From Sulfuracidifex tepidarius (GTDB lineage: Archaea > Thermoproteota > Thermoprotei_A > Sulfolobales > Sulfolobaceae): a stretch of 64,000 nucleotides of DNA. Under the pieces are notes generated by a model, which was not told the DNA's origin, ran no database searches, and saw nothing but the letters and a program-made list of their open reading frames with translations. This document shows, one piece after another, positions 1-64,000 of this stretch. Positions within the stretch are counted from its first letter, which is position 1. Every line of letters starts with the position of its first letter. The position numbers and the translations under genes were made by a program. The stretch is from assembly GCF_008326425.1 (NCBI RefSeq), contig NZ_AP018929.1:1-64000 (forward strand), in the 5' to 3' direction.

Positions 1-434
1 TTTTTTTACTGTAAATTTCTTCCGTTTCCATGTTCTTTAAACCCTAATAGAGAGACCCCAAATTTCGTCTGTTCTTTATTGTCCGTTTTATCTTAATCTT
101 CCTGAAAAACATGGGCTTTATGCATTATTATACAAACAAGTAAGTTCCTTGTCATTTTATTTTTAAAAAACACTGCATATGAGCTCACTGTCTAGTTTTT
201 AAGCGATTATACCAAGTTTTAGTTTCTAGTTCCGTATATCTTTTAACTAAAATTCTCTAAAGATTTTATTTTATTTAAAAAGAATTAGTTAGGGAAAGAA
301 AAACGATAGAAACGACGGAAATTTACAGTAAAAGAATTTGCCGTTTCACGGATATTACTGATAGATCAATTTCCTTTAATAATACCATGTAATATCTTGA
401 AACAGTTTTAACAGAAGAAACATTAGAAATAGTC
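1..434. other. Putative replication origin region (oriC2-like), upstream of orc1/cdc6
   Basis: No convincing gene lies in this AT-rich stretch directly upstream of an Orc1/Cdc6 gene, which is where Sulfolobales origins sit. A 16-bp perfect inverted repeat flanks it: TTTTACTGTAAATTTC at 4-19 and its reverse complement at 318-333. CCGTTT recurs near both arms and inside (about 22-27, 81-86, 342-347), with AAACGACGG at 310-318. These may be initiator binding sites. I do not see the classical ORB/mini-ORB sequence. The left arm touches the window edge, so the origin may extend further left. Origin function is inferred from position and repeats only. Confidence 0.55.
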
Positions 435-1610
435 GTGATCAGAGAAGCGCTGAAAGGTGGCAAAGGAGAGGTAATAAAGGATCCTAAGGTCTTTATAGAG
501 CCTCTCACCGTATTCACTGACATCCCTTTTAGGGAAGATATACTGAGAGACACTGCGATAGCTGTTAGGTACTTTGTTAAGAATAACGTGAAATTTTCTA
601 CTCTTTTCCTGGGGCTTACGGGTACAGGGAAGACTTTCGTTACTAAGTACATGTATAATGAAATAGAGGAAGTAAGTAAAGAAGATCCAGAATATAAGGA
701 CGTGAGACAAGTATACGTTAATTGCAGAGAAGTGGGAGGTACTCCTCAGGCGGTTCTCTCGGTAATAACCGAGAGGGTAACGAGTGGGATAGTTCCCAGA
801 CACGGGATAAATCTGGGGGAATACATGGAGAAAATTAAGAACAGTATGAGGACATGGAGAGCATTGATCTATCTGGACGAAGTGGACACTCTCGTAAAGA
901 GGCGAGGAGGTGATATAGTCCTTTATCAGCTACTTAGATCAGATGCAAATATTTCAGTAATAATGATAAGTAATGATATAAATGTTAGAGACTATATGGA
1001 GCCTAGGGTATTGTCTTCCCTAGGTCCTTCAGTTATTTTCAAACCTTATGACGCTGAGCAACTTAAGTTCATTCTTTCAAAATATGCTGAATATGGTCTA
1101 CACATCGGTACTTATAATGATGAAATTCTAGCTTACATTGCAGCCATATCTGCAAAGGAGCACGGAGATGCTAGAAAAGCTGTAAATTTGCTTTTTAGAG
1201 CTGCCCAATTAGCTCTGGGAACTGGCTTCATAAGGAAAGAGCACGTAGATAGGGCCATCGTGGAATACGAGCAAGAGAGGCTTTTAGAGGCTGTGAAAGC
1301 TCTTCCGTTCCACTATAAATTAGCGCTTAGGTCCGTGATCGAAACTGAAGACGTAATGACAGCGCATAAAATTTATACTGACATGTGCATGAAACTGAAA
1401 CAAAGACCTCTTTCTTACAGAAGGTTCTCAGATATAATCTCTGAGCTCGATATGTTTGGAATCATCAAGATAAAAATATTGAATAGAGGACGTGCTGGAG
1501 GAGTCAAGAAATATGTAGAAGTGGAAGATAAGGAAAAAGTTATGAGGGCTCTGAATGAAACCTTTGAATATGAGGACGACGTGAGCCCAGATGATTTGGG
1601 AGAAAGTTAA
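435..1610 (+). CDS. cdc6: Orc1/Cdc6-type replication initiator
   Basis: Archaeal origin-binding AAA+ ATPase that marks origins and helps load the MCM helicase. The 391 residues carry Walker A GLTGTGKT (60-67), Walker B LDEVD (147-151), a sensor-1 region (VIMISND) and a C-terminal winged-helix half beginning near residue 290. Length is normal for the family. The start is GTG; a TATA-like element (cagttttaacag, about 404-415) lies 26 bp upstream, as expected of a leaderless message, and an in-frame upstream ATG is followed at once by a stop. Overall sequence recalls the paralogue usually called Cdc6-3, which sits beside oriC2 in Saccharolobus; that subtype is from memory. The next gene overlaps its 3' end by 20 bp. 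Confidence 0.93.
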
Positions 1611-1917
1611 GGAATTGGAGGAAAAGTTAGATCAGCTCAATAAGCAGATAAGAGAAATAGAAGAGGAGTTAGAGTCTTTGCCAAGTGGTCATATAGATTC
1701 TAAGAAGGTCAAAGGTAAGCAATATTATTATCTTAGGTATTGGGAAGAAGGGAAATTAAAAAGTAAGTATTTAGGTAAGGATCCATCCGAAGAGAGGGCT
1801 AAGCTGGACAAAGCTCTAAAGCTTAGACAGCAGTTGACGTCCTTAAAGGAAGAGAAAGTGAGAATAGAAAGAGTTATGCAGAAAATTCAGTCTGCATTAT
1901 TTTCTATAGTATTTTAG
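1591..1917 (+). CDS. Small coiled-coil protein (DUF6788-like)
   Basis: 108 residues: an N-terminal heptad-rich helix ([20 protein letters not shown]), a central segment with [15 protein letters not shown] that looks like a small basic/aromatic beta unit, and a second charged helix. The central [18 protein letters not shown] pattern recalls DUF6788 proteins, whose function is not established. Translation begins inside the 3' end of the orc1/cdc6 gene (20-bp overlap, different frame), so the two are very probably co-transcribed and translationally coupled. This suggests, without proving, a part in DNA binding or initiator control. Confidence 0.75.
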
Positions 1918-2040
1918 TGAAAATGTATAGCGAAGTAGAATTTCCTTTTTAATAATGTAGAAGGATTAATAGATATATCTTATTTTGTTAAGTACCCCAA
2001 TACTTTTAAGTTTAAATAAGATTAGCTAGTCATAGGGAAT

Positions 2041-2847
2041 ATGTTCTACACGTCCATATCTTCTGCGCTAAACGGGCTAGCCACTAGCATAATAAATGCC
2101 ATACCGTCGATAATTGAGTTCATCATTATAATATTAATAGGATACATAGTAGCTAATATCGTAGCGTACTCAATAAAAGTTTTCCTAGGAAGACTACCTC
2201 AACAGACCCATATAACTATGAGTATTGACTTAGTAGCTGGTGCTGTAAAAGCTCTTATCATTATTATTGCGTTGTCGATTGGTCTTCAGGTCCTCAATCT
2301 TGCAGCGGCATCTTTCTATGTTCAGTACATAGCAGATTACTTGCCTAAGTTAGCTGGAGCTATACTGCTCTTAACCCTTGGAATAACGTTAGTGAACATC
2401 TTAATTGACTACATAAAAGGTCAAGTAGGAAACGTATCAGACGAATTCACTGGTGCCATCTTCAATATACTAAGGTTTGGCTTCTATGGTATAATCATCA
2501 CCCTGGCTCTGATCTTAGCTATATTCAGCGTAATACCAGGAGTTAACCCGTATATTTTCTATAGCTTGATTATTGGTTCTATTATAATTTACGCTGGCTT
2601 CACGATAATAGACAAAGTACTGCAAGGTCTCCCAACGAGTCAGGAGTTCGCATTCCTCCCGATATACGGAAAGTTCATTCTCTACATAGCTGTCCTCCTA
2701 ATAGGTATCGCAATTATAGTTCAGCCTTTCGCCAACGTGACTGGAATTATCAACACGATAGCATGGGGAATCGCGATAGCATTTGCAATAGCTCTCATTC
2801 CAATAGTAGCCTTCGTAACAAAGAAATTCTTGGCAGAAATAAAGTGA
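2041..2847 (+). CDS. Polytopic membrane protein with conserved TM-helix (MscS-related) repeats
   Basis: 268 residues, almost entirely hydrophobic, with about seven to eight predicted membrane helices. The opening (NGLATSIINAIPSIIEFI followed by a glycine-containing helix) resembles the 'conserved TM helix' module found in small mechanosensitive-channel relatives, and a similar unit seems to recur about 80 residues later, suggesting internal duplication. No MscS beta domain follows, so channel function is uncertain. It stands alone with its own upstream gap and a T-rich tract just after the stop. Confidence 0.7.
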   Translation: MFYTSISSALNGLATSIINAIPSIIEFIIIILIGYIVANIVAYSIKVFLGRLPQQTHITMSIDLVAGAVKALIIIIALSIGLQVLNLAAASFYVQYIADYLPKLAGAILLLTLGITLVNILIDYIKGQVGNVSDEFTGAIFNILRFGFYGIIITLALILAIFSVIPGVNPYIFYSLIIGSIIIYAGFTIIDKVLQGLPTSQEFAFLPIYGKFILYIAVLLIGIAIIVQPFANVTGIINTIAWGIAIAFAIALIPIVAFVTKKFLAEIK

Positions 2848-2851
2848 AAAA

Positions 2852-2864
2852 TCTTTTTTTCTAT
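2852..2864 (+). terminator. T-rich terminator
   Basis: A run of seven T residues lies a few bases after the stop codon of the membrane protein gene. Sulfolobales terminate at such T tracts without needing a hairpin. Position and composition are the only evidence. Confidence 0.45.
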
Positions 2865-2901
2865 CTAGATGGAATTAAATTTAATTATTAAAATGATTTT
2901 T

Positions 2902-2960
2902 CAATCAGCACTTAAAGGACTCCTCATCGATCGGTCTGGAGAATAGTCCTCATCAGGATA
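2902..2960 (-). ncRNA. Candidate C/D box sRNA guiding 16S rRNA 2'-O-methylation
   Basis: Read on the minus strand: box C CTGATGA (2956-2950), an 11-nt spacer, box D' CAGA (2938-2935), box C' TCGATGA (2930-2924), a 15-nt spacer and box D CTGA (2908-2905). The 10 nt TCCTTTAAGT just before box D are perfectly complementary to the archaeal 16S rRNA segment ACUUAAAGGA; the fifth base before box D pairs with the U at E. coli position 912. A minus-strand TATA-like element (gttatattat, about 2985-2976) is 25 bp from the start of box C. Box C has C instead of a purine at its first base and D' is a variant. No terminal stem is obvious. Guide, boxes and promoter together make it likely but unproven. Confidence 0.6.
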
Positions 2961-2992
2961 AGGTATTTTTGTGAGATAATATAACTCTTATT

Positions 2993-3283
2993 ATGGCAAA
3001 ACTATCCGAACAAGAAATAAAGGAAATGGTAAGGCAACTCCCAGAGGGATGGGAGGTAAGAGATCAGAAATTAAGAAAGGAGTTCATTTTCAACGACTTT
3101 AAGGGGTCAGTGGATTTTTTAAAGAGAATACAGCCTGTTGCAGACTCCATGAACCATCACCCGGACGTCTGTATTTACTACAGTAAAGTGATAATAGAGC
3201 TAACAACACACGATGAAGGTGGGATCACTAAGATGGACTTCGATCTAGCCATGAAGATTGATTCCCTTAGTAAGGTGTCATAA
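2993..3283 (+). CDS. Pterin-4a-carbinolamine dehydratase (PCD/DCoH family)
   Basis: A 96-residue single-domain protein. The family dehydrates 4a-hydroxytetrahydropterins; in Sulfolobales the physiological substrate is unclear because pterin-dependent aromatic hydroxylases are not typical of the group. The active-site block SMNHHPDVCIYYSKV, a later THD and MDFDLA give the His-His...His...Asp pattern of the family. A TATA-like stretch (ggtattttt, about 2962-2970) lies near -26, so the message is probably leaderless. It converges with the MFS gene and overlaps its 3' end by 17 bp. Confidence 0.9.
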   Translation: MAKLSEQEIKEMVRQLPEGWEVRDQKLRKEFIFNDFKGSVDFLKRIQPVADSMNHHPDVCIYYSKVIIELTTHDEGGITKMDFDLAMKIDSLSKVS

Positions 3284-4427
3284 CTCTGCTCTTCCAAAAC
3301 TTCTTGTATAAAACAATAGCAGATATTGCAGTGGGGACGAGAAGTAGCAGTATTGGTATCCTGAAGTAGAGGAATGAGACTAGCACTCCGTAAATAGGAG
3401 GTAAAACAGTGAACAGCACGTTATTGTAAGCTATAAAGTAGGAATTTGCTGCGTTCCTCTCTCCAGGTGATGTGGCTCTTGATATCATTACAGTGGTCAT
3501 TGGAAATACTGAACCGTGAGGAATCCCCAGGATCAACATACCCAGTACCATTACATAGAAAGACGGAGCGAGTCCAACTACAGTAAGTCCTATTGCAGTA
3601 AGGAGTATGCTAACCGCTAAAGGTCTTCTCAAAACCTCGAATGGTCTTATAGACATTATCAGTCTTGTAGTAAATGAAACCAAGTAGAACGGTATGAATA
3701 TAGAGTAAGCCAAAGCCCTCGGTACGTCAAATACCTCTTTAGCATATATTGCAAAGAAGGTTGTTATTATTCCAAACGGCACGTTATACGTGGTTATAGC
3801 TAGGATAGCAGAAATCAGACCTTCATTTTTAAATACGGAAGATTTCTTTTCGGTTTTTACCGGTTCAGGGAAGTGGAATTTCCATGATAGCAGAAAGAGA
3901 GGAACAGAGAGAGGCAAGAATAGGATAAAGATGTCTCTATATGTAAATCTCGTCAGAAGTAAAGTTTCGAGTACCGGCCCTATTACCAAGCTTAGGCTTA
4001 AGCTCATGGAGTAAATATTAAGTAACCTCTCCGACGACCTTCTGTCCTCTCCGAGTGAAGCTATTGTTATTAAATTAGGAAGGATAATCCCGTAAATAAA
4101 TCCAAATATAACGGCATTTATCCAGATAATAATTGAGTTGGATAAATAGAAAGCTATTAGGAGAGGAATCGCAATCCCTGCCGAGGTTATGAATAGTTTC
4201 CTCCTTCTGGAGGAACTGAGGAAAGGGTTGACGAATGATGTAGAAATAAACGTCGTGACGAATCCTAGGGCCGAAAGTGCCCCTACTTCGCTGTTAGTGA
4301 ACAAAAGTTGATATCTTGACAGTAAAGGTACCGTAGTGGAGATCATGTTATTTACTGATCTAGCCGATATCGTAGCTAGAATTACAATAGCTATTAAGTA
4401 TAGAGAAGATTTAGCGCTCCTGTTCAT
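3267..4427 (-). CDS. Major facilitator superfamily transporter
   Basis: 386 residues with about twelve membrane helices in two halves, a charged loop (SSSRRRKLF) between helices 2 and 3 as in MFS proteins, and a long cytoplasmic loop (PEPVKTEKKSSVF) in the middle. Substrate cannot be read from sequence. On the minus strand a TATA-like ctttttagg lies about 28 bp before the ATG, so it is probably leaderless. It diverges from the sulfur oxygenase reductase gene across a 345-bp gap, and a role with sulfur compounds is only a guess from that neighbourhood. Confidence 0.85.
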   Translation of the reverse strand: MNRSAKSSLYLIAIVILATISARSVNNMISTTVPLLSRYQLLFTNSEVGALSALGFVTTFISTSFVNPFLSSSRRRKLFITSAGIAIPLLIAFYLSNSIIIWINAVIFGFIYGIILPNLITIASLGEDRRSSERLLNIYSMSLSLSLVIGPVLETLLLTRFTYRDIFILFLPLSVPLFLLSWKFHFPEPVKTEKKSSVFKNEGLISAILAITTYNVPFGIITTFFAIYAKEVFDVPRALAYSIFIPFYLVSFTTRLIMSIRPFEVLRRPLAVSILLTAIGLTVVGLAPSFYVMVLGMLILGIPHGSVFPMTTVMISRATSPGERNAANSYFIAYNNVLFTVLPPIYGVLVSFLYFRIPILLLLVPTAISAIVLYKKFWKSRVMTPY

Positions 4428-4772
4428 GGCTGAAAAATACTTTTCAGGAACCTAAAAAGTTACTTGTTTAATTTTTTAGGTATAGAACTATACATAAGAG
4501 AGCTTAGGTCTAACCCATCATTTAGCAGATTAAGCCTTGTTAGTTCTATATATAATAATCTTTAGTTTGTCCTCTTTTTTACATGTATATATTTCTCTAT
4601 GAGTTATGAACTTACTATATATAAATAATACTAATAGACTCTTTTTTACATAAAAAAGTCATTTTTTTATTTAAAACGAAGTATCTATATAGGTATAAGC
4701 CTATTTATACTTTATATTGTTTTTAGTAAATAATGTTTTTTAAGTTAAAGTGAGAAATGTTAATAGAGAACC
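4428..4772. promoter_or_regulatory. Long AT-rich regulatory gap between MFS and SOR genes
   Basis: This 345-bp gap has no convincing ORF. It holds a 14-bp palindrome GTATAGAACTATAC (4480-4493) whose core TATAGAACTA (4481-4490) recurs as a perfect inverted copy, TAGTTCTATA, at 4541-4550. The pair lies 54-123 bp upstream of the MFS start and more than 220 bp upstream of SOR, so it may be an operator for the transporter or for both. The SOR core promoter is probably the gttttttaag stretch near 4735-4744. Confidence 0.4.
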
Positions 4773-5723
4773 ATGCCAAAACCGTATGTAGCTATAAACC
4801 AAGTTATAGTAAAGAACGAACCAAAAACTTTTGAAATGTTTCAGAGCGTAGGACCAAAAGTATGCATGACCACAGCGAGGCATAAGGGATTCGTTGGATT
4901 CCAGAACCATATAGAGATCGGAGTAGTTCCTATGGGAACTAGGTACGGAGCAGCTAAGATGGATATGTTAAAAGAGAACACGACAATGGGGTTATTCCAA
5001 TATACAATGTGGAAGGACTGGAAGGATCATGAGGAGATGCACAAACAGAATTGGAGCTCTTTATTCAGACTCTGCTACTCCTGTATGTCACAAGTCGTAT
5101 GGGGACCTTGGGAGCCTCTCTACGAGGTAACTATGGCAGATATGCCTCTTAACACTGAGATGACAGACTTCACTGTAATGGTAGGACAGAAGTTCGCGTC
5201 TGGAGACGCTTTATCTCTTCCGCCGATCTCACAGCCTTACGGGAAGAGAGTTGTAACTTACGGCGAGCACGTAGTCAAAGAAGGAATGGAGAAAGAATTT
5301 GAGGAGACACTAGGAAAGCTTCTACCCATGTTCAAGAGGGCACCTGGATTCCTAGGCTATATGGTACTTAAAGAGATAGGAGCTTCAGCATTGGGTAGCC
5401 TTCAGTTGTCAGCCAAGTCATGGCACCAGATGTTGGAGAGTGCTAACGGAATGGACGTACCAGACCCCAACGGGAACTTTGCTCCTGAACAAGCAAGGAA
5501 CAAGCCTCAGAGATACGTAGTTCACATGGAATGGAGCAGCACTGACGCAGCAATGTTTGGATTAGGAAGGGTATTCCTCTCACCAGAGTACAGGGAAATC
5601 CATGATCAAATAGTGGATACGCTCGTATACGGACCATACATAAGAGTGTTGAATCCAGTAATGGAAGGAAGCTTCTGGAGAGAATACCTTAACGAAGTAA
5701 ATCTACAGAAGGCTACTTGGTAA
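4773..5723 (+). CDS. sor: Sulfur oxygenase reductase
   Basis: Cytoplasmic enzyme that disproportionates elemental sulfur with O2 to sulfite, thiosulfate and sulfide, needing no external cofactor; it assembles into a hollow 24-mer. In the 316 residues the catalytic persulfide Cys31 (KVCMTTARH) and the mononuclear iron ligands His86, His90 and Glu114 (DHEEMH; WGPWEP) are at exactly the positions known from Acidianus ambivalens, with Cys101 and Cys104 also kept. Length is slightly above the usual 308-310. Monocistronic, with its own promoter and a T-rich trailer. This is the main sulfur-oxidation marker in the window. Confidence 0.97.
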
Positions 5724-5765
5724 GCTACAATTTCTTTTTCCTCTTATTTTAATTTTCTATTTTCT
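5724..5765 (+). terminator. T-rich terminator after SOR
   Basis: Several closely spaced T tracts (tttcttttt, cttatttt, attttct) begin within 10 bp of the SOR stop codon, as expected of an archaeal terminator for a highly expressed single gene. Confidence 0.4.
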
Positions 5766-5918
5766 TACTTTTAGCAACATATTGTTATCTAGTTTATGTT
5801 GGATGTGAAACTTAGATTTTATCACTAAAATGCTATAGAATGGTAGCTTCTTCCACTCAAAGTGATTCTTAAGCATAAGTGAGTAAAACTAAAAACCTCA
5901 AATAATAAGAACTATGAT

Positions 5919-6725
5919 ATGGATAGTATCCAGGAAGCTAAGCTTCAACTTAAACAAGGAAACTTGAATTATGCATACAAGATTATCAAGGACGAGCTAG
6001 AGAGACACGCATCAAAAGAGGCTTACGAAATTTTAGGTGATGTCTTGATGGAGATGGGTGACTTTGAAGGAGCGTTAGACGCATATCAAAACTCTGGAAT
6101 CAAGTTAAAGATGGGAAAAGCTTTGGTAGCACTTGGTCTTTATAAGGATGCTTTGTCGTCTTTGAACGGAATTGAAGGTAAGGAAGCCCGTAAGTTAAGA
6201 GCGTTTTGTTTGTTTAAACTGGAGAAATATGAAGAAGCTCTGTCTGAGATCAGTGACGTCGATGACTCAGACGATCCTTTACTCTACAAGGTGAAGGGAA
6301 TCGCTGAGTTTAAGTTAGGAAACTTCTCCGACGCGCTAAAGGATCTCTCTAGAGCATTGATGCTTTACCACGATGATGCTGACATTTACTATTATAAAGC
6401 TCTTGTGGAAGAGCAACTCGGAGAGAGCAGTAGAGCCGAAAAAGATATCGATATAGCAATAAGTCTTAATCCCTATTACGCTGGGACATACTTAGCAAAA
6501 GGAAGGCTGATAGAGTCTAGAGGTAAAATAGACGACGCGATATCATTCTATGGTAAAGCCATATTTCTAAGTCCTTCAATGAGGGAAGCTTACGTCAGAA
6601 GAGCTAAGGCTTACATGAAGCTAGGGAAGGAAGAGCAGGCTTTATCTGACATTAAGAAAGTAAACGAGTTAGAAGAAAAAGAAAATAATAGTAGCAACAA
6701 AGATAAGGACAGTGATCACAATTAG
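5919..6725 (+). CDS. TPR-repeat protein
   Basis: 268 residues composed of tandem tetratricopeptide-type helical hairpins from about residue 5 to 245; typical TPR residues (for example DALKDLSRAL, DAISFYGKAI) recur every 34 residues or so. TPR proteins are scaffolds for protein-protein contacts; no enzymatic domain is present. The C-terminus is a hydrophilic, charged tail (NNSSNKDKDSDHN). It stands alone between SOR and the convergent GGCT operon, and the partner cannot be inferred. Confidence 0.88.
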   Translation: MDSIQEAKLQLKQGNLNYAYKIIKDELERHASKEAYEILGDVLMEMGDFEGALDAYQNSGIKLKMGKALVALGLYKDALSSLNGIEGKEARKLRAFCLFKLEKYEEALSEISDVDDSDDPLLYKVKGIAEFKLGNFSDALKDLSRALMLYHDDADIYYYKALVEEQLGESSRAEKDIDIAISLNPYYAGTYLAKGRLIESRGKIDDAISFYGKAIFLSPSMREAYVRRAKAYMKLGKEEQALSDIKKVNELEEKENNSSNKDKDSDHN

Positions 6726-6817
6726 AGGTTATGTATGTAAGGGACTCATAGAGTAGGAAATGATCATTTAATTCACCTCTATTTGTTTGGCCCTTTCTAC
6801 TTTAGCCTTAAATTTTA

Positions 6818-7633
6818 TCATAAATATTTCTCTATTCCAGTGCTTATTTTTCCGTCTCCAAATCCTCTTTTAAGTCCTTCCTTTATGATCTCTATATATT
6901 CTTTAGATGGGTTTTTCTCCTCTTTCATATCAGAGATGTAAGCCATTGCATAGTATAGTTTCCCTTTCATGTCTCTGATTTCGAATATTTCTCGTTTATA
7001 TTTAAGCATATGTTGTTCTGCTCTGTCTAAAGAATTTAACTCATGAAGGAAGGTCTTTACGTTGTAACCGTATATTTTTCCTTCAGGGTCTTCCACTAAA
7101 TTAGCACAAAAGCCGTATTTACAAGGCACGCTAAAGATCATCTTGTACCCATTCAACACCGCAGGGAATTCGTCTAAGATCTTGTTTACACCTCTACCTT
7201 GAATTACCTTCGTGTTAGTGTTCTCAGCGTACGAGAAGTAGTTCACGATTTCAGGCATCCCAGCCCACATGGAATAGTTTCCTGATTCGATTAGGTCTCT
7301 ACAGTTTATGTCCATGTTGTATCTGTAGAAATATACGTCATTTAGTCTGAACCTCCTTCTCTCGTCGAAGAACACTGTAGTCGTTTCTCTGACGTATAAA
7401 TCGTCTTCCCTACCCATGTAGCCCTCGATTATATCGAATTCCTTTATGAGTTTTTCATCTACCTCATAAACTTCTCCCCAAATAGAATTTTCTCCTTTCA
7501 CTATCCCCGGGTAACTTCCAAGATCGTACATGTTATAACCTTCTATGTGACCTAGTCCAACGAATCTAGAATCTTTTAGAAAATGGTGAAGTTCGAAACC
7601 ATATCTAAAGGTTCCATATACGAAAAGGAACAT
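6818..7633 (-). CDS. Tandem gamma-glutamylcyclotransferase-like (AIG2/GGCT) protein
   Basis: 271 residues. The N-terminus has the YGTFR substrate-loop motif (5-9) and IIEGY, whose Glu is in the usual catalytic position of the GGCT fold. A second, weaker copy seems to start near residue 170 (KYGFCANL, then KIYGYNV and SLDRAE), making a two-domain protein about twice the normal length. GGCT-fold enzymes cyclise gamma-glutamyl amines to 5-oxoproline; the archaeal substrate is not known. Last gene of a three-gene minus-strand operon, 7 bp after the small gene upstream. Confidence 0.75.
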   Translation of the reverse strand: MFLFVYGTFRYGFELHHFLKDSRFVGLGHIEGYNMYDLGSYPGIVKGENSIWGEVYEVDEKLIKEFDIIEGYMGREDDLYVRETTTVFFDERRRFRLNDVYFYRYNMDINCRDLIESGNYSMWAGMPEIVNYFSYAENTNTKVIQGRGVNKILDEFPAVLNGYKMIFSVPCKYGFCANLVEDPEGKIYGYNVKTFLHELNSLDRAEQHMLKYKREIFEIRDMKGKLYYAMAYISDMKEEKNPSKEYIEIIKEGLKRGFGDGKISTGIEKYL

Positions 7634-7640
7634 GTTTTTC

Positions 7641-7916
7641 TCAATTCATATCTACATACTCTAACCAAAAATCTATTTCTTCTGTGACGTCTCTCTCCTC
7701 TTTACCGTCAGTTAGTTTACAGGAATATAGGATAGCCTTATCATCTTTGATCAAGAAAACAATGGTATAGATCTTGTTGGATTCTCCCTGCCCTCCTGCT
7801 TCTTCTATTGAAGGTGGCAGAAAATTGACAATTATCTTATCTCCTTCCTTTACCCATGAGTAGGAGGGATTTCCATTTAGAAACCTAATTAGCTTGTCTA
7901 GTCTTATTTCCTTCAA
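7641..7916 (-). CDS. Small conserved-looking hypothetical protein
   Basis: A 91-residue soluble protein with no membrane segment; its hydrophobic/charged pattern suggests a small beta-rich domain. I do not recognise the family. The start overlaps the end of the NfeD-like gene by 32 bp and the stop is 7 bp from the GGCT-like gene, so it is clearly part of that operon, which supports it being a real gene. Confidence 0.7.
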   Translation of the reverse strand: MKEIRLDKLIRFLNGNPSYSWVKEGDKIIVNFLPPSIEEAGGQGESNKIYTIVFLIKDDKAILYSCKLTDGKEERDVTEEIDFWLEYVDMN

Positions 7917-8268
7917 ATGTGTCAGCCCTTTTCACCACTAACTTCAACCCCCGTCTTTCTAGGACTACTACTGATTCTCCTTTATGAATGTTCTCATCAC
8001 TTATTGCTTCCCAGATTTCTCCTTCAACTCTCACGAAGCCCGTGTGACCAGGAGTTATATCTCTTTCCACTTCCCCGATCTTTCCTATATATGTGTAAAT
8101 ATCACGGTGTCTGGTCTTCAGGATCACGTAAACCATTCTGTAGCTCAGATAGCCTATTATAAATAAACTGGGCAGGGAAACTATAGGATCAAATATATAT
8201 CCAGTCAAGACTAGGACGATGACTAGAACAAGAATAATTATTACGGGAATTACAGCAGGGTGTGCCAT
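7885..8268 (-). CDS. NfeD-like membrane protein
   Basis: 127 residues: two closely spaced N-terminal membrane helices (about 5-45) followed by a soluble OB-fold-like domain with the NfeD C-terminal signature (IGKIGEVERDITPGHTGFV, VEGEIWEAISDE, KGESVVVLERRGLKLVVKR). NfeD proteins partner with stomatins in membrane microdomains; a stomatin is encoded 1.4 kb away on the other strand (9625). Here it is the short form without the ClpP-like protease domain. First gene of the operon. Its TATA-like box (tttatattta) lies next to the divergent gene's start. Confidence 0.85.
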   Translation of the reverse strand: MAHPAVIPVIIILVLVIVLVLTGYIFDPIVSLPSLFIIGYLSYRMVYVILKTRHRDIYTYIGKIGEVERDITPGHTGFVRVEGEIWEAISDENIHKGESVVVLERRGLKLVVKRADTFEGNKTRQAN

Positions 8269-8301
8269 AATTTTAATATAACGCGATCTTAAATATAAAC
8301 A
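8269..8301. promoter_or_regulatory. Compact bidirectional promoter
   Basis: Only 33 bp separate two divergent start codons. Plus-strand attttaatataa (about 8269-8280) is about 25-28 bp before the ATG at 8302; minus-strand tttatatttaag (about 8298-8287) is about 25 bp before the ATG at 8268. Each gene's TATA-like box sits directly beside the other's start, so both messages should be leaderless. Confidence 0.6.
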
Positions 8302-9606
8302 ATGCTCTCGAATAGAGCTATAGCATTATTTATTATAACTCTACTATTTATTCCTTTGTCGTCAGCCTTTATGGTCCACTCTCAAGTTGGTGCCAGCTTT
8401 CCTATGGGAATATCTACTTTTCCATTGACCGGCGTACACTACACGAATCAAGTTGAGGGTATCATAAACATTTCTTCTCTCAGCATTGGTCAGTCTTTCT
8501 TCTCTAATGGTCAACCATTTCAAACTGGGAATGCCTCGCTTCAGCTTAACTCTATGGTTGATGGACTTTTCTGGGCTCAAGATGTAGCCCTAATTTGTCA
8601 AGAAAGCCCGAACACTTTCGGGATAAGAATGGTAGTTAACTTTTGGAACTTAACAGGACCATTTACAATAAAGGTAAATAACGGTACCGTAACCTCCTTC
8701 CAAGGATTGGGTGTGATATGTTATTTAGGTCCTAATATAACTGTCAAAACTCCATTTGAGCTTGGTCTGTTCATGACTGAAAATAGCTCTGGAATAAGCT
8801 TTAGTTTTTCGTACAACGGACATAATAGAACTTACTATTTCGTTCCTGTTACTGGTTCATTTCAAATAGGAGGTTATTCGAAGTTAAATTTGCCAAACGA
8901 TCTTGAGTTTGTGTGGGGAGGACCGGGCGGGGGTAGTATCGTACCTCTTTCAATGAACTCAAGCGCGGCGATTCTTTATGAGCAAGGAGGGAAGATGGTG
9001 TTGCCAAGAGAAACTTACTCTATTGGTTTCGACACCGGAGAGTCGGCTGAAGGAGTGAGCGTAAACGCTGACCTATCAAGCGTCTTTTCACCTAAGGTAA
9101 ATGAGGTTTCCGGCACGGATGATCCTAAGGTGTTGTGGCCGGTTCCACCATCAATTTCAATATCCCAGAAGAACAGTACTGTAAACGTTTCTGTTTCCAT
9201 TGATGGTAAAGTAATTCCGAATCAAAAAGTCGAGATAGAAAGTGGCTTTCCACTTTCTCCCATAGCAGAATCTGTAACAGACAGTCATGGGATTGCTGTT
9301 TTTAGAAATATAAGTTCCTCATTGTTTGTGGTGTACTATCCAGGGAATTTTACGCTTTCATATAGCTATGCCTTGTCCTCGCCGGTTCTCAATAGCGTAT
9401 ACTCATCCCTCCAGTCTTATTATCACAAACTCTTGAATTTTCTGCAATCAGAGGAGTATTCCTTCAAGAAAGGTCTAACTTCCTTCTTTAATAACGGGAA
9501 GTATGTAAGCCCTCCAACTACGGTAAATTACCTTCTTTTAGAATATATTGCAGCAATATCACTTGGTGTGATAATTTCAGCTCTTTTAGTAAAGCTTAAA
9601 ACTTAA
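8302..9606 (+). CDS. Thermopsin-family-like secreted protein
   Basis: 434 residues with an N-terminal signal peptide (about 1-27), many N-glycosylation sequons and a C-terminal membrane helix (about 408-430). The segment FPMGISTFPLTG and ASLQLNSMVDGLFWAQDVA, followed by LEFVWGGPGGGSIVPL, match the pattern of thermopsins (peptidase family A5), acid proteases of Sulfolobales. A beta-sandwich-like region (290-370) separates the catalytic-type part from the membrane anchor. Whether it is an active protease cannot be judged by eye. Likely acts on the outer face of the membrane at acidic pH. The stomatin follows 18 bp downstream. Confidence 0.8.
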   Translation: MLSNRAIALFIITLLFIPLSSAFMVHSQVGASFPMGISTFPLTGVHYTNQVEGIINISSLSIGQSFFSNGQPFQTGNASLQLNSMVDGLFWAQDVALICQESPNTFGIRMVVNFWNLTGPFTIKVNNGTVTSFQGLGVICYLGPNITVKTPFELGLFMTENSSGISFSFSYNGHNRTYYFVPVTGSFQIGGYSKLNLPNDLEFVWGGPGGGSIVPLSMNSSAAILYEQGGKMVLPRETYSIGFDTGESAEGVSVNADLSSVFSPKVNEVSGTDDPKVLWPVPPSISISQKNSTVNVSVSIDGKVIPNQKVEIESGFPLSPIAESVTDSHGIAVFRNISSSLFVVYYPGNFTLSYSYALSSPVLNSVYSSLQSYYHKLLNFLQSEEYSFKKGLTSFFNNGKYVSPPTTVNYLLLEYIAAISLGVIISALLVKLKT

Positions 9607-9624
9607 TAAAAAAATATATACGTT

Positions 9625-10458
9625 ATGGCAAGTGGATTACCGGCTACAGATATAATAGGATTGGTTTTCCTGTTAATTGTAATACTAGTATTCGTAGGCC
9701 TGTCATTCAGAGTAGTCAAAGAATGGGAGAAAGCTGTTGTATTGAGGTTAGGAAGGCTTCTTGGACTGAAAGGGCCAGGGATAATTTTCTTAATTCCATT
9801 TGTAGATAAACCAATTATAGTAGATTTACGCATAAATAGTGTAGATGTTCCCTCTCAGTCTATAATAACTAGAGATAACGTAAGCGTTGCGATAGACGCT
9901 GTAGTTTACTATAAGGTTGTAGATGCTCAAAAGGCTGTTACAACAGTGTTCAACTATAATGTCGCTGTTCTAAATTTAGCTCAAACGTCACTGAGAGATA
10001 TAGCAGGTCAGATGGAGCTAGATGAGATATTAACCAAGAGGGAGAGCATTAACCTGAAGTTACAGGAGATACTTGATACGATTACGGAAGGATGGGGAAT
10101 AAAGGTCACTCAAGTTACAATAAGGGATATAAGAATCTCACAGGATCTGCTTTCTGCCATTGCTAAGCAAGCAGAGGCGGAAAGGCTTAGACGTTCTAGA
10201 ATAATAATAAGTGAAGGAGAGAAACAAGCTTCAACAATACTTGCAGACGCTTCTAAGTCATATAGTTCTAATCCCGTTGCAATGCAATTAAGGTTCTTAG
10301 AAACTCTATCTGATGTCTCTCAGCGTGGATCCCTTATAGTGGTAGTTCCAGCTGGAAGCGAAATATATCCAACTCTAGGTACAGCGCTTTCGGCTTATGA
10401 ATTGAAAAAGGGAGGAAATGGACTAGCGGGACAAACTGATATGAATCAGAGGAAATAA
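9625..10458 (+). CDS. Stomatin/prohibitin (SPFH domain) protein
   Basis: 277 residues: one N-terminal membrane helix (about 9-28), then an SPFH domain starting VVKEWEKAVVLRLGR, with the conserved GPGIIFLIPFVDK and RDIAGQMELDEIL, and a coiled-coil tail (AKQAEAERLRRSRI). Forms oligomeric membrane platforms; its usual partner NfeD is encoded nearby in divergent orientation. The gene follows the thermopsin-like gene closely, suggesting co-transcription and perhaps quality control of a secreted or membrane protease. Confidence 0.92.
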   Translation: MASGLPATDIIGLVFLLIVILVFVGLSFRVVKEWEKAVVLRLGRLLGLKGPGIIFLIPFVDKPIIVDLRINSVDVPSQSIITRDNVSVAIDAVVYYKVVDAQKAVTTVFNYNVAVLNLAQTSLRDIAGQMELDEILTKRESINLKLQEILDTITEGWGIKVTQVTIRDIRISQDLLSAIAKQAEAERLRRSRIIISEGEKQASTILADASKSYSSNPVAMQLRFLETLSDVSQRGSLIVVVPAGSEIYPTLGTALSAYELKKGGNGLAGQTDMNQRK

Positions 10459-10489
10459 CTCCTTAAAGAGTTAGTATCATATAAGGTTA

Positions 10490-11572
10490 CTATTTAGAAA
10501 TTCGCTTAAGTAAAAACTCATCATCCAATAACTCTTTACTGATAATCATATTATATAGTGAGATAAGCCTTTCACTCTCGTTCCTGGAAACGTTAGATAG
10601 GTCGTCTGCAAGTTTATTTATTATAGTTATTTCCCTGAGCCCAGGCAGAGCCCATCTGTCCACAAAAGTTAAATCTTTTTCAGGATCCTCTCCCTTTTTT
10701 GAGAGGACATCAATCCTCCCTATAGGAGAAGCTAAATCTCTTTGGTAATAGAACGAGGTAATTTCCAGCTCGTCTTGGAAGTACCTCTTATAAGCACTGT
10801 ACGCCACTTCCAGTGAGTCTAACTCATTCACTCTCCTGTCCCTTAAGGAATCCTCCCATCTTATAGGTCCTAGATATAGTGAAGAATCATACATATTTTT
10901 GTACTTGCGATATTTTAAAAATAACATTGACACTATGAAATTTTCTGTTGCCTTAGAGATTTGTTTCAAACCTCTGTTCATGAGGTAATTTATTAAGAAC
11001 CTCTGTGAAAACCTCTTAGATATTCCAATTATTGCAGAGTTTCTCTTTTTTTGCATTAAAACGTCCGCTCTGAACTTTACATAATCTGAAAGGTCTGGAA
11101 AGTCGTCCACGTGAGGATCTTCGTAGTACGTAGGTGGATCTATAAGGGGCCCGTCTATCATTATCACGTCCGAGCCTTCGCATTTGTTCAGGAGCGTAGT
11201 CTCTAGATAAAGCATCAACAATATTGACTTATTCCCTATGACGTTTTCGTCATAGTAATTGCTTGCTATCTTGAACTCCTCCTCTATTTGTGGGGGTATG
11301 TCTTTCTCTCCTTCCTTGTCTTCGCCCCTGACAGCAACTGCCCTGGCTATCACGAAGACGCTATCTCGTAATGGAACTATGTATCTGCTACCGTCTATTG
11401 CGCACGCATTGTGGGGAGTAGATCTCTCCTTGACCTCCCTGAACTCAAGGTCTAAGTTACCGTCCCTGATGTCTTCAAATGCTATTTCAATGAGAGTGTT
11501 CACTTTTTCCCTCTCTTTCATGTTCCTTTCAGCTAAGTCCGTAATCCTTTTCACTAAGTCGTCGTTCTTCAT
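10490..11572 (-). CDS. NurA-like nuclease (paralogue outside the Mre11-Rad50 locus)
   Basis: 360 residues. The RNase-H-like NurA active site is visible: Asp60 (CAIDGSRY), Glu124 (LYLETTLL) and Asp140 (VIMIDGPLID), with the C-terminal FVDRWALPG also NurA-like. In the canonical system NurA is driven by the HerA hexamer to resect DNA ends. Here it closes an operon with a HerA-like ATPase, not with mre11/rad50, and overlaps the coiled-coil gene by 4 bp. Family assignment is good; its role as a second NurA system is inferred. Confidence 0.82.
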   Translation of the reverse strand: MKNDDLVKRITDLAERNMKEREKVNTLIEIAFEDIRDGNLDLEFREVKERSTPHNACAIDGSRYIVPLRDSVFVIARAVAVRGEDKEGEKDIPPQIEEEFKIASNYYDENVIGNKSILLMLYLETTLLNKCEGSDVIMIDGPLIDPPTYYEDPHVDDFPDLSDYVKFRADVLMQKKRNSAIIGISKRFSQRFLINYLMNRGLKQISKATENFIVSMLFLKYRKYKNMYDSSLYLGPIRWEDSLRDRRVNELDSLEVAYSAYKRYFQDELEITSFYYQRDLASPIGRIDVLSKKGEDPEKDLTFVDRWALPGLREITIINKLADDLSNVSRNESERLISLYNMIISKELLDDEFLLKRISK

Positions 11573-12276
11573 AACGACATCTCCACTTGAATCCCTTTCT
11601 CTATTAAGAGGCTAATTATCCTCATAATGTCATCATAATTGGATTTATTTACCTTTATCTTACCGTTTTCGATTAAGTCTATCATGATATTAAGACTTCT
11701 TTGATCCATGTTCCTTTCCTTTATTTTTTGTATCACGATCTCCTTCACTCTGTTGAGGTGAGCTTCAGCTTCCTTTAGCGTCGAATATAGCTCGGTAACA
11801 TAAGTTGATGAACTATAGAAAGTCCTTACCTCGACGTCTTCTTCTAGAAATTGGTTCAGTACTCTAGCGTAAACTTTAAGCGCCTTGTTGTTTTCTTCTA
11901 ATTTTTCCTTTAGGCTGTCTTTCGCTTTCCCCGTGGTCGCCTCGACATCTTTTACCAACTCTAACGCTTCACGATTTACGTAGGCTACCGTGTCCACTAT
12001 GTTGTCAGGATTATCTAGCCTTGAAATTTTCCTAAGCTCAGAAGTTAATCTCTCCAGTCTTTCAGATAACCTCTTGTCTTCGAAATCTATTTGTTGCAAA
12101 CTCCTGATCATCTCCCTTGCCTTGCTTAATGCTTTTAACGTGGAATCCAGTTTATCTGAAGTCTCGTGAAGCCTCCCTGCTATGCCCTTGAGTCTTTGGA
12201 GTTCCCCTTTCATATAATCAATGTTTAGTGTATCTTTGGTCTCCTTAAGTTTTATATAGAGTTCCTCAATTTTCAT
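11569..12276 (-). CDS. Coiled-coil protein of the HerA/NurA-like operon
   Basis: 235 residues, nearly all charged amphipathic helix with heptad patterning from about residue 5 to 200. No catalytic motif or membrane segment. It overlaps the big ATPase gene upstream by 11 bp and the NurA-like gene downstream by 4 bp, so stoichiometric co-expression is likely; it may bridge the ATPase and nuclease. Family not recognised. Confidence 0.8.
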   Translation of the reverse strand: MKIEELYIKLKETKDTLNIDYMKGELQRLKGIAGRLHETSDKLDSTLKALSKAREMIRSLQQIDFEDKRLSERLERLTSELRKISRLDNPDNIVDTVAYVNREALELVKDVEATTGKAKDSLKEKLEENNKALKVYARVLNQFLEEDVEVRTFYSSSTYVTELYSTLKEAEAHLNRVKEIVIQKIKERNMDQRSLNIMIDLIENGKIKVNKSNYDDIMRIISLLIEKGIQVEMSL

Positions 12277-15200
12277 ATTTACTCACCTTCATTTTTATTT
12301 CCTCCATGGTTTCTTCTATTTCCTGGGAGACCTTAGAAGTCTCTTTTCTGATCAAAGGCAACTCTGGCATCGCTTTATTTAAAGAATCAAAGAGTATTTC
12401 AATATCAGCTATTATCCTAGACGAGTCCTTCAGTTTATTAATATCGTTGAAAATCTCCATGTCCTTCAAGAAGTCGATTAGGGGTACTCTCATTCCGTTC
12501 AATGTGGATCTGAGCACCTTCATTACGAATAGCTTCAGGTGTACCGGTTGGTCCTGTGGCATCGAGATAGCTGATAACGTCTCGTCCATGGCCTCTTTGA
12601 ACTCCTCTCCTTTTCCTTCATTATATAAATTTCGTATTATTTTCTCTATTTCTCTTGAAATTTCGCCTATGTGATTAACCTTTGCTATAATAGTCTCTAT
12701 GAGCCTTTCCTCCTCCGTTGGTTCCTCTATCCCGAGGAATTTCCTCACTTTAACTATAACATCAATCTTGTTTAATATTTCAAGTTTAACTTGGTTTTCA
12801 GTCTGGTTGTTGCTCTCTTCTGCTAAGGACGATAGCTTATCGTAGATAGAAGAGAGTGCAACGTAAGCTGAACAGAACCTGAGGAAACTTAAATCCTCTT
12901 CGGCTTTCATGCACATGTCCTTGTAGCGTAACATTACGTTTCTCATCTCACTTAGGCTTCTAATTCCCGCGTCTCTCCTCTTCGCCGTTAAGAAGTAGTC
13001 GTCTATGTTATTTTGGCTGATCTCTGAAATTTTGTTTAAAATAGATTTAATTATCTCATCTTTCTCTAAATTTTTGAAAAGTTCTCCCGAAACTAATGAA
13101 ACATAAGTTAGGAAGTTCAGGCTCTGGTCTGCCTTGGTCTGAAATAGCCTTGCTACTGTGTTAACGAGCTTCTCGTCAGGCGTGCCTGAAGCCGAGGAAA
13201 TGAATGAATTGACTAACATGGGAACGTATTCGCCATATTTCTGCCTGATTAAACCGGCAACTATTGAGGAAATTCTTCGGGGTACTTCTCCGTTTAAGTC
13301 TCTGAAGTCCAAGAGTCCGTTCTTTTCTTTGATTACTCCGTTTGAGACCAGGTAAGGTACTATTTCCTCTTGAAGTAAGCTCTCGGTCTCGAAGTCCTCC
13401 AAATGAAATTGTTTCGATCCGAATATTCTAAACTTCTGGTTAACTATCGAGTCGGTTTTCTCGAAAACGTCCTTTACTTCAGCTACCTCATTCATGGGGT
13501 AGAAAATCAACCAATTGAAAGACTGGATGAGCCTCTGTTTCGTTGCTGGGAGCTGAGGAAAGATAAGTGTGTCATAAGCTTTATTAACAGTGTTCTCTAT
13601 CTCTCTCTTTAATTCGCCCAGCTTTATTTCAATGGAGTCGTATCTTATGTTAGCACCTTCTCTGAGCTTGTTAGCAAATAGCAAGTAGAGAAGCTGTCTT
13701 CTAGTAGGGACTGGGATGTCCAGAAGCGTTGATGATATTGATAATTTATCCATAGAGCCCAAGAGTTTTCCAATCATGTCCTGATTATCAGTTACGAAAT
13801 CGTTCTTTATCACTATCACGGAATGAACTACGTCGTTTTGGGAACGTTCGAGAATGGACTCGTCTACCTCAGAAGTAGGGTAAAGAAGAAGAACATTAAT
13901 TCTCTTTTCATTTATAGAGATCTGTAATGAAGCTAGCTGTGAGGACATTACGTTAACTTTGTCAACCTTCCATTCTGTTTTTGCAACTTTGATGAAGTTC
14001 ACTAAAGATTCCATCAACTTCTTGTTGTCAGTTATGTTCTCGTTGACGAATCTCAAAGCCATTTCCTTCTCTTCTCTAGATTTGAAGTCTACTATGAGCC
14101 CACCAACGTTTGCGTTAACTATCCTCTCATAAAAGTCCCACCTAAGGGCATAGAACTCTCCTGAAGCTAAGGGCAAAGTCCTTTCTTTAAGTTTCTTCAG
14201 GGTGTCGGTATCAGCCGAGATCCCTTCATATACCACCTTCTCTAATTCTTCGCTTACGAATATGTACAGCGAATCCTCTACACTTCTCGATCTACTTATG
14301 GTTAGGAGGAAATCCTCCAAGTTTGAAGCCAAAGGTAGATCGGAAGTAGCTTGCAACCACTTACTGTAGGGTATCAAACTTCCCTTAACTACTACCTTCT
14401 TTAACGGTTCAATGATTTCATCTTCAGTGAGACCTATTCTCTTCATCAGTGTAGAGTATATTCTCTTTCTCTCACTAACTTCTACTTCATCTTCAAGCTT
14501 CAAGAGCTCCTTCTCCTTTACTGTCTCCTCTTCGTCGTTCAGCACGTTTTTCGACGTTCCCCTAGCTATCTCTTGGAATGTTTCCTCAACTGAAGGGAAG
14601 TTACTAAGTATAACGTCGTTTATAAGTCTGGTATATTTCCTCCTCTCTGGTTGCGTAACCCAGAACGGTAGATCCATGAACTCTAGATATTTTAAAATAT
14701 CCGGATCACCGAATCCGTTCTGTTTAAGGGAACAGTTTATCATGAGCAGGAACTCAAGTTTCGATGGAAGGCTCAAGGATACTTTCTTAATTCTTTCAAG
14801 GAATGCAGGAAAAGTCTCTTGGAACAAGTATTGGATTTGCCCTCCAACACTGAATATCTTACTGAATGCACTTGGAGTCATAGATAGATAAATGATTGAA
14901 TTTCCTTGACTATTAGCTAATGTTTTTAGATTAATCCAGAAATCGCTTATCTCCTCTCTGTGCCTAGAGAAAACTATGGGGTCTACTAAGTTCTCTACTT
15001 CGTCTATCAGGACGACTCCTTCCTTTGGCGGTACCCATTGGTCGAGAATGTCAGAGAAATTTACCTTTTTTATGTCTATATGATACTCTTTTCCATATTC
15101 CTGTATTATATCGAGAAAGAAAGATTTCCCCTGTCCCCAATCTGCCACGAGAGCAATAATTTCAGGCGACTCTCTGTCGCTCTTTATTCTCTTTAACTCA

Positions 15201-15316
15201 TGTTCTACCTCGCTAAAGAATTTCAACCTATTAACGTATCTGATGTTGGAAACGCATCTAAATAGAGAAAACGCAGATTGGCTATCAGCCGCAGTCTCAC
15301 TGAGTCTCTTTGCCAT
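12266..15316 (-). CDS. Large P-loop ATPase (1016 aa) of the HerA/NurA-like operon
   Basis: The N-terminal ATPase core has a Walker A variant ADWGQGKS (58-65, Ala in place of the first Gly) and Walker B VVLIDEVE (100-107), followed by a sensor-1-like IIYLSMTPSAF segment. The remaining ~800 residues are helix-rich, without a second recognisable enzyme domain. Size and layout recall large ORC/STAND-like or defence-island ATPases, but I cannot place the family. It follows the HerA-like gene by 6 bp and overlaps the coiled-coil gene by 11 bp. Confidence 0.8.
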   Translation of the reverse strand: MAKRLSETAADSQSAFSLFRCVSNIRYVNRLKFFSEVEHELKRIKSDRESPEIIALVADWGQGKSFFLDIIQEYGKEYHIDIKKVNFSDILDQWVPPKEGVVLIDEVENLVDPIVFSRHREEISDFWINLKTLANSQGNSIIYLSMTPSAFSKIFSVGGQIQYLFQETFPAFLERIKKVSLSLPSKLEFLLMINCSLKQNGFGDPDILKYLEFMDLPFWVTQPERRKYTRLINDVILSNFPSVEETFQEIARGTSKNVLNDEEETVKEKELLKLEDEVEVSERKRIYSTLMKRIGLTEDEIIEPLKKVVVKGSLIPYSKWLQATSDLPLASNLEDFLLTISRSRSVEDSLYIFVSEELEKVVYEGISADTDTLKKLKERTLPLASGEFYALRWDFYERIVNANVGGLIVDFKSREEKEMALRFVNENITDNKKLMESLVNFIKVAKTEWKVDKVNVMSSQLASLQISINEKRINVLLLYPTSEVDESILERSQNDVVHSVIVIKNDFVTDNQDMIGKLLGSMDKLSISSTLLDIPVPTRRQLLYLLFANKLREGANIRYDSIEIKLGELKREIENTVNKAYDTLIFPQLPATKQRLIQSFNWLIFYPMNEVAEVKDVFEKTDSIVNQKFRIFGSKQFHLEDFETESLLQEEIVPYLVSNGVIKEKNGLLDFRDLNGEVPRRISSIVAGLIRQKYGEYVPMLVNSFISSASGTPDEKLVNTVARLFQTKADQSLNFLTYVSLVSGELFKNLEKDEIIKSILNKISEISQNNIDDYFLTAKRRDAGIRSLSEMRNVMLRYKDMCMKAEEDLSFLRFCSAYVALSSIYDKLSSLAEESNNQTENQVKLEILNKIDVIVKVRKFLGIEEPTEEERLIETIIAKVNHIGEISREIEKIIRNLYNEGKGEEFKEAMDETLSAISMPQDQPVHLKLFVMKVLRSTLNGMRVPLIDFLKDMEIFNDINKLKDSSRIIADIEILFDSLNKAMPELPLIRKETSKVSQEIEETMEEIKMKVSKYEN

Positions 15317-15322
15317 AGTATT

Positions 15323-16930
15323 TTAATCTGCAGACAATACTCTTTCAACTCTTTCCACGCTACCTGCGTATGATCCCAACCTAGCATCCCAAGGTATTTT
15401 CACCAACACTGGACTACGCATGGCAGACATCAACCCGTTGACTATCACGTATCCTGTGTCGAGCGATGTCAAAGCGTGTGACAAAGACTCTGGTAGACCT
15501 CCTGAGGCAGACATTACATACCTGACGTCCTCGTGATAGATCCTGTGGAAGAAGAATGTGTTCAACATGGAAAGGACGTACTTATCTATGAATGCAGGTC
15601 TCTGGCTGACAAGGAAGAGGGAGAGACCGAACTTCCTCCCTTGAGTGGCTAAGGTGACTAGGATGTCCTTAGTTAAGTTTGCATTTACGGGATAATCGTT
15701 AGAGGGAATATAGTTTTGGGCTTCCTCGATTATGAACGCTAAGAAACGTTGCGAGCCGTTATATTTAGTTCTTGTAAGGTAGTTATAAGTGATTCTAGAT
15801 ATGTAACTCACTATTAGCTGTTTTGTGGTTATGTCTATCCCTGGTGAGGCGTCGGCGGAAAAGTCAACTGTAGCTAATCCACGAGACCTCCACATGACTT
15901 CGAGCGTGTTTTCAGTCAAGGATGCGTTGGAGCTCACCAAAGCTAACTTATTTACTACCTTATTTCTGAATATCTCCAGTGCGCTTTGTATGCTTCTAGA
16001 GGTACTGTAATTGAAACCCAGCTCCTTGTTGGAGGCAGCTTCATTTATCTCCTGTTTAAGGTTATCCAGACCGGTGGGAGTACCTAGGAGGAAGTTGAAG
16101 TCCTTTTGGTCATGGAGGGAAAGTATGTACTCTAAGAAATTAGATTGAAGGGCGTTCCCTCCAGATTGGCCATACTTAAGGGAGGTTATGAATTCTGCAA
16201 GATCTCTAGGAGAAAACAGGGAGAGATCTATAGTTAGCCTCTGGTCGTTCGGGAAAACTGGATCTCTGAGGACGTATCTCTTTATCCATCTCCTTCCGGT
16301 TAACATGTTTGAATTTGTATATGTAAAGTCAGCATAATCTCCGTTAGCGTCGATTAGCATAACTGGAATAGCTTCATCTTTTTCTCCTATTCGAATGCTA
16401 GATAAGTTGTAGAGAAGGTATCTCATGTTGTAGCTCTTTCCGCTACCGGTCTCTCCGAAAATTCCTACGTGCATGGTGATCGAGTTCAGGTCCAATAGAA
16501 GCGGTATATTTGAGCCAGCTAGTCTACCGTATTTTATATATCCATTGAAGTCAGGTAGTCCATAGAAATCGGGTAAATCACTGTCGTTTATTTCGGGTAA
16601 GGTTTTAATTAATGAACCCGGCTTTGGCGTAGACGAATGCCCATATCTCCTTATGATCGAAAGATCGGCTCTAGTTACTGTCCCTGAACTTAGTAAGCTA
16701 TAGATCTCCGATGACCCGCTTAAAGGTCTTATAAGCTCGGAGTCCTCCGCGAAGAAGTTATTTATATACTCAAAGGACTCTATTCTTCCTAGTGATATTT
16801 TTTCATGATCTTGAACTACTAAAAGTTGTCCCATACTGACGTCTAGGTTCTGAGCTAAAATCGCTCTGACGGCGTTGTTCTGTCCTTTCTGTAATACTAT
16901 CCCAACAGGTTCGTTCTTGTCCAGATCCAT
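15323..16930 (-). CDS. HerA-like hexameric DNA-translocating ATPase
   Basis: 535 residues: an N-terminal beta-barrel of the HAS type (about 5-90), then the DUF87/FtsK-HerA ATPase core with Walker A GETGSGKS (159-166), Walker B FLAFIIEEAQNYI in the C-terminal third, and the sensor-like LVSQRP. HerA proteins pump duplex DNA and activate NurA nuclease. This copy heads an operon with a large ATPase, a coiled-coil protein and a NurA-like protein, unlike the canonical herA-mre11-rad50-nurA arrangement. It is 164 bp downstream of the TGT/ArcS-like pair on the same strand and may have its own promoter there. Confidence 0.88.
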   Translation of the reverse strand: MDLDKNEPVGIVLQKGQNNAVRAILAQNLDVSMGQLLVVQDHEKISLGRIESFEYINNFFAEDSELIRPLSGSSEIYSLLSSGTVTRADLSIIRRYGHSSTPKPGSLIKTLPEINDSDLPDFYGLPDFNGYIKYGRLAGSNIPLLLDLNSITMHVGIFGETGSGKSYNMRYLLYNLSSIRIGEKDEAIPVMLIDANGDYADFTYTNSNMLTGRRWIKRYVLRDPVFPNDQRLTIDLSLFSPRDLAEFITSLKYGQSGGNALQSNFLEYILSLHDQKDFNFLLGTPTGLDNLKQEINEAASNKELGFNYSTSRSIQSALEIFRNKVVNKLALVSSNASLTENTLEVMWRSRGLATVDFSADASPGIDITTKQLIVSYISRITYNYLTRTKYNGSQRFLAFIIEEAQNYIPSNDYPVNANLTKDILVTLATQGRKFGLSLFLVSQRPAFIDKYVLSMLNTFFFHRIYHEDVRYVMSASGGLPESLSHALTSLDTGYVIVNGLMSAMRSPVLVKIPWDARLGSYAGSVERVERVLSAD

Positions 16931-17094
16931 GAAGACAACTCTATAGAGGGAGCTTTTAACTTCATGATCTAAGTTAGACTTCCTCTAACAATTAATTTAA
17001 AACAAATATAAAGTATACAAGCCTTTTCTAAAGTGGTCCCTTCATGCGACTCGTTAAGATATAGCAAGAAAATGCAGCAGAGGCTGTGCTCATA

Positions 17095-17700
17095 TCATGT
17101 GTTGTTTATCGCATTTATTTCTTTGCCTTTTGTTTCTAAATTTTCTATAGATTCACTGATAGACCTAAATGCCAATTTCCCATATCTCATGAGGTATAAC
17201 TTTAAGCCTTCCTTCCTCGAGGCTCTGTCGACTATGGAATAGTGATGAGTAGGAAGAACCCCAACTATAACTTTGTGTTGTTTGGCAATTTTTGCTAGAG
17301 GCTTTCTGAGCAGTTCAACGAACTCATCTTTTTCCTGCACTGTCATGACCTTTGGAGAATACTCATAGGAACTAAAAGGATAGCATTCCTCGACTTCTCT
17401 GGGAACTAACAGCATCGGTTCAGATACCGAATAAACCTGAACGTGGTTATCTAGATTTTTCCTCTTTAAAATAGAATAAACTAGTCTATGTGTAGCTGAT
17501 CTACTATAAGGTTTAACAGACGTACAAGGTAACAGCAAAGCCAACGGTTTAGTAGACTCATATGATTGAAAGAAAAACTCGTGCCATTTCTTAACTGTTG
17601 GATTAATGAAGAGGTCTTCCCCTTCTCTCTTTATAATAGGTTGAAAAGAGTTAATCTTAAGCTGATAATAAAGAGTTTGACAGTTTATCACATTGCTCAC
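17095..17700 (-). CDS. Stand-alone ArcS-core (DUF5591-like) protein
   Basis: 201 residues. It holds the archaeosine-synthase signature PC-X3-KPY-X2-S-X2-H as PCTSVKPYSRSATH (58-71), followed by VPREVEECYPFSSYEYSP, also typical of the ArcS core. In full-length ArcS this domain adds lysine to preQ0 in tRNA; here it lacks the TGT-like and PUA domains. Short ArcS-core proteins are known to me from DNA-modifying haloviruses. The GTG start overlaps the TGT-like gene by 44 bp, so the two probably act together on one 7-deazaguanine substrate, tRNA or DNA. Confidence 0.75.
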   Translation of the reverse strand: MSNVINCQTLYYQLKINSFQPIIKREGEDLFINPTVKKWHEFFFQSYESTKPLALLLPCTSVKPYSRSATHRLVYSILKRKNLDNHVQVYSVSEPMLLVPREVEECYPFSSYEYSPKVMTVQEKDEFVELLRKPLAKIAKQHKVIVGVLPTHHYSIVDRASRKEGLKLYLMRYGKLAFRSISESIENLETKGKEINAINNT

Positions 17701-18550
17701 CTATTTCGTCTTCCATCTCAGAAAGGTTCATCTCTGGCTCTACCTCTTGCCTTTTAGAGCTATAAGACGATTTAATAAGAACCCACGCGTTTATCAGGCT
17801 CCTTTGTTTCCAATGTGATAAGTCTACTCTGAAAGGAAAGCTTGTCTTTTCAAGGAATGAAAGTAACGAGTCCAACTCCTCCTGAGAAGCTCTCTTGACC
17901 CTCCATACTATTTTCCTCTCTCCCACATATCGTTCACCTTTTCCAGGTATTATCACCATGCCATGAATGGCTTTTATTCTGTAAGTAGAAGTATCTACGC
18001 TGTTTGCGTCATAGAAAATTGTCCTCATATAAGGGGATCCAGCACCGAGAACGTGTATCCATGTAGAAGATAAATGCTTTCTAATTACCTTGTATATCTT
18101 CCTGACAAGGTCTCTACTTCCTCTCTGTCCCATCGTTGGAGGGACTATTCCCCCGTAAGCTATCTTCTTTACCCCGTAAGATTTGTAAAAGTCAATTGAT
18201 TCCATGAGACTCTCTCTGTTGTAGGCGTGGATCACAGGGACTATTTCCCTGTCCTCGAGTTTGTGATAGAGGAACTCGAAGTTCTGAAAGTTTTCCCGCG
18301 GAACAGGAGAACAAGGGGGAACGGGTCTGTCCAGACTCATGAAAACTTTTGCATTCAAATAAGTGTATTTCTTATAAACTGTCTCTAAATTTACATCCAT
18401 CCTTCTCATCATGATCTGGTAACCGCCAGAGTCCACCCACGTTTCGTTCTCCCAGGGGATCTTCTCCCACGTAAGTTGGTTTATCATTAGGGGAACTCCT
18501 AGTTCCCAGATAGGCAGCCTACCGTCAGGTATTCCTAAAACGATTTTCAT
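17657..18550 (-). CDS. tRNA-guanine transglycosylase-like protein (TgtA/DpdA-type), no PUA domain
   Basis: 297 residues forming a TGT-type TIM barrel. The general base is Asp40 in DSGGYQ, the base-binding Asp74 in MSLDRPVPP, then YGGIVPPT (132-139), HVLGAG (166-171), and the likely nucleophile Asp186 in SVDTSTYR. Both catalytic aspartates are present, unlike the TGT-like domain of ArcS. Archaeal tRNA TgtA is much longer (C1, C2 and PUA domains); those parts are absent here, which makes the protein resemble DpdA, the TGT paralogue that puts 7-deazaguanines into DNA. Substrate (tRNA or DNA) cannot be settled by eye. Confidence 0.78.
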   Translation of the reverse strand: MKIVLGIPDGRLPIWELGVPLMINQLTWEKIPWENETWVDSGGYQIMMRRMDVNLETVYKKYTYLNAKVFMSLDRPVPPCSPVPRENFQNFEFLYHKLEDREIVPVIHAYNRESLMESIDFYKSYGVKKIAYGGIVPPTMGQRGSRDLVRKIYKVIRKHLSSTWIHVLGAGSPYMRTIFYDANSVDTSTYRIKAIHGMVIIPGKGERYVGERKIVWRVKRASQEELDSLLSFLEKTSFPFRVDLSHWKQRSLINAWVLIKSSYSSKRQEVEPEMNLSEMEDEIGEQCDKLSNSLLSA

Positions 18551-18745
18551 TCAACTAATGATCTGGTAATACTCATTATATCCTATTCCAAGATAATACC
18601 CATTAACATCAGGTAAACAACCCATCATCACTCTTCAGGTAAGGTTGGGATCTTCATCGTATAATCATTAGCAAAAAGCTATTTAAGGTTAAGAATTTCT
18701 TTCACTCTCTACTCTCTAAGTTTTCTAGATATCTTATCTTTAGTC
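18551..18745. other. Intergenic gap without clear feature
   Basis: The 195-bp gap between divergent genes holds short runs that could be promoters on both strands, but no element stands out. Confidence 0.3.
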
Positions 18746-19438
18746 ATGAGGATAGCTGTTTTCATAGGACTAGTTCTGATCTCTTCGTTGTTTCCTCAAA
18801 TCTCACCTGTAGTTTTTTCTTCTACGTCAACTACACCTAATGTGGATTTCCACATATATGGCGATACCTCAGTTTCTGTATCTTATGGAGAGAATGTAGT
18901 ACTGGTCTCCAGGAACGAATCCATGTATATACCAGCGGGATCAGTAGTAGGACTTCAAGTAGATAGCGTTAACGAAAACCCATGCATAGAGATCAATGGG
19001 ATGAAAAGCCAGGGGAGTGTAACGTTCGTGGTGAACGGATCCGAGATCTATAATGTGACTATCGTGATGGAGCCTGTAACGGTTTTCATAAAAGTGATTT
19101 ATCAGGGGAACGGGTATGTTTCGATTATGTTTCAGAATGGAACAACAAGACGGGTAAATAATGGAACACCTATTTACTTACCAAAGCTCTCCGTGGTGAG
19201 ACTGGACGCGCATCCGTCAAACGGGTATGAAGCTAATTGGTCAAACGGGCTCTCAACTGATCAGGTATGGTGTTTCATTTACCAGAACCAAACGCTGTTC
19301 CTATCATTTCACCGCGACCCATCAAGTCATAGCTTAATAGGAGGCTCAAATCTAATTCTTAACAGTGCTTTGGGACTCCTCTTGTTGGGATTATATCTCC
19401 TTCAGAGGCATGAGAAGAAGAAAGAAGGTGAGTTCTAG
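18746..19438 (+). CDS. Secreted, membrane-anchored protein of unknown function
   Basis: 230 residues: signal peptide (about 1-25), an extracytoplasmic beta-rich region with many Asn-X-Ser/Thr sites, and a C-terminal membrane helix (about 200-220) followed by a short basic tail (RHEKKKEGEF). The two halves of the ectodomain seem to repeat a similar ~75-residue beta unit (IPAGSVVGLQVD and LPKLSVVRLDAH), suggesting internal duplication. Typical of Sulfolobales surface proteins; no family recognised. Confidence 0.75.
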   Translation: MRIAVFIGLVLISSLFPQISPVVFSSTSTTPNVDFHIYGDTSVSVSYGENVVLVSRNESMYIPAGSVVGLQVDSVNENPCIEINGMKSQGSVTFVVNGSEIYNVTIVMEPVTVFIKVIYQGNGYVSIMFQNGTTRRVNNGTPIYLPKLSVVRLDAHPSNGYEANWSNGLSTDQVWCFIYQNQTLFLSFHRDPSSHSLIGGSNLILNSALGLLLLGLYLLQRHEKKKEGEF

Positions 19439-19527
19439 CCTATAGATCGAAGTTAATAAAAAATAACATGTAAAATCTAATCATTAACAGACTAACGTAT
19501 TTTAATAGGTAAAACGGAAAATAGAGT

Positions 19528-21423
19528 GTGGTTAACAGACTTCATAATGCTAAAAGTGCTTTCCTCAGAGAAGCATCGGAACAGCCAGTTGATTGGAGAG
19601 AATGGTCCCAGACATCATTGCAGGAAGCTAAAGAGAAAGACTTACCGATACTGATAGACGTAGGAGCAGTTTGGTGCCACTGGTGCCATGTCATGGACAG
19701 GGAGACATATTCTAATACTGAAATTGCGAAGATAATAAATGATAATTTCATACCTATTAAAATAGATAGAGATGAGAGGCCTGACCTAGATAGACAGCTT
19801 CAGAACGCGGTATCTGCCATCACTGGTGAGAGCGGATGGCCTCTGACTGTTTTCATGACGCCATCTGGAAAGGTGTTCTTTGGCGGAACTTACTTTCCAC
19901 CCGATGACATGTATGGAAGAATAGGTTTTAGACGTCTACTTATGAATATTGTTCAGCTGTGGAAATCTAAGAGGCAAGAAGTAGAGAAGTCCTCATTTGA
20001 CCCTTCTTCAATAGCGTTTAAAGGAGAAACCTACGAAACGTCCGCACTTATAGACCAGATTATCTCAGAGTATGACCTAGAGTACGGTGGGCTGGGCTCT
20101 TCGTCCAAGTTCCCTCACCCTTTAGTTGATACATTAATGCTCGATTACTCAGCTATATCAGGGGACGATATAGGTAAGAAGCTCGGCATCTTTACTTTAA
20201 AGAGAATGTACAGTGGAGGAATCTTAGACCAAGTGGGAGGCGGGTTTCACAGATATACAGTAGATAGAGAATGGAAGTTGCCTCATTTCGAGAAACTGCT
20301 TATAGACAACGCTGAGATTTTAGACGCGTTTTTCAAATATTATTTGATAACAAAGGATCAGGACATAATGGACGCAATGGAACTGACATATTCCTTTGTT
20401 AAGAGGGAAATGAGTGCTGATTCGAGCTTCGCCAATAGTCTCGACGCTGATAGCGAAGGTGTAGAAGGACTCTTCTATACATGGACAGAGGAAGAGATCG
20501 ATAGTTGTCTAGGGCAAGATTCACAGTTAGGAAAGAAAGTGTTCGGCTTCTATGAAGGCGCTGACGTGGAAGGGCGAAAAGTACTAATGAGAGGGATGGA
20601 TAATGAACAGCTATCCAAAAAGTTAGGAAACGAGAGCCCTTTCCCGAAATTGAGGGAACTCAGGGGAAAACTCTTAGAATGTAGAAAATCTAGGAAACCT
20701 CCGTTCAGGGACACGAACGACTACACACACCCTAATGCGAGGATGTCGGAGTCTATGATAAAGGTCTCATTCCTGCTTAAGGATCAATACGAGTTACCTT
20801 TCGATGTGCTAAGGAAAGTCGGTTCGTCCCCATTTAGGAGGATCAGCGGGAACGAAGATCCTAATTTAGACGACGTCTCATCCTTAGTACTTTCTAACAT
20901 CACCGCTTATGAAGTGACATCAAGGAGAGAATTTCTAGACAGAGCTCGTGGGCTAGCTTCCACTATGGCTGAGATGTTGAAACAAACAAAACCTAATACA
21001 TTGGACTCTCCTAATGAGAGCACGGCTTCACTTGTTTCGAAATCGTTAATAAAGCTCTCCGTTCTGGAAGGAAAAGAAATTAAAATTGATGATATTGAAG
21101 TCGCAGGGTCTCCTTCCTTTTATGCAGGTATTATAGGAAATAGGCTGTCTGTCGAAAGCGGTAACTTCGCCCATGTAGTTGTCGTAGATGAAAACGACAA
21201 CGCATCCGAAAATCTACATAGAGAAGCATTTCTTACATATTACCCTTTGAAAGTAGTGGAGAAGGTTACTGACTCTGAGAGAGACTACCTTCCTTCTTAC
21301 ATAAGGTCTATGTTTGACGTGAAGAAAGGTGTGAGCAGAGTCTTCATTTGCAAGGGCAGTACATGTAGTCAGCCTGTAACAGATCCTCAGTCGATTAAAC
21401 AGATTCTTAAAACTAAGATTTGA
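19528..21423 (+). CDS. DUF255 thioredoxin-domain protein (YyaL/SPATA20 family)
   Basis: 631 residues. The N-terminal thioredoxin-like DUF255 domain has the conserved CHWC pair (Cys50, Cys53) in GAVWCHWCHVMDRE, plus SGWPLTVFMTP and GGTYFPP. The rest is an (alpha/alpha)6-barrel-like region with GGGFHRYTVD and PHFEKLL. Function of the family is not settled; it resembles N-acylglucosamine-epimerase/glycosidase-type barrels. The GTG start has a TATA-like attttaatag at about -26. First gene of a run of four (SDR, TenA, unknown). Confidence 0.92.
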   Translation: MVNRLHNAKSAFLREASEQPVDWREWSQTSLQEAKEKDLPILIDVGAVWCHWCHVMDRETYSNTEIAKIINDNFIPIKIDRDERPDLDRQLQNAVSAITGESGWPLTVFMTPSGKVFFGGTYFPPDDMYGRIGFRRLLMNIVQLWKSKRQEVEKSSFDPSSIAFKGETYETSALIDQIISEYDLEYGGLGSSSKFPHPLVDTLMLDYSAISGDDIGKKLGIFTLKRMYSGGILDQVGGGFHRYTVDREWKLPHFEKLLIDNAEILDAFFKYYLITKDQDIMDAMELTYSFVKREMSADSSFANSLDADSEGVEGLFYTWTEEEIDSCLGQDSQLGKKVFGFYEGADVEGRKVLMRGMDNEQLSKKLGNESPFPKLRELRGKLLECRKSRKPPFRDTNDYTHPNARMSESMIKVSFLLKDQYELPFDVLRKVGSSPFRRISGNEDPNLDDVSSLVLSNITAYEVTSRREFLDRARGLASTMAEMLKQTKPNTLDSPNESTASLVSKSLIKLSVLEGKEIKIDDIEVAGSPSFYAGIIGNRLSVESGNFAHVVVVDENDNASENLHREAFLTYYPLKVVEKVTDSERDYLPSYIRSMFDVKKGVSRVFICKGSTCSQPVTDPQSIKQILKTKI

Positions 21424-21436
21424 TAAATTATATCCC

Positions 21437-22159
21437 ATGGATCAGCTTCTTTCTGGCAGGAAGGTGGGAATAATAGGGGTGAGCGAAGGGCTAGGATATG
21501 CGTTAGCCTACTTCTTACTTAAAGACGGAGCGAAGGTTCTGATAAACGCTAGGAACAAAGAGAAGCTCGATAAGATCGAGTCTAGTCTTCGAAAATACGG
21601 TACGATAGAGAGCTTTGACGCCTCGATGGAAAATCTAGAAAACGTAGACAGACTATTCAATTTCGCTAAAGAGAAGCTCGGAGGTCTTGACGATCTAGTA
21701 GTTGCTATAGGAGGATATATTGAGGATGACATAGCAGATCCTAAGGGATTGGATGCAATGATAGATTCCCAAGTCAAGCTTCAGCTCAGAGTGATATCTA
21801 AGAGCCTCAACTACCTTCATTCAGGTTCAACTATAGTGATGATATCTTCAATGAGAGGTATAGACAAGGGTCTTTCGAATCAACTCTCTTATGGGGTGGC
21901 GAAAGCTGCAGTGGCTAAATCTGTTCAGATTTTGGCTTCTTTCCTCCTAGAGAAAGGAATAAGAGTTGTAGGTATAGCGCCTAGTGTCATAGACGGTAAA
22001 TTCGAGCCTGAAAGAGAGTGGAGGAAACTGAGGAAACTGGGAGAATGGAAAGCGCCTCCTGAGGACTTCGCCAGTGTAATCTCGATCCTTTTAAGCGATA
22101 GAATGGAATGGGTTAATGGAGTCGTCATACCAGTGGATGGAGGTGCGTTCTTGAAATGA
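21437..22159 (+). CDS. Short-chain dehydrogenase/reductase
   Basis: 240 residues with the Rossmann glycine motif (GVSEGLGYA, near residue 15), the catalytic Ser in ISSMRG and the YGVAK catalytic Tyr-Lys pair. NAD(P)-dependent oxidoreductase; substrate unknown. It starts 13 bp after the DUF255 gene and ends with a 4-bp ATGA overlap with tenA, so it is in the same operon. Confidence 0.9.
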   Translation: MDQLLSGRKVGIIGVSEGLGYALAYFLLKDGAKVLINARNKEKLDKIESSLRKYGTIESFDASMENLENVDRLFNFAKEKLGGLDDLVVAIGGYIEDDIADPKGLDAMIDSQVKLQLRVISKSLNYLHSGSTIVMISSMRGIDKGLSNQLSYGVAKAAVAKSVQILASFLLEKGIRVVGIAPSVIDGKFEPEREWRKLRKLGEWKAPPEDFASVISILLSDRMEWVNGVVIPVDGGAFLK

Positions 22160-22791
22160 ATGATAATTTCAGTTACCTTAAGGCAAAGTATGGAGAGCTA
22201 TGGAAATCCTATATACAACACGAGTTCGTACTGAGAATGAAGGAAGGATCCCTTCCGCGAGATAGTTTCAGATATTATCTGATTCAAGACTCTAAATATG
22301 TAGCAGAAATGCTTAAGGCCTTAACAGCAGCCGCAGCCAATGCCATGGACGACAAGGTATCGTCTTTCCTAACCCGTGTACTCATTTCAAAGGATAAAGG
22401 CAGAGAGGTACACAACAATCTCTTGGCTAAGCTAGGCATAGAAGAGAACGAGATAAAGAGGACTAGATATTCTCTAGTAAATTTTGCCTATACTAGACAT
22501 TTACTTCTGAGCTCCAAGAGTTGGGATTCCTTCATCTTTGCTTGGACGCCATGCATGGTAGGTTACCATGAGGTAGGTAAGATAGTTAAGGACAGCGAAG
22601 ACGAGTTATACAGAGAATGGGCTTCATTTTATGCGTCTGACGAATATCGTGAGAGAAGCGATGCTATATTGAAGGAACTCAACTCTATAACAATGACGGA
22701 GTATCTAGAGTCATTTTTCGAAAACAGTGTAAGGCTTGAAATCCTTTTCTGGGAATCTTCACTGAGGCAGAGCGAGCTTCTCTTTAGGTGA
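22156..22791 (+). CDS. tenA: TenA/thiaminase II-family protein
   Basis: 211 residues, all helical. Family hallmarks: the N-terminal LIQDSKYV with the substrate-binding Asp45, Cys133 in AWTPCMVGYHEVG (the nucleophile position of TenA_C proteins), and the C-terminal FWESSLRQ. TenA hydrolyses aminopyrimidine breakdown products of thiamine for salvage. It overlaps the SDR gene by 4 bp and the following unknown gene by 4 bp. Confidence 0.9.
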   Translation: MNDNFSYLKAKYGELWKSYIQHEFVLRMKEGSLPRDSFRYYLIQDSKYVAEMLKALTAAAANAMDDKVSSFLTRVLISKDKGREVHNNLLAKLGIEENEIKRTRYSLVNFAYTRHLLLSSKSWDSFIFAWTPCMVGYHEVGKIVKDSEDELYREWASFYASDEYRERSDAILKELNSITMTEYLESFFENSVRLEILFWESSLRQSELLFR

Positions 22792-23447
22792 CTAAATTGT
22801 CATGGGTTAATGAAACGAGTTTTACGTTATTCTGCGATGGAGATTCTCTTCTATTTAATTGTAACTCTGGTAGATTCATAATTGAGATAAAAAAAGAGAA
22901 AAATAAACTTTCAGTCTTTATATTCTCCAATGGGGTGAGAATGACATTCGATGGAACCCGGCTATTTGATATGCACAATTTAAAGGTGATGAAAGGAGAC
23001 GATGGGAAAGAAGAGTTAAGGAGAATTCTAAAGGAGGCATCGACGGACCTGAAGGAAGGGATTTCCTCTATCAACAATTATTATGGAGTTCCAGTTAAAC
23101 TAATAGGAAAAGTGATAGACGAGTTTCTTGAGAGTTGTGACGTAGATCCAGCTAAGTACCTCAGTTTTGACATTAATAAGATAAAGGTCTCTTACGGAAA
23201 GGAATTTTCCAAGGACTCTGCTACCTTCGAGAGCAAGAACTTCGCTGAGGTTGTTCTAGGAAATAACGGCTGTATTAAGGCGAAAGTGTATTTCGATTCA
23301 TCAAAACCCTCTTTTATGGTATCCGAGGATTGCGAAAATTTCATAGAGAATAAATTAGAATTTGAGGAAAAAATAGATAATATAAACACCCTGATCGAGG
23401 AATATAAGGAAATCGTTGACTCGCTTAAGAAATGGTTAAATGAATAA
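22788..23447 (+). CDS. Hypothetical protein in tenA operon
   Basis: 219 residues, soluble: a beta-rich N-terminal part (about 1-75) and a helical C-terminal part. No known motif seen. The GTG start overlaps the tenA stop (GTGA), which supports a real, translationally coupled gene. I do not recognise the family. Confidence 0.7.
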   Translation: MTKLSWVNETSFTLFCDGDSLLFNCNSGRFIIEIKKEKNKLSVFIFSNGVRMTFDGTRLFDMHNLKVMKGDDGKEELRRILKEASTDLKEGISSINNYYGVPVKLIGKVIDEFLESCDVDPAKYLSFDINKIKVSYGKEFSKDSATFESKNFAEVVLGNNGCIKAKVYFDSSKPSFMVSEDCENFIENKLEFEEKIDNINTLIEEYKEIVDSLKKWLNE

Positions 23448-23673
23448 ACGTACTCTCTATTACTGTTGAATTTGAATCTTCAGCCATAAGGAAGAACTTT
23501 AAGATGCTTCTCAGATAAGATGGCTAAATACAAAAGATTCAAACTAATGAGTTTATGATGCAGGAGATGAGCCTAAGAATTTAGTTATATAAAGCGAGAA
23601 TTATTAAAATCAAATGAATTAAAAAAGATATCTTCATCCAAGACAGTATGCTAGGACTTAATCATGTCATAAG
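23448..23673. other. Intergenic gap without clear feature
   Basis: A 226-bp AT-rich gap. The sequence tttatgatgcaggagatgagc resembles a lone C-like box but lacks a matching D box, so no RNA gene is called. Confidence 0.25.
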
Positions 23674-24429
23674 GTGAATAATTTAAACTATCATGAAGAT
23701 ATATCTGTCATGACTAGCGGGAACTCAAAGGAGTTCTATGTAAAGCTCTTGAGTAGTAGTAATCTTTACGACAGATTAGACGGATGGAATAAGATAGATT
23801 ACTTAATATCAGAGGGTATATTTAAAAGAGAAGAAATATTATCACTAATTAATAATTTTCAGGAATTATTATACAATCAAGACGTAGTTGTTGCACTCCA
23901 TGCCTTCAAATTGCTAGATAAGTTTATTGCATTGAATTTAATTAAAGTAGATTCTAACCTTAAAGAAAGGATTAAGGAGCTTGTACTGAAACCGGAATTA
24001 GACAGTTGGTGGGTAGCAGAGGAGCTTGTATCAAAGAAGATTTTATCGCCCGAGGATGTGTCTGAGAAAATAGACGTCTTTCTCAAGTTCCTTGAATCCA
24101 CAGGGGCAGATCAAATTGATGCATGGAACCTAGCCAAAAACCTTGTTCACGACGGTGTAGTTTCCAAGTGTTCGCTGAAACCATATGCGAGAAATCTCTT
24201 GGTTCTCCTTAAGTCCTCCGACATGCATTTAAGGTTTAACTCATGGCTCATGGCTTCAGATCTGATAAAAGAAGGGATAGCAGATGCAAATGACTTCAGG
24301 GAAGCTAAGGACTATTTACTTGAGCTGTTGAAGAGTGACTATTTCGACGATCTATCGAGGATTTACGAGAAATATGCTACGGACTTCATTGATATTATGA
24401 GGCAAGTTGGAGTTATAAACAAGGTGTAA
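23674..24429 (+). CDS. HEAT/ARM-like helical repeat protein
   Basis: 251 residues of repeated ~38-residue helical hairpins; DRLDGWNKIDYLISEGI, DSWWVAEELVSKKIL, DAWNLAKNLVHDGVV and RFNSWLMASDLIKEGI are clear copies of one unit. Such alpha-solenoids bind partner proteins. No catalytic or membrane segment. The start is taken as GTG; the next gene begins 19 bp downstream. Confidence 0.75.
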   Translation: MNNLNYHEDISVMTSGNSKEFYVKLLSSSNLYDRLDGWNKIDYLISEGIFKREEILSLINNFQELLYNQDVVVALHAFKLLDKFIALNLIKVDSNLKERIKELVLKPELDSWWVAEELVSKKILSPEDVSEKIDVFLKFLESTGADQIDAWNLAKNLVHDGVVSKCSLKPYARNLLVLLKSSDMHLRFNSWLMASDLIKEGIADANDFREAKDYLLELLKSDYFDDLSRIYEKYATDFIDIMRQVGVINKV

Positions 24430-24448
24430 AGTAACAAGGTTGTAAAAT

Positions 24449-25504
24449 TTGGATTCCCTTTATGCTCTTTATATTCTTCTAGTTTCTTTAGCTTTTATTT
24501 CAGATGTACTCATTGCTTTACAGATTTTATCCGAGAGAAGGCTTTCCGTCCATTACAGTGGGGACAATCCGAAAGCATCAGTTATAATACCGATAAGGGG
24601 TTCAGATGAGTGCTTAGCGTCAAACGTTAAGTCTCTCTTGGAGCAAGACTATCCAGATTATGAGGTCATTTATGTTGTAGATACTGACCAGAAGGCTTTA
24701 GCCGAGAGGCTAAGTGGAATGGGTGTGAAAGTCGTTTTCTCCGACTTTCAATGTGAAATGTGTAGTGGGAAGATAAGAGCCCAGCTCTCAGGTCTCAAGT
24801 CAAGCGATGGAGACGTTATAGTCTTCGGTGACTCTGATACTAGATATGACAGAGGATGGCTGAAGGAAATGGTCGGAGGATTAAAGGAATTCGATGCAAC
24901 CACGACTTACCCTTGGCCTTCTCCTACCAAGCTAACGTTAAAAAATTTGGTTAGATCAGGGTTCTGGACCCTAGGTTTTGAATCTCAGTTCTCTGAAAAG
25001 AACAGATTCCTTTGGGGAGGTTCAATGGCATTCAGAAAGGAATTCGTGTCCAGACCCGACGTTATAAAGGAGTTATCGGAGGAGTGGTGTGACGATTGCA
25101 CGTTAACTAGGATAATCAAGAGGAACAAAGGTAAAATAGGGTTTCTCATGAGTGCGATGCCACTTAACGTCTTTAACGAAAACGATTTAATTAGGTGGTC
25201 TTCAAGGCAACTAATTACGATAAGAAAGTACTCTCCTAAGGGAGCCAAAGCATATTTGTTCGCTGGCACCTTGTTTTTGATTTTCCTGGTTTCGTCTCCT
25301 CTCATTCCGTTTAATTTTACACCCTACATTATGTGGGTGATTAAGAACTTGATTAGAGGCAAAAGATACGGTAGGCTCGCAATAGTCCCATCAATCATGA
25401 CTATCCTTGCAATACCTTATGCATTGTTTTTACTGGTATATAATTGGAACAGAAGCGAAGTTACATGGAGAGGAAAGAAATATGTGGTGAGCAACAGAAG
25501 CTAA
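24449..25504 (+). CDS. Membrane-anchored family 2 glycosyltransferase
   Basis: 351 residues: an N-terminal membrane helix (about 5-25), a GT-A catalytic domain (ASVIIPIRGSDE at the nucleotide-binding strand, GDSDTRYD as the DxD metal site, and EEWCDDCTLTRI as the acceptor/base region), and two C-terminal helices. The layout is that of ceramide-glucosyltransferase/polysaccharide-synthase-like enzymes using a nucleotide sugar and a lipid acceptor. Starts with TTG. Likely involved in membrane-lipid or cell-surface glycosylation. Confidence 0.85.
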   Translation: MDSLYALYILLVSLAFISDVLIALQILSERRLSVHYSGDNPKASVIIPIRGSDECLASNVKSLLEQDYPDYEVIYVVDTDQKALAERLSGMGVKVVFSDFQCEMCSGKIRAQLSGLKSSDGDVIVFGDSDTRYDRGWLKEMVGGLKEFDATTTYPWPSPTKLTLKNLVRSGFWTLGFESQFSEKNRFLWGGSMAFRKEFVSRPDVIKELSEEWCDDCTLTRIIKRNKGKIGFLMSAMPLNVFNENDLIRWSSRQLITIRKYSPKGAKAYLFAGTLFLIFLVSSPLIPFNFTPYIMWVIKNLIRGKRYGRLAIVPSIMTILAIPYALFLLVYNWNRSEVTWRGKKYVVSNRS

Positions 25505-25630
25505 AAACATACATGATACTCTAACAAGCTTTTAATTAATCAATTAATCCTCAAATGTTCTTGAGAACGACAGTCTCTAGCTACGCTGTTTAAGAACTTG
25601 ATCTTATTATGATGCATCCATAATAATATC

Positions 25631-25690
25631 ATGAATGATGAAGTTCCACCCGTTTGAGCAATGAAATGGGCGTTGATATACTCTGAACCT
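25631..25690 (+). ncRNA. Candidate C/D box sRNA
   Basis: Box C ATGATGA (25635-25641), a 12-nt spacer, D' TTGA (25654-25657), a C'-like AATGAAA (25660-25666), a 16-nt spacer and box D CTGA (25683-25686). A TATA-like tcttattatg is centred about 25 bp before the expected 5' end. C-to-D spacing is the same 41 nt as in the other candidate at 2902-2960. Guide antisense sequences (acgggtggaact; agtatatcaacg) were not matched to a target from memory, and C' is degenerate. Confidence 0.4.
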
Positions 25691-25720
25691 TTTTAAGTTA
25701 CGTTGAAGTGATTATAACGC

Positions 25721-26107
25721 ATGGAATTCTTTAAAGCTACAGTGGATTCAGTGCAAAGAGAAGAGGTAAAGATAGGTGACACTAAAGACACATTCATTCA
25801 GTGGCTCGTGACCAAGGCTCAAGGCTCAGAAAGCTATGCGCTGAGGAGGTTTACTATGAAACCTGGGGGCGTAATAACTTGTCATAATCATAAGTACGTA
25901 GAAACTGTATATCTTCTGCAAGGAAAACTGGAAGTATCTGTGGGTAACCAAAAATTACAAATGGAGAAGGACTCTTATGTTTTCATCAATAAGTTTGTCC
26001 CTCATGAGCTCAAGAACATCGGAAACGAAGAGGTAGTTTTCTTGTGTGTTATCTCATATGAAGACGACATGAAAATCAAAGCTCTTGACAAATGCCCTGA
26101 GGACTGA
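25721..26107 (+). CDS. Cupin-domain protein
   Basis: 128 residues forming one cupin barrel. Motif 1 is GGVITCHNHKYVETVYLLQG with metal-ligand-type His-X-His and Glu; motif 2 is KDSYVFINKFVPHELKNIG with the third His. Probably a small metal-binding isomerase, dioxygenase or sensor; the substrate is not evident. A strong TATA-like cctttttaag (about 25688-25697) places a leaderless start at this ATG. The stop overlaps the next start (TGATG). Confidence 0.88.
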   Translation: MEFFKATVDSVQREEVKIGDTKDTFIQWLVTKAQGSESYALRRFTMKPGGVITCHNHKYVETVYLLQGKLEVSVGNQKLQMEKDSYVFINKFVPHELKNIGNEEVVFLCVISYEDDMKIKALDKCPED

Positions 26108-26685
26108 TGTTGATGTTGAAAGATTTCTTTTCTACAACAGATAGGATTACCCTTGAGATATATTTCAACCCATATGCCTTTCATGAAAGCATCACGAGAT
26201 ATCAAGTTGAAAGTGATGGGGATTGGACTAAAACTAAGAACGGGTATATGATGAAGGAGTTTGGGAATTACGCTATCATTCTCTATCCTATACTTCCAGA
26301 GGACAGTGATCTGATAATTTCGTTGTCACAGAAGATCGAGAACTTAGATAGATTCAGAGAGACGTTAATGAAGCCTGGTAGATTCAAGGACTCTATTACA
26401 ATTCACATACAAAGTGATGAGCTGAGCACTTCACCCGAGCTAGACCTTGAGGAACTAGTGGGCTTGTCTCTTGTAAACGACGTTCTTTCTCAGAAGGGCA
26501 TATCATTCAAGGAGAAAGACGGTCTTATTCTGGTCTCAATTAAGATAGAGAGGCCCTTCACTAACAGTAAGCTGAGCGAGTATTTATCCAAGTTAGCGAT
26601 AGCTCTTAAACTTTACTACAAGATAAAGGAAGAACAAGAAGATATAGCACTGAAGACTTCACTGAACTTTCTTCAGCTTCTTTAA
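26107..26685 (+). CDS. Hypothetical protein coupled to cupin gene
   Basis: 192 residues, soluble, mixed alpha/beta with a helical C-terminus; I recognise no family or active-site motif. It shares one base with the cupin stop codon, so the pair is translationally coupled. Its 3' end overlaps the convergent membrane-protein gene by 27 bp. Confidence 0.7.
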   Translation: MLMLKDFFSTTDRITLEIYFNPYAFHESITRYQVESDGDWTKTKNGYMMKEFGNYAIILYPILPEDSDLIISLSQKIENLDRFRETLMKPGRFKDSITIHIQSDELSTSPELDLEELVGLSLVNDVLSQKGISFKEKDGLILVSIKIERPFTNSKLSEYLSKLAIALKLYYKIKEEQEDIALKTSLNFLQLL

Positions 26686-27078
26686 TGCGGAGAAGAAAAG
26701 CCCGATTATAAATAGAAAGATACCGACGGTCATAGATATATACTCATATTGCATATAAGCTGGTACTACTATCTCCTCTGCTTGGACTTCCTGAGTGTAA
26801 GAGTAGTTATTTGTTATAACGAAGGCTGTAGCTGAAGCTATCTTTTCAGTCCTCACATCAAAGACCGGACCTCCATAGTAAGTTACGTTAAGTGGTTTGC
26901 TATACTTTATATCAATAAGTGTACTCTTACCTACTGTTCCATAGTAGGTCGAGTGAGGCGATATAGTCACGTTTTGATAAAACGTATTTGAACTTAACGT
27001 AAAGTCACTTATCATAATTGTACCTAGCATTAGAATTATACCTATTATCGTTATTAGTTTAGCTGATATTAGCTTCAA
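26659..27078 (-). CDS. Two-helix membrane protein of unknown function
   Basis: 139 residues: an N-terminal helix (about 5-25), an extracytoplasmic beta-rich loop of ~85 residues with Asn-X-Ser/Thr sites, and a C-terminal helix (about 112-132) with a basic cytoplasmic tail (KKLKK). It diverges from the radical SAM gene. Not assignable to a family by eye. Confidence 0.65.
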
Positions 27079-27148
27079 TCCAATTTATTTGTACGTTTAC
27101 CTCTATTATAAGCATATCTTTTTAAGAAAGTATGTCTTCCCTTCTTTG

Positions 27149-28204
27149 ATGTTATGGCTTCTGATGACTACTGGTAAATGTAACTTAGTTTGTGATTATT
27201 GCGGAGGATCCTTTCCACGGGATGTGGTATCTTGGTCTGTAAAATACGATATTTCAAAGCTCAAATCAACGATAGAGACTAGAGACAGATCTCCCACAGT
27301 AATCTTCTATGGAGGAGAACCTTTAATGAATCCCAAATTTATAATGAAGACCATGGACAGCCTGAACGCCACTAGGTGGGGCGTTCAGACTAACGGAACC
27401 GCGGTGAGGATGCTCCCTGAATCGTACTGGAAGAGAATGAACGTAGCGCTTCTTTCCATAGACGGACGTGAACAAATTACAGATAAGCATAGGGGTAAAG
27501 GTATATATAAGAGGGTAGTTGAAAACGCTTCGTACTTGAAGTCTTTAGGAGTAGAAACCATAGCTAGGATGGCAGTTACTATGGACTCTGACATATACGA
27601 GGAAGTTAAACATTTGGTGGAATTAGGAGTTTTTGACAAGATACACTGGCAACTTAACGTGATATGGTCTGAGAGATGGGATTTCGAGAACTGGGCAGAA
27701 AAGTCCTATCTACCTGGACTGGAGAAATTGATGGATATCTTCATGCAGAATCTTAGCCAGGGCATACTCATAAAGATAATACCTTTCCTAGGAGTAATCA
27801 GCGCTCATTTCACTGGAGGATATAGGGGATCTCCTTGCGGAGCTGGATATTCATCAATAACTGTGACTCCAGAGGGCAGAGTGCTATCCTGTCCGATTGC
27901 AGTCAGGGAGAAGTGGGCTGAATTAGGTACTGTGAACGAATTCAGGCTTCTTGAGGACCCTCTTCCAGACTACTGTAAGACTTGTGATGTAAAGAAGTAT
28001 TGCGGTGGCAGATGTCTTTATGCTTCTAATGAGAAATATTGGGGAGAAGAGGGGTTCCAGCTCGTCGACTCAGTCACTAAGAAATATCTCAGGATGGTGA
28101 TCTCTAAGTTACCTGAAATAGAGAAGCTAATAGACGAGGGGGTAATCAGTAAATCTAGCCTTATTTACGATCCAGTTCAGGACTCAACAGAGGTAATTCC
28201 TTAA
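27149..28204 (+). CDS. Radical SAM protein, peptide-modifying type (AF1577-like)
   Basis: The N-terminus has the CX3CX2C cluster site in [16 protein letters not shown], then FYGGEP and IARMAVTMD typical of radical SAM barrels. The C-terminal part has [23 protein letters not shown] and [14 protein letters not shown], a SPASM/twitch-like region for extra Fe-S clusters. The pattern recalls the archaeal AF1577 family proposed to modify peptides; no substrate is known to me. An ORF extends upstream to 27089, but the TATA-like ctttttaag near 27118-27126 predicts a leaderless start at this ATG, which gives 351 residues. Confidence 0.85.
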
Positions 28205-28453
28205 CACTTACTCTATTTCTATGGAAAGTTCAACCTGGCCCTTGAGGCTGAAATTTTTCTTAATCTTTGGACTTCTTTAGTCCTTCTAAACGGCCGAAAA
28301 GACATACTTGCTTTAGAACATCTTTACCTTCTTTTTATTCTTAGATATTATAAAGAATACTAGAGTAATTTCATTTTCTTCTTTTATTTGTTTCTACCTA
28401 TCTTTGAGCCAAAGCAAACGTTTAATTGAGATAGCATAATATTAACTATTGTA
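28205..28453. other. Intergenic gap without clear feature
   Basis: 249 bp of AT-rich sequence. A small hairpin-like ggacttctttagtcc lies near 28270; nothing else stands out. Confidence 0.25.
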
Positions 28454-29146
28454 ATGGTAAGCGTTGAGTCTTCCAGCAAGATATATGACGGATTATCTTC
28501 ATCAATAAATAAGGCATCGACAGAGATTATCGTTGTCACACCTAAACTAGACCAAGAACTGGCCGAATCCCTTCTTTCTAGATCTGCCAGTGGGGTTAAC
28601 GTGAGGTTAATAACCTCTGACAGGGTGTGGTCTAAATGGCTTGAGAATTCTAGAGCGAGTTATAGGGTCGCAGATGAGAAGAAGATAGAACAGAATCTAC
28701 AGGAATTAGAACATAACATGAGTTTATTTTCAAGACTTCCATATATTATTGCAGTGATTCTTTACGCCATTTCTTCTATTGCCTTTCTGAGAGTCGGTTA
28801 TATCATCTCTGTCTCGTTATTTGTGATTTCTACTGCAGTTTTTTTATTTTCTTTCTATTTTATTAGAATTAAAAAGCTCAAGGACGTAAGCAATCAATAT
28901 AACATAAGTAAAGAGAGTCTGAATAGTTTCCATGAACAATCTAAAAGTATAAGGGAAGAGATAGCGAAACATTTGAGAATAGACGAATCAAGAGAGATAG
29001 GTTTCTCCGTAGTATGTTCGGATTCCGAATGTTATCTTACTTCCATGCCCTTAACGAGGTCTAAAGAGGATCAATATCACTTCTTCTACAAGGTAAATTA
29101 CGAGGAAGTTATTTCATTGATCTCGCAGATCTCCATAGCTCAATGA
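28454..29146 (+). CDS. Membrane protein with N-terminal PLD-like fragment
   Basis: 230 residues. The first ~75 resemble the opening half of a phospholipase-D-fold domain (INKASTEIIVVTP, GVNVRLITSD), but the catalytic HxK motif is not present. Two adjacent membrane helices follow (about 95-140), then a cytoplasmic coiled-coil and a small C-terminal domain. This looks like a sensor- or regulator-type membrane protein; function unknown. Converges with the ferritin-like gene, with a 33-bp overlap. Confidence 0.6.
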   Translation: MVSVESSSKIYDGLSSSINKASTEIIVVTPKLDQELAESLLSRSASGVNVRLITSDRVWSKWLENSRASYRVADEKKIEQNLQELEHNMSLFSRLPYIIAVILYAISSIAFLRVGYIISVSLFVISTAVFLFSFYFIRIKKLKDVSNQYNISKESLNSFHEQSKSIREEIAKHLRIDESREIGFSVVCSDSECYLTSMPLTRSKEDQYHFFYKVNYEEVISLISQISIAQ

Positions 29147-29476
29147 AAGATGTCCAAATTCTTGTTCAAGTATTTGCATTATTTCTACCGAATTAGATTC
29201 GAAATTCTTCTTATAGAAGTCAATAGCACCTTCCTCGGCCTTTCTGTTAATAAATTTAACAGCACTTTGTCCTAAAATAGACGATAATATGCCAATTATT
29301 AGAAAAGTGTAGAACACAGGGGACTCAAGGACAGATCTCCTGAAATTTTTGAAGTAATTCCAATGACTCTTCTCTTCTTCATAGGCGTGTAAGAAAACCT
29401 TGTACCTGAAGCTGAATCCTTTAGCCAGTCCTGTTGCGCCTGCCTCCCCAAGAAGTGCTAAGAAATATTTATCCAT
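29114..29476 (-). CDS. Ferritin-like/Coq7-like membrane-associated protein
   Basis: 120 residues. EEEKSHWNYF and, near the C-terminus, EQEFGHLS give Glu...Glu-X-X-His-like patterns, with an intervening segment (VFYTFLIIGILSSILGQSAVKF) that could lie in the membrane surface. The spacing resembles Coq7/rubrerythrin-like di-iron proteins. Some metal ligands cannot be confirmed by eye, so an iron-binding role is tentative. Confidence 0.5.
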   Translation of the reverse strand: MDKYFLALLGEAGATGLAKGFSFRYKVFLHAYEEEKSHWNYFKNFRRSVLESPVFYTFLIIGILSSILGQSAVKFINRKAEEGAIDFYKKNFESNSVEIMQILEQEFGHLSLSYGDLRDQ

Positions 29477-29512
29477 GAGAAAAGTGATATTTCCTTATTT
29501 TTAAAAAATGTG

Positions 29513-31870
29513 TTAAGACAACCTCGATAGAGAGGAAAGAATCTCAAGCCCTATCTTTATTCCTCTTTCACCCTCTTTGATTTGTTTAGCCTTGAAGTAA
29601 TTTGAGATCTCCTCTTCCATACCTATTCCCAGGAGAGGTATAGTATCTGATAAGACTCTACCGAATATCCCTGTTCCACTATATATCTCTCTGATTCTTT
29701 CTATATTCAATTTCAACCATGACCAAACTGCCTCCCTTGCAAAGGGATTTGATGAAGCGCGAGGAAGAATTCTCACTATATCCTGCTTCTTTATTTCGCC
29801 CGTGGAAAACAGACCTAAGGTTAACGTGACTAGATATCCTTTTCTAAAGCTCAACATTGCATTAAGCAGCCTAAGTTTCTCCTCGTCTAAGTTAGCCTTT
29901 CTGAACTTGTTTAAGAGGACTTCAAAAGCGTTGTCCTCCTCTGACACTGCAAATGAGATGGCTACTGGTTGCCTCAAGTCTCCATCTAGGTAGTCGTAGT
30001 TATCCATGAGCCTCGACAGACCGAGCGCAAACCCCTCATCTGCCATGGCTAGGGTAGAAGCAACATTGGAGAACGCCATCTTCTCAAGTCTTTCTTTAGG
30101 TCTCACCCATAGTTTCAAGGACGTTTGAAGGACTTCCCTTACTATGTCTCCGTATTTAGATGGGTTAACAGCGAATAGAGTCTTCATCTCCTCTGCTATT
30201 TCGTTCGATACCAAGGGAGACCTATAGCTTGCAAAAGCTTTCAGTACCTTTTCGTAAGTTTCAAGACCTATTTTCCCGCTGATCAGGAGATAGAAGTAAT
30301 CGTTAAGTAGTTCCCAAGCTTCTAGGGGAGTCCTTACGCTTTTGATTGCTAGATTCAAATCCTCGTAAACAACTCTATAGAAACCCGTTCTATCTATGTT
30401 GACAAGCAACTCATTAGGATACGATTCTAGCTCTCTTTCGTATGTTCTCTCCTCCAGCAGCGACGTCTCTTTCCTTCCATTTAGCCTGAAAGTCAAAGGT
30501 ACAATGTAGGTTAAATCGTCTTTTCCATTGAGTAGGAATCTGTCCTGTCTGACAGCTAATCTGTAACCTCTTGTTCCCTTTATTATTTGTACCGTCAAGA
30601 GAGGATAACCAGGTTTCTTAATCCAGCTATCCATGATCTGGTCAAGTTTCTCTCCAGAAGCTTCTGAGAGGGAATTCCAGAGATCTTGTCCGCTTGCATT
30701 GGAGAACTGGAACTTCTTCAAATATGAGGAAATGCCTTTTCTGAAATTCTCTGGAGCTAAGTAAGCCTCTATCATTCTAAGCACGCTTGCGCCTTTACCG
30801 TAGCTTATATCATCAAACATTTGCTCTATCTCAGCTTCGTTTTCTACATGAGCCTCTATCGAATGTGTTGTGTTTAGGGCGTCCTTAAGCATGGCAGGAG
30901 AAGTCTCACCTATTAAGAAGCTTTCCCACATCCTCCACTCAGGGAAGGTCTCGTTCACCGCTTTATGACTCATGAACGTCGCGAAGCTCTCGTTCAGCCA
31001 CAGATCGTCCCACCACTTCATTGTCACTAGGTCGCCGAACCATTGGTGTGCAAGCTCATGGGCCACTACTTCAGACACTCTTATTTTCTGTTGTGTGCTA
31101 GAGCTTTCATCAGCTAAAAGCGCGTTTTCCCTGAAAGTTATCGCACCCCAGTTCTCCATTGCACCGAAAGCAAACTCTGGTACAGCTATTAGGTGCTCTT
31201 TAGGCAGTTGATATTTTATCCCGAAGTAATTCTCGTAAAAGGATATTGTTTTCCTAGCTACCTCGATTGCAAACCTACCCTTGGCCGATTTCCCTGGAGT
31301 AGTAGCAACGATGATTTTAGGGGAGGAGGAGTTGTCCTCTACTTCCTCGAAATCTCCTATGCCTAGGTAGAGGAGATAAGTGGACATCTTCGGAGTTTCC
31401 TTGAAGGAATACAGAACTTTCTCTCCTGACTTGGAAATTTCAGCATCCATGTTGGAGAGTACCTTCAATCCTTGGTCAACCTTCACTTGAATTCTGAAAA
31501 TCGACTTGTAGGACGGCTTATCAATGCAAGGTATGAAATCCCTTGCATGAGTAGCCTCAAACTGTGTAGAGATAACGTATTTATCCTGATCGTATTTAGC
31601 TTTGTAAATCCCTGTAAGTTGCTTGTCATCAACTTTCTTTGAGAACCAAATCTCTATGATATTTTCCTCTCTTGTTGCATTAATTTTAATTGTTTTTCCA
31701 TCATATTCAAATTCAGTGGTTTCTCCGTTGACTTTAACTTGATGCAAGTTGAAGTCTACAGCATCCAGCTCTACGTTCCCTTTTCCTTCCAACGAAATCT
31801 TTTCGTACCCGTCATATTTTAGATTTTTAAAATCGAAATCGAGGTCTATATCATACCTTTTTACTTGCAT
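29513..31870 (-). CDS. M1-family zinc aminopeptidase (tricorn-interacting-factor-like)
   Basis: 785 residues. GAMEN (236-240) binds the substrate N-terminus; HELAH (271-275) and Glu294 (NESFA) bind zinc. The C-terminal helical domain completes the usual F2/F3-type architecture. It removes N-terminal residues from peptides in the cytoplasm, probably downstream of the proteasome. Starts with ATG, with a minus-strand TATA-like gatttattag at about -28. Full length, no damage seen. Confidence 0.95.
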   Translation of the reverse strand: MQVKRYDIDLDFDFKNLKYDGYEKISLEGKGNVELDAVDFNLHQVKVNGETTEFEYDGKTIKINATREENIIEIWFSKKVDDKQLTGIYKAKYDQDKYVISTQFEATHARDFIPCIDKPSYKSIFRIQVKVDQGLKVLSNMDAEISKSGEKVLYSFKETPKMSTYLLYLGIGDFEEVEDNSSSPKIIVATTPGKSAKGRFAIEVARKTISFYENYFGIKYQLPKEHLIAVPEFAFGAMENWGAITFRENALLADESSSTQQKIRVSEVVAHELAHQWFGDLVTMKWWDDLWLNESFATFMSHKAVNETFPEWRMWESFLIGETSPAMLKDALNTTHSIEAHVENEAEIEQMFDDISYGKGASVLRMIEAYLAPENFRKGISSYLKKFQFSNASGQDLWNSLSEASGEKLDQIMDSWIKKPGYPLLTVQIIKGTRGYRLAVRQDRFLLNGKDDLTYIVPLTFRLNGRKETSLLEERTYERELESYPNELLVNIDRTGFYRVVYEDLNLAIKSVRTPLEAWELLNDYFYLLISGKIGLETYEKVLKAFASYRSPLVSNEIAEEMKTLFAVNPSKYGDIVREVLQTSLKLWVRPKERLEKMAFSNVASTLAMADEGFALGLSRLMDNYDYLDGDLRQPVAISFAVSEEDNAFEVLLNKFRKANLDEEKLRLLNAMLSFRKGYLVTLTLGLFSTGEIKKQDIVRILPRASSNPFAREAVWSWLKLNIERIREIYSGTGIFGRVLSDTIPLLGIGMEEEISNYFKAKQIKEGERGIKIGLEILSSLSRLS

Positions 31871-32196
31871 GAAATGACTTCATGAGAACAACTAATAAAT
31901 CTAAAGAAACATATCAGTAGAAACAACCTTAGGTTAGATTTCTAGGCTAATGAGAAGGTTAGGTGGAAGTATTTTCTAATAAGTACACTTTCAGTACGAA
32001 GAAAATAGTTATTCTATAAATAGGTTCAAAAATCGTGCAATATATTTACATCGAGATTTTCCTTCTCTTCGCTAGAATGTCATAGGCCTTATTATTAACA
32101 GATTCCTAATTTGGTTTTGCACCTCTTAGACAATACTTCTATCAGGGTATATCTAGGAAATTTAAAAACATTAAAAAATACAAATTTTACCAAAGA

Positions 32197-32233
<37 letters not shown>

Positions 32234-32293
32234 GTATGTTATCAGCCAAGCTTGACAACTAGTAAGTTTAATTTAGATCTAAAAATATCGTGC

Positions 32294-32313
32294 CACTCTA
32301 ATCTATTAGAGTG
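32294..32313. repeat. Perfect palindrome upstream of S53 protease
   Basis: CACTCTAAT at 32294-32302 and ATTAGAGTG at 32305-32313 form a 9-bp perfect inverted repeat around CT, ending 14 bp before the S53 gene's TATA-like box. Could be an operator or a hairpin; no regulator is known. Confidence 0.45.
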
Positions 32314-32323
32314 TATTATGAAT

Positions 32324-32336
32324 AGCCTTTAAACCA
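32324..32336 (+). promoter_or_regulatory. TATA-like promoter of S53 protease
   Basis: The sequence cctttaaacc is centred 25-26 bp before the ATG at 32356, the standard spacing for a leaderless Sulfolobales message. Confidence 0.5.
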
Positions 32337-32355
32337 TAGATAATCAATTTAGCAT

Positions 32356-35300
32356 ATGTCGTTATTTAAAATGGTTGCTATAACACTGCTTTTCTTAACA
32401 TTCTCAGAAGCCGGGCTATTAGCCTCTTCCTTCTCTGTTCAAGTCCAGAGCCCGCAGATGGAGGTATCTAACCATGGTAGTCGAATATCACCAAACTCGT
32501 ACATTACAATGTCTATCGTGTTTCAACCTAAGAATTTGGACTTGTTACAGATCTTGCTTGAAAACCATACTGTGTTAAATGAAAGCGTGGTGTCGAAGCT
32601 TTTCGTTCCTCAGGAAGAGATAAGTTCTGCAATAAATTACCTTAGAACTTACGGTATAAGTGCCAATCAAACTTTAAACGTAATTACGTTCTCTGCCAAA
32701 GCTTCTTTAATAGAGAAAGCACTCCATGGAAAGGTCTACGAGTCTAATTTCCATGGCGTATCGTACTATCAGTTCCTCGGAGACTCGCCCTTTCAGAACG
32801 CAATAGTCACAGGAACTAACGTTACTGCTTCACTACTTTCTAAACCAATTACCGTGTATAATACAACCCAGCTTTTAGCTTACAACGAGATAAAGCCTTA
32901 TCAATTGTACGAAGCCTATAACGTAACATATCTTCATTCTATTGGAATAAATGGGGAAGGGACATCAATTGGAATATTGGATTTCTATGGTGACCCCTAC
33001 ATACAGTCCCAGCTTAAAGCTTTCGATTCTAAATACAACATTTCCAACCCTCCTGTGTTTAATGTAGTTCCCATAGGTCCCTATAATCCAGAGTCAGGAG
33101 TGAGCAGTGGCTGGGCATTGGAGATCTCTTTGGACGTTGAATACTCTCATTTAATTGCACCTAAGGCTGGAATCTACCTTTATGTCGCAAATCCTAACCT
33201 TTCTCTCCCTGCCATACTGGCTAAGATAGTCCAAGACGATCAAGTGAATGTATTGTCGGAGAGCTTCGGAATACCAGAGATCTATGTCTTGCTCGGTATG
33301 ATTCCATTGAGTTACATACAAAGCATGGAGTATGAATATTGGCTCGGAGAAGTAGAAGGAATAACGTTCCTTGCAGCCTCTGGTGATGCAGGAGGAACTG
33401 GCTACAATTTCTACTTATCTTCACAAGGGAATTTGCTCTTTCCGGCCTCAATTCCTTACGTTCTTTCTGTAGGCGGAACCACGCTTTACGTATCTGGGAA
33501 TAACACGTTACAGACTGCATGGAGTGGGGAGAGCTTATTCGGTGCTACCACAGCAGGGGTTAGCTCTATATTTCCTTCTCCTCCGTATCAAGGTAGCGGA
33601 TTTCTGAAGGTTCCCGATGTAGCAGCATTAGCAAACCCATATACTGGAGTTCCAGTTTTATACTACTACAACATCAGCGAGATGGTAGGCGGGACGTCTG
33701 TAGCTACTCCCTTAACTGCAGGGATAATAGATCTCATGACGGAAGAGTACGGAAAGTTAGGTTACATTAATCCTCTACTCTATCAATTAAAGAACACTGA
33801 CGTGTTTGGGAAAGTAGACTTCGGTTACAACACACCTCTTGATGCGAGTAACTTCAACATAGATGGTCTAGGGTATATAAACGCTGGGAATCTATTTACT
33901 GCTTTGCCATCAGTCCTTCATGGGAAAGAGATCATGGTTTCTACGTATAACACAACCTTCAGCGACGGAGAGCAAGTCACAGTGATTGCCAAGTCTAACT
34001 TCCAGACATCAGCAATGGTAGGGGAAGTCTACAATGGGACCTCAGTAATTAGCCATTTTAATCTACATTTCAACGGTACTTACTGGATAGGTCACTTTGA
34101 CGCTACCGGATCAGGAGTTTATGAGATAACAGTGAACTCAGGCAGTGTGACAGGGTTCTCCTATATCACTGTAGGTTACCAAGCAGTTTTCATATCTCCT
34201 GAAGTCGCCATATATCCAGAGCCAGAAAACATACCAGTAATAGTAGAGCTTACTAATGCCAATGGGTCGGTTGTCACTCCGTTTAACAGTATTAACCTAG
34301 ACATCATGAAGTACTATCCTGAGAATAGTTCATCAATTCAAGTAGCTCAAGTGGGTGCTTCAATATCTCCTATACTAAATATTACAATATTTGGTGAAAC
34401 ATTTCAGCTTAACAGTACTCTTTACCTTGGGTATTACAATCTAAGTAGTTACAGTAAGATAGGCGGGATCTATGAAGCTATGATACCTAATGTCTTCGGA
34501 ATGGACGAGTTCGTAGAGGGAATTTACGTTGTTCCAGCCGTTTTCCCACCGGTTGCTACAGAACCTTTAGTTGTTTCTCCCGGCCAGAACGTCACAATTG
34601 AAGTAGCTCAAGAGTCTCTTGGTTCACCTAATATTACAGTTTCGTTCATAAACAACGATAAGGTCATGTATTCCACTCCAGTGAACATGATCACTTATGA
34701 TGGAGGAGATTACTACATAGCTCAAGTACAAATGCCAGATATTCCCCCTGGTTACTACACAGTTGAAGCGAAAGCCACTTGTTTCTCCAGTAACTTTACA
34801 GCTAGCGGTGTAGGTTTCACACAAATTTATGTGGCTCCACAGAGTTTAGTGCAGAACGTGAAAGTTGAACCTTCCAACGTGTTATTTGAGAACGATACTG
34901 CTACGATAGAGGCGAACATAACTTACTTTAATGGTACACCAGTCAAATTCGGGACTTTCGACGCGATATTAGTACCCCAATTCCTTCTAACTCAGGTTTA
35001 CCAAGACCAAATTGTGGTTCCTCTGCACTACGACAAGGGCGAGTGGATAGGCAACTTTACAGTCCCTGTTGATGCATTCCAGAGCTCACAGTTTGGGAGT
35101 GCAGGATATTGGAACGTCTACTTAGAGGGCACGTCGTTTAACGGTTTTCCAACCTTTTCTCCATCAACTTTGAACGTGAGTGAGCTAGAGGTCCTTCCAA
35201 TTTCCGTTAGTTCAAAGATATATGTATTGCCATATATTCATATAAAGGAGTTTAAAGGCAACTTCACAGCTTATTCCTATATTTCAAATGCGGTTATAAA

Positions 35301-35691
35301 GAACCATAACGCCACAATAGTCGACAGTATTGTAAATAACCTTACTGTTATAAACGGCACTGTGACCCTAGTTAACACTAACGTCACCCACCTTAACGAT
35401 AAGCTTGGGAACGTGCATTTAGTAGGTCTTTCAAGCATAAATCCAATACGTCTCTCTTCATCTCATGCTAATGCACCGTCCAAATTACAGGAAAACTACA
35501 CATCAAATCAGGAAGAAAACTACACTTCGCATCAAGCTTATACTAATACAACTATGCCCACAGGGGTTTCCACTTCACAAAGTAGTACTTCTAGTACTAA
35601 TATTTACATTATACCTATAATTTCGCTTCTAGTAATTGCTGTGATGATTATAGGTGCTATAGCTATACTTACGAAGAAGAAGTTCTCATAA
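32356..35691 (+). CDS. Secreted S53 (sedolisin) serine-carboxyl protease, membrane-anchored
   Basis: 1111 residues: signal peptide (about 1-24), a pro-kumamolisin-type propeptide (about 45-170), then the sedolisin catalytic domain with Glu256 and Asp260 (SGWALEISLD), oxyanion Asp344 (AASGDAGG) and Ser448 in GGTSVATP. After about residue 520 come several beta-sandwich-like domains, an Asn/Thr/Ser-rich linker near 1045-1085 and a C-terminal membrane helix with a KKK tail. Sedolisins work at low pH, fitting digestion of proteins at the cell surface of an acidophile. All catalytic residues are present. Confidence 0.93.
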   Translation: MSLFKMVAITLLFLTFSEAGLLASSFSVQVQSPQMEVSNHGSRISPNSYITMSIVFQPKNLDLLQILLENHTVLNESVVSKLFVPQEEISSAINYLRTYGISANQTLNVITFSAKASLIEKALHGKVYESNFHGVSYYQFLGDSPFQNAIVTGTNVTASLLSKPITVYNTTQLLAYNEIKPYQLYEAYNVTYLHSIGINGEGTSIGILDFYGDPYIQSQLKAFDSKYNISNPPVFNVVPIGPYNPESGVSSGWALEISLDVEYSHLIAPKAGIYLYVANPNLSLPAILAKIVQDDQVNVLSESFGIPEIYVLLGMIPLSYIQSMEYEYWLGEVEGITFLAASGDAGGTGYNFYLSSQGNLLFPASIPYVLSVGGTTLYVSGNNTLQTAWSGESLFGATTAGVSSIFPSPPYQGSGFLKVPDVAALANPYTGVPVLYYYNISEMVGGTSVATPLTAGIIDLMTEEYGKLGYINPLLYQLKNTDVFGKVDFGYNTPLDASNFNIDGLGYINAGNLFTALPSVLHGKEIMVSTYNTTFSDGEQVTVIAKSNFQTSAMVGEVYNGTSVISHFNLHFNGTYWIGHFDATGSGVYEITVNSGSVTGFSYITVGYQAVFISPEVAIYPEPENIPVIVELTNANGSVVTPFNSINLDIMKYYPENSSSIQVAQVGASISPILNITIFGETFQLNSTLYLGYYNLSSYSKIGGIYEAMIPNVFGMDEFVEGIYVVPAVFPPVATEPLVVSPGQNVTIEVAQESLGSPNITVSFINNDKVMYSTPVNMITYDGGDYYIAQVQMPDIPPGYYTVEAKATCFSSNFTASGVGFTQIYVAPQSLVQNVKVEPSNVLFENDTATIEANITYFNGTPVKFGTFDAILVPQFLLTQVYQDQIVVPLHYDKGEWIGNFTVPVDAFQSSQFGSAGYWNVYLEGTSFNGFPTFSPSTLNVSELEVLPISVSSKIYVLPYIHIKEFKGNFTAYSYISNAVIKNHNATIVDSIVNNLTVINGTVTLVNTNVTHLNDKLGNVHLVGLSSINPIRLSSSHANAPSKLQENYTSNQEENYTSHQAYTNTTMPTGVSTSQSSTSSTNIYIIPIISLLVIAVMIIGAIAILTKKKFS

Positions 35692-35698
35692 ATTGTTT

Positions 35699-35722
35699 TT
35701 AAGGTATCTTTTTTTAAAAAGT
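35699..35722 (+). terminator. T-rich terminator after S53 protease
   Basis: gtatctttttttaaaaag, with seven T residues, follows the stop codon by about 20 bp. Called from composition and position. Confidence 0.4.
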
Positions 35723-35757
35723 GAGCATATATATATACACACACTTTTCTCTTCTCC

Positions 35758-36105
35758 TTATTTTATCGATGTTATTATACCCATCCATCCCTGATCATAA
35801 GTTACGTTCATGAACTGTACTTGTATTGTAATTTTCTTTATAGAGATCTTGGTCTTAACCTTTATGTCGTATTCAAAGTAGTATATATCGCCTTCTATCT
35901 CTGTTCTAGCTCTCTCCGGAAATTCAATTTCGTAACCATATTGAGATGCAATTTCCTCTAGCTTTACAGTTAGCTTCGCTATTATGTCCTTTATTCCATT
36001 TCCGTAGAAAGGTTCAAAAGTTATTGCCTTCAGTTCCTTCTTAAATGCGGTTATGCTCTCGTTAACTCTCTTCTTCTGTGTTAGCTTTCTAGTTTTCTGA
36101 GTCAC
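35758..36105 (-). CDS. Small hypothetical protein
   Basis: 115 residues. A basic N-terminal stretch (TRKLTQKKRVNE) is followed by a helix and a beta-rich C-terminal half (EGDIYYFEYDIKVKTK). No membrane segment or known motif. Placed between convergent and divergent neighbours with room for its own promoter; family unknown. Confidence 0.65.
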   Translation of the reverse strand: MTQKTRKLTQKKRVNESITAFKKELKAITFEPFYGNGIKDIIAKLTVKLEEIASQYGYEIEFPERARTEIEGDIYYFEYDIKVKTKISIKKITIQVQFMNVTYDQGWMGIITSIK

Positions 36106-36275
36106 GATTAACTTCTCTCAATCCCAAGCTTATAAAGAAGGGGGTTCAAGGCTAAATCATCTCAAGATTTCAAATTAATACAGTAGAATTGATAAAGAAC
36201 AAAGATTTATGAGGAGAATTAAGTTAAATTTCTAATGAATTTTCTTTTATAATGCTTAATCTACTCCTTTTACAT

Positions 36276-37160
36276 ATGGATGACGCGATTAAGCAGTTCC
36301 TTTTCAGTAACATGAAACAGGACTTCGTTCCTTTCCCCGTAGATAAATCTATATGTACTGGTTGGGCTGAAGGAGAGAAGAAAGGAGGGGAAACTATCCT
36401 TTATACTGGATGTATGTATCAACTTGCACCACTTTCCGCTATTTTCAACAGAGTTTCTCGCGTGGTATCAAGGGTTAGCTCTCCACAGTCAATCTTAAGG
36501 ATGGCAAAGAGAGTTCATCCCGAAAAAAGGGAATTGGAGAGATCCTACAAGATACTAAGGAACATCTCCTCGATCCTAAGAAAGAACGGAGTTAATTTCG
36601 GTTATCTTTTTGAGGACGAACCTTACAGTGGGGCATTTCTTCTAGAGTTAGGAATGCTAGATGAGTTCGAAGAGTACGCTAGGCTAGTGAAGGACAAGCT
36701 TCTTTCAATGGGAGTCAAGAGGATAATTACTGTAGATCCGCATTCACAAAATGCGCTTTCAAGATACTCAGAGTTCTTCACTTTTGACATTGAGGTGGTA
36801 AGTTATCTAGACTTAGTTAAAGATATAGTGAAGTCGAGCAAGAAGGGAACTTACGTCATTCATGACTCTTGTCTATACTCGAGGTTTATGAACAAGCGTG
36901 ACGTTTATAGGTCGATTTTGGAGAAGGGCGGGATCTCCGTGAAAGAGGACTACATGGTGACTTCCAGGGAAAACTCCCTTTGTTGTGGAGGACCTCTAGC
37001 TCCTATAAACGAGAGCCTCAGCTCCGAGATCGGTAAATATAGAGCAACTCAGTTGAAGGGAGTTTCAGATAAAGTAATAGTTCAATGTCCTTTCTGTTAC
37101 ATGAACTTATCTCCTTACGTAGAAACATATGACATAGCTGAGGTGATCTCTTGTGAGTGA
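36276..37160 (+). CDS. LutA-like (Fe-S)-binding CCG-domain protein
   Basis: The chain has the cysteine-rich (CCG) pattern of heterodisulfide-reductase-B/LutA/GlcF proteins: TGCMYQLAP near the N-terminus, HDSCLYSRF mid-way, LCCGGPLAP and CPFCYMNL near the end, ligands for a cubane or non-cubane Fe-S centre. Probably works with the next gene (LutB-like), overlapping by 8 bp, to oxidise lactate or another 2-hydroxy acid. An in-frame ATG at 36252 exists, but cttttataa around 36245-36252 suggests a leaderless start at 36276. Confidence 0.82.
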
Positions 37161-38286
37161 GAGCATCTGGTATGTTGCGATTGAGAGAGCTGTAAATAAT
37201 AACATACCTAGGGTAAAATCAATTCTAGAGAGACATCAGTACATCTTAGATGCTAGATCAAGGCTTAGGCAAGCGAAGCTTGAGGTGATTCGTAACCTTA
37301 AGGAATATGTTGGTATGACCATGGAATCAGTGAGGAGGAATGGTGGAAACGTTTACCTGGCTAAAGACGGCGGTGAAGCCAGATCTATAGTCGAGAAGAT
37401 AGTAGGAGATAGAAGTACCATAGTCATGGGAAAATCAATGGTGGCTTATGAATGCGGAATCAGACAACATTTGATAAACAAGGGTAAGGAAGTTTGGGAG
37501 ACCGACCTAGGTGAGTTCCTGATCCAACTATCCAACGAACCACCGTCTCACATCATAGCTCCTGCAATACATATGACTAGAGAGCAAGCTTCGAAGGTAA
37601 TAAAGAAAATAGACTCTACCTCAAGTGTACAATCTCATGAAGAGATAGCGGGAGAGGCGAGGAAGTTCCTCAGGCAGAAGTTCATTAACGCCGAAGTAGG
37701 AATAACTGGAGCCAACGCGATATCCGCAGATACCGGTTCTATTCTCCTCATAGAAAATGAAGGTAACATAAGGATGACCTCTATCATGCCTGAAGTCCAT
37801 ATAGCCATAGCCGGCGTAGAGAAGATAGTTCCTACCTTAGAGCATGCCTTCCTTGAGGTAATGGTACAGTCAGCTTACGCTGGTCTTTATCCTCCCACGT
37901 ACGTCAACCTCACTTCAGGGCCGAGCTCCACAGGTGATATAGAGATGAAGAGAGTTTCTCCAGCCCACGGGCCTAAGGAATTTCACCTGATTCTTTTAGA
38001 TAATGGAAGATTTAAGACCGCAGACGATCCAATCCTGTCAGAAGCCCTCCTTTGCATAAGGTGCGGTAGATGTCATTTTCATTGTCCTGTCTATAGAGTT
38101 ATGGGTCAAAGGTGGGGAGATCCTCCATTTACTGGACCAATGGGAGCCATGTGGTCTTATGTAGTCTATGGAGACTCTAAACCATCCCTATTGTGTGCTC
38201 ATTCAGGAGGTTGCAGGGAAGTTTGCCCTATGGATATAAACATACCTAAGGTGCTGGAAAGAATCAAGTACATAGCTCAGAAGTAA
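37153..38286 (+). CDS. LutB-like LUD-domain iron-sulfur protein
   Basis: 377 residues. The first ~280 form a LUD (lactate utilisation) domain, with [22 protein letters not shown] as a conserved stretch. The C-terminus has a ferredoxin-like pair of sites, [14 protein letters not shown] and [12 protein letters not shown]. Partner of the upstream LutA-like protein; GTG start overlaps its stop. A separate LutC-type protein is not seen. The 3' end overlaps the convergent gene by 10 bp. Confidence 0.88.
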
Positions 38287-39080
38287 TTGATCTGGGAGTT
38301 CACATCTTCTTTTAATTTCCTTATAGATTCGGCGAAAACGTCAGTACCTTCCTCTACGTTCATTAGGGCGCTATGTCCCTCCTGGATGAGGAAATTCAGC
38401 CCGTCTCTTATACCATGCTTCATGACAAGTCTGTCGAACTCGTTTGTGAGCACACTTCCTGCAACAATCACAATTAGGAAATTTAGAAGCGTGATCAGTT
38501 TCTCTGGATCTCTAGACAAAGAAATAGCCTTAAGTGAGGTCTCTCTGGTTAGCGTCCTAGCCCAAGGATATTTCTCCTTCATTTTCTGCATCTCATCACT
38601 GTCGTAGATCGCGTCAGAGAGTATCGACAGATAGTTCATTTCTCTCTCTTTCGACCTCTTCTGGAGGAGATCAGGTATAAGCCCAGAGGCGTCAGTACTT
38701 ACCGATGTCCTTATGGGATAGTCAGGTATGCCATGTTCCTCTGCAATTTCCTTGATTTTGAGGAAAATTGAGTCGACTTCTCTCTCTATTGAAGACATAG
38801 ACAACGATTCGCCTGAAATCGAAGAACTCATGCCCAGGATTGCAAACACATCAGTGAAGACCAGCATTTCAAATGCTTCATTGTACTTAGGTCTTGCTAG
38901 GATAGGGAAATCCCTAATTATCTTCTTTGTGTACCCATTGGGCCAGTACCTAAGCTTAGCTATCATAGGAGGCCTTGCGTAATAAAGTCTAGTGAAATAC
39001 CCTCCGTTACAGACCCTGTAAACCTTAGTTGCAACCTCCTTTGGAATGGCTAAATTCCTTACAAGTTTAAAATAGTCCAT
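38277..39080 (-). CDS. Hypothetical soluble protein
   Basis: 267 residues, mostly helical, with one hydrophobic helix ([18 protein letters not shown]) near residue 200. No family or catalytic motif recognised. Stands alone on the minus strand, 37 bp after malonyl-CoA reductase on the same strand, so it may be co-transcribed with it. Confidence 0.65.
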
Positions 39081-39117
39081 GACTAGAAGAGAGTAAAGAA
39101 AGACAATTAAAAAGGAT

Positions 39118-40203
<1,086 letters not shown>

Positions 40204-40338
40204 CTACTTTAAATTCAGGAATATAAACTTGTTTTAACAATATAAGTGACCCACTTTATACCCATTTTTATTACTATAAATGTAGATAGCTAATATATTA
40301 TAATTTAGCGTTTTATTTTAGTAAATTAGCCCGAAAAA

Positions 40339-40878
40339 TCAGATCTTTAGCGCTGTTTCTAGGTTTATGAAGCTGGCCTCAACGTAACCGCTTATCAACA
40401 AGGTTATTCCTACTCCTATTACTATAAAGAGATAGTTTCTAAGAAGTAGTTTGTTGATATTTCCAGTTAATATGGATTTAGAGAGAATTAAACTTTCTCC
40501 CATCATTACTGAGTAGCAGATGAACTCAAACCAGAAGAAAGGGAGGAAAGCTTCATTTGAAACTAGGAAAACTCCGGGTATCTTGTCCATAGCACCTAAC
40601 GACGCAAAAGCGTATGCAGTAAGAGAAAGTGAGAAAATCCCCCAGAACACTCCTACAAATGGAATAGACATACCTAAAGCAATCAGAAAGTTATGGGCTC
40701 CTATGTAAGCTCCTGAGACCAGGTAATCTGATGAGGGAGAAGGTACTTCGGATTTCAGCTCACTATCTATGGTATTTCCAAAGAAACTCGACCCAGGAAG
40801 GGAAGATATTAAGGTTGTAAGGAGTATGTTAAAGATTAACACTATGAGAAATATCTTGACGTTATTCAGATTAGGCAT
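40339..40878 (-). CDS. SpoIIM-family membrane protein
   Basis: 179 residues with about five membrane helices. GAYIGAHNFLIALG, then an acidic/Phe-rich middle (NEAFLPFFWFEFI) and the C-terminal LISGYVEASF are the pattern of stage-II-sporulation-protein-M relatives. Archaeal members have no known role; they probably modulate membrane or transport functions. Confidence 0.75.
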   Translation of the reverse strand: MPNLNNVKIFLIVLIFNILLTTLISSLPGSSFFGNTIDSELKSEVPSPSSDYLVSGAYIGAHNFLIALGMSIPFVGVFWGIFSLSLTAYAFASLGAMDKIPGVFLVSNEAFLPFFWFEFICYSVMMGESLILSKSILTGNINKLLLRNYLFIVIGVGITLLISGYVEASFINLETALKI

Positions 40879-40908
40879 AAAATAATTATTTCGCGGAAAG
40901 TTATAACC

Positions 40909-42594
40909 TCATTCGTCAGCTTGTAACACTGCACCCTTTGATGAGGACGACACTAGGCTTGCATATTGAGCTAGCAATCCTCTTCTATAGCGTAGGGAAG
41001 GAGCCTTCCATGAGGATCTCCTCTTTTTGATTTCCTCTTCGTCTAGCTCCACTTGGAGAACCCCCTTTTCTCCATCTATTTCAATGACGTCTCCGTCGTT
41101 AAGTAACGCTATAACACCTCCTACTGCTGCCTCCGGTGCCACATGCCCTACCATGATTCCTCTGGTGGCGCCACTAAACCTTCCATCAGTTATTAGGGCT
41201 ATCTTCTCTCCAAGACCTTGACCGACTATCGCGCTAGTTACGGCAAGCATCTCCCTCATTCCTGGTCCTCCCTTAGGTCCTTCGTATCTTATGACAACCA
41301 CATCTCCTTCGACTATTTTCCTATCCAGCACTGCGCGGAATGCCTCCTCCTCCGAGTTGAACACCTTAGCTGGGCCCTTGTGTCTCTTTACTTTACTCGC
41401 TGACACTTTCATTACTGCCCCTTCTTCAGCTAAGTTTCCCTTCAGAATCCTTATTCCACCTGAAGGCAAGAACGGTTCTTTAACGTCTCTTACTACGTGA
41501 CTGTAACTCACGTTAGGTAACTGAAATTCCTTGAGGTTCTGCTCCATTGTTTTTCCCGTTACTGTCAGAGCGTCACCGTGTAAAAGTCCTGCCTCGAGTA
41601 GTTTCTTCAGGATCAGAGGAGCCCCTCCGACTCTGTGTAGGTCGTACATGGCATATTCTCCCTCTGGCTTCAGGAAAGCTATTGTGGGAGTTTTCTTACT
41701 AATTCTATCGAAATCGTCTAAAGTGAGCTTCACGTTAGCCTCTTTCGCTATTGCCAGTAAGTGAAGCACGGCGTTAGTTGATCCCCCGGTTGCCATCAAC
41801 ATTGTTATAGCGTTCTCAAACGCCTCGAAAGTCATTATGTCCCTTGGCTTTATTCTGTTCTCTATTAATTTCCCGATCGTCCTGCTAGTCTCCTTAGCGT
41901 ACCTGACTCTGGCAGAGTCGACTGCAGGGGGAGACGAGCTACCTGGTAACGCAACTCCTAAAGCTTCGGAGAGTATCCCCATCGTGTTAGCTGTGTAAAG
42001 TCCGGCACAAGTCCCTGGGCCAGGTATAGCGTTATCCTCCATTATTCTGAGATCCTCAGCTGACATTTTCCCCGCGCTATAAGATCCCACCGCCTCATAA
42101 ACGTCTTGTACAGTGATAGGCTTCCCTTTGAAAACTCCAGGGAGAGCAGTTCCTCCGTACATGTAAATTGAAGGTATGTTGATCCTAGCCATGGCCATCA
42201 TCATTCCCGGGCCGGTCTTGTCACAGCCTCCGAACGCTACGAAAGCGTCGTACCCATGTGCATTTGTAACCAACTCTATAGTGTCCGCTATCACTTCCCT
42301 ACTTACTAGTGAGTACTTCATTCCTTCGCTTCCCATAGCTATGCCGTCTATGACGACAGGGGCAGTAAATACTCTCGGTGTCCCACCGGCTTCCCTTATC
42401 CCTTCTTTAGCTACTCCCGACAATCCAAGTAAGTGTATGTTACAAGGTCCTGCCTCGTCCCACGCTATTGCAACGCCTACAAGGGGTTTAGAGATGTCGT
42501 TATCGTTTAGGCCCATTGCCTTCAAGAATGCTCTATTGGGAGCTTTCTCGTATCCTCCGTAAATTAGATTCGATCTTCCCTTTATAGAGCTCAT
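40909..42594 (-). CDS. ilvD: Dihydroxy-acid dehydratase
   Basis: 561 residues. Fe-S-dependent dehydration of 2,3-dihydroxy acids in valine and isoleucine synthesis; Sulfolobales enzymes also accept sugar acids. Conserved cysteines lie in [18 protein letters not shown] and [26 protein letters not shown] and [12 protein letters not shown] are family blocks. The minus-strand TATA-like gcttttaaac about 27 bp before the ATG indicates a leaderless, monocistronic gene. Confidence 0.96.
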
Positions 42595-42759
42595 AGAGAA
42601 TTCTTACTTGCAAATAGTTTAAAAGCTCATGATATGCTCGAATCTAAGAATTTTATATTTTAATTTCTAGAAAGAAATAGAACGTTCTTAGAGTTTTTCT
42701 ATCTGAAAGTACATGAGACATTATATCTTCCCGAAGCTGAGAAGATCTAGGGACAGAAA

Positions 42760-43110
42760 TCATTTGGTCTCATTTATATGTTTAGTTTGGTACGTGTTAA
42801 CTATCTTGCTAAGAATCCCGACGTAGTCCTTTAATATTGGAACATGGAAATTTAAAAATTCCTGTCCATCTTTTGTTAACTGATAATACTTAGTGCCCTG
42901 ATTATCGTAGGACGATATTAAACCGTTTCCCTCCATTTTTTTAAGTGTGATGTAGACTATATTTCTTTTAACTTCCTTCTGCAATAGGGAATCCAGATTC
43001 TTCTTTATTTCGTATCCGTACATGTCACCTTTGTTCCATAGCAAATACGCTATTAGTATCTGTATTAATCCTTTCAGTATCATCATCTTTGGTTTTTCTC
43101 TAAAAGGCAT
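42760..43110 (-). CDS. PadR-family transcriptional regulator
   Basis: 116 residues with a winged helix-turn-helix. ILIAYLLWNKGDMYGYEIKK at the start, VKRNIVYITLKKMEGNGLI as recognition helix region and KYYQLTKDGQEFL as the wing are the PadR pattern. Ligand and targets unknown. The upstream TATA-like ttttaaattagg supports the first Met; a second Met-Met at residues 9-10 is an alternative start. Confidence 0.85.
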   Translation of the reverse strand: MPFREKPKMMILKGLIQILIAYLLWNKGDMYGYEIKKNLDSLLQKEVKRNIVYITLKKMEGNGLISSYDNQGTKYYQLTKDGQEFLNFHVPILKDYVGILSKIVNTYQTKHINETK

Positions 43111-43228
43111 ATATGACAGTAAGTCAACCTAATTTAAAAAATAAACTATCTATTCATCCTGACGTGCAGTCATCATTAATTTCAGTTAAGGCCAATTTAA
43201 TCATCTTTATTTATTTTTCCTATACATC

Positions 43229-43960
43229 CTAGCTTACACTCGATATTATAGTCATTTCTGAATCGTCTATGCTAAAATTCTTCCATGAATGCCCAGCTAC
43301 TACTTCGACAGGCTTTAGCCCGGCTTTCTTCACTATAGCAAGGACTTCATGAAGACTGTAAAGGCGTTGACTATACTCTATTTTACCTACTTCTTTGTCG
43401 TCCATGAAATAGGTTCTTTTCACAATTAGCCTTGATGTCGTGGGGTCGAAGGTCTCTTTCGACAAAACCAGATAAGGCGGAGCGTAGGTATAGTACTCGC
43501 TTGGCTTATTGTATATTGTATAATCTCTATTGTCCAGATTTATTATGACAAGGTTCTTAGTCACCTCCCTTAACTGCTCCAGTATCCTTACATCTTCTTC
43601 TTCATTATAGTATCCGAGGCTGTTGTTTATGTTAATCGCGATGTCGAACTTCTCTTCATTAAAAATATTCGTCAGGTATCTCATGTCTCCTATCCTAAAT
43701 GAAGCCTTACTTGTGTTCTCAGACGCTGTCTTTATCATCTTCTCAGAGATGTCCACTCCCACTACGTCAAAGCCCTTCTTCGATAAGAAATGTGATATTC
43801 TTCCTATTCCGCAAGGGACATCTAAGATTTTCTTTCCAGCGTTATACTTGTTCGCAACTTCTGAGATCCAGGAGGCCCACTTCTCGCCTTCGTCCCATAG
43901 CTTCATAATCTGCTTAATGTAGAAGTCTGACTCGAATACAAGTTTCTTCTCTGTTTCCAT
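43229..43960 (-). CDS. Class I SAM-dependent methyltransferase
   Basis: 243 residues. SAM-binding motif ILDVPCGIGRISHFL, then VVGVDISEKMI and FDIAININNSLGYY, are the standard class I methyltransferase blocks. Substrate unknown. It diverges from a secreted-protein gene across only 34 bp. Confidence 0.88.
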   Translation of the reverse strand: METEKKLVFESDFYIKQIMKLWDEGEKWASWISEVANKYNAGKKILDVPCGIGRISHFLSKKGFDVVGVDISEKMIKTASENTSKASFRIGDMRYLTNIFNEEKFDIAININNSLGYYNEEEDVRILEQLREVTKNLVIINLDNRDYTIYNKPSEYYTYAPPYLVLSKETFDPTTSRLIVKRTYFMDDKEVGKIEYSQRLYSLHEVLAIVKKAGLKPVEVVAGHSWKNFSIDDSEMTIISSVS

Positions 43961-43994
43961 AACTTTAAACTGTGCTCTGACAATAAAATATGAT
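43961..43994. promoter_or_regulatory. Compact bidirectional promoter
   Basis: 34 bp separate two divergent start codons. Plus-strand actttaaact (about 43962-43971) is about 28 bp before the ATG at 43995; minus-strand atattttattg (about 43991-43981) is about 26 bp before the ATG at 43960. Same architecture as 8269-8301. Confidence 0.55.
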
Positions 43995-44555
43995 ATGAAT
44001 GTTGGTCTCTCTTTGATTTTGCTAGCGATCTTCTTAGTGTCTTTGACTCCTACTGCTCTATCGCAGGGGAGTAGTTATATTTTAGATGCCACAATAGCAG
44101 ACGGAACCTCGCTTTTCTCTTATACTTATAATTATACAGTTGAAAAGACGAACCCTCTTGTCTACTCCTTGCAAGTAAGTACACCAAATGGCTCGCCAGT
44201 CCTAAATGGAACTTACACTGACAGCTCCAGATGTTTCCCTAATTACATCCCTATAGATGGAGAAAACGTTTCAATGAAATATAAAGGTCAAGTTCAGATA
44301 GAAGGGAATACTTACCAGGAATTCGTAGGAGATGCGTACGTGAGAGGAGAGCAGATACCTATAGACGCTTACTTCCTTGGTGGTGTTCTGTTCAAGCTAA
44401 ATGGATCTTACGAAAACATCACGATTAACATGATAAACATCAGCGTGAACACTCAATCCAAGCCTTCTTCCAGTATAGATTACGTTCCGATCATAGTCGT
44501 AGCTGTTGTAATAGTCCTTGCTATAGTAATAATGATAAAATTAGGGAAGATTTAA
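43995..44555 (+). CDS. Secreted, membrane-anchored protein of unknown function
   Basis: 186 residues: signal peptide (about 1-23), a beta-rich ectodomain with several Asn-X-Ser/Thr sites and one Cys, and a C-terminal membrane helix (about 160-182). No family recognised. Its 3' end overlaps the convergent LysO-like gene by 15 bp. Confidence 0.7.
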   Translation: MNVGLSLILLAIFLVSLTPTALSQGSSYILDATIADGTSLFSYTYNYTVEKTNPLVYSLQVSTPNGSPVLNGTYTDSSRCFPNYIPIDGENVSMKYKGQVQIEGNTYQEFVGDAYVRGEQIPIDAYFLGGVLFKLNGSYENITINMINISVNTQSKPSSSIDYVPIIVVAVVIVLAIVIMIKLGKI

Positions 44556-45449
44556 CATCAGAGGTAGGAATATGGGGATGAACACGGTAAGTGTCACTCC
44601 GCTGAAGACTGCAGTCATAACGTAGTCGTCGCCCAAGAGCAGAGCGTACAGAGGAAGTGTCGTGTCCATGGAGGTAGCTCCACCGACTGCTATAGCCGAG
44701 TAAGGGTTGTATCTTATCCTAAGAAGGAAGGGAAGGATCACGTAGGAAAGCTGTTCCCTAAAGAAGTTTATCAAGAAAGCTATAGATCCGTAATAAGGGG
44801 AATAATACGTTGAAACTAAAGGTCCAGTAAAAGTATACCATCCGCTTCCCATGGCTATTATTTCGGTTAGCTTGAGGCTTCCCATTCCTATGAAATGAAA
44901 TATCACGCCTGCTATCAAGTTCCCTATTATAACAATTAGAAGTGATATACCGCCCTTACTTAGAGACCCTCTTATTACCTTTATTGTCATAGAGTTAGCT
45001 GTCGAGTAACCTAAGAAAACTGCTAGGGCTAAAAGTTCCACGTCAATTATTGTGGAATATGCCAAATCAGGTTTAACAATTAACCCCACGATCCAACCTA
45101 ATAGAAAGGGAATTCCGTATTTATACTGAAGTTGGTTGGTTTTCCTGCTATCAACTTTAACGTTTCCCCTCATTTTCCAGATAGTTCCTATTTCATAAGT
45201 CACGACAATGATTATCACTGAACCTAACACTGAATACAAAACTAGGCTAAGTAATTCGTTAATTGAGACCGAAGAACCAGCCCATAAAGAAATAGAGAAA
45301 ATTAAAATGTAAACGACTATATCATTTACCTTCGTTATGTTCTCGTTTCTCTTTAGCTTACCAATTAAGCCGAAACTCACGTAAAGCGATATGAAAGCGA
45401 GAGAGAACTCTACCTCGTCAAGCACATTTTTACTGCATACTTTCCTCAC
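44541..45449 (-). CDS. LysO-family (lysine exporter-like) membrane protein
   Basis: 302 residues with about eight to nine membrane helices. MGSGWYTFTGPLV, FREQLSYVILP and VGGATSMDTTLPLY are the diagnostic blocks of the LysO/YbjE lysine exporter family. It follows the ArsR-type regulator gene with a 20-bp overlap, so the regulator probably controls the exporter. Real substrate not proven. Confidence 0.85.
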   Translation of the reverse strand: MRKVCSKNVLDEVEFSLAFISLYVSFGLIGKLKRNENITKVNDIVVYILIFSISLWAGSSVSINELLSLVLYSVLGSVIIIVVTYEIGTIWKMRGNVKVDSRKTNQLQYKYGIPFLLGWIVGLIVKPDLAYSTIIDVELLALAVFLGYSTANSMTIKVIRGSLSKGGISLLIVIIGNLIAGVIFHFIGMGSLKLTEIIAMGSGWYTFTGPLVSTYYSPYYGSIAFLINFFREQLSYVILPFLLRIRYNPYSAIAVGGATSMDTTLPLYALLLGDDYVMTAVFSGVTLTVFIPIFLPLMLNLP

Positions 45450-45735
45450 TTAAATATTTCTCAATTGTCTTGATATTTTTAGTTGTTATATATACATTTT
45501 TGTGTTTACTGGGTTTCCTAGTTATTATTCCAAATTTCTCTAATAGTTCTAGATGATATTTTACTGTAGAGTAATTTAAACTAAGTTTTTTGGATAATTC
45601 GTACGCAGTGCATGGTTTAGTTTCCAATTCAAAAATAATTCTTTTTCTTGTTTCCCATCCTTTATTTTCGAGGAGCTCTTCAACCTTTACTAACATGATT
45701 AGAAATTTGGAGACAAACCTCTTAACTCTGAACAT
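45430..45735 (-). CDS. ArsR-type winged-helix transcriptional regulator
   Basis: 101 residues. The HTH is TAYELSKKLSLNYSTVKYHLELL, followed by a wing (FGIITRKPSKHKNVYITT). No metal-binding cysteine motif, so it is probably a non-metal sensor. Overlaps the LysO-like gene by 20 bp. The first Met has a TATA-like cagttaaaaagc at about -25; Met14 is a weaker alternative. Confidence 0.82.
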   Translation of the reverse strand: MFRVKRFVSKFLIMLVKVEELLENKGWETRKRIIFELETKPCTAYELSKKLSLNYSTVKYHLELLEKFGIITRKPSKHKNVYITTKNIKTIEKYLSEESMQ

Positions 45736-45811
45736 TTTAATGAGAGTTCAATGCTTTTTAACTGAATTAAAATACTTATATATTAATAAAATGGTTCTTT
45801 TTAGAAAGAAA

Positions 45812-46138
45812 TTATAATGATAGGTTCTTAAAATAGTTTTTTATAAAAATTACTATTATTATGAATGCTGTAATAAAAGACCCTATAAAGTAATAATCGG
45901 CTTTCAATCCTAAGATTAATATAAGAATAAAATAGAATGGAATTACTAACTTATAATTAGGACCTGCGAGTAGAAAACTTATAGAGATAGAAGGAATAAG
46001 AAATAAAGGACTGATAAATGATAATAAAAGGAATATAATGAATAGTATTATTAAAATAAAGAATATTGTAGAGTGCCTTTGAGCTAGCATTTCTTTCCGT
46101 ATAATAATCTTGAGTAGTAAAGTAATATATCTAGACAA
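45812..46138 (-). CDS. Small polytopic membrane protein
   Basis: 108 residues, very hydrophobic and Ile/Phe-rich, with about four membrane helices and a basic N-terminal segment (KIIIRKEMLAQRH). AT-rich composition makes it less certain as a gene. No family recognised. Confidence 0.5.
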   Translation of the reverse strand: MSRYITLLLKIIIRKEMLAQRHSTIFFILIILFIIFLLLSFISPLFLIPSISISFLLAGPNYKLVIPFYFILILILGLKADYYFIGSFITAFIIIVIFIKNYFKNLSL

Positions 46139-46217
46139 GATTTCTCCAATTCAGATGGAAAAAAGTCCGAAGTCCTTTGTCGTATAGATTGCTTTATGTC
46201 GAAAAGAACCAAGAGAA

Positions 46218-47051
46218 TCAGTAATGATATAAGTATTTATGTAGTTCTTTTCGATGGTCTTTGGCACCAGAGCTGAACCTAGCCCTTCTGTTTTCTTCAG
46301 CGTTGATCAAGAAGGTTCTTGTTTCCTCTTTCATGTCGTCCATTTTCATTACCACTTTTCCAGAAGGAGAAGAAATCATGGATCCTCCCCAGAAGTATTC
46401 CTCTTCGCCTTGTCCTACCATATTGATGAAGACTATCCATACAGAGTTCATTAGTGAATGAGCAATTATTAGTGATCTCCAACTATCTCTGATATCTATC
46501 ATGGAAGACCTAAAAGGAGACGCGGATATCACAAAGACTATGTCTGCTCCTTTCCTGGTGAGAAGCTCTATTGGTTCCGGATGCCAAGCATCTTCACAGA
46601 CTACTGTGCCCATAGTCTCTCCTTTATACTTGAACGTCCTCAGGTTCTTCACGTCTCCTTCTTGGAAGTATCTTTTCTCGTCAAAAAGGTCGTAGTTAGC
46701 AAGATATAATTTATCGATGAATAGAGGTTTCTTTCCTTTTCTGAGGACTACAGCGGAGTTCCTCAGTATGCCCTTCCTCACTTCTCTTGGGATTCCTAGG
46801 ACGACACACTTATCAATATCATCTACTGTAGTCATAAGTTTCTCTAAGGCTGAGTCCACACTGGGAGTAACATTGAAGAAATAATCCCTAGTCGTATACC
46901 CGGTCAAAGAAAGTTCTGGGAAGACAACGCAGTCAGCTACGCTTTTCCTCATGATTGACAAATGTTTCTCTAAGTTGTCCTTTACATTACCCGGTTTGAC
47001 GTGGATCTGAGCAAGTTCTACGTTTATTCCCATATCCTTGGATACCTCCAA
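46218..47051 (-). CDS. Carbon-nitrogen hydrolase, glutaminase subunit for NAD synthetase (putative)
   Basis: 277 residues of the nitrilase fold with the full Glu46-Lys114-Cys152 triad (FPELSLTGY, FIDKLYL, VVCEDAWHP). In most bacteria and eukaryotes this domain is fused to NAD synthetase to supply ammonia from glutamine; here it is a separate gene overlapping the 3' end of nadE by 28 bp, so a two-subunit enzyme is likely. A second in-frame Met at residue 7 (47033) is an alternative start. Confidence 0.82.
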   Translation of the reverse strand: MEVSKDMGINVELAQIHVKPGNVKDNLEKHLSIMRKSVADCVVFPELSLTGYTTRDYFFNVTPSVDSALEKLMTTVDDIDKCVVLGIPREVRKGILRNSAVVLRKGKKPLFIDKLYLANYDLFDEKRYFQEGDVKNLRTFKYKGETMGTVVCEDAWHPEPIELLTRKGADIVFVISASPFRSSMIDIRDSWRSLIIAHSLMNSVWIVFINMVGQGEEEYFWGGSMISSPSGKVVMKMDDMKEETRTFLINAEENRRARFSSGAKDHRKELHKYLYHY

Positions 47052-47845
47052 TCTGAACCTACAGTTCTCCCAGATATTTTAAATATTTCAGGCATCTTCC
47101 TCTTATGCTCATTATTTCTGACTAATCTAATCACCTTATCCACGTTCTCTCTTGATGTTTTTACTTCTTGAGCTACCTTCTGCGGGTCCATAAATTTTTC
47201 ATAGAGAAGATAAAGAATTTTATCTACACTTTCATAATCAATTCCTAATTCGCCCTCCGCAGTCTGTCCCTCCCATAAGGCTGGGGAGCTTGGTTTCTCG
47301 ATTATGTTCTTGGGTATTCCAATTTGTTGTGCAAGTTTCTTTACTTGAGTCTTATATAGATCCCCTATGGGCAAGACGTCTACTCCACCGTCACCGTATT
47401 TTGTGAAGTAGCCTAGCAGAATCTCGCTCTTGTCTCCAGTTCCTATTACTAAGTAATCAAGTTTCTGTGCATATGCGTAAAGTAAGGTCATTCTGACTCT
47501 TGCCTTTATGTTCCCAACCAATACCTTGTCGTCGCTGTCCACCTTGGAGGAAAAAGACTTCACTAAGTCATCAATTTTAATCTCAGAGTAAGGCGCTCCC
47601 ACACTTCTTAGCATCGTGTAGGAATCTTGTATGTCTTTTGCCGGAGTACTTTCAGACGGCATTAGAAGGACGTGAACGTTCCTGGTAGCTTGAGTCAATA
47701 GTTTTAGAACTACGGAGGAGTCTATCCCCCCGCTCAGTCCTATAACTCCTCCCTTTTTCCCAGAAGCTTGGATGTACTCCCTAAGTCTTGTTATTAAGTA
47801 ATTTGAGACGAAATTCCAGTCCATTTCTAACTCTTGCATCATCAA
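47024..47845 (-). CDS. nadE: NAD(+) synthetase, ammonia-channel subunit
   Basis: 273 residues. The ATP-pyrophosphatase loop is GLSGGIDSS (36-44), and GTGDKSEILLGYFTKYGDGG is the deamido-NAD-binding block. This is the short form lacking a fused glutaminase. It converts deamido-NAD to NAD. Its start overlaps the membrane glycosyltransferase gene by 4 bp and its end overlaps the nitrilase-like gene by 28 bp. Several Met codons in a row at the start leave the exact N-terminus open. Confidence 0.93.
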   Translation of the reverse strand: MMMQELEMDWNFVSNYLITRLREYIQASGKKGGVIGLSGGIDSSVVLKLLTQATRNVHVLLMPSESTPAKDIQDSYTMLRSVGAPYSEIKIDDLVKSFSSKVDSDDKVLVGNIKARVRMTLLYAYAQKLDYLVIGTGDKSEILLGYFTKYGDGGVDVLPIGDLYKTQVKKLAQQIGIPKNIIEKPSSPALWEGQTAEGELGIDYESVDKILYLLYEKFMDPQKVAQEVKTSRENVDKVIRLVRNNEHKRKMPEIFKISGRTVGSDWRYPRIWE

Positions 47846-49458
47846 GATATGTTACTGGAAGTAGACATATTAATAGAGGTTAAATTCAACTTATATTCGC
47901 TGATATAGTAAGACGAATAAACCTGAACCGTTATACAGGAACCGTTTATCTCTAGAGCGTGTTGATCCGTGTAAGCTTTAATCGTTGCGTTCGATCCGGG
48001 TTTAATAGGATAGTTTGGACTATAATTCCAAACCATGTTAAGGTGATCTGGAACCGAGACCCTAACTAATGTTATATTTGTACTAGATTTTCCTATGTTC
48101 TCTACTGTTATGTTTAATGAATATATGGGGCTTCCTTTGCTGTCTAGACTGACTGAAACTATTCTAAGCGGGTCTTGTGAAACATATTGAGTATGTGCGA
48201 TAACACCAAGGCTTCCGGCAACTGTGAATAATAAAAGAAATATTGTGCCTATCTCCTTTTTCGGAAGTCTTATCTCAGGGAAGTTAGTTTGCACAGTACT
48301 GAAGTCGTATAGCCTGAAAACTGAAAGGAACATCAGCATAGGCCATATCATGAAATATTCTGTTAAGGTTCTCCAAGAGAACCACATTACAAGCATGGGA
48401 TATATCCATAACGTCTCTCTTAGGGTCTTAAAAGCCTTGTAATAGAGATAGAGAGAGAATAAGCCTATTGCTCCCATCATTATCGTGAAATACCATGGTT
48501 CTACCTCAAAGATTCCCGTGAAGTTTAAAAGCGTCATTCCTGTAAATCCTACTGGAATAGTATTCAAGTCTGTGGTAAAAATGTGAAGAAAAGCTTCAGG
48601 GCTCCACAGCATAAAGGGTAGAAAGACTCCAGTTAAGGTTCCTAAAAACCACTTCAGATTAGTAAAGAAGGTACCTCTTGAGGTTCGGAACTTGTACAGA
48701 AGAAGGAAAGGTGTGATCAGCCATGAGATCTGGCTGAACGAATTCGCTAGAGCTAAGGCTATTCCGCTTCTCTTATCGTCATATAGGTAGCTTATTGCCA
48801 GAAATGTACCCCAGACTGAGGCGGACACGCCGCTAAATCCTGGAACTTCAACGTCTGCTATTATGAACAGAAATATTACAGGAAGCGTGGCTATAGGATC
48901 CTCTCTTTTTAAGCCTGCTCTAAAAATGAGAAATACGAGTGCATCCTGGAAAAGGATGTTAACTACATTGCTATAATACAACGGCAACTTTGAGAGGCTA
49001 AGCAATAGAGCTATGGGTAAATATATCAAAAATGAGAGTGGAGGATAGACGAAGTTATGCACTACGGTTCCGTATATAGTGTAAGTTGGTCTAGCATCTA
49101 CGGGATAGTATAAGCCTAAGTACGGGTTTTGTCCCTTCATAAAGTAGGACAAAGCCTCCATTATATACTCTTGGTCATCTGTTCCATAGTTGTGGATCAA
49201 CCCTATGGAGATTAATGTGTAAATCGTAATTGAAATATAGAATATCACTTTATCGACTGAGCCTATTTTTCTGGTTGAAGATAGAAGGTTTGGGCTGAGG
49301 CTGAACATGAAAATTGCTATAACTCCAAAGAACGAAATTGAAATAAGTCCTGCCTCTACTGGGTTATTAAGTATATTGAGCTTGAAGTTGAGGACGAAAA
49401 GCGAAGATAGTATTACTGTTCCGACTAATATGTAAACTACGCTTCGCCTCAGCATCAT
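47842..49458 (-). CDS. Polytopic GT-C-like glycosyltransferase
   Basis: 538 residues with about ten to eleven membrane helices and a ~100-residue C-terminal extracytoplasmic beta domain. The first loop contains the acidic pair in NYGTDDQEYI, the GT-C catalytic position, and YPPLSFLIYLP follows. GT-C enzymes use a lipid-linked sugar donor; targets may be surface glycans. Sits directly upstream of nadE, overlapping by 4 bp. Confidence 0.8.
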   Translation of the reverse strand: MMLRRSVVYILVGTVILSSLFVLNFKLNILNNPVEAGLISISFFGVIAIFMFSLSPNLLSSTRKIGSVDKVIFYISITIYTLISIGLIHNYGTDDQEYIMEALSYFMKGQNPYLGLYYPVDARPTYTIYGTVVHNFVYPPLSFLIYLPIALLLSLSKLPLYYSNVVNILFQDALVFLIFRAGLKREDPIATLPVIFLFIIADVEVPGFSGVSASVWGTFLAISYLYDDKRSGIALALANSFSQISWLITPFLLLYKFRTSRGTFFTNLKWFLGTLTGVFLPFMLWSPEAFLHIFTTDLNTIPVGFTGMTLLNFTGIFEVEPWYFTIMMGAIGLFSLYLYYKAFKTLRETLWIYPMLVMWFSWRTLTEYFMIWPMLMFLSVFRLYDFSTVQTNFPEIRLPKKEIGTIFLLLFTVAGSLGVIAHTQYVSQDPLRIVSVSLDSKGSPIYSLNITVENIGKSSTNITLVRVSVPDHLNMVWNYSPNYPIKPGSNATIKAYTDQHALEINGSCITVQVYSSYYISEYKLNLTSINMSTSSNIS

Positions 49459-49485
49459 CAGCTAGAATAGTAGAAGAACATGGTT

Positions 49486-50145
49486 TTAAGCATTATGTGA
49501 TGTATAGAGTGTTTTTATTTTGTAAAAAATTGATATCCAATTTCCCCAAGTTAATCTACCAGAAACAAAGTTCTGCTGACTGGGATGATATGAAGCCACG
49601 ACGGTTAATCTATTTGTACTGTAAATTGCCATGTGACTGAACTTTCCATCTATTCCAAGGATATTTGTCGTTGTGTCAAAGGCTATTCTTCCCAAGGTAA
49701 GTATGACCTTCAGCTTGGGTAATGATTCAATCTCTTTTTTCAGAAAGTACGAGCAAGATCCAATTTCTTCCTTATTTGGTTTATTCTTCGGGGGTGCACA
49801 CTTGACTGCGTTAGTTAGGTAAACTCCTTTTAATTCTACTAGGTCGTATCTACTTTCACTTTTAGGGGAAGAACTGAGTCCTATCTCGTATAGAGCTCTG
49901 TAAACTCTTTCTCCTGACATGTCCCCCGTAAATACCCTTCCCGTTCTGTTTCCTCCATGGGCTGCGGGAGCCAGGCCTACTATTAAAAGCCAAGCGTTTG
50001 GGTCTCCAAAACCAGGTAATGGTTTTCCCCAATATTGATAGTTTCTATATTTTGGTTTTTTCTCTATTGCAACCTTTCGTATATAATCGATAAGCCTGGA
50101 ACAGCGAGTACAGCCTAATATTTCGTCCTCAAGGTCTCTAATCAC
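49486..50145 (-). CDS. udgB: Family 5 uracil-DNA glycosylase (UDGb)
   Basis: 219 residues. Motif A GLAPAAHGGNRTGR (57-70) lacks the polar catalytic residue of other UDGs, as in family 5; motif B is SYHPSQQN. Cys12, Cys15 and two later cysteines (VKCAPP, GSCSYF) bind a 4Fe-4S cluster. Removes uracil and other deaminated bases, valuable at high temperature. GTG start. Upstream of the GT-C/nadE operon with a 27-bp gap. Confidence 0.92.
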   Translation of the reverse strand: MIRDLEDEILGCTRCSRLIDYIRKVAIEKKPKYRNYQYWGKPLPGFGDPNAWLLIVGLAPAAHGGNRTGRVFTGDMSGERVYRALYEIGLSSSPKSESRYDLVELKGVYLTNAVKCAPPKNKPNKEEIGSCSYFLKKEIESLPKLKVILTLGRIAFDTTTNILGIDGKFSHMAIYSTNRLTVVASYHPSQQNFVSGRLTWGNWISIFYKIKTLYTSHNA

Positions 50146-50218
50146 AATTTATTTTTATATCGACTTTTATTTAAGTATCCCTGTATTTTCGCTAGTAGGG
50201 ATAAGGTTTTTCTACTAT

Positions 50219-51451
50219 GTGATGCTATTAAGGTTTAAAGAAGGTTTGATCAAAGTGAAGATATTACAAGTACTTTCCAACGAGAGCGAACCAAAGGTAT
50301 CTTGTTCTCTACTAGACAAGGAAGGACAGCAGAAGGAAATCCTTCATATCGAGTTGCAGGATAACGGTCTTCACATTTACAAGAGAACTATGGAGGACGA
50401 AGATCACTATATTCTTCCTCCAATACCAGAAATAGATTCCTTGATAAAAGAGATCATAGAAGAAGTAGCCGATGAGCTAAGTGTGGAAACGATAATATAT
50501 AAGTTCGGCCAAGATAATGAGACCGAAGACCTAATTCTCTCTAGCATATGGCATGACCTAGAGAAATTGGCGCTTGCAGCTTCCAAACATGCTGCCGTGT
50601 CATCTGAAGTTGAAACGAAGGTCGTCATAGGGATAGTCAAATTTTCCAATTTTATTCAAGCTGCAACGATATTAAGGAAAGAGGACTCTTTCCCTTTAAT
50701 GCAGATTTTCGCAGACTTCTCTACTGAACCTCATTCAATTAAATTATATAATGAAATGGGCCAATTGATAGAGAACAGGAAAGAGAAGGTAGATGACTTC
50801 GAGGAGTATGTTAAGTCATTAGTTAACGAGGACGACTTCATAGTGATCTATAGGGAGTCAATAGGTCGCTCTCCATCGCCTATAGAAGTTAAGTACTCTA
50901 ACGGAGCTACACTTTACGTTGGGGTGATCTTTAAGTACATTATAGGTTTCAATCCCGACGATGCGCTGATGCCAAAAATTAAGAACAAGAGAAGACTTTC
51001 AACGGTCATAAGAGGAACCACGTACGTAGACAGACTTTCAGAGAGCAGTGGAGTTGACGTAGTAATAGGGAACCCGGTAACTCTAGATAAGCTAGATATA
51101 GAGACTCAGAAGGTCAAGAAGAGAATACGAAGGACTCTTCTTAAGCTAGGCGTGGCAGATTCTGAGATAGACTACTTCGGAGCAGATCAGACTGTGCTTA
51201 GAGAGATAAAGGAGAGCAATCCGTGGATGCTCCTAGTTCCAGTAGGTTTCCTTATCTTAGGTTCTACTAAGAAGGAATTCGAAGATTTCGCTTCTAGAAT
51301 AATGATGGGTCCTACACCTGACGGGATGGAAATTCTAGACGAGGAGATCAAGAGGAACTTGTCGAACATGTTTGTTGGATATTTAGCAAGCCTTGAAGAA
51401 GCTTTAATCCTCTATAGCGATATAGACGAAGAGGTGTCCAAAGACGAATGA
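50219..51451 (+). CDS. Hypothetical protein (410 aa)
   Basis: Soluble protein of about 410 residues with a charged N-terminal region and, in the C-terminal third, one hydrophobic strand/helix (WMLLVPVGFLILG). No known motif or signal peptide. An ATG follows the GTG start directly at 50222. Followed 7 bp later by the chlorite-dismutase-like gene, with which it is probably co-transcribed; family not recognised. Confidence 0.7.
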   Translation: MMLLRFKEGLIKVKILQVLSNESEPKVSCSLLDKEGQQKEILHIELQDNGLHIYKRTMEDEDHYILPPIPEIDSLIKEIIEEVADELSVETIIYKFGQDNETEDLILSSIWHDLEKLALAASKHAAVSSEVETKVVIGIVKFSNFIQAATILRKEDSFPLMQIFADFSTEPHSIKLYNEMGQLIENRKEKVDDFEEYVKSLVNEDDFIVIYRESIGRSPSPIEVKYSNGATLYVGVIFKYIIGFNPDDALMPKIKNKRRLSTVIRGTTYVDRLSESSGVDVVIGNPVTLDKLDIETQKVKKRIRRTLLKLGVADSEIDYFGADQTVLREIKESNPWMLLVPVGFLILGSTKKEFEDFASRIMMGPTPDGMEILDEEIKRNLSNMFVGYLASLEEALILYSDIDEEVSKDE

Positions 51452-51458
51452 AGCATTC

Positions 51459-52112
51459 ATGTATGTCATGTCATTAAAGTTAGATAACTCTTGGTGGTCT
51501 AAATCAAAGGAAGAACGCGCATCTCTCATTAACGGATTGGAAGAGACTGAGAAGAGCTTAAAGACGCGTCTTATCTCTATAAAGAGATTTGTATCGATGA
51601 GATGGAAATCTGACTTGCTTTATTGGTTGAGCTCTGAGGATACTAGCTCACTTAACGACGCTAAGTTCTCTCTCATTTCCTCGCTTAGGGGTAACGCGTC
51701 TGAGAACTACTCCATGATATCAGTATTCAGGCCTTCTCCATACGAAATGGGGAAAGACATGGACGTTAGAAAGATACTGGACTTACCACAGCTAAAGTAT
51801 TTCGTTGCATATCCTATGAAGAAGTCTCCCGAATGGTATTTGCTGAACTTCGAAGAAAGGAGAGACATCATGATGGAGCATATAAAGATGGCTAAGACGC
51901 ACCCTAAAAACGAAGGTATAAGGTCGTATACTACTTATTCCTTTGGAATTCAGGACGACGAGTTCGTTGTCTTATATGAGATGCCTTCCCTCTCAGATTG
52001 GACAGTTGTGGTAGAGAAGTTGAGAGAAGCTAAAGCTAGAAAATGGATTACAAATGAGGAGCCTATACTTGTAGGGGAAACTGCAGAGCTCACATCACTC
52101 TTCTTGAAATGA
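51459..52112 (+). CDS. Chlorite dismutase/HemQ-family protein
   Basis: 217 residues. The signature YFVAYPMKKSPEWYLL, RRDIMMEHIKMAKTHP with the proximal heme-ligand His, and YSFGIQDDEFVVLYE identify the Cld/HemQ family. HemQ proteins decarboxylate coproheme to heme; in archaea the heme route and the real role vary. The distal Arg of true chlorite dismutases is not evident, favouring HemQ-like function. Its 3' end overlaps the Nudix gene by 23 bp. Confidence 0.85.
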   Translation: MYVMSLKLDNSWWSKSKEERASLINGLEETEKSLKTRLISIKRFVSMRWKSDLLYWLSSEDTSSLNDAKFSLISSLRGNASENYSMISVFRPSPYEMGKDMDVRKILDLPQLKYFVAYPMKKSPEWYLLNFEERRDIMMEHIKMAKTHPKNEGIRSYTTYSFGIQDDEFVVLYEMPSLSDWTVVVEKLREAKARKWITNEEPILVGETAELTSLFLK

Positions 52113-52593
52113 AATATATTCCTATTATAGTCTTGGCATCAACTATTTCTTTTCTCTCTATCATAGAGAGGGCTTCATTCACTTTTACCTTGATGGGCTC
52201 TATAATCTCATATGGTTCTGGTCTTGCCCCAACGTATTTCAATCCTTGAGCTAGGAAGAGATGCATCTCCTCGTTCGTTATACCTGGAGAAGGATAGAAG
52301 CTGAGTACCTTCTCCATGGTTTCGGCTTGATAACCTACTTCTTCCTCCAATTCTCTTCTAGCTGTGATCTCTACGTCCTCTCCTTCCTCTACGCTTCCTG
52401 CAGGTATTTCGTAGATGTACTTCCCGATTACCGGTCTGTATTGCCTAATCAGGATCATCTCATCGTTCGAGATCATAGGCAGTATTGCAGCTGAACCTCT
52501 GTGCTTCACGATTTCAAGCTCCCTTTCTACCCCGTTTGGTAGCGTAACTTTCTCGACCTCCAGATCGAACTTTCTTCCATGATATATCTTCAT
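52090..52593 (-). CDS. Nudix hydrolase (ADP-ribose pyrophosphatase-like)
   Basis: 167 residues. The Nudix box GSVEEGEDVEITARRELEEE continues into VGY and fits GX5EX7REUXEEXGU. RQYRPVIGKYIYEIPAG upstream is typical of ADP-ribose pyrophosphatases. Converges with the HemQ-like gene. Confidence 0.9.
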   Translation of the reverse strand: MKIYHGRKFDLEVEKVTLPNGVERELEIVKHRGSAAILPMISNDEMILIRQYRPVIGKYIYEIPAGSVEEGEDVEITARRELEEEVGYQAETMEKVLSFYPSPGITNEEMHLFLAQGLKYVGARPEPYEIIEPIKVKVNEALSMIERKEIVDAKTIIGIYFISRRVM

Positions 52594-52819
52594 TTTTATC
52601 TTACGATAGATTACTCTGACTATATTTTAATCTGATATGCGCAAGAGAATAAGTCCTACAAAAGAATGAACTTATGTTAAAGCGGATAAAGTCTAATATA
52701 TCATAGAAATTCTGATTGTCTAGATATAGCTGAAGATTAAAAATATCTTAGAGGGATAACTTTTGATAAGGATATATATTTTATTACTCGAAGAAAATTA
52801 ATAATAAATGTTTTAGCAA
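52594..52819. other. AT-rich gap without clear feature
   Basis: 226 bp, with several short T- and A-rich runs that may include terminators for the convergent and tandem genes. No RNA box or repeat convinced me. Confidence 0.25.
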
Positions 52820-53026
52820 CTAAATTTCTATATATCTCCTTATGTATCCGCCATTATTTGTTAATATTTCCAAGATGTTTTTACCTTTTCTAGGAATAGC
52901 TCCAATATCCATTATGAGTCTCTGCGAAGTTATCCTTGTTGGAGCAAACGATCTGATATCCTCTCCGTTTAGCCTTACCTCGAGTATTTCACCCTTATAC
53001 TCGGGATTTTCTAGAATAACTTTCAT
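52820..53026 (-). CDS. Small hypothetical protein (68 aa)
   Basis: 68 residues predicted as a compact all-beta domain (KVILENPEYKGEILEVRLNG, then several short strands). No known motif. It is divergent to the next gene with a 55-bp gap. Codon use looks normal, but the short length leaves some doubt. Confidence 0.5.
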   Translation of the reverse strand: MKVILENPEYKGEILEVRLNGEDIRSFAPTRITSQRLIMDIGAIPRKGKNILEILTNNGGYIRRYIEI

Positions 53027-53081
53027 AGGTTATTGCTTTGCTCTGATAGAACTTTTAAGCGATAAGCCTTAATTATATTAA

Positions 53082-53681
53082 ATGCTATCACTAGCGTTGT
53101 TTGTCTTTCTCTTTGCAATCTCTTTTCTGTTCAACGCAACTCCATTCTTCGGAGGACCTTACACCCTGATAGCTGCGACTGCGCTCCTTCAAAACGGAGT
53201 GAATCCTTTGTCTTTTCTCTTAGTATGCATCTTCACTGGATTAGGTGCAGCGCTCTCCAAACCAGTAATGTATTTAATAGGGCTATCCGTCAAGAAACCT
53301 CTGCAGAAGAACAGAAACGTAATGTTAGTTAAACGTATAGGTGTAAACAGAGGATTTTCGGCTACTTTGTTCATAGCTTCAGTGATGCCATTTCTTCCTA
53401 TGGACGACTTTCTTTATTTAGCTGGAGGTGCAGCGAAACTTAACGTCCTTTCGATGCTTCAAATCAGTATTGTAGCCAAGATAATTAAAAGTTCAATTGA
53501 AATAAGTACCGAGATACTTGGACTTAAAGGAATTTCCGAGGTAACTAACATAAATCCAGTAGAGATAGGAATAATCTCTATCGTGGTCTTCTCAGTCTTA
53601 GGCTATATTATTTTTAAAATAGATTGGGAAAAGACATATCAAGAGGCCATGAAGTACGTAAGGCGGTTAACTCAAAAATAA
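53082..53681 (+). CDS. DedA/VTT-like small membrane protein
   Basis: 199 residues with about five membrane helices. TPFFGGPYTLIAATALL at the start and VMPFLPMDDFLYLAGG in the middle resemble the re-entrant proline/glycine motifs of DedA (VTT) lipid-transport-type proteins. Function uncertain; family call is tentative. Confidence 0.65.
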   Translation: MLSLALFVFLFAISFLFNATPFFGGPYTLIAATALLQNGVNPLSFLLVCIFTGLGAALSKPVMYLIGLSVKKPLQKNRNVMLVKRIGVNRGFSATLFIASVMPFLPMDDFLYLAGGAAKLNVLSMLQISIVAKIIKSSIEISTEILGLKGISEVTNINPVEIGIISIVVFSVLGYIIFKIDWEKTYQEAMKYVRRLTQK

Positions 53682-53775
53682 GGTATTACATGATATTCTT
53701 ATATTCGCGAGCTTGTCGATTACATAGTTAGTGGATTTCATACAAAGGCTTTTATGGAACTAATAAGAAGAAATC

Positions 53776-54246
53776 ATGATATCTTATATGTGTCTATTCT
53801 GCGATATTGTGGAACATAGACAAAACGCATTTATAGTCTATCAAGACGATTATGTTACTGCTTTCCTTGACAAGTTTCCTATAAACCCAGGACATACCTT
53901 GGTGGTTCCGAACATTCATTCTGAAAACTTTCTAGAAATGGATAAGGACACGATCGGGAGGGTATGTTCAGGTCTTAAGTTAGTAGCGAACGCTGTAAAG
54001 ACTGCCTTGAAGGCTGATGGAATAAGACTAGTTTCTAATATAGGAGAGAGCGCAGGACAAGTGATATTTCATACTCATTTTCACATTATGCCAGCTTGGT
54101 CTGACGATCCCGAATTTCCATCCTTTGTTCCAAGAAAGCAACAAGCGGAAGATTATTATAGATCCATGCAAAACATTATTACTGATACAATTAAATCTAT
54201 ATTATCAAAAAGTGAGATTAGTGGTGAAGTAAATGGGTCTTCGTGA
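53776..54246 (+). CDS. HIT-family nucleotide hydrolase/transferase
   Basis: 156 residues. The histidine triad is HTHFHIMP; CLFCDIV at the N-terminus is a typical zinc/edge motif. Acts on dinucleoside polyphosphates or AMP-amidates. A TATA-like ggcttttatgg is about 24 bp before the ATG, so it is probably leaderless. Its end overlaps the next gene by 14 bp. Confidence 0.9.
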   Translation: MISYMCLFCDIVEHRQNAFIVYQDDYVTAFLDKFPINPGHTLVVPNIHSENFLEMDKDTIGRVCSGLKLVANAVKTALKADGIRLVSNIGESAGQVIFHTHFHIMPAWSDDPEFPSFVPRKQQAEDYYRSMQNIITDTIKSILSKSEISGEVNGSS

Positions 54247-57229
54247 AGAACTTGAAAAACTATTTGGAGATGACTTCCGAGATGATCTAGCCAGCAGGCT
54301 TTCTCATTCATCAGACATGGGTTTTGTCCCTGAGCTAGTCTGGAGCGGGATCAAGCTTAACATAGTTCCAGATTACGTAGTTTACCCACAGAGTATAGAG
54401 GAAGTGAGTGAGTTAGTGAAGGTAGCTCTTAAGTATAACGTGCCTATAACCCCCTACGGCAGAGGTACAAATAGGTACGGCAACGGTATCCCTGCAGATG
54501 GAGGAATACTGATTGACTTCTCGAAAATGCAGAACGTAACTATAAACGAGAACGAGAGGACGGCAATAGCAGATCCTGGAGCAACGTGGAAGATAATTGA
54601 CATTTACGCCCAACAGAAGGGATTGCAATTGAGGACTTTCCCTTCTAGTTACGATTCAACTGTAGGAGGAGGAATAGCTAGTGATGCTCTAGGTGTTGGA
54701 TCCTATGAGTTCGGTTTCATTTCCGATAACGTGAGCTTCGTAGACATGATAAACACAAAGGGGGAATTAGCTCATTTAGAGGGGAAGGACCTAGCCTTAG
54801 TTTGCGGAGCAGAGGGAATAACTGGTATCATTGTAAAAGCAGGAGTCAAGCTCAAGCCTTCCTCTCCTAACGAAGCGATGGTTATATCGTACGACAACAT
54901 AGATCAGACTGTTAACGCGATAGGAGAGTTCTACAGAGAAGTCGTACCTGCATGGCACATTCAAGTGAGAGGGCCAGGGATATCGTCCTATATAGCTGAG
55001 AAGTTCAAAGCTAAGTTGGAGCCAAACAAATGGAATATGGTCATACTTTACCCCTCAACTAGGTCTACGTTAGTAGAACCCAAGCTATACAGGATAGCCC
55101 AGTCTACTGGAGGAAGGATCTCAGAAGGGGAGTGGACGGGTTGGTGGTCTTTCAATCATGGTGTCAACGCTGCTCTGAGGACTAAGGGAATGCTTGTTCA
55201 TCAGCACGGTTTGATTCACTACACTAAACTGAAGGAGCTCTTGGAAAGCATGGAGAAGCTTTTAGGTAAACTTGGTACAATAACCCCAGACGGAGGGTAT
55301 GACGTAGATATAGACCTGGAGAAGAGAGAAGTACTTCTAGTTAATGCGTTTACCGAGGTTAGCGTTAGTCCAATAGATAAGAAGGTGATCTATGATCTTG
55401 CTAAAAACACTCTTATGATGGAGGAATTCATCAAGGCTGGAGGGTCACTTCTGTCTATAGGAATTTTTGCTCATAAATATACTAAAAACAGACTCAGTGT
55501 TATGAGCAAGACGTTTTCCGACTACGGGGTAGATAGGTACGAGTACATCTCCAAATACAAGGAAGAGACCGACCCAGACGAGATAATGAACCCAGGGAAG
55601 GTTCTGGATCCTAAGAAGAGGGCCAAGGAAGTATTAGAGATACCTAAGAAACAAAACGAGGCACTGAAGTTGAGGTTCGGCATAGGTTTAGCCAAAAAGC
55701 TTGCCCCAGGAGGGGAGGTAGACGGATATAAATTTGTGAGCAATTATTTGGGAGACTTTGCAGACTTCGGGTTGAAATGTATTGACTGTGCGATGTGTGT
55801 AACTGTATGCCCTCAGTATAGGCTCATCCCAGAGTGGCCTTATGCTCCGAAGGGTATGTTCGATATGGTAAAAGGTGCAATAGCATACTATTACCTTAAG
55901 GGATCTATTGATATACCAGATAGTACTATAGCCGAGATATCTGGATGTCACAAATGCGGACTATGTGACGGCGTATGTCCAGCTAAAATACCCATTTCTA
56001 CATTGCTCATAAAGCTGAACGCAGCAGTAGCTAAGAAATCTCCAGACGAGCCTCCTGTAGACTTACCTCTGTTAAATGATCCGTCTATTTCTGAGGTAGT
56101 GGACAATAATAGCGAAAGTGTGTTATTTGTTGGCAAGAACATAATAGCAAATCCTAGCGTTGCAGTGATTGCATTAAAATTCTTGAAACTACTCGGTCTA
56201 AAAGTTCGTCTAATTGGAACTACTGGAGATAGCGGTTTCATGGACTACATAAGCGGGAATGGTTCCCTGCTAATGGATAAGATGAAGAAGAACTTTGATG
56301 TATTTTCAAATGCTTTGGAAGTAATAACCTTAGCTCCAGAGGACTACAAAACGATGGCAGTGGCGTATAAAGACTATTCTAACTTTGCGAAAACCGATAC
56401 AATTTTTGATGTAGTTCCATTCGACATGAGAGTTTTGAAGACTGTGAATATAGATGGTAAGAACGAAGAGGTAAACCTTCATGTAGCGTGCTTCTCAGCA
56501 GACTATGCAGACGAGGTAATGAAAAGACTGAGAGATAAAGGTTTCAAAGTAAAGAAGATAGAAGGCTGTTCTGGTGCGATACTTGAACGCAACCTGGGCA
56601 GAAGGGCGGATACCATGGCTAGAACATTAGGGGAGAGATATGGCAAAATTGTTACTCTATGTCCATTGGCCGCAGCCAAGTTTAGAAGCGTGGGAATACA
56701 GGCTGAGACCTTAATCGAATTCTTGGCCAGAAAGGCTGGACTTACAGTTGACGAGTATACCGTTACCTCGTTTAAATTGTCCGATGAGGATAGAAAGCAA
56801 CTCCAGAACTTTGTATCTGCATCAATTCTCTCGTCCCTTATGGAGAGAGCAGACGTAATGGCAGAGACATTGAGCTTCTCCTCCTCAGGGATAGATGAAT
56901 ACAAGAAGATAATTGAACCTCTGATTAATGATGCTATAGATGAAGTAGGTTCTTCCATAGCAATGAGATTGACAGACCAAATAACTAAATCTGCGTCGGA
57001 ATCAAACATGAATAAGGTTTCTGTAGCCGCGTCTTTCGTTAGAGCGTTATCTGATGTGATCTCCTCAATTCAAATGGATCAAGTAATTCAACCATTTCTC
57101 TCTACTTTGAGGTCGAAGACAACTGAGGAGTTCGACGATAGAACTGTAATATCATCTATAGTGACCCTGATAAGACAGAACGAGGCAAAAATAAAGGATA
57201 TAGTTGCACATAAGATAAATATTAGTTAA
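54233..57229 (+). CDS. Large FAD/FeS dehydrogenase (GlcD-GlcF-like fusion)
   Basis: 998 residues: an N-terminal FAD-binding (VAO/GlcD) domain with TPYGRGTNRYGNG and VGGGIASDALGVG, a C-terminal FAD-oxidase lobe, two ferredoxin-type sites (CIDCAMCVTVCPQ and CHKCGLCDGVCP) near 515-585, then a degenerate CCG-like region (GCSGAILERNLG) and a ~130-residue extension of unknown fold. Family members oxidise D-lactate or glycolate. The first CCG motif is lost, so the Fe-S site there may not form. Translationally coupled to the HIT gene. Confidence 0.88.
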   Translation: MGLREELEKLFGDDFRDDLASRLSHSSDMGFVPELVWSGIKLNIVPDYVVYPQSIEEVSELVKVALKYNVPITPYGRGTNRYGNGIPADGGILIDFSKMQNVTINENERTAIADPGATWKIIDIYAQQKGLQLRTFPSSYDSTVGGGIASDALGVGSYEFGFISDNVSFVDMINTKGELAHLEGKDLALVCGAEGITGIIVKAGVKLKPSSPNEAMVISYDNIDQTVNAIGEFYREVVPAWHIQVRGPGISSYIAEKFKAKLEPNKWNMVILYPSTRSTLVEPKLYRIAQSTGGRISEGEWTGWWSFNHGVNAALRTKGMLVHQHGLIHYTKLKELLESMEKLLGKLGTITPDGGYDVDIDLEKREVLLVNAFTEVSVSPIDKKVIYDLAKNTLMMEEFIKAGGSLLSIGIFAHKYTKNRLSVMSKTFSDYGVDRYEYISKYKEETDPDEIMNPGKVLDPKKRAKEVLEIPKKQNEALKLRFGIGLAKKLAPGGEVDGYKFVSNYLGDFADFGLKCIDCAMCVTVCPQYRLIPEWPYAPKGMFDMVKGAIAYYYLKGSIDIPDSTIAEISGCHKCGLCDGVCPAKIPISTLLIKLNAAVAKKSPDEPPVDLPLLNDPSISEVVDNNSESVLFVGKNIIANPSVAVIALKFLKLLGLKVRLIGTTGDSGFMDYISGNGSLLMDKMKKNFDVFSNALEVITLAPEDYKTMAVAYKDYSNFAKTDTIFDVVPFDMRVLKTVNIDGKNEEVNLHVACFSADYADEVMKRLRDKGFKVKKIEGCSGAILERNLGRRADTMARTLGERYGKIVTLCPLAAAKFRSVGIQAETLIEFLARKAGLTVDEYTVTSFKLSDEDRKQLQNFVSASILSSLMERADVMAETLSFSSSGIDEYKKIIEPLINDAIDEVGSSIAMRLTDQITKSASESNMNKVSVAASFVRALSDVISSIQMDQVIQPFLSTLRSKTTEEFDDRTVISSIVTLIRQNEAKIKDIVAHKINIS

Positions 57230-57440
57230 TGTAATTTAATTTATATGTAATTTTTAAGTGAAACTCTATTTTTGAGTACTTGAAAAGAATAATAATTGAA
57301 ACAGCTGATTTAAAACACATTTCTGGTTTCTCATCTCACGTCAAAGATAACCTTGCTTTATGGCGAAGCCTTCTTGTTCATTCTCATGTTTCAACGCAAT
57401 CTAGCATAAAGTTAAAACCAAAACTAACTCTAGTAGCTCC
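57230..57440. promoter_or_regulatory. Intergenic gap with leaderless promoter of the endonuclease IV-like gene
   Basis: 211 bp without a convincing gene. aaagttaaaacc (about 57409-57420) is centred 27 bp before the ATG at 57441 and is the likely TATA box. Confidence 0.45.
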
Positions 57441-58271
57441 ATGGCAACGATTTTCCTCGGTACTGCAGGGGTTCCATTCTCAGCTAAGAAAGGAACAACG
57501 ATTGACGGAGTGAAGGCAATAAGGGAAATGTCCCTCAACGCGATGGAAGTTGAGTTCGTTCAGGGAGTAAGAATGAAAAGGGAGACTGCTGAGGAGACAG
57601 GGAAGGTAGCAAAGGAATTAGAAGTGAGGCTATCAGTTCACGCCCCTTATTTCATCAACTTATGTTCGAGCGAAGAGGAAAAGGTTAAAGCGTCTAAACA
57701 GAGGATCCTTGATACGGCAGATAGGGCTGAAGCAATGGGTGCGGACGCTATAGCGATTCATGCTGCGTTCTACGGTAAGATGAAACCTGAAGAGTGCTAT
57801 CAGAAGGTCAAAGCTGAGATGACAGACATTGTAGATAGGGCTAGAGAAGGAGGAATAAAGAACGTCAAGTTCGGGATAGAGACCATGGCTAAGGAGACTG
57901 CTTTAGGTACTTTAGACGAAGTCATAGGAATATCCAAGGAAGTGAAAGGAGTAATCCCCTACATAGACTGGGCACACACCTTTGCCAGGCAAGGTGGAAA
58001 GATAGACTATAAGGAAATCATAGAAAGGCTAAAGAGGGAACTTAACCTAACTCACATCAATTCTCACTTTGAGTCGTTGAAGATGAGTAAGGGGAAGTAC
58101 GTTGACGTCCACGTGCCTATAGAGGCTGAAGCGCCTCCGTTCAAACCTTTAGCCGAGGTCTTAATCAAGGAGGACATATCGATCTCTTTGGTCTGTGAGA
58201 GCCCAGAATTAGAGAGGGATGCCTTAAAAATGAGAGATATATTAAAGAACTATGGTTACGTCATTAAATAA
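57441..58271 (+). CDS. nfo: Endonuclease IV (Nfo)-like AP endonuclease
   Basis: 276-residue TIM barrel of the AP-endonuclease-2 family. LSVHAPYFINLCS, AIAIHAAFYG, FGIETMAKE, IDWAHTFAR and HINSHFES carry the His/Glu/Asp zinc ligands of endonuclease IV. Cuts DNA 5' to abasic sites. With the uracil-DNA glycosylase at 49486 it provides a base-excision repair path. It overlaps the phosphatase gene by 20 bp. Confidence 0.88.
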   Translation: MATIFLGTAGVPFSAKKGTTIDGVKAIREMSLNAMEVEFVQGVRMKRETAEETGKVAKELEVRLSVHAPYFINLCSSEEEKVKASKQRILDTADRAEAMGADAIAIHAAFYGKMKPEECYQKVKAEMTDIVDRAREGGIKNVKFGIETMAKETALGTLDEVIGISKEVKGVIPYIDWAHTFARQGGKIDYKEIIERLKRELNLTHINSHFESLKMSKGKYVDVHVPIEAEAPPFKPLAEVLIKEDISISLVCESPELERDALKMRDILKNYGYVIK

Positions 58272-58944
58272 GGTCCTGGTTGTATCTGACTACGACCGGA
58301 CCCTTGCCCACGAGAAGGATGGTTTTTTCCTGGATGATAGAGTTAAGGAAAGAGTAGAGAACTTCGCTAAGAACAATTTCTTTGCTGTAGTCTCTGGGAG
58401 AGAGAAGAGATTGATAGATGTTTTCGCTAGAGGGTTCACCCCTACTGCATGGGTACTTGAGAACGGGGCTTTGATTTTCGTTAAAGGGGAGGAAAAAGTT
58501 AATGCACCTGAATGCTGGTTTCACGAAAGGGAGAAAATTTCGTCAACCCTAAAAGAGATGAATATACCTTACAGCTTAGGTAAAGTGATAATCTACATTA
58601 ATAACAGGAAACTAAGCCACGAGGAGATCTCGTCGTTGAATGAGCTGTGCGATGTGGAATATAACAGAGGAGATGCCATGTTGCTACCCAAGGGAGTAAA
58701 CAAGGCAAGCGGGATCTTGAAGTTGAAGGAGATCCTCAAATTCGGTGGGCTAACGGTAGGAGTCGGAGATGGTGAGAACGACCTAAAGATGATGGAAGTA
58801 GTTGACGTAAAAGTCGCTGTTAAGAACGCTGTTCCCTGTATCAAGGAGATAGCCGACGTAGTTTTGACACATGAGGACGGTGAGGGTATAATGGAGCTAT
58901 TAGACATGATAGAGAAAGGAGAGTTGAAGTCAAGTGAGGCCTAG
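58252..58944 (+). CDS. HAD-type phosphoglycolate phosphatase (archaeal type)
   Basis: 230 residues. HAD motif I SDYDRT (nucleophile Asp13, acid Asp15), motif II VVSGRE, motif III/IV GVGDGENDLKMM, with a small C2-type cap. Matches archaeal 2-phosphoglycolate phosphatases, which clear the product formed when oxidised DNA ends are repaired; that fits its operon with the endonuclease IV homologue. Confidence 0.82.
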   Translation: MVTSLNKVLVVSDYDRTLAHEKDGFFLDDRVKERVENFAKNNFFAVVSGREKRLIDVFARGFTPTAWVLENGALIFVKGEEKVNAPECWFHEREKISSTLKEMNIPYSLGKVIIYINNRKLSHEEISSLNELCDVEYNRGDAMLLPKGVNKASGILKLKEILKFGGLTVGVGDGENDLKMMEVVDVKVAVKNAVPCIKEIADVVLTHEDGEGIMELLDMIEKGELKSSEA

Positions 58945-59615
58945 CTCTCGTCCATCTTGTCTATGACTTTAAGCGCCCCTCTCAGGTCCTTAACTTTCTT
59001 GCATTTCAGGTCATCGTAAAAGTCATCACGATCTAGGAGGATAGGAGTAACGAAAGACCTCTTAGCCCCAATGTAGTCTATCTCGTAAATATCCCCTATG
59101 TGTACTCCATTTCTCCCTCCGACACTACTCATCGCGTAGCTGAATATCTTGGGGTGCGGTTTCATAATACCGAGTTCGTAAGAGGTCACTATAGAGTCAA
59201 AGTACTTCTCTATTCCAGTTTCCTTGACTATCCTGAATACGCTATCCGTAGAGTTAGTTACAAGAACGAGTTTCTTACCTCTCTTCCTAACTTCCTCAAG
59301 AAAATACAAAGAGTCCTCGAATAGACCCCATTTACTTGATAGGAGCTGTGAACTGTTCAACTTCTCCACAATTCTCGGCTCAGGGTACAGTCCTAACTCT
59401 AGGAAAATGTCCCTGAAGTCTGGCTGAGAAAGTCCCCAGATCTCAGGGTGGGGATAGTGATGGTTCCCCAGAACCTTGTACACTGCCCTGAATACCTTCT
59501 TCTCATCTATCTTGTACCCGAAATTATTCAGGAGGATCGCCACGTTCTGGTGATACTTAGGATTGAATGAGACAAGGGTCTCTCCCATATCAACTAAAAC
59601 TGTATCAATAGTCAT
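58941..59615 (-). CDS. HAD-family hydrolase
   Basis: 224 residues. Motif I is LVDMGETLV, motif II LVTNST, motif III MKPHPKIF and motif IV HIGDIYEID. The second Asp of the usual DxD is replaced by Glu-rich sequence (DMGET), so it may be a phosphatase variant or dehalogenase-like. Ends facing the phosphoglycolate phosphatase gene, overlapping by 4 bp. Confidence 0.85.
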   Translation of the reverse strand: MTIDTVLVDMGETLVSFNPKYHQNVAILLNNFGYKIDEKKVFRAVYKVLGNHHYPHPEIWGLSQPDFRDIFLELGLYPEPRIVEKLNSSQLLSSKWGLFEDSLYFLEEVRKRGKKLVLVTNSTDSVFRIVKETGIEKYFDSIVTSYELGIMKPHPKIFSYAMSSVGGRNGVHIGDIYEIDYIGAKRSFVTPILLDRDDFYDDLKCKKVKDLRGALKVIDKMDES

Positions 59616-59763
59616 TTCTGTGATAAGTTACCTTGGAGAATTATTACATTTTCCGTTTGTGGTGCATGAAAAGAACAACTCAACATTAGTATTTTCACAA
59701 GATATTTATACTAAATACCTTTGGTCCCTGGTTAATAGCTTACAGAAAAAGGGGGTTAAGGGG

Positions 59764-59797
59764 GCGGAAAGCCTCGCCTCTCTGAGGCGGGGATGGA
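59764..59797 (+). repeat. Left terminal hairpin of the TnpB-only element
   Basis: GGAAAGCCTCGCC leads into stem CCTCGCCTC (59772-59780) and GAGGCGGGG (59784-59792) with a TCT loop and one G-U pair. Same leader and stem sequence as the solo hairpin at 32200-32223. Marks the left side of the tnpB element. Confidence 0.6.
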
Positions 59798-59845
59798 TAG
59801 TCCCCTTTGTTTAAATATTAGTTTTTTTTCGAAATTCTTTTTTTA

Positions 59846-60981
59846 ATGGCTGGGAGGGTTAAAGCGATCAGAGCTACTGTTTCTATGAAGATCGCTCTCT
59901 CTGAACCCCTCCTAGCCCTCGTGAACAACTACGTGAAAGCAATATGTTTCACCATATTTTGGTTGAAGGAAAATGTTCCGAACCCAGAAGAGAAGGGAGT
60001 GTTAGGAAAAGTCCACGAGGAGTTATACACGAAGTTAAGAGAGGAATACGACCTACCTTCAAAGGTTGCTGAGGACTGTTATAGAGACGCTCTCGCGACG
60101 TACAAGGGTTGGTACAATAACCCGAGAAGAGGACGTTTCCCGAGAGTTTATAAGCCCTCTGTATGGCTAACTCCTAAAGCAAGTTATAATGTGGACTTAG
60201 ATAACATGACTGTTAGGATAGCGAGTGTTGGTGAAAACTACCACTGGGTTATCCCAGAAACCTCAAGACTACATGAGTTGGAGGATGAAGGAGGCTAGGT
60301 TAGTAGTCAAGGATGATAAGGCTTTCCTCAAGGTCGTTTTGAGAGACCGTTGGAGAAAGTCGAAGCTAAGTCTAGTGTCGCTGTGGACGTCAACATGAGT
60401 GAGATAGTAGTAGGGAAGGACCACAAAGACTACGTCAGGATCCCGACTCGCCTTCATGAGGTTCACCACTGGAAGTCTTTGACCGAGAGGTTGCAGAGTA
60501 GTACCCAAGGAGGTGGAAGGAGAACGAGAGGATCCTCAATAGGATTCGCTCGTTTCATCAAAAGGCTAGGCGTATTGTGGAGGACTTCGCCAAGAAAGTT
60601 GGGAGGTGGGTCGTCGAAGAGGCTGAGAGGATGGGTGTAAACGTCATCAAGCTCGGGAGTCTCAGGAACCTCATCAAGAACGTGGACAAACTCCCTAAGG
60701 AGTACCGTGACAAGTTGTACTTCGTGCAGTACCGTCTTTTGCAGTACCGGATTTCTTGGCAGGCTAGGAAGCGTGGCGGTCGTAGAGTTTGTTATCCCAG
60801 TTATTCTTCTGTTTCATGCCCTAAGTGTGGTAAAATGGAGGAGAAAGAATATCGTTGGTTTAGGTGTGCTTGTGGTTATGAGAACGACCTTGATGCTATT
60901 GCTATAGTTAATTTGAACAGGAGGGGGTCTCTGACCCTCTCGTCTGCCCCTCAAATGAGGGATGTAAACCCGAACCGATGA
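59846..60981 (+). pseudogene. tnpB: tnpB pseudogene (at least three frameshifts; RuvC-II Glu lost)
   Basis: N-terminal TnpB sequence runs in one frame from 59846 (ends at a stop at 60298); the reading continues in a second frame from about 60261 ([16 protein letters not shown]), shifts back near 60338 to [15 protein letters not shown] (RuvC-I Asp kept), and shifts again near 60505 into the C-terminal part with zinc-finger CPKCGK...CACGYE and the final catalytic-type [10 protein letters not shown]. The usual RuvC-II glutamate is Gly in IKLGSLRNL. So it is both broken and catalytically dead. Confidence 0.85.
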
Positions 60982-60984
60982 GGG

Positions 60985-61014
60985 GAACCCTCGCCGTGGC
61001 GGGGAGGAAGTCAG
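60985..61014 (+). repeat. Right terminal hairpin and tail of the TnpB element (omegaRNA-like 3' end)
   Basis: CCTCGCC (60989-60995), loop GT, GGCGGGG (60998-61004), then AGGAAGTCAG (61005-61014). In living TnpB systems this end also forms the 3' part of the guide-RNA scaffold, with the guide taken from the flank just beyond it. Confidence 0.55.
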
Positions 61015-61056
61015 CGGAAACACTAAAGTTCGCTTTGTATTTCACGACATGCAAAT

Positions 61057-61821
61057 TCACGTCTCTCCTATAGCCTTCCTTTCAAGTAGTTTGAGGAAGT
61101 CTTCCCTTCCGTCTATCTTTATTCCCAATGCTCTCAAGAGCCAATCGTCCAGCGAAAGGTCCAAATAAGGCGTTTTTATACTTTCTGCATCATTTCCAAA
61201 AAGATCCGTTATCTTTACGCAGAAATCGTAAAGAGAAACTCGTGGGCCCGAGACATTGACGAAACCCTTAATCCCTTTCTTTATGAGCTTTGCTAAAGTA
61301 GAGGAGAACGTGTAAACGCTTATAGGAGAAAGATAGATGTCTTGTGAGCACTTTATTCTCTTTCCAAGGAATGACGCCTTAATGAAAGGCTTCAGGACCC
61401 CGTCATAAGAAAGGGAATAGAGAGCACCCACCCTCATGATTAGGTAATTTCCAAGTGAAGCTATACCAGTTTCAGCTGCTAGCTTGCTAATTCCGTAGTA
61501 GTTTAAAGGATTAGGAGTGTTGTGCTCTAGATAGAATCCCTTCCTTCCGTTGTATACCATGAATGTTGACGGATAAACGTTGACCGCGCCTACTTTGCTT
61601 CCTGCTCTCGCTATGTTTATTGCCATCCAAGTGTTTGTACTCCAAGCCCTAGGAGGGTCTAGGTTGCTCTCCCAAAACGGGATCTCTGCTGTGTGGACAA
61701 TAATGTCAGGCCTTTCCTTTATTACAGAAGCTGGGGTAGGAACTAGGACGAAATTCTCCTCTTTCATTACCTTGGATATCTCTCGGGAAATTTCTCCCTC
61801 ATCTGTAACTCCTATCTTCAC
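61057..61821 (-). CDS. NAD-dependent epimerase/reductase (RmlD-like SDR)
   Basis: 254 residues of the extended SDR fold: a Rossmann-type start (IGVTDEGEISREIS, without a classical GxxGxxG), NVYPSTFMVYNG and the catalytic YGISK, then MRVGALY. Resembles dTDP-4-dehydrorhamnose reductase. The dinucleotide motif is altered and length is short, so activity is uncertain. Its 5' end is 34 bp from the CobT-like gene on the same strand. Confidence 0.75.
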   Translation of the reverse strand: MKIGVTDEGEISREISKVMKEENFVLVPTPASVIKERPDIIVHTAEIPFWESNLDPPRAWSTNTWMAINIARAGSKVGAVNVYPSTFMVYNGRKGFYLEHNTPNPLNYYGISKLAAETGIASLGNYLIMRVGALYSLSYDGVLKPFIKASFLGKRIKCSQDIYLSPISVYTFSSTLAKLIKKGIKGFVNVSGPRVSLYDFCVKITDLFGNDAESIKTPYLDLSLDDWLLRALGIKIDGREDFLKLLERKAIGET

Positions 61822-61855
61822 TTACAGCATTCCTCTTCTCATTACGAAGGATAGG

Positions 61856-62860
61856 TTAAATCTTTTCGTTTCTAGCCTCTTCATAGACCTTCTCAACTTC
61901 TCTCATGACTTCTTCCTTCGTGAAACCCATCTTCATAGCCAGCAGGGACAATCCGCCTGCTCCTACTCCTTCCTTAACGTAACCTTTATCATAAGCTTTT
62001 AGACCATCTATCTTGGAGCTTGAGAAGTCGAGTTGAGATACGTCTACTTTAACTCCGACCTCGGAAGCTAACCCTATAATATCGGATCTCTTATCTTCAA
62101 TTATCCATCTGGTAGTCCATATTGACAAGTCCTTCACTTTCCCCGGAGAGAACTCCTTTATCACTGCGGCTACGGCTGTCATCTGCGTTCCTCCCGCCAG
62201 CACTACCCTGTTCTCAAAACCCTCAGCCAAGGCAGAAGCCGTGATAATCATTGGGTCAGAGACCCTTGACAGTTTTTCTATTTTATCCTCTGGAAGATCA
62301 ATTAAAGCTTGTTTTACTACACTTTCCTTTATCTCGACTGGGTTATTTGGAGAGGCTGAGCTGACCTTTCCAAAGGCTTTATACCCTAGAGCGAGGAGGG
62401 TGCTTAAGGCTGTCGTAGTCCCTGCAGGAATGGATTCTCCTATAATGAGAGTATCAAAACCTCTGGAGAGCTGCCTCCCGAGTCTCTCAGCGTTTTCTCT
62501 CATTCTAATCATGACCTCCTTGTCTAATGCTCCTTCTCTAATGTCCTTCCCTGGTTCTCCTCCCACTTCTATGAAGGGTATGCCAGTTGGTTTAATCCTA
62601 GTTCCTCCGTTGACAACTAGAGAGGGTACCCCTGTCAAATTGAGCGAAGCCCTAGATATTATTGCAGGACTAGGTATTCCATCGGGGGTTATAGGTACTC
62701 CGTTTATGACTTGACACCTTCCGTTAATTAGGAACTCAGCGTCGGCAGCCGGTGTGAACATGGTAAGCTCCGGAGTTGCCCCTGCTATAGTTATTCCAGG
62801 GATTAGGCTCACATCGGTTGTACCTATAATCAAGGTGAAAAGCACTTTGTCCTGAAGCAT
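61856..62860 (-). CDS. CobT-like nicotinate-nucleotide phosphoribosyltransferase (UPF0284 family)
   Basis: 334 residues. PEIEVGGEPG-like and ESIPAGTTTALSTLLALG blocks (Gly-rich PAGTTTA), VLAGGTQMTAVAAVI and EGVGAGG near the C-terminus are those of the archaeal UPF0284/CobT relatives, proposed to activate the lower ligand of cobamides. The minus-strand TATA-like tcttatacct lies about 24 bp before the ATG. Confidence 0.85.
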   Translation of the reverse strand: MLQDKVLFTLIIGTTDVSLIPGITIAGATPELTMFTPAADAEFLINGRCQVINGVPITPDGIPSPAIISRASLNLTGVPSLVVNGGTRIKPTGIPFIEVGGEPGKDIREGALDKEVMIRMRENAERLGRQLSRGFDTLIIGESIPAGTTTALSTLLALGYKAFGKVSSASPNNPVEIKESVVKQALIDLPEDKIEKLSRVSDPMIITASALAEGFENRVVLAGGTQMTAVAAVIKEFSPGKVKDLSIWTTRWIIEDKRSDIIGLASEVGVKVDVSQLDFSSSKIDGLKAYDKGYVKEGVGAGGLSLLAMKMGFTKEEVMREVEKVYEEARNEKI

Positions 62861-62893
62861 AACTATTTGTGGAACCTCAGGTATAAGAACCTC

Positions 62894-63256
62894 ATGTTCT
62901 GGGACTATTACAGCATGGTAGAGGATGGAACCAAGGTTACTTTGGAAGAGTTTCTGAACAACCCAGAACTTAGAAGAAGAGTGAAAGATGGGATAAGAGG
63001 CCTTTTCAACTGCTTCCTTAAGGTCTGTTCTTGGAAAGGAGAAGATCCTCTAGACTTGATATGGAAGTTAGGAAGGAAGGGAGTTTTCCCTGCGTATCTA
63101 GTCCAAGAGATGGACGATTTGTATAACTTAATTTTCAAGGACGTTGATAGTGCAGACGATAAGATCGTTTACTCTATGTTAGTGAGAATAATGGAGGACA
63201 TAGAAGAGGCGATAAATTACGTGAAGGGTGAAGGTCATAAAATGCCTTCGTCTTAA
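62894..63256 (+). CDS. Small helical protein of unknown function
   Basis: About 120 residues, all helical and soluble, with PLDLIWKLGRKGVFPAYLVQEMDDLYNLIF slightly recalling HEPN/DUF86 proteins but lacking their RX4-6H motif. The ORF can be opened at a TTG at 62867; the ATG at 62894 leaves a 33-bp divergent gap with promoter-like sequence (aactatttg), as seen at other divergent pairs, so I prefer it. A third Met lies at 62915. Confidence 0.55.
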   Translation: MFWDYYSMVEDGTKVTLEEFLNNPELRRRVKDGIRGLFNCFLKVCSWKGEDPLDLIWKLGRKGVFPAYLVQEMDDLYNLIFKDVDSADDKIVYSMLVRIMEDIEEAINYVKGEGHKMPSS

Positions 63257-63501
63257 TTCATTGCTCCTTACGGGTTCATCTATCTTATGAAAGACTAGTT
63301 TCTCGGCTTCGAGGTTTAATTACAATGATCTTGTAGCTTAGGAATGTGAGTTCTCTAGGCAGCAAATGAATGACTCAGTTTCATCAGTACTCTCTCAATG
63401 TTCCTTCTCCTTTAGGGCTTCACATGCAAATATTTACTCTAATTTCCTTCATGCATAGTCTCTCCCAATAAAGTTAAAAGCATCAAGATTACATCGCTAA
63501 A
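63257..63501. promoter_or_regulatory. Intergenic gap with leaderless MFS promoter
   Basis: 245 bp with no convincing gene. taaagttaaaag (about 63469-63481) lies around 25 bp before the GTG at 63502 and is the likely TATA box. Confidence 0.4.
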
Positions 63502-64000
63502 GTGCAAGACCTGAACAAGCTTGCTATTATAGGCAGTGCAAGAGCATTAGGTACATCAATTGTGTGGCCGTTCATAGGTTTTGCATTGCTCTCAGTATAT
63601 CATTTTTCACTAGCGTTCATATCTCTCTTTTATTTACTTCAAGGGATAGTCAGCATTTTAGCCTACATAGTTTCAGGTTTCTTCACGGACTTCCTTGGCA
63701 GAACGAAAACAATGTTAACATTCTCGTTTCTGTCTTCGGTGAGCTTGCTATCAGCGTATTTCATACCAGTTTCGTTCTATATCACTTTAGCTGTATTGTT
63801 ACAGACTTTCTTCAATTCTGGGTATAACGTAGCTAACACCTCATTAGTAGGGGATATAAGGAAGAAGGATATTTCTTCCCTGATTAGGGCATTCTCCAGG
63901 TTAAGGGTCGGCATAAATATCGGGTGGGCTCTCGGTCCTACTGTAGGCGGCTTCGTCTTTTCTCTATACGGTTTCAAACCCTTGCTTTTAATCTCAGCTT
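63502..64000 (+). CDS. MFS transporter, 5' part (truncated by window end)
   Basis: An open reading frame of 166 codons runs off the right edge. It begins GTG (QDLNKLAIIGSARALGTSIV) and shows about five membrane helices, with the MFS loop motif GFFTDFLGRTKT between helices 2 and 3 and RVGINIGWALGPTVGG in helix 5. Drug/metabolite-type permease; substrate unknown. Not related at a glance to the MFS protein at 3267. Confidence 0.85.
   Translation, partial: MQDLNKLAIIGSARALGTSIVWPFIGFALLSVYHFSLAFISLFYLLQGIVSILAYIVSGFFTDFLGRTKTMLTFSFLSSVSLLSAYFIPVSFYITLAVLLQTFFNSGYNVANTSLVGDIRKKDISSLIRAFSRLRVGINIGWALGPTVGGFVFSLYGFKPLLLISA

Follow-up and report, generated by a model that had tools for sequence, protein, structure and literature searches.

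The window analyzed here, a stretch of 64,000 nucleotides from Sulfuracidifex tepidarius, an archaeon of hot acid springs, encodes a second HerA-NurA-type gene set within a four-gene operon, and a TGT-like and an ArcS-like gene lie just upstream of it. Because these two genes likely serve to replace guanine in DNA with a modified base, their combination with the operon looks like a so far unrecognized defense that marks its own DNA and destroys the rest. We give an even chance to the reading that the operon and the marking pair form a restriction-modification defense module similar to Dpd or BRC, in which NurA would act as the nuclease. The original prediction had ended at position 16930 and thus missed the upstream genes. 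It had also left the role open among repair, chromosome handling, and defense; of these, the co-occurring TGT-like gene now points to a modification-linked role of the defense type.

The four-gene operon and the canonical locus

Four ORFs on the minus strand occupied positions 10490-16930, followed by the gap that separates them from the marking pair.

10490..11572, minus strand: predicted NurA-type nuclease, NurA2 (360 aa; PF09376, E=6.6e-14, above cut-off)
11569..12276, minus strand: coiled-coil protein (235 aa; AF2 model all-helical, mean pLDDT 89)
12266..15316, minus strand: large AAA+ ATPase (1016 aa; ORC/Cdc6/BrxC-like N-terminal domain at ~1-250, then a long helical C-terminal part)
15323..16930, minus strand: predicted HerA-type hexameric DNA translocase, HerA2 (535 aa; DUF87, PF01935, E=1.6e-30, above cut-off)
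16931..17094, minus strand: gap between marking pair and operon (A/T-rich, TATA-like ctttatattt at ~17012-17003, read from the sequence)

The TATA-like stretch in the gap is a possible separate promoter for the operon. Adjacent genes overlapped by 4 bp and 11 bp, and the ATPase and HerA2 genes were 6 bp apart; this layout and the motifs named in the original prediction were all borne out by the ORFs, Pfam, and alignments. The ATPase was found in 18 of 31 Sulfolobaceae genomes (a single-protein search of genome contigs recovered only a near relative). Gene order and strand were identical at all 18 loci, which belong to five genera, and were kept even where ATPase identity dropped to 22-23%, indicating that the operon is not a product of chance. 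Flanking genes were common to genera g1 and g5, and other flanks were seen in g3, g4, and g9. Since the thermopsin, SPFH, NfeD, and GGCT genes were not retained in the latter three, they were rejected as parts of the system. Neighbors of 412 aa (g5) and 422 aa (g4), considered as NurA, proved to be a dehydrogenase and a glycosyltransferase.

HerA2 combined the DUF87 domain with the Walker A (GETGSGKS) and Walker B (IEEAQN) motifs that define the HerA family, as well as an SQRP motif, and its catalytic residues were invariant. The closest solved structure was S. solfataricus HerA (4d2i). HerA2 formed a family of its own, scoring ~350-980 bits within its kind and at most ~86 bits against other HerAs. 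NurA2 likewise showed the features of its family, namely the PF09376 domain and three acidic residues (D60, E124, and D140), all unchanged across 13 homologues and in the genome's canonical NurA. In the alignment, D323 of NurA2 occupied the column of the canonical NurA His, a His-to-Asp replacement.

A canonical herA locus was found at ~2.42 Mb in the same genome, comprising NurA (333 aa), an 882-aa ORF, a 382-aa ORF, and HerA (493 aa), with the 882-aa and 382-aa ORFs in the rad50 and mre11 positions. The four-gene operon is therefore a true second set, as the original prediction of a separate HerA-NurA-type machine had supposed. Both loci pair a HerA translocase with a NurA nuclease, but the operon proteins were only 24% and 23% identical to their canonical counterparts, and an AAA+ ATPase and a coiled coil stand where the canonical locus has Rad50 and Mre11. 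The mre11-rad50 linkage was seen with the other herA/nurA pair at 2.42 Mb and not at the operon, where no Mre11-like gene was present.

Next, we considered the large ATPase. Its ADWGQGKS, LIDEVE (present here as VVLIDEVE, as predicted), and MTPSAF motifs showed little or no variation across 14 homologues. In the AF2 model (mean pLDDT 82.5), the N-terminal domain matched ORC, Cdc6, DnaA, and TnsC structurally (Foldseek/VIA); a sequence-profile search of solved structures gave no meaningful match. The BrxC/D family PF10923 exceeded its cut-off in one of the 14 homologues (G010, E=4.1e-8, 33 bits, cut-off 22.2) and fell below it for this ATPase (E=0.032), with no DUF6079 match; the large ATPase is thus not a well-described protein. 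Among 398 Thermoproteota genomes, the ATPase profile returned full-length matches in Sulfolobaceae only; the diverged form in the distant genome G160 was reached via HerA2 and not via this profile. Judged by motifs and model, the large ATPase is a predicted AAA+ protein resembling ORC/Cdc6 and BREX-BrxC/D, not an ABC/SMC head. The coiled-coil gene was fast-evolving and occupied the same position at 18 of 18 loci, and its product had no significant match in the structure search.

These results bear on the earlier proposal that the ATPase and the coiled coil stand in for Rad50 in a repair machine. The tight four-gene operon with HerA and NurA and a weak coiled-coil similarity to Rad50/SMC would suit it. 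However, the hallmark of Rad50, an ABC-type head interrupted by a coiled coil, was not found; the matches were to ORC/Cdc6/DnaA-like AAA+ folds, and the coiled coil is a separate gene. Together with the rad50- and mre11-position genes at the canonical locus, this led us to reject the substitution as highly improbable.

The upstream TGT-like and ArcS-like genes

The marking pair lies just upstream of the operon (17095-18550), and its two genes overlap by 44 bp.

17657..18550, minus strand: predicted TGT-like base-exchange enzyme (297 aa; guanine transglycosylase family; no PUA domain)
17095..17700, minus strand: ArcS-like protein, DUF5591 (201 aa; PF17884, 6.8e-18; motif PCTSVKPYSRSATH; no PUA domain)

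The only PDB profile matches of the TGT-like protein were ArcTGT 1iq8 (1.4e-5) and the DNA-guanine transglycosylase DpdA 7ui4 (0.007), so that, unlike the Dpd enzyme, it is nearer archaeal TgtA than DpdA by this measure. DpdA models scored 3.7e-5 (PADLOC) and 1.4e-4 (NCBIfam; 20.9 bits, cut-off 200). Both catalytic Asp residues (D40 and D186) were conserved and aligned to DSG and FDSASY of 1iq8, corresponding to the DSG and VD(T/S) Asp residues of the TGT superfamily. The TGT zinc site, CxCx2C...H, was absent from the Sulfolobaceae TGT-like proteins; the G160 protein kept CQCEIC, and the TgtA encoded in the S. tepidarius genome has CNCEVC. The ArcS-like protein matched NCBIfam ArcS (4.3e-19) over ArcS 271-435 and had 2q07 as a solved relative (2.7e-15). 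Its PCx3KPYx2Sx2H motif was kept in all aligned Sulfolobaceae members.

The TGT and ArcS families are for the most part tRNA enzymes, which would favor a rather unlikely alternative: the pair acts on tRNA or other RNA, the operon encodes a second nuclease for repair that works independently, and their co-occurrence is inherited or accidental. Against this, one full-length TgtA (~500 aa) was present in each of the 29 genomes with a PF01702 match, operon-positive or -negative, indicating that tRNA archaeosine is already covered. The lack of a PUA domain in either marking protein also speaks against RNA as the substrate, and we counted it for restriction-modification.

Co-occurrence, viral copies, and a proposed mechanism

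The TGT-like gene was present in the same 18 of 31 Sulfolobaceae genomes as the operon and in none of the remaining 13. All operon-positive genomes examined contained DUF5591, and both operon-negative Sulfolobaceae that were checked lacked it. In g3, g4, g9, and G006, the TGT-like gene lies far from the operon; co-occurrence despite unlinked loci was counted in favor of the restriction-modification reading. The pair adjoins the operon in g1, most of g5, and the distant G160, an arrangement that counts against an RNA substrate. The G160 locus (L108) reads TGT-like, PCNA-like, ArcS-like, HerA2, a 1463-aa ATPase, and NurA; the ATPase includes the coiled coil, an apparent fusion, and carries the motifs AEWGEGKS, FIFLDEFED, and ITPPAY. 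Linkage of the complete set at this single locus was counted for restriction-modification.

Grouping the operon-positive genomes into one clade was rejected on the rpoB tree (AU p=2.9e-6), which forces at least three gains or losses, each tracked by the TGT-like gene. The operon trees group g4 with g3, and the TGT tree groups g4 with G006, indicating separate histories despite the same co-occurrence; such identical distribution with differing trees was counted for restriction-modification and also disfavors the RNA alternative. That alternative gains from the many Thermoproteota with related TGT-like genes without the four-gene operon, and from there being only three independent contrasts, with which a sign test is unable to reach 0.05. 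An Ignisphaera-type genome (f3) had TGT-like and ArcS-like genes without a HerA2-type HerA, and Pyrodictium-type genomes (f8) had HerA2-NurA pairs without the large ATPase. These partial sets, the TGT-like genes without operon, the small number of independent contrasts, and the loss of the zinc site were counted against restriction-modification. In family f31, a TGT adjoins a HerA nearer the canonical kind, and this case was not counted as the same system.

Unlike most defense islands, which are patchy, the operon is fixed at the genus level. This also counts against restriction-modification and suits a chromosomal role, in which the ATPase complex would open or move along DNA for the TGT-like enzyme and HerA2-NurA2 would repair or resect around modified bases or stalled forks, with no invader destroyed. 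The PCNA-like gene beside the TGT-like gene in G160 and the described role of HerA-NurA alongside Mre11-Rad50 (PMC4351679) agree with such upkeep. Nevertheless, the ATPase resembles BREX-type ATPases, and marking genes in viruses that lack the machine are easier to explain by attack on unmarked DNA; we consider the upkeep role unlikely.

As for these viruses, the TGT-like gene was found in 35 virus records, all of Sulfolobales viruses, and STSV1/2/4 have an overlapping TGT-like and ArcS-like pair; these viral copies were counted for restriction-modification. No close TGT-like match was found in plasmids. SSRV1, an S. solfataricus rudivirus, lacks a TGT gene though the genus of its host seems to possess the system, a further count against restriction-modification. 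Acidianus rudiviruses without a TGT gene also exist. Genes of the 7-deazaguanine pathway, including DpdA/ArcS genes like those seen here, have been described in archaeal viruses of the Ligamenvirales and Bicaudaviridae (PMC6884629); in that work, as far as considered here, they are not tied to a HerA-NurA operon of the host.

On the restriction-modification reading, we infer the following course. The TGT-like enzyme would excise guanine at selected DNA sites and insert preQ0, a 7-deazaguanine precursor that the cell should be making for tRNA anyway, and the ArcS-like protein would process the inserted base further, toward an archaeosine-type base. The BrxC/ORC-like ATPase and the coiled coil may then sense unmarked DNA and license or load HerA2-NurA2. 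The HerA2 hexamer would draw duplex DNA through and deliver it to the NurA2 nuclease, so that unmarked invading DNA would be degraded and the marked chromosome spared. Viruses with the TGT-like gene, with or without its ArcS-like partner, would mark their own genomes and escape.

The wider proposal is tentative, at somewhat less than even odds: several Sulfolobaceae genera may carry a 7-deazaguanine-type self mark in chromosomal DNA, with unmarked DNA destroyed by HerA2, AAA+ ATPase, coiled coil, and NurA2, and rod- and spindle-shaped viruses sharing their hot-spring habitat may have acquired the marking genes so as to be taken for self. If true, hyperthermophilic Crenarchaeota would have a restriction system based on a DNA mark, together with an identified viral counter-measure. 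This would assign a role to the unnamed but conserved operon, the orphan ArcS-like protein, and the SIRV/STSV genes annotated as "queuine tRNA-ribosyltransferase," and would link a HerA-NurA pair to defense. Genetic work on the Crenarchaeota relies mainly on Sulfolobus and Saccharolobus as models, and no report of a 7-deazaguanine DNA-mark-based system for them was found in the literature searched. Strains, viruses, and knock-outs that already exist would allow the reading to be tested.

Comparison with known defense systems

PADLOC detected no complete known system at the locus. In Dpd, DNA is marked by a TGT; the likeness would lie in a TGT-family enzyme, here a putative DNA-marking one, tied to an ATPase-driven restriction machine, whereas here an ArcS-like protein replaces DpdC and the machine is HerA-NurA. 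A scan of the locus gave no match to DpdB, DpdC, or dpdD-K.

T. kodakarensis HerA-NurA has been reported to degrade dsDNA and was proposed to be antiviral (PMC12977600), which was counted for restriction-modification. HerA has also been reported to defend without a DNA mark when combined with SIR2 or DUF4297 nucleases (PMC12977600). Similarly, nurA-csm6-herA clusters lie near Pyrobaculum CRISPR arrays (PMC3396285); these share a paralogous nurA-herA pair with our operon and lie in a defense setting, but the operon has marking genes in place of Csm6/CRISPR, neither CRISPR nor Csm6 being seen at its locus. The mark-free and Pyrobaculum cases would allow a HerA-capture-type defense that recognizes its target, for example DNA ends, independently of the pair, the latter being a separate epigenetic system co-occurring by chance. 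The strict co-occurrence with the TGT-like gene makes this very unlikely.

BRC (BREX-Related Capture) combines HerA, a BrxC-like ATPase, and TGT (PMC12839542), a precedent that, like Dpd, was counted for restriction-modification. The operon shares with it the HerA/FtsK translocase and has a large ATPase that may correspond to the BrxC-like ORC/Cdc6 AAA+ ATPase, and a TGT occurs in a subset of BRC loci. In contrast to BRC, the predicted nuclease here is NurA, the set also includes an ArcS-like protein and a coiled coil, and the marking genes are sometimes unlinked. None of the PglZ, DUF4007, STAND NTPase, and GNAT components of BRC was detected among the scanned genes of the locus. The genome had a single PglZ match, a weak one at 794 kb within a frame of ~359 aa; the same kind was found in operon-positive and operon-negative genomes.

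The operon as a second HerA-NurA set

The four tightly packed minus-strand genes of the original prediction were present in the window. Of the outer two genes, Pfam confidently identified one as NurA (6.6e-14) and the other by its HerA central domain (1.6e-30); it assigned neither the window's 1016-aa protein nor its coiled coil to a family above the curated cut-off.

Genes of the operon and of the putative upstream marking pair in the window
10490-11572, minus strand: NurA-type protein (NurA2)
11569-12276, minus strand: coiled-coil protein
12266-15316, minus strand: large ATPase, 1016 aa
15323-16930, minus strand: HerA-type protein (HerA2)
17095-17700: DUF5591 (ArcS-like) gene, 201 aa, overlapping the TGT-like gene
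17657-18550: TGT-like gene, 297 aa, with profile matches to solved TGTs

NurA D60, E124, and D140 and HerA K165, E402, E403, Q443, and R444 were invariant across 13 homologues, as were ATPase K64, D105, and E106 across 14. The genome's own canonical NurA has the three acids too; in one aligned column, system NurAs carry Asp where this canonical protein has His.

Five NurA-family places were found in the 2.56-Mb genome (G000). The canonical locus was located at 2.42 Mb, with NurA (333 aa), HerA (493 aa), and ORFs of 882 and 382 aa in the rad50 and mre11 positions, indicating that the operon is a true second set, as the proposal of a separate HerA-NurA machine had it. The operon HerA showed only 24% identity to the canonical one, and the HerA2 profile scored its own kind at ~350-980 bits and every other HerA at ~86 at most; on these comparisons, HerA2 is a family of its own. 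A third pair, in which a 569-aa HerA-like gene adjoins a NurA-family gene, was observed at 1506953-1508927 (loci L039, L046). Two further NurA-family genes above the Pfam cut-off lie at 297368-298111 and 2456438-2457271, and no HerA-like match was found close to either.

The ATPase occurred in 18 of the 31 Sulfolobaceae genomes, all belonging to genera g1, g3, g4, g5, and g9. Gene-neighbourhood comparison showed HerA-ATPase-coiled coil-NurA complete and identically ordered in 18/18 loci; the coiled-coil gene of g9 (268 aa) was assigned by position and alignment, not BLAST. Thermopsin, SPFH, and NfeD flanks were common to g1 and g5 only; therefore, the unit is the four genes. This NfeD-thermopsin-SPFH trio (window 7885-10458), kept beside the operon in both genera, is functionally unrelated so far as seen. 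HerA evolved slowest, with ~60% identity across genera and 44% to g9. The ATPase and NurA have changed faster, at 34-41% and less to g9, and the coiled coil, at 15-27%, has changed most quickly. A ~60-residue piece of the ATPase (52% identity) lies apart from the operon at G024:C2:1956058-1956246 (L022/L073) and is likely a remnant.

Fold of the large ATPase and possible mechanism

The AlphaFold2 model of the ATPase was fair (mean pLDDT 82.5; input alignment of 14 rows). Its N-terminal 250 residues resembled the AAA+ proteins ORC, Cdc6, DnaA, TnsC, and p97 by Foldseek (4e-4) and VIA (Z ~12 over ~210 residues at 3-4 A). The homologue in genome G010 exceeded the Pfam cut-off for BREX BrxC/BrxD (33 bits, E=4.1e-8), and the others fell slightly under it. 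The domain is thus no ABC/Rad50 head, and the suggestion that the ATPase and coiled coil stand in for Rad50 is not supported. The coiled-coil protein gave an all-helical model (pLDDT 89), for which no structural match was found.

By analogy with published work on the canonical pair, HerA translocation would lead to NurA cutting. A 2026 T. kodakarensis study found HerA-NurA unable to make the 3' overhangs required for recombination and proposed an antiviral dsDNA-degrading role (PMC12977600). The closest published architecture to this system, the operon plus marking pair, is BRC (PMC12839542).

The proposed marking pair and its viral relatives

Among solved proteins, the TGT-like profile matched only two, the archaeosine tRNA-guanine transglycosylase 1iq8 (1.4e-5) and the DNA-guanine transglycosylase 7ui4 (0.007), and the catalytic-Asp motifs aligned. 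The DUF5591 protein matched the middle of ArcS and has PCTSVKPYSRSATH, consistent with PCx3KPYx2Sx2H, a motif typical of ArcS. At 297 aa against ~500 for TgtA, and 201 aa against 515-575 for the ArcS models, neither protein has room for a PUA tRNA-binding domain.

Viruses have the TGT-like gene as well: 35 records contain it, each from a Sulfolobales virus, and a g5 query added a few weak phage matches. STSV1, STSV2, and STSV4 carry the overlapping TGT-ArcS pair, their TGT showing 69.5-70.5% identity to that of genome G006, and STSV1 DNA was reportedly modified in an unusual way in its description by Xiang and colleagues in 2005. Among the rudiviruses examined, the gene was present in S. islandicus, Stygiolobus, and Beppu viruses and was not found in Acidianus ARV1-3, Metallosphaera MRV1, S. 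solfataricus SSRV1, or Mexican SMR1. The system is absent from G281, presumably M. sedula, the MRV1 host species, as expected for the TGT-less MRV1; SSRV1 is an exception to this host-virus match. The system is also absent from G016, assumed to be S. acidocaldarius, and present in G004, assumed to be S. tokodaii. Hutinet et al. place Ligamenvirales and Bicaudaviridae among viruses with 7-deazaguanine pathway genes (PMC6884629).

Co-occurrence and distant sets

Across the 31 Sulfolobaceae genomes, the TGT-like gene occurred in 18/18 operon-positive and 0/13 operon-negative ones. PF01702 matched in 29 genomes, and each of these had one full-length canonical TgtA. In g3, g4, g9, and G006, the pair and the operon occupy separate places, and the co-occurrence is therefore not plain linkage. 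The rpoB tree rejected a single clade of operon-positive genomes (AU p=2.9e-6) and forced at least three operon gains or losses, each followed by the TGT gene; a sign test on the three contrasts gave p=0.25, significance being unreachable with three. Operon proteins join g4 to g3, whereas the TGT-like protein joins it to G006; thus, the trees point to partly separate histories of genes that are yet always found together. This falls short of proving joint function.

In G160, from another family, locus L108 consecutively encodes TGT-like, PCNA-like, ArcS-like, HerA2, a 1463-aa protein, and NurA. The 1463-aa protein looks like a fused ATPase and coiled coil, because it has the same three ATPase motifs (AEWGEGKS, FIFLDEFED, ITPPAYE) and its C-terminal part is a long coiled coil. 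Homology of the ATPase part rests on motifs and position, since hhalign returned no better than E=0.012 for it. The PCNA-like protein (L108 9054-9821) is diverged; its gene suggests that marking is possibly tied to replication. HerA2-NurA pairs without the ATPase occurred in f8 genomes, which we take to be Pyrodictium-type, and in G237; G026 is presumably Ignisphaera.

The TGT-like gene of g9 directly adjoins the gene of another kind of NurA-domain protein (L121 5926-7185, L122 6274-7539; 420-422 aa; PF09376, 1e-17 and 2.2e-22), which gives the marking pair a second connection to NurA. The TGT-like gene also adjoins a HerA-type ATPase, nearer canonical HerA, in 12 loci, mostly of family f31 (L208-L211, L218, L220, L222, L226-L228, L231, and L232).

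Follow-up and report, generated by a model that had tools for sequence, protein, structure and literature searches.

Does a pair of overlapping archaeal genes, one encoding a guanine transglycosylase (TGT)-like protein and the other the core of the archaeosine synthase ArcS, act on tRNA or on DNA? This question was raised by a 64,000-nucleotide stretch of the Sulfuracidifex tepidarius chromosome (the window). Archaeosine is known as a base of tRNA; in DNA, 7-deazaguanines have been described in phages, in viruses and in the Dpd islands of bacteria. The active-site histidine of the TGT-like protein, the operon partners of the pair and its co-occurrence with other genes indicated that the substrate is quite probably DNA. 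On balance, we also lean towards a scheme in which the pair marks DNA, a HerA-NurA machinery destroys DNA that is unmarked, and viruses have copied the marking. The wider proposal of a chromosomal system of self/non-self recognition in Thermoproteota, with a clamp-tethered writer in some lineages and viral copies serving counter-defence, seems to us evenly balanced. The features concerned are listed in Table 1.

Table 1. Genes of the pair and of the adjoining operon, with positions counted in the window.
Feature	Length (aa)	Positions	Strand	Basis or remark
TGT-like (DpdA-like) guanine transglycosylase	297	17657..18550	(-)	D40/D74/D186 conserved, H108, profile, AlphaFold
ArcS-core (DUF5591) protein, GTG start	201	17095..17700	(-)	Pfam, motif, model
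HerA-type DNA translocase paralogue	535	15323..16930	(-)	not canonical repair HerA
P-loop ATPase	1016	12266..15316	(-)	Walker A GQGKS, Walker B LIDEVE
Coiled-coil protein, same operon	235	11569..12276	(-)	
NurA-domain nuclease (predicted)	360	10490..11572	(-)	D60 and D140 conserved

The initial annotation of this DNA had described a TGT barrel with Asp40 and Asp186, overlapping by 44 bp a 201-residue protein with the signature PC-X3-KPY-X2-S-X2-H. For the first protein, frame, residues, profile and fold matches all agreed with that description; for the second, the reading frames bore out both signature and overlap, with the TGT-like gene upstream. A short overlap of the two genes (17-44 bp) is retained in three genera and in the viruses STSV1 and STSV2. 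Homologues of the TGT-like protein were found in 61 of the 197 genomes of the order, short ArcS-core proteins in 71, and both in 54.

One explanation, held in reserve by the initial annotation, is that the pair is a split version of the tRNA archaeosine pathway; the folds of TGT and ArcS and the names of their domains are in its favor. The search for a separate full-length tgtA and for GAT-QueC, proposed there as a check, found both. This genome encodes a TgtA of 498 aa with the base-binding Gln and the zinc motif; TgtA was present in 29 of the 31 genomes of the family (28 of the 28 of high quality), and 30 of the 31 gave a QueC match whose frame, at 463-511 aa, is as long as that of GAT-QueC, in each case with or without the pair. 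The GAT domain in these frames was deduced from their size and the published pathway (PMC5485725). Because TgtA and a QueC of GAT-QueC size are present whether the pair is there or not, the two genes come in addition to the synthesis of archaeosine in tRNA, and the split-form pathway was set aside as very improbable. Outside the window, this genome also encodes a second, short QueC-like protein of 201 aa (G000:C1:765202-765759), which occurs in many but not all relatives.

In the TGT-like protein, D40 (context WVDSGGYQ), D74, H108 and D186 (context NSVDTSTYR) were invariant across 28 aligned TGT-like sequences from cells and viruses, and the residues of ArcTGT around D95, D130 and D249 were the counterparts of D40, D74 and D186 in a profile alignment. 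A profile of 28 sequences matched the solved ArcTGT of Pyrococcus (1iq8, E 6e-8) and the solved Salmonella-type DpdA (7ui4, E 2e-4). Aligned to the family profile, the DpdA of phage 9g covered 229 columns (E 1.9e-11) and TgtA covered 176 (E 2.6e-11), so that ancestry is not decidable from sequence alone. The AlphaFold model (pLDDT 79, pTM 0.80) was close to 1iq8 both by Foldseek (E 4e-9) and by superposition (Z 20.4, 2.8 A, 250 residues). Among the matches listed in the structure comparisons, the solved folds nearest to the model were all tRNA-acting TGTs, and DpdA 7ui4 was not among the 50 matches listed in the VIA comparison. These fold matches, together with the identity of ArcS as a tRNA enzyme (PMC11298593), would suit a second explanation, in which the pair modifies RNA beyond tRNA G15 (a second tRNA site or rRNA) and its link with HerA and NurA is an accident of shared inheritance.

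The base-binding strand points instead to DNA. In the TGT-like family this strand reads PVIHAY, with the invariant H108, versus YPIQGG, with Gln, in TgtA; the same alignment column is His in phage 9g DpdA (PCFHAG), in the solved DpdA 7ui4 (VAHGW) and in a distant archaeal relative, G410 (VLHAWSKK). A conserved histidine of DpdA has been described at position 196 and is missing from DpdA2 (PMC6884629); judging from the alignment, H108 probably corresponds to it. The presence of His at position 108, a DpdA-type residue, thus favors a DNA enzyme over a tRNA TGT as a prediction from sequence, and D40, H108 and D186 together provide the Asp pair and conserved His of DpdA. Both hallmarks of TgtA, the base-binding Gln and the CxCxxC zinc motif, are missing from the window protein (P0001), while the TgtA of this genome has both; CxCxxC does occur in the distant TGT-like relatives G304 and G410. 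The absence of a PUA domain, to which the initial annotation had drawn attention, is unremarkable here because Pfam finds no PUA in the full TgtA of this genome either.

Library models for either class scored low. The comparison with DpdA profiles that had been suggested along with the first description gave 20.9 bits (E 1.4e-4) for NCBIfam NF041059, far under its 200-bit cut-off; of the TgtA/ArcTGT models, TIGR00432 gave 15.1 bits (cut-off 350) and PF01702 (cut-off 26.3) no match. Used alone in tblastn, the G410 TGT-like protein matched STSV1 (E 7e-14) and 9g-type DpdA (E 3e-3).

The second protein of the pair shares with ArcS the DUF5591 core (Pfam, 65.4 bits, cut-off 26) and the PC-X3-KPY motif but, unlike ArcS, consists of the core alone, without the TGT-like and PUA parts; it scored 68.5 and 51.2 bits with the NCBIfam models of full-length ArcS, below their cut-offs of 440 and 600 bits. 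In the complete motif, P58-C59-X3-K63-P64-Y65-X2-S68-X2-H71, the residues P58, C59, K63, P64 and Y65 were invariant among the ArcS-core relatives aligned. The model of the protein was nearest to AF0587 (2q07, Z 12.2), and SMUG1 uracil-DNA glycosylases appeared as weak, second-rank Foldseek matches (E 3e-3). A search for plasmid homologues of the ArcS-core found none. In one genome (G159, L069:9796-10365) the ArcS-core is present without the TGT-like gene or the ATPase described below, either as a remnant or with a function of its own.

Directly downstream of the pair, on the same strand, lie genes for HerA, the large ATPase, the coiled-coil protein and NurA. Conserved residues include K165, E403 and R432 of the operon HerA, in addition to the two aspartates of NurA. 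The canonical HerA is encoded elsewhere in this genome (C1:2426271, 845 bits with NF040937) and in all 31 family genomes; the operon HerA, with 95.7 bits against a cut-off of 800, is a paralogue far from that class, which sets the operon apart from the canonical HerA-NurA pair of end resection. Of the 31 family genomes, the 18 with the TGT-like gene all had the 1016-aa ATPase and the 13 without it all lacked the ATPase, a pattern for which a naive exact test gives p = 5e-9, a statistic weakened by the kinship of the genomes. On the best TgtA tree this pattern needs four changes, only two of them on well supported branches; few independent events therefore underlie the concordance of the TGT-like gene and the ATPase within Sulfolobaceae. 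Genera g2, g6 and g7, as well as genome G050 of g5, have the operon at a different site, separate from the TGT-like gene, so the co-occurrence reflects more than linkage, and whole genera lack the entire set. The block at the window locus is syntenic between genera; this synteny, along with the nesting of viral copies in the host clade described below, spoke against a viral insertion or prophage at the locus, an origin that was rejected.

This joint inheritance suggests that the pair and the HerA-NurA set form a previously unrecognised self-marking defence. It also bears on the RNA explanation, against which count the exact match in occurrence between the pair and the ATPase, even where they lie at different loci, and the loss of the entire set in whole genera. 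The pair had been described at first as a minimal 7-deazaguanine module, a description that has to be widened, as its co-occurrence with HerA, ATPase and NurA, and the operons of distant archaea, tie the pair to these genes.

Sliding clamps, HerA and NurA act on DNA, and genes for all three adjoin TGT genes in distant archaea. Single operons occur there, with the genes in the following orders. In G184 (family f2), TGT, ArcS-core, NurA, HerA and a 1478-aa AAA protein form an array on one strand. G304 (family f32) has TGT, a 255-aa clamp-like protein with weak similarity to PCNA (1rwz, E 0.007), ArcS-core, HerA, a 1463-aa ATPase and NurA, and G410 (family f14) has TGT, a PCNA-domain protein (E about 9e-13 to 4e-16 against PDB PCNAs), a 292-aa protein possibly with a winged helix-turn-helix, a 1196-aa ATPase, NurA and HerA. 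In family f30 the TGT-like gene adjoins a HerA gene. In G380 (L143:8999-19361), TGT and a PCNA/Rad9-like protein (PF00705, E 5e-7) are followed by genes for an AAA protein, a helicase of the DEAD type and a protein with an MZB domain; here the marking half may be unchanged but joined to a different restriction half. Phage 9g offers a parallel to G410, G380 and perhaps G304, its replicative clamp gene adjoining dpdA (L183:2006-3960). The ATPases of the distant operons had no detectable homology to the Sulfolobaceae ATPase.

Families f3, f7 and f8 have the TGT-like and ArcS-core genes unlinked and without an adjoining HerA operon. Unlinked genes that are widespread in several families are what would be expected of a housekeeping RNA enzyme; the operons of distant archaea with HerA, NurA and PCNA-like genes are not, and, taken with the histidine and the co-occurrence, they make modification of RNA a rather poor explanation of the pair. 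A 1480-aa ATPase in f8 genomes was considered as a counterpart and rejected, the match being weak and neither HerA nor NurA adjoining it in the stretches examined. At two loci of other genomes (L114:7414-9033 and L115:10181-11812) the TGT-like gene adjoins an ABC-type permease (BPD_transp_1).

In a third explanation DNA is indeed the substrate of the pair, and the HerA-ATPase-NurA operon serves the replication or repair of modified DNA and not restriction. PCNA-like partners point to replication, and canonical HerA and NurA act in the resection of DNA ends (PMC4351679, PMC12977600). The operon HerA, however, is a paralogue that exists beside the canonical HerA found in all 31 genomes, and both the patchy presence of the set across genera and the capture by viruses of the marking genes only fit defence better. 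The exchange of partners seen in G380, where the DEAD helicase and the MZB protein take the place of HerA and NurA, would likewise be typical of restriction-like systems. We consider a replication or repair role unlikely, and retain destruction of unmarked DNA as the preferred function of the operon.

Viruses of Sulfolobales hosts provided a further line of evidence. STSV1, STSV2 and STSV4 carry the pair, each 55% identical to the window proteins, and in STSV1 and STSV2 it adjoins thyX, near a DNA methyltransferase gene. Rudiviruses carry the TGT-like gene only, without the ArcS-core; the window protein is 35-40% identical over its full length to those of the SIRVs. In the tree, STSV and rudiviral proteins fell on separate branches inside the Sulfolobaceae clade, which is most simply read as capture of host genes, probably on two occasions. 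When viral contigs were searched for the ArcS-core, the window protein (P0002) alone found none and the profile found only STSV1 and STSV2. In phage records, no relative of the 1016-aa ATPase was found, and the operon HerA had only distant HerA or terminase matches. The initial annotation had mentioned short ArcS-core proteins of DNA-modifying haloviruses; the closest viral relatives of the pair proved to be Sulfolobus viruses. These viral TGT-like proteins (STSV1/2, rudiviruses), called DpdA4 in later work, belong to the same family as the window copy, which differs in being chromosomal and accompanied by a nuclease operon.

Among rudiviruses, the TGT-like gene is present in all those of S. 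islandicus, in SBRV1 and in SRV, and missing from ARV1-3, MRV1, SSRV1 and SMRV1. A strict link between the rudiviral gene and the host was rejected, since SSRV1 of S. solfataricus lacks it. A gene annotated as 'aminoacid permease' adjoins the TGT-like gene in SIRV2 (L048:1793-2992) and SRV (L049:2815-4074); its product might bring the free base into the cell. Twelve Ligamenvirales and two Bicaudaviridae have been counted among the viruses with dpdA or G+ genes (PMC6884629). In the literature covered, the one modification reported for STSV1 is of cytosine, not guanine (PMC11208441, citing Xiang 2005).

Altogether, these observations suggested the following mechanism. The TGT-like protein would cut the glycosidic bond of selected DNA guanines, presumably in a target sequence, through Asp186 and put in their place a free base of the 7-deazaguanine type; preQ0 or a derivative of it, from the host preQ0/GAT-QueC pathway, is the likeliest candidate, and GAT-QueC could supply either preQ0 or the archaeosine base. 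Once the base is in the DNA, the ArcS-core may alter its nitrile side chain, by adding lysine or ammonia or by hydrolysing the nitrile in the fashion of DpdC (PMC12839542), and the final mark is perhaps archaeosine. In some lineages the TGT-like enzyme would be tethered to a dedicated PCNA-like clamp. HerA translocase, large ATPase, coiled coil and NurA would load on and degrade DNA without the mark, and STSV, with the pair, and many rudiviruses, with the TGT-like gene only, may have taken the host marking genes to mark their own DNA. The earlier suggestion of a base-exchange enzyme and a side-chain enzyme working perhaps on DNA is thus kept with its chemistry as a prediction, strengthened by the separate TgtA and GAT-QueC, and its minimal scope is given up. 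Against the system as a whole count the cytosine report, the few independent events and the unlinked genes of f3, f7 and f8, as well as the unrelated ATPases of distant operons, the rudiviruses lacking an ArcS-core and the solitary ArcS-core of G159.

The Dpd systems of bacteria and of phages such as 9g and CAjan share with the pair the TGT fold, the catalytic Asp pair and the histidine of the base-binding strand, as well as the combination of DpdA with a side-chain enzyme. Their marking is used against restriction, as is proposed here, and phage 9g DNA carries archaeosine (PMC6884629). Unlike Dpd systems, the window has HerA, ATPase, coiled coil, NurA and ArcS-core as partners, and a PADLOC scan of the six window proteins returned a weak DpdA model and general HerA models but no other Dpd model (DpdA-K). 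BREX-related capture (BRC) resembles the locus in its HerA/FtsK translocase, in a TGT at some loci and in a proposed self/non-self marking (PMC12839542). The parts that define BRC are PglZ, DUF6079, a STAND NTPase and DUF4007 (PMC12839542), none of which had a Pfam match above cut-off in the window operon; conversely, NurA and ArcS-core, both present here, are not in the published part list of BRC (PMC12839542). Since TGT with HerA was already proposed in BRC (PMC12839542) and DNA 7-deazaguanines are known, the system proposed here would be a Dpd-like variant. A link between TGT and NurA was not found in the literature searched, the 2023 DpdA-subfamily, STSV1 and Dpd structure papers lying outside that search.

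If the preferred reading is correct, archaeal chromosomal DNA marking tied to its own HerA-NurA nuclease would add a new kind of immunity resembling restriction, and the SIRV and STSV genes long annotated as 'queuine tRNA-ribosyltransferase' would gain a function. Recruitment of DNA transglycosylases by sliding clamps would be a further implication. Genetically tractable Saccharolobus, to which the viruses of S. islandicus point, may allow testing. Elsewhere in the window (46218-47845), a nitrilase-like gene is followed by one for a short NadE-like NAD synthase; by eye, the two perhaps form a two-part NAD synthetase.
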